The notes beneath the pieces are model-generated. The model was not told the origin of the DNA and made no database searches. It saw nothing but the letters and a program-made list of their open reading frames with translations. A stretch of 7,492 bases of DNA from Bacteroidales bacterium (lineage in GTDB: Bacteria; Bacteroidota; Bacteroidia; Bacteroidales; ML635J-15). How positions within the stretch are numbered: the stretch's first letter is position 1; each line of letters starts with the position of its first letter. Positions 1 to 7,492 of the stretch are shown one piece after another. The stretch spans positions 1 to 7,492 of the forward strand of contig JAGOEF010000072.1 in the NCBI GenBank assembly GCA_017997855.1, in the 5' to 3' direction. A program made the position numbers and the translations under genes.

Positions 1-1262
1 TTGTAACATTTGGTGATAGTGCTGCTGCTGTGGTAGTTAGCCGCATCGATGGTAAACAGAAAGAAGGTATTATTGATGTCGAAAATGGCGAAGACCTGCA
101 GATGATTGACTTTCTGGGAGCCAACCGCAAAGGTGATTTGTACATGAACCCGCGTATGGTAAAACGGCGTGCAGTACCCAATATTACAAACATTGCCAAA
201 AATCTGGCCTTAAAAATGAACATTACTCCGGCAGAAGCCGACTGGTTTATTCCGCATCAAACCGGAAACGCTATCGTTCATGAAGTTGCCAAAAACCTCG
301 ATATTATTCCCTGCCGTTTGTTCCAGGAGGTGCAATACAGCTTCGGAAATCTTTCGGGTGCATCGGTTCCGGTAGCTATTGCAAAGCTAAAAAGCTCAGG
401 AAGACTCAAACCCGGGCAAAAACTGATAACGGCTGTTGCCGGATTGGGTGGCGAATACGGGGGATTCAGCTATATAGTTCCCAATTTTGACGGGTTTAAT
501 TGCGATACCCGTGACCTTAAAGGTAAAACAGCCATTCTTACCGGTAGTACCGGAGGCTTAGGATCAGCCATCGCGGCCCAGTTGGCTTGCCGTGGTGCAA
601 ACCTGATATTACAGTATAATTCCGGTAACGATAAAATAAAAAACTTGCAAAAACTGCTTACACTCTATCCGGTTCAAACTGAATATATACAGGCTGACTT
701 TAGCCATTCCGATAGTGTCAAAGCCTTTGCAGAAACTATCTTAAACAAGCACAGGCGTGTCGATTACCTGATACATACAGCTGCTGTTTCGGGCAAAGTC
801 GACCGATCTTCCAATATCAGCAGCGAAGATATGCAGTTTGCCTGGCAGGTAAATACTGCAGCAGCAATACAGCTTAACGAAACGCTTGCCCCGGTAATCA
901 GCGAAACGATATTGTTCACCGGCTCAGTGGCCGAAGATGCCCAATTTTCGGGCTCATCCCCCTACGTGGCCTCAAAAAAAGCCCTGCATTCTTACGCGGT
1001 TGAATTTGCATCGAAAGCCTATAGGAATGGAATACGCTGCATTTATTATATGCCCGGCATTATCGACGGAGGTATGGGCGATTTACTCGATAAGGCGCAA
1101 AAAAATGCAGCAATGCTTCAGATTAAACAACCGGAACTGATTGACGTGAACGCAATTGCCGACCGGATGGTACGGTCGCTTTACCTTCCCAAAGTGATTA
1201 ATACACGCAATATTTACGAGAATAAGCTATTGGTACGAAAAGACGGATATTTCGCATTTTAA
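1..1262 (+). CDS. Ketosynthase III-ketoreductase fusion (gene A), 5' end outside window
   Basis: The reading frame is open to the left edge (first full codon at 3, VTFGDSAAAV), so the true start lies upstream; a GTG at 30 is internal. 419 residues are visible. Aligned with the paralogue at 2533-4338, about 198 N-terminal residues are missing, including the expected catalytic Cys. The KAS III (FabH-like) part shows the catalytic His in FIPHQTGNAI (codon 255-257) and Asn in FGNLSG (codon 348-350). From about 516 a classical SDR/FabG-like domain follows: TGSTGGLG cofactor loop (540-563), HTAA in place of NNAG, a Ser in FTGS exactly 13 residues before the Tyr of YVASK (Tyr codon 963-965, Lys codon 975-977), then a PG motif. 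The reductase therefore looks active. Inferred role: condensation of acyl thioesters followed by reduction of the beta-keto product. The substrate and the natural product, if any, are unknown. The next gene begins 4 bases after the stop. The family assignment is firm; the pathway is not. Confidence 0.88.
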   Translation, partial: VTFGDSAAAVVVSRIDGKQKEGIIDVENGEDLQMIDFLGANRKGDLYMNPRMVKRRAVPNITNIAKNLALKMNITPAEADWFIPHQTGNAIVHEVAKNLDIIPCRLFQEVQYSFGNLSGASVPVAIAKLKSSGRLKPGQKLITAVAGLGGEYGGFSYIVPNFDGFNCDTRDLKGKTAILTGSTGGLGSAIAAQLACRGANLILQYNSGNDKIKNLQKLLTLYPVQTEYIQADFSHSDSVKAFAETILNKHRRVDYLIHTAAVSGKVDRSSNISSEDMQFAWQVNTAAAIQLNETLAPVISETILFTGSVAEDAQFSGSSPYVASKKALHSYAVEFASKAYRNGIRCIYYMPGIIDGGMGDLLDKAQKNAAMLQIKQPELIDVNAIADRMVRSLYLPKVINTRNIYENKLLVRKDGYFAF

Positions 1263-1266
1263 CAAC

Positions 1267-2529
1267 ATGAAAAACATCCACACACACCGCAACAGCCACC
1301 TGCTCAACGAAATGGCTTCGCTTTTCGAAAAACACAGGCTAGCTCTTGCCGAAGCCAATAGCCTCGACAGTATGACAAATCTCGGGGTAAATCTCGATAA
1401 TGTGGATCGGGGTACAGCCACACTGAGAAGCTACGCCAATAGCGTAATTCACGAAACCCGCAGTAGCCGGGGTGGAATAGCCATATACTCGTGTTATGGC
1501 GATCCCTCGTTTGTAAGTCTTGGATTGAGTCTTGCCCCTGCATTGCTGGCCAATGGCAGTGAACTTCCGATTTTAATATATTTTCCGTCGCTGCTGAAAT
1601 CATACAGCCAACTATTTGCTTCGATTCTTTCCGAAAGCAGTACATTCAAAAATATCAGATTTGCATCGTCATCGAAAGAGTTTTTCGATATGGCACTCCA
1701 CGATGATATATTCAGTAGTCTGCTGATTTATGGCGATACATGGGTGGAACAATATCTTCCCGTGGTTGAAGAAAAGCGAAAAACGCTGCTCTATTTTGGC
1801 CCCGGAAACAACACCGTGGTTGTTCTCGACAATCATGATCTTGAAAGCAGGGCGCACCGTATTGCCCGTTTAACCTGTATTGTATCGGGGCAGGCAGCCA
1901 TTTGCCACAAACGCTGCATTATTAGCCGTGATGTAGATACCGGCAGATTTTTTGAGCTTTTACAAGCTGAATTCTTACAAATTAAAACAGGACTGAACCC
2001 TGAAACCGATTTTGTTACACCCATTCATTATCCGAGTATTGTTCGTCTGGCCGAGCATTCCATCGAACATGCGGTGACTACCGGTGCAGAGGCATGGAGT
2101 TACTCCCTGATTGACACCGTTTTCGGAACCTTGGTAAATCCTGCAATAATTATAGAACCTGATGCCAACAGTAAACTATGGCAACATTATCATTTTATTC
2201 CGGCATTAAGCATTAAGGTTGCCGAAAACTCCGAAATTGAAGAGCTTCTTAATAAAAACGAATATCCGCTGGCAGTAAGTATTTATGGAGAGAACGCCAT
2301 ATCGGCCAGGCTCCGTAACCATTGTAAGAATAATCATGCATTTGTTTTTGAGAACAGCGATTTTCTCGACCTCATTACCCCGCAACAAGGCTATTCCGGA
2401 CCCTGGGGAGGTTATGGCAAATCAGCCTTTCTGTTTTCGCCTGATCATTGCGAGACTGAGCATGGTCTGATTGTCCCGAATTATGGCTTGTTTGATTTAT
2501 ATAAAATATTCACGCACGAAATTGCTTAA
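1267..2529 (+). CDS. Aldehyde dehydrogenase-superfamily protein, possibly acyl-thioester reductase (gene B)
   Basis: This 420-residue protein is shorter than usual ALDHs (about 450-500). Motifs in order: a Rossmann-side segment GDPSFVSLGLSLAPALLANG (78-97) resembling the ALDH PWNYPL...LAPALAAGN region; FGPGNN (177-182) followed by VVVLDNHDL; SGQAAICHKR (207-216); FIPALSIKV (310-318) and YPLAVSIY (333-340), resembling the FGPV and YGLAASIF region; and GPWGGYGKS (378-386), resembling the C-terminal PFGG..KSG. The general-base Glu of classical ALDHs is Tyr176 here. The GPGN motif, lack of that Glu and Ile-Cys213 recall CoA-acylating ALDHs (AdhE, PduP), where an IC motif carries the nucleophile. 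Aligned on GQxC instead, the nucleophile position is Ala211. It could thus be an acyl-thioester reductase, an aldehyde oxidase/dehydrogenase or a non-catalytic partner. It has no signal peptide or membrane segment. It lies 4 bases after gene A and 3 before gene A', so it is almost surely co-transcribed and functionally linked with them. Confidence 0.8.
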   Translation: MKNIHTHRNSHLLNEMASLFEKHRLALAEANSLDSMTNLGVNLDNVDRGTATLRSYANSVIHETRSSRGGIAIYSCYGDPSFVSLGLSLAPALLANGSELPILIYFPSLLKSYSQLFASILSESSTFKNIRFASSSKEFFDMALHDDIFSSLLIYGDTWVEQYLPVVEEKRKTLLYFGPGNNTVVVLDNHDLESRAHRIARLTCIVSGQAAICHKRCIISRDVDTGRFFELLQAEFLQIKTGLNPETDFVTPIHYPSIVRLAEHSIEHAVTTGAEAWSYSLIDTVFGTLVNPAIIIEPDANSKLWQHYHFIPALSIKVAENSEIEELLNKNEYPLAVSIYGENAISARLRNHCKNNHAFVFENSDFLDLITPQQGYSGPWGGYGKSAFLFSPDHCETEHGLIVPNYGLFDLYKIFTHEIA

Positions 2530-2532
2530 CCA

Positions 2533-4338
2533 ATGATACGCTATTATTTTTCGGGGACAGGACACGCAGTAGCACGCTATGCGATAAGCAACAACGAAAT
2601 TGGAGCGGCTCTCGACCATTACCATCTGAGTGGCTTCAGCCATGAAAAAATTCTCGAAAGTAAAAACTACAAAGAGTATCAGCGCACCCACCCCGATAAA
2701 ACGCCGTTTGATTATTTTGCTGAAGAAAAAATGGGTTTCAGCAAACGACACCATGTTACACCATTTCCGCCCACACATAAAAAAATGTATTTTGCCGAGT
2801 CGTCGCTCGATCTGGCCATCAGGGCAGTCGAAAACGCACTTTCGGATTCGGGCACTCATGCGTCCGACATAGGTGCCTGGTTTCTGAGTACGGTATCTCC
2901 TCACGAACAGGCTCCCGGAATGGCTGCAACGCTTAAGGCCTATTTGGTTCCATTTGAAAATAGTACGCCTACATTTACACTGGCCAGCGGATGTGCCGGG
3001 TTCAATATAAATCTGGAACGCGCCTGCGAATATATGGATCAGCACCCCGAAGTCAGTAATGTTGTGATTGTTCACAGCGAAACCATGTCGGCATTTTTGG
3101 CAAACCGCATCAAATTTGTTCCTTTTGTCACCTTTGGTGATGGTGCTGCCGCAGTAATTTTAACCCGTAAACTTGAAGACAGCCGCGGAGGTTTGCTCAA
3201 TGTGGTGAATTACCATGATGTTTCGATGGTTGATTTTGTGGGCGTCGATAAAAAATGGAATCTTTATATGGACGACTCGGTCATAAAGGACCGGGCCGTC
3301 GAAAACATTCCGGTTGCTGCAATCGAGGCGTTGAAAAACACCGGTTGGTCAGTCGATGATGTCGATATTTTCATTCCTCATCAAACCGGAAATGCCATAT
3401 TGCTGCCTGTGGCCGGGAAATTGGGTATTGCACCCGATAAAGTATTTATGGAGGAACAGTTTGAATTCGGTAACACATCGGGTGCTACAGTTCCCATAAG
3501 TCTGTCGATGCTTAGGGAACAAAACCGCTTGTATCCCGGTACACGAATCCTCAGCGCTATGGCCGGAGTAGGTGGAAATTATGGCGCATTTACCTATGAG
3601 GTTCCTCAACACAAAAATAACATCAGTCTAACCCCTGCCCGCGATTTTGCAGGAACAAAAGTACTCCTTCTGGGTGCCGGAAATGCAGTAAGCCGGGAAG
3701 CCTCCCGATTATTGGTGCAGCGGGGTGCTGATCTTACAGCCGCATTATTTGGTGAAGCAACCGACTGGAAAAGAACAATAAAAGAAACGGGGCTTCGCTG
3801 CATTAATCTGAACAGGGCAGGGGCTGTTGAATCGCTATTAGCAGAAATCGATGCAGGAACAGAACATTACGATTTTTTGCTGGTTGAACCCGGAAGGTAT
3901 TCCAATAATTACGCGAATAATTTTGATATCCCGTTGAAAATAATCAAAGCTATTGCAAAGCAGAAAGCCCGGGCAATGGTCGTTGTTGGCAGCATAACCG
4001 AAACCACAGGATTTCCGGGTCACGAACTCATGGTTGCCTCTGTGAAAGCCTTACATGGGGCATTAGCTTCGGCATCAGGTGAGTTTTTAAGTGCAGGAAT
4101 ACGTATAGTGTATTATATGCCGGGCTTTGCTGAAAACGATTTTCTTGATAATGTTGATGACAATGCCCGTTTCCGCATTATGATTCATTCCGGACAGGAA
4201 CGACTGCTAAAAAGCGATGAACTAGCCCAACGAATTGTAAAATCGCTGATTATTCCCAAAGTAGCTGGCACCTGGAGCTATTACGAAAACGCCATGGTGG
4301 TGCGTTGCGATGGCTATAAACCCGAAGTTGACATTTAA
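2533..4338 (+). CDS. Ketosynthase III fused to degenerate ketoreductase domain (gene A')
   Basis: 601 residues, a full-length paralogue of gene A. Residues 1 to about 360 are a KAS III domain with a complete triad: Cys154 (SGCAGF), His283 (FIPHQTGN) and Asn314 (FGNTSGAT). The spacings of 129 and 31 are close to E. coli FabH (Cys112, His244, Asn274). The Cys sits about 42 residues later than in FabH because of extra sequence near residues 30-60. The CoA-stacking Trp32 and Arg36 of FabH seem replaced by Phe and Lys before MGFSKRHH. Residues from about 370 form an SDR-like domain alignable end to end with that of gene A, but its cofactor loop reads LGAGNAVS (380-387). Ser487 remains, while the catalytic Tyr and Lys positions are Met500 and Val504. 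The condensing half is probably active and the reductase half probably is not; it may be structural. Its start, ATG 3 bases after gene B's stop, gives a normal FabH beginning (SGTGHAV). Its stop overlaps the convergent stop of the tRNA nucleotidyltransferase gene. Confidence 0.9.
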   Translation: MIRYYFSGTGHAVARYAISNNEIGAALDHYHLSGFSHEKILESKNYKEYQRTHPDKTPFDYFAEEKMGFSKRHHVTPFPPTHKKMYFAESSLDLAIRAVENALSDSGTHASDIGAWFLSTVSPHEQAPGMAATLKAYLVPFENSTPTFTLASGCAGFNINLERACEYMDQHPEVSNVVIVHSETMSAFLANRIKFVPFVTFGDGAAAVILTRKLEDSRGGLLNVVNYHDVSMVDFVGVDKKWNLYMDDSVIKDRAVENIPVAAIEALKNTGWSVDDVDIFIPHQTGNAILLPVAGKLGIAPDKVFMEEQFEFGNTSGATVPISLSMLREQNRLYPGTRILSAMAGVGGNYGAFTYEVPQHKNNISLTPARDFAGTKVLLLGAGNAVSREASRLLVQRGADLTAALFGEATDWKRTIKETGLRCINLNRAGAVESLLAEIDAGTEHYDFLLVEPGRYSNNYANNFDIPLKIIKAIAKQKARAMVVVGSITETTGFPGHELMVASVKALHGALASASGEFLSAGIRIVYYMPGFAENDFLDNVDDNARFRIMIHSGQERLLKSDELAQRIVKSLIIPKVAGTWSYYENAMVVRCDGYKPEVDI

Positions 4339-5786
4339 TCAGGGTTTGGAGCCTCGATAGTATTCCTTATTTCCAAACCCAACTCGACCCCCTTGCTGTA
4401 CATAAACCGCAGTGCTTCATCACGTTTATTCGGAATAATACCATCGAGAATGGCATCTTTAATGGCATTTTTTATTTCACCGATGGCACGACAAGGCTCC
4501 AATCCAAACACGAACATAATTTCCTCACCAGAAACCGGTGGCTGAAAATTGCGCAGGGCATCTTTTTCTTCCACTTCCTTCAGCTTTGCTCTCACCATAC
4601 TGAAGTTCTTCAGATAACGATTTACTTTTTCTTCGTTTTTCGAGGTGATATCGGCTTCACACAATTTCATCAAATCGTCAATATCGTCACCCGCTTCAAA
4701 TAATAACCTGCGGATTGCCGAGTCGGTAACTTCTTCCTCGACCAGAGCAATTGGTCTCATATGTAAACCCACCAACTTCTGAACGTATTTCATTTTTTCG
4801 TTCATCGGAAGTTTGAGACGCTTGAATATCTGTGGCACCATTTTTTCGCCGACAAAATTGTGCGCATGAAAAGTCCAGCCCTGTCCCTCAACAAATTTTT
4901 TGGTTACCGGTTTGGCAATATCATGCAGCAATGCCGACCACCGCAGCCATAAATCATCGCTGACCGCAGCAAGATTGTCGAGAACCTGTATGGTGTGGTA
5001 AAAATTGTCTTTATGCCCGATACCATGTTGCGTTTCGACGCCCGACATCAAGTCGAGTTCGGGAAAAATCAGCGCGAGCAATCCGGTTTGTTTCAGCAGA
5101 CGAAAACCTACAGAAGGTTTTTGGGATGCAATAATTTTATTGAGTTCTGTGTGGATGCGTTCCTGTGTAATAATTTCGATGCGGTGGGCATTACGCTCAA
5201 TGGCCGCAAGTGTTTCGGCTTCGGGCGTAAACCCCAGCTGCGAGGCAAATCTGATAGCCCGTAACATACGTAGCGGGTCGTCCGAAAAAGTAATATCAGG
5301 CTCCAGTGGTGTGCGGATAATTCCATTTTTCAGGTCATTCATTCCACCATGAGGGTCGATTAGCTTTCCGTAATCGTTGCATTGCAAACTGATGGCCATG
5401 GCGTTAATCGTAAAATCGCGGCGGTTCAGGTCATCGGTCAGACTACCCGGCACCACCGATGGATTTCTTGAGTTGCGGTCGTACGACTCTTTGCGTGCCC
5501 CCACAAATTCGTATTGCACATTGTGAAAATGAAACATGGCGGTACCAAAATTCTTAAAAACAGTCACCTGCGATATACCCAACGAGGCTGCCAGTTTTTC
5601 GGCAAATGCAATTCCATCTCCGGTTACCACAATGTCAATGTCGGGGTTTCCTGAACGGCACAACAACATGTCGCGCACATAACCACCCACCAGATAGGCC
5701 TCAGCATGCATTTCAGCTGCTAGTTCACCGGCCTTTGTAAACAGATTGTTTTCGGGCAAAACCAAATATTTATCATTATCTGTCAT
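4335..5786 (-). CDS. cca: CCA tRNA nucleotidyltransferase / poly(A) polymerase family, HD domain
   Basis: 483 residues from ATG at 5786; a TTG directly upstream (5789) is less likely as the start. This is a class II nucleotidyltransferase head: GGYVRD (34-39), the metal-binding DID (49-51), RRDFTINAMA (122-131), DPLRMLRAIRF (170-180), then ERIHTEL in the neck. An HD phosphohydrolase-like domain follows, with LLHDIAKP and HD at 288-289. The enzyme adds or repairs the 3'-CCA end of tRNAs in the cytosol, using CTP and ATP. CCA-adding and poly(A)-adding members share these motifs and cannot be separated by eye; the CCA role is favoured because every cell needs such an enzyme and HD-containing members of this kind are common in Bacteroidota. 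It is convergent with gene A' (stops overlap by 4 bases) and divergent from thioredoxin. Nothing is missing or broken. Confidence 0.92.
   Translation of the reverse strand: MTDNDKYLVLPENNLFTKAGELAAEMHAEAYLVGGYVRDMLLCRSGNPDIDIVVTGDGIAFAEKLAASLGISQVTVFKNFGTAMFHFHNVQYEFVGARKESYDRNSRNPSVVPGSLTDDLNRRDFTINAMAISLQCNDYGKLIDPHGGMNDLKNGIIRTPLEPDITFSDDPLRMLRAIRFASQLGFTPEAETLAAIERNAHRIEIITQERIHTELNKIIASQKPSVGFRLLKQTGLLALIFPELDLMSGVETQHGIGHKDNFYHTIQVLDNLAAVSDDLWLRWSALLHDIAKPVTKKFVEGQGWTFHAHNFVGEKMVPQIFKRLKLPMNEKMKYVQKLVGLHMRPIALVEEEVTDSAIRRLLFEAGDDIDDLMKLCEADITSKNEEKVNRYLKNFSMVRAKLKEVEEKDALRNFQPPVSGEEIMFVFGLEPCRAIGEIKNAIKDAILDGIIPNKRDEALRFMYSKGVELGLEIRNTIEAPNPD
4342..4380. repeat. 9-bp perfect inverted repeat at convergent gene ends
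   Basis: GGGTTTGGA at 4342-4350 is the exact reverse complement of TCCAAACCC at 4372-4380, with a 21-base loop. It starts 4 bases after the stop of gene A' and lies within the last codons of the convergent nucleotidyltransferase gene. Neither strand has a T-run after the stem, so it is not a textbook intrinsic terminator. It may still slow polymerase or protect 3' ends of transcripts from either side. The function is inferred from position only. Confidence 0.4.
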
Positions 5787-5829
5787 CAATTGTTGAACAT
5801 TTTAATAGGCTATCTGTTTTAAAAGCGTA

Positions 5830-5837
5830 CAAAAATA
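5830..5837 (-). promoter_or_regulatory. Candidate Bacteroidetes -7 element for the nucleotidyltransferase gene
   Basis: The minus strand reads TATTTTTG, a perfect match to TAnnTTTG, about 44 bases upstream of the ATG at 5786. It is followed by GTAC, as in the element before the lipase gene. No TTTG sits at the proper -33 spacing, so the match is partial. It lies in the 66-base divergent spacer 5787-5852. No convincing plus-strand promoter for thioredoxin was found in that spacer. Confidence 0.4.
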
Positions 5838-5852
5838 AAAAACTTTACAGAA

Positions 5853-6221
5853 ATGGCAGAACATTTAACCAAGCAAAGCTTCCTCGACAAGGTTTTCGAC
5901 TACGAAAACGAAACAGAATGGAAATTTAAAGGCGACAAGCCCGCAGTTATTGATTTTTATGCAGACTGGTGTGGTCCATGCAAAATGGTCGGTCCGGTTA
6001 TCGATGAACTTAGCGGCGATTACAAAGGATTAATCGATTTCTACAAAATTGATACTGAGGAAGAACAGGAACTGGCGTCGGTTTTCGGCATACGGAGTAT
6101 TCCTTCATTGCTTTTCGTTCCCCTGAACGGTCAACCCCAAATGGCTGCCGGTGCATTGCCAAAGAATGCTTTCGAAAGTGCTTTCAGCGATGTTTTTCAA
6201 ATTGAAAAACCCAAAAAATAG
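5853..6221 (+). CDS. trxA: Thioredoxin
   Basis: 122 residues, cytosolic, with no signal peptide. The redox motif WCGPC is at 39-43 (Cys40, Cys43) inside DFYADWCGPCK, and the cis-proline is Pro84 in RSIPS. Both cysteines and the cis-Pro are intact, so it should work as a thiol-disulfide reductant recycled by thioredoxin reductase (not in the window). About 30 residues precede the core strand, a few more than in E. coli thioredoxin; this extension with WKFKGDKP is typical of Bacteroidota thioredoxins. The ATG follows an A-rich leader with no Shine-Dalgarno sequence, as is usual in the phylum. It is divergent from the nucleotidyltransferase gene (66-base gap) and is closed by its own intrinsic terminator, so it is probably monocistronic. 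Confidence 0.95.
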   Translation: MAEHLTKQSFLDKVFDYENETEWKFKGDKPAVIDFYADWCGPCKMVGPVIDELSGDYKGLIDFYKIDTEEEQELASVFGIRSIPSLLFVPLNGQPQMAAGALPKNAFESAFSDVFQIEKPKK

Positions 6222-6247
6222 TGTTTATACCTGTGTACTTGTTGAGA

Positions 6248-6280
6248 AACGCTCCGTTTACCGGGGCGTTTTCTTTTTTG
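6248..6280 (+). terminator. Intrinsic terminator after thioredoxin
   Basis: AACGCTCCG (6248-6256) pairs with CGGGGCGTT (6262-6270) around a TTTAC loop: nine pairs with one G-T, GC-rich near the loop. The T-rich run TTCTTTTTTG follows at 6271-6280. It begins 26 bases after the thioredoxin stop, and stem plus T-run form a textbook Rho-independent terminator. Confidence 0.85.
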
Positions 6281-6305
6281 TTTCATCGTAAAATAGATAT
6301 TTTTG
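6277..6305 (+). promoter_or_regulatory. Candidate promoter of the lipase gene (TTTG / TATTTTTG)
   Basis: TATTTTTG at 6298-6305 matches the Bacteroidetes -7 consensus TAnnTTTG. A TTTG at 6277-6280 lies 17 bases upstream, slightly closer than the usual spacing of about 19. Transcription would begin near 6312, giving a leader of only about 10-12 bases before the ATG at 6323. The TTTG is the end of the preceding terminator's T-run, so the two signals overlap. Confidence 0.5.
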
Positions 6306-6322
6306 TACAAACACTTCGGCTG

Positions 6323-7405
6323 ATGAAAAAATTCATCTTTATGTTTTTTGCCTTACTGCTCACCGGGCAGATACATGCGCAAACCAAACACCTGCAACCC
6401 GGCTTCGACCCCGAAGAATACACCGAAATGCTCGGTATTATTGCCCGTCAGATTGATACCCCCTGGACACAGGTTAAAATTCCGTTGGATGAAAAATACC
6501 GGCTTGCGCTTCGTTCTCCACGCTATTTTCCCGACAATCGCTGGGATTTATGGACAAGCGCCGATTCTCTGCTGGTGATCGATCTGCACGCTACCACCGG
6601 AAGCTTCGAAAGCTGGATGGAAAACTACTATGCAGCCATGATTCCCGCTACCGGCACATGGAAAATATCCGACAGCCTGAGTTTCAGCTACTGCCTGGCC
6701 ACCGACAGCCGGGCTGCGGTACATGCCGGATGGATGCTCGCACTCGCTTCTATGACCAACGACATCGGGCATGCCCTCGACTCAATGCTGACTCGGGGTT
6801 ATCGCAACCTCATTGTTACCGGCCACAGTCAGGGAGGTGCATTGGCCTGCCTGTTCACAGCCTGGCTCCGGCACCGGCAGTTAACCGGACATTTTGCCGG
6901 GCTCAATATCAAAACCTATTGCAGCGCCTCGCCGAAACCCGGCAATCAGTATTTTGCATGGGACTACACATCGCTTACTCAGGCAGGATGGGCTTTCAAC
7001 GTGATTAATCCCCTCGACTGGGTACCCGAAACACCCTTCACCCTGCAAACAACCCGCGATATGAACCGCCAAAGCCCATTCAGCAATATCAAAAAGAACA
7101 TCCGCAAACAAAAATTCCCCATGAATATGGTGGTAAGGCACCTCTACAACCGAATGAACAAACCGCTCGAAAAAACCTCGCGTCGTTTGAATCATTTCAT
7201 GGGTAAAAAAGTTCACGGCCAGTTAGCAAAAAGCACGGCAATACATGCACCTGCCTACGATGGCTGTATGAATTATGTGGCCGCCGGTCAGCAAATCATC
7301 CTCAAACCCGATTCGGCATATTATGCGGTTTTCTGCAACGAAAACACCGGCACTTTTACCCACCACATGCTGCGTCCCTATTATTTTTTAATAAAATCGT
7401 GGTAA
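6323..7405 (+). CDS. Secreted class 3 lipase-like alpha/beta hydrolase
   Basis: 360 residues from ATG at 6323. That start was chosen because it opens a clear signal peptide: MKK, a hydrophobic stretch FIFMFFALLLTG, then IHA, with probable signal peptidase I cleavage after Ala19. The same frame is open upstream to a GTG at 6221, but that start would bury the signal peptide and overlap the terminator. Lipase class 3 features: VHAGW (133-137), nucleophile elbow GHSQGG with Ser169, SPKPGNQYFAWDY (compare SPRVGNxxFA), Asp232 in NPLDWVP, and His347/His348 in HHMLRPYY near the C-terminus. The Ser-Asp-His triad therefore looks complete, with His348 the likelier third member. The substrate is unknown; the family includes triacylglycerol lipases and phospholipases. 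No lipid-attachment Cys or C-terminal sorting domain is visible, so it is probably periplasmic or exported. Its own promoter lies just upstream. Confidence 0.85.
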   Translation: MKKFIFMFFALLLTGQIHAQTKHLQPGFDPEEYTEMLGIIARQIDTPWTQVKIPLDEKYRLALRSPRYFPDNRWDLWTSADSLLVIDLHATTGSFESWMENYYAAMIPATGTWKISDSLSFSYCLATDSRAAVHAGWMLALASMTNDIGHALDSMLTRGYRNLIVTGHSQGGALACLFTAWLRHRQLTGHFAGLNIKTYCSASPKPGNQYFAWDYTSLTQAGWAFNVINPLDWVPETPFTLQTTRDMNRQSPFSNIKKNIRKQKFPMNMVVRHLYNRMNKPLEKTSRRLNHFMGKKVHGQLAKSTAIHAPAYDGCMNYVAAGQQIILKPDSAYYAVFCNENTGTFTHHMLRPYYFLIKSW

Positions 7406-7427
7406 CAAAAACCCGTCAAATTTGTTA
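7403..7427. repeat. Weak AT-rich inverted repeat after the lipase gene
   Basis: TAACAAA (7403-7409, including the stop codon) pairs with TTTGTTA (7421-7427) around an 11-base loop. The stem is 7 bp and AT-rich, with no T-run after it, so it would be a poor terminator. It is noted because no better signal separates the lipase gene from the next start. Confidence 0.2.
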
Positions 7428-7458
7428 ATCAGATAGTTTACACAAAAGCTATTGCGAC

Positions 7459-7492
7459 ATGGAAGCACTGTTTTATACATTTTCGGCAAAGA
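7459..7492 (+). CDS. Possible start of next gene, cut by window end
   Basis: ATG at 7459 opens a frame read as MEALFYTFSAK to the right edge, 53 bases after the lipase stop. Eleven codons are too few to name a family. Support is only the position, the spacing and the absence of a stop so far. The spacer 7406-7458 shows no clear TAnnTTTG element. Confidence 0.35.
   Translation, partial: MEALFYTFSAK

What the first reader, a model, noticed from the sequence alone, without database searches (positions are those of the whole stretch)
1..4338. A-B-A' operon: two ketosynthase III-ketoreductase fusions flanking an aldehyde dehydrogenase-like gene
KAS III and FabG-type ketoreductase are normally separate proteins. 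Here two paralogous genes fuse them in the same order, and an ALDH-superfamily gene sits between with gaps of 4 and 3 bases. The set suggests a compact condensing/reducing route (condense, reduce the beta-keto group, interconvert thioester and aldehyde) without a modular synthase. I do not recognise it as a named pathway. The motifs are seen; the family roles are established; the pathway is inference.
Basis: partly seen in the sequence, partly recalled or inferred. Interest (0 to 1): 0.75.

Follow-up and report, generated by a model that had tools for sequence, protein, structure and literature searches.

The report
Paired ketosynthase-reductase fusions in Bacteroidales
A conserved pair of two-in-one chain-building enzymes from uncultured gut and sediment bacteria, in which one reductase half and a neighbouring aldehyde-dehydrogenase-like protein appear to have lost their active sites, and which in one rumen lineage may stand in for the usual starter enzyme of fatty acid synthesis.

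Summary
The A-B-A' arrangement is real: A and A' are KAS III-SDR fusions, B has an aldehyde-dehydrogenase (ALDH) fold. All 304 full-length fusions compared keep the Cys-His-Asn condensing triad, but reductase Ser-Tyr-Lys is intact in 142/143 A and only 33/161 A'; the window's A' lost Tyr and Lys. B lacks the ALDH catalytic Cys (Ala in 13/13), so the proposed thioester-aldehyde step is unlikely.

A missing partner is a crotonase, directly upstream of A in 22 of 40 readable loci. A and A' usually occur once each, even unlinked. B was found only between them. The fusion is in 30/31 genomes of one Bacteroidales family but 15/393 of the order. In 12 of those 31, A/A' are the only KAS III matches, while FabF is detected in all 12.

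Best reading: an A/A' pair that condenses and reduces, with a dedicated crotonase; the A' reductase and B are non-catalytic parts. Substrate and product are unknown. Replacement of FabH in a gut lineage is the boldest reading not excluded. Eight searches of an open-access paper library found no description.

The parts
3..1262 (+). A: KAS III-SDR fusion, 5' end cut by the window. His codon 255-257 of the KAS triad; SDR Tyr codon 963-965 and Lys codon 975-977 present
   Evidence: full-length relative P0127 with SACVGF Cys; A-type SDR Ser-Tyr-Lys intact in 142 of 143
1267..2529 (+). B: ALDH-fold protein without the catalytic Cys (Ala211, codon 1897-1899)
2533..4338 (+). A': KAS III-SDR fusion. 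KAS triad Cys154 (2992-2994), His283 (3379-3381), Asn314 (3472-3474) intact; SDR Tyr and Lys positions are Met500 (4030-4032) and Val504 (4042-4044)
   Evidence: model pLDDT 83.0, best PDB matches FabH proteins

Best explanation
The locus is part of a small, dedicated acyl-thioester-building set of Bacteroidales: crotonase - A - (B) - A'. A is a complete two-step enzyme: its KAS III half joins a starter acyl thioester to a malonyl thioester and its SDR half reduces the 3-keto product to 3-hydroxy. A' supplies a second competent KAS III half, while its SDR half has become non-catalytic in most lineages, this one included, and is kept as a structural or partner-binding part. A and A' are partners (a hetero-oligomer, or two consecutive steps). 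The crotonase dehydrates (or hydrates) the 3-hydroxyacyl thioester. B is a catalytically dead ALDH-fold accessory protein that most relatives lack. Shown by sequence: domain order, active-site inventory, co-occurrence, operon structure, the crotonase partner in relatives. Inferred: direction, use of malonyl, physical association, a crotonase upstream of the window. Unknown: starter, chain length, CoA or ACP carrier, product.
For: KAS Cys/His/Asn present in 304 of 304 full-length fusions; SDR Ser-Tyr-Lys in 142 of 143 A against 33 of 161 A'; intact A' reductases lie on deep branches of A'. A' SDR diverges faster relative to its KS than A's does, 1.44 against 1.17 (27 loci). 35 loci hold complete linked A..A' pairs, B between them in 6. 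Of 14 genomes whose locus looked unpaired or incomplete, 12 hold two matches; 8 of these 12 type as one A and one A', in 4 the second match is a fragment that my motif did not type. Crotonase directly upstream of A in 22 of 40 loci, with both catalytic Glu in all 34 sequences aligned, one of them a generic enoyl-CoA hydratase. In the gut lineage the crotonase has moved but falls among the operon-type crotonases in a tree. B gives strong matches in 5 of 393 genomes of the order, each at an A-A' locus.
Against: Nothing was measured. 18 of the 40 loci have no crotonase directly upstream, and 3 of 31 family genomes show no crotonase at all at E <= 1e-10. G299 shows only an A; G401 and G402 show one match each. 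The matching KS distances of A and A' (r = 0.97) may only reflect shared descent. The surroundings do not name a substrate. The SDR half of the A' model was not matched to the PDB: the listed rows are all KAS III. The contexts of the metagenomic B proteins P0002-P0006 are unknown.
Confidence: 0.5

Rival explanations
1. A/A' primes ordinary type II fatty acid synthesis. In FabH-bearing relatives it makes a second kind of primer; in a gut lineage it has taken over from FabH altogether. (A special case of the best explanation; the odds are not exclusive of it.)
For: In the family of G008, 12 of 31 genomes have no KAS III match at E <= 1e-30 other than A/A', while FabF is over its cut-off in 11 of these 12 and split in the twelfth. 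FabG was searched in 5 of the 12: over the cut-off in 4, just below it in G404. FabH is over its cut-off in 175 of 198 genomes of the order. The fusion is in 30 of 31 genomes of the family, as expected of a core function.
Against: FabH is over its cut-off in 17 of 23 and 16 of 31 genomes of the sets searched, so A/A' is not simply a FabH substitute. 18 of 198 order genomes show neither FabH nor A/A' at the thresholds used, so FabH can be missing (or missed in drafts) without A/A'. FabH-independent initiation is known: Mad malonyl-ACP decarboxylases (PMC8666670, abstract); I could not search for them. The FabH Arg that docks ACP (role recalled) is not kept.
Confidence: 0.25
2. A/A' and the crotonase make a special acyl chain that is placed on a lipid or other product by a nearby acyltransferase, apart from bulk fatty acid synthesis.
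For: An LpxL-type acyltransferase (PF03279, L038 copy, 115.7 bits) and an NMO/FabK-like protein (FabK model 156-160 bits, cut-off 453) lie convergent to A' in 4 loci (L030, L034, L038, L039), with the crotonase in 3 of them; a PlsC-type acyltransferase (PF01553) lies upstream of the crotonase in L040 and L044.
Against: Acyltransferases were recognised in 6 of 54 member loci by the queries used; no ACP was found by a motif scan, which could miss one. Near-universality in a family is unusual for a special product.
Confidence: 0.3
3. The set is catabolic: crotonase, SDR and a thiolase-like KAS III act in the beta-oxidation direction, for example on lysine-fermentation products.
For: In the six gut-lineage genomes that I fetched, and in G815, the crotonase lies near kamA and kamB (families named from the G008 copy: TIGR03820 619.1 bits, NF052386 353 bits). 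Many of these genomes have one crotonase only.
Against: KAS III triads are Cys-His-Asn in 304 of 304, the decarboxylating type (recalled), not the Cys-His-Cys of thiolases (recalled). G815 has the kamA-kamB-crotonase stretch but no A/A'. No kam genes were found within the 54 member loci: the two weak hits with kamA were in L037 and L003. The rest of the lysine pathway was not searched for.
Confidence: 0.12
4. One reading: B interconverts acyl thioester and aldehyde.
For: B has a whole ALDH fold and a near-invariant Cys two residues after the usual place (12 of 13).
Against: Ala at the Cys position in 13 of 13; Glu268 position not Glu in 10 of 13, Asn169 position not Asn in 10 of 13, Glu399 position not Glu in 13 of 13. 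The near-invariant Cys is Ser in L040. B is absent from 29 of 35 complete pairs.
Confidence: 0.04

Closest known systems
FabH (KAS III), the primer of type II fatty acid synthesis
   Same: Fold and Cys-His-Asn triad
   Different: Longer N-terminal part with an insertion, no Arg where four FabH of related genomes have PHQANMR, fused to an SDR, occurs as two paralogues; far below TIGR00747's cut-off
FabG-type SDR ketoreductases
   Same: A keeps the glycine motif in most members and Ser-Tyr-Lys in 142 of 143
   Different: Fused to KAS III; below TIGR01830's cut-off (72.3 of 297.75 bits); A' has lost the catalytic residues in most members
Non-catalytic ALDH16 (human) as a pseudo-ALDH
   Same: ALDH fold without the catalytic Cys, proposed to be a binding protein (PMC8160307, passages)
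   Different: B is a single short ALDH domain tied to a KAS III-SDR operon; no sequence comparison with ALDH16 was made
PqsBC and KS-chain length factor pairs (recalled, not tested)
   Same: Two paralogous condensing subunits kept together
   Different: There one condensing subunit has lost its Cys; here both keep it, and it is the fused reductase of one partner that has decayed

Membership tests
KAS III superfamily (A and A') | Cys-His-Asn active-site triad | tested here: met
   304 of 304 full-length fusions; for the window's A the Cys is seen in P0127 only
KAS III superfamily (A') | KAS III fold | tested here: met
   Foldseek best match 2ebd_B, target TM 0.87
FabH proper (TIGR00747) | Score over the curated cut-off of 292.1 bits | tested here: not met
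   A' 111.4 bits; A (cut) 71.8 bits
FabH proper | Arg after PHQAN (ACP docking, role recalled) | tested here: not met
   Present in 4 of 4 FabH of related genomes; no Arg in 143 A; in A' the five commonest residues, none of them Arg, cover 160 of 161
Catalytic SDR ketoreductase (A) | Ser-Tyr-Lys | tested here: met
   Present in the window's A; 142 of 143 A-type
Catalytic SDR ketoreductase (A') | Ser-Tyr-Lys | tested here: not met
   Window's A' reads Ser, Met, Val; intact in 33 of 161 A'-type
ALDH superfamily (B) | ALDH fold and family profile | tested here: met
Catalytic or acylating ALDH (B) | Catalytic Cys | tested here: not met
   Ala in 13 of 13
LuxC-type acyl-CoA reductase (B) | Match to the LuxC profile | tested here: not met
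   Aldedh was the only Pfam family listed at E <= 1
Primer enzyme of fatty acid synthesis | Makes 3-ketoacyl thioester and supports growth without FabH | not testable with these tools
   Only gene inventories are available

The most novel reading that the evidence does not exclude
A paired KAS III-SDR machine has replaced FabH as the starter enzyme of fatty acid synthesis in a gut Bacteroidales lineage, doing condensation and first reduction in one complex built from one fully active and one half-dead subunit; in other lineages a dead ALDH serves as a third, structural subunit.
Probability: 0.25. Interest if true: 0.78.

Novelty: new variant of a known kind. Interest (0 to 1): 0.58.

Why it matters
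The parts are familiar but the arrangement is not: condensing and reducing domains fused, duplicated, then specialised so that both copies keep the condensing site but only one keeps the reductase. It gives a natural series (intact and degenerate A' reductases; B with Glu and Asn, B without, no B) for how enzymes decay into subunits. If A/A' primes fatty acid synthesis in rumen Bacteroidales, FabH is not the universal starter there and FabH-directed inhibitors would miss these bacteria.

Tried and rejected
Rejected: chance adjacency (recurs in other genomes); A' as an equal ketoreductase; B as a working ALDH. A mobile origin looks unlikely, as the fusion is in 30 of 31 genomes of a family, but was not tested further. 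A modular or type II polyketide cluster: no ACP by a motif scan of the loci (which could miss one), and none recognised by eye among the flanking genes that I read. Left open: RpfF-like or polyketide beta-branching use of the crotonase (only generic enoyl-CoA hydratase models, all below cut-off, among the rows shown for the operon-type copies).

Led nowhere: reading upstream of base 1 (no genome is held for the window; the cap for metagenome contigs was 0, so I did not ask). Phylum survey: 1 of 395 genomes, which is the centre itself. Papers: eight searches listed no description of the fusion; most subscription journals and bioRxiv are not held.

Limits. The loci come from two peptide patterns of one scan, so divergent relatives are missed. 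L055 (Pseudomonas, 26% identity) was dropped as not a member. ORFs come from a simple caller, so starts are approximate (L001's A is over-extended by it). The 304-protein set dropped sequences under 560 aa, locus sequences with unknown residues, and exact duplicates, and it descends from searches seeded with the window's own A and A'. A and A' types were set by the residue before the KAS Cys and agree with the two sides of a midpoint-rooted KS tree (A side support 1.0, A' side 0.47).

Full report
What is there. The window holds A (3-1262, start cut off), B (1267-2529) and A' (2533-4338) on the plus strand with gaps of 4 and 3 bases. Pfam finds KAS III and SDR domains in A, Aldedh in B and KAS III in A'; the A' SDR half is below threshold. 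Downstream lie a convergent CCA tRNA nucleotidyltransferase gene, a thioredoxin gene and a class 3 lipase gene, with no evident tie to A-B-A'. A 98%-identical full-length A (P0127, 624 aa) has the SACVGF active-site Cys.

Relatives. Searches with A' and A gave 317 and 370 proteins at E <= 0.001, the best 120 of each listed; B gave 6. A scan of the species-genome collection gave 55 loci. 54 are members, titled as Bacteroidales, Bacteroidota or groups within it, except L013, titled Candidatus Delongbacteria, whose genome (G406) falls in the family of G008. L055, from a Pseudomonas, is not a member. 35 loci show complete linked A..A' pairs; B lies between them in 6 (L001, L012, L020, L022, L040, L041).

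Active sites. Of 304 distinct full-length fusions, 143 are A-type and 161 A'-type by the residue before the KAS Cys, and a KS-domain tree splits them the same way. The KAS Cys/His/Asn is complete in 304 of 304. SDR Ser-Tyr-Lys is complete in 142 of 143 A and 33 of 161 A'. Intact A' reductases sit on deep branches, so the loss is probably secondary (3 changes by parsimony). A' SDR diverges faster relative to its KS than A's does (ratio 1.44 against 1.17; 27 loci). At one KAS loop the paralogues differ in charge: A mostly acidic (Glu 105 and Asp 116 of 143), A' mostly basic (Arg 123 and Lys 141 of 161) at the same two columns.

Partners. A crotonase lies directly upstream of A on the same strand in 22 of 40 loci with a complete A and at least 1 kb upstream; in 10 of the 22 the frames overlap by 1-8 bases. 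L010, masked in part and not among the 40, also has one. Both crotonase Glu are kept in 34 of 34 aligned sequences, one of which is a generic enoyl-CoA hydratase. Of 14 genomes whose locus looked unpaired or incomplete, 12 hold two matches and 2 hold one (G401, cut by a contig start, and G402). Of the 12, 8 type as one A and one A'; in 4 (G398, G405, G406, G407) the second match is a fragment that my motif did not type. In the order survey 13 of the 15 positive genomes have two matches, G121 has three (one A and two fragments) and G299 only one, an A. B gives a strong match in 5 of 393 genomes of the order, each at the A-A' locus; a sixth, weak match is a 488-residue frame without A/A'.

Distribution. 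15 of 393 genomes of the order have the fusion, six of them (G001-G004, G006, G008) already known, and 1 of 395 in the phylum sample, the centre itself. In the family of G008, 30 of 31 have it: 26 with two long matches (in one of them, G408, across a masked stretch), 3 with one long match and a fragment (G398, G405, G406), 1 with two fragments (G807); G815 has none. The window's A' groups with L001 (G001, in this family) at support 0.99, so the window probably belongs there too (inference).

FabH. In that family FabH passes its cut-off in 16 of 31. Of the 15 others, G808 has it in two pieces at different contigs, G804 has another KAS III (176 bits), G815 has nothing, and 12 have only A/A' at E <= 1e-30. 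In an earlier set, 17 of 23 pass; G400 has a 218-bit KAS III and G008, G190, G278, G344 and G404 have only A/A' at E <= 1e-10. FabF passes its cut-off in 11 of the 12, the twelfth (G814) being split. FabG was searched in 5 of the 12: four pass and G404 falls just short. In the order FabH passes in 175 of 198. I take 11 of the 12 to be the gut lineage that forms a clade with support 1.0 (the link of handles to loci rests partly on contig sizes and titles of rumen, yak, buffalo and deer bins: inference); G812 (L052) is apart. Against over-reading: 18 of the 198 order genomes show neither FabH nor A/A' at the thresholds used, and these are draft genomes whose completeness the tool did not give.

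Crotonase in the gut lineage. 10 of the 12 have one crotonase match, in 9 of them away from A (G812's is beside A); G344 and G405 have none. In the six such genomes that I fetched, and in G815, it lies near kamA and kamB (families named from the G008 copy), and it falls among the operon-type crotonases in a tree. This keeps the A/A'-crotonase link but raises a lysine-fermentation rival, and G815 has it without A/A'.

Explanation. KAS triads in both subunits, one working reductase per pair, and a crotonase with both Glu fit condense - reduce - dehydrate on acyl thioesters. Loss of the FabH Arg and use of a crotonase lean towards CoA thioesters; this is inference.

Literature. Eight searches listed no paper describing the fusion or the set. 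Of the papers, I saw search listings only, except passages of PMC8160307 and the abstract, opening and outline of PMC8666670.

Noticed in passing
L116, L117, L118, L119, L121, L123 (gut lineage) and L120 (G815): The operon-type crotonase has moved next to kamA (lysine 2,3-aminomutase) and kamB.
   Followed up: partly
L030, L034, L038, L039: An LpxL-type acyltransferase and an NMO/FabK-like protein lie convergent to A' in all four, with a crotonase in three: nearly a full KS-KR-DH-ER set plus acyltransferase.
   Followed up: partly
window 3106-3114 (A' Arg192 and Lys194) and the aligned A loop: Opposite charges at the same two KAS columns: Glu and Asp in most A, Arg and Lys in most A'. It could mark partner or carrier recognition.
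   Followed up: no
window 4335-4338: A' and the convergent CCA tRNA nucleotidyltransferase gene overlap tail to tail by 4 bases.
   Followed up: no
L003, L006, L007, L009, L010, L011, L014, L016, L019, L028: A large protein of one cluster lies downstream of A' in ten loci; the L006 copy is tricorn-like (PD40, Tricorn_C1, PDZ, Peptidase_S41).
   Followed up: no
18 genomes, such as G009 and G011: Bacteroidales genomes without a FabH match at 1e-60 and without A/A' matches; whether this is real or from incomplete assemblies is unknown.
   Followed up: no
L018, L023-L027, L036, L043, L050 (gut lineage): The gene just upstream of A there belongs to a cluster whose L018 copy is a cyclophilin-type prolyl isomerase, in the place the crotonase has elsewhere.
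   Followed up: no
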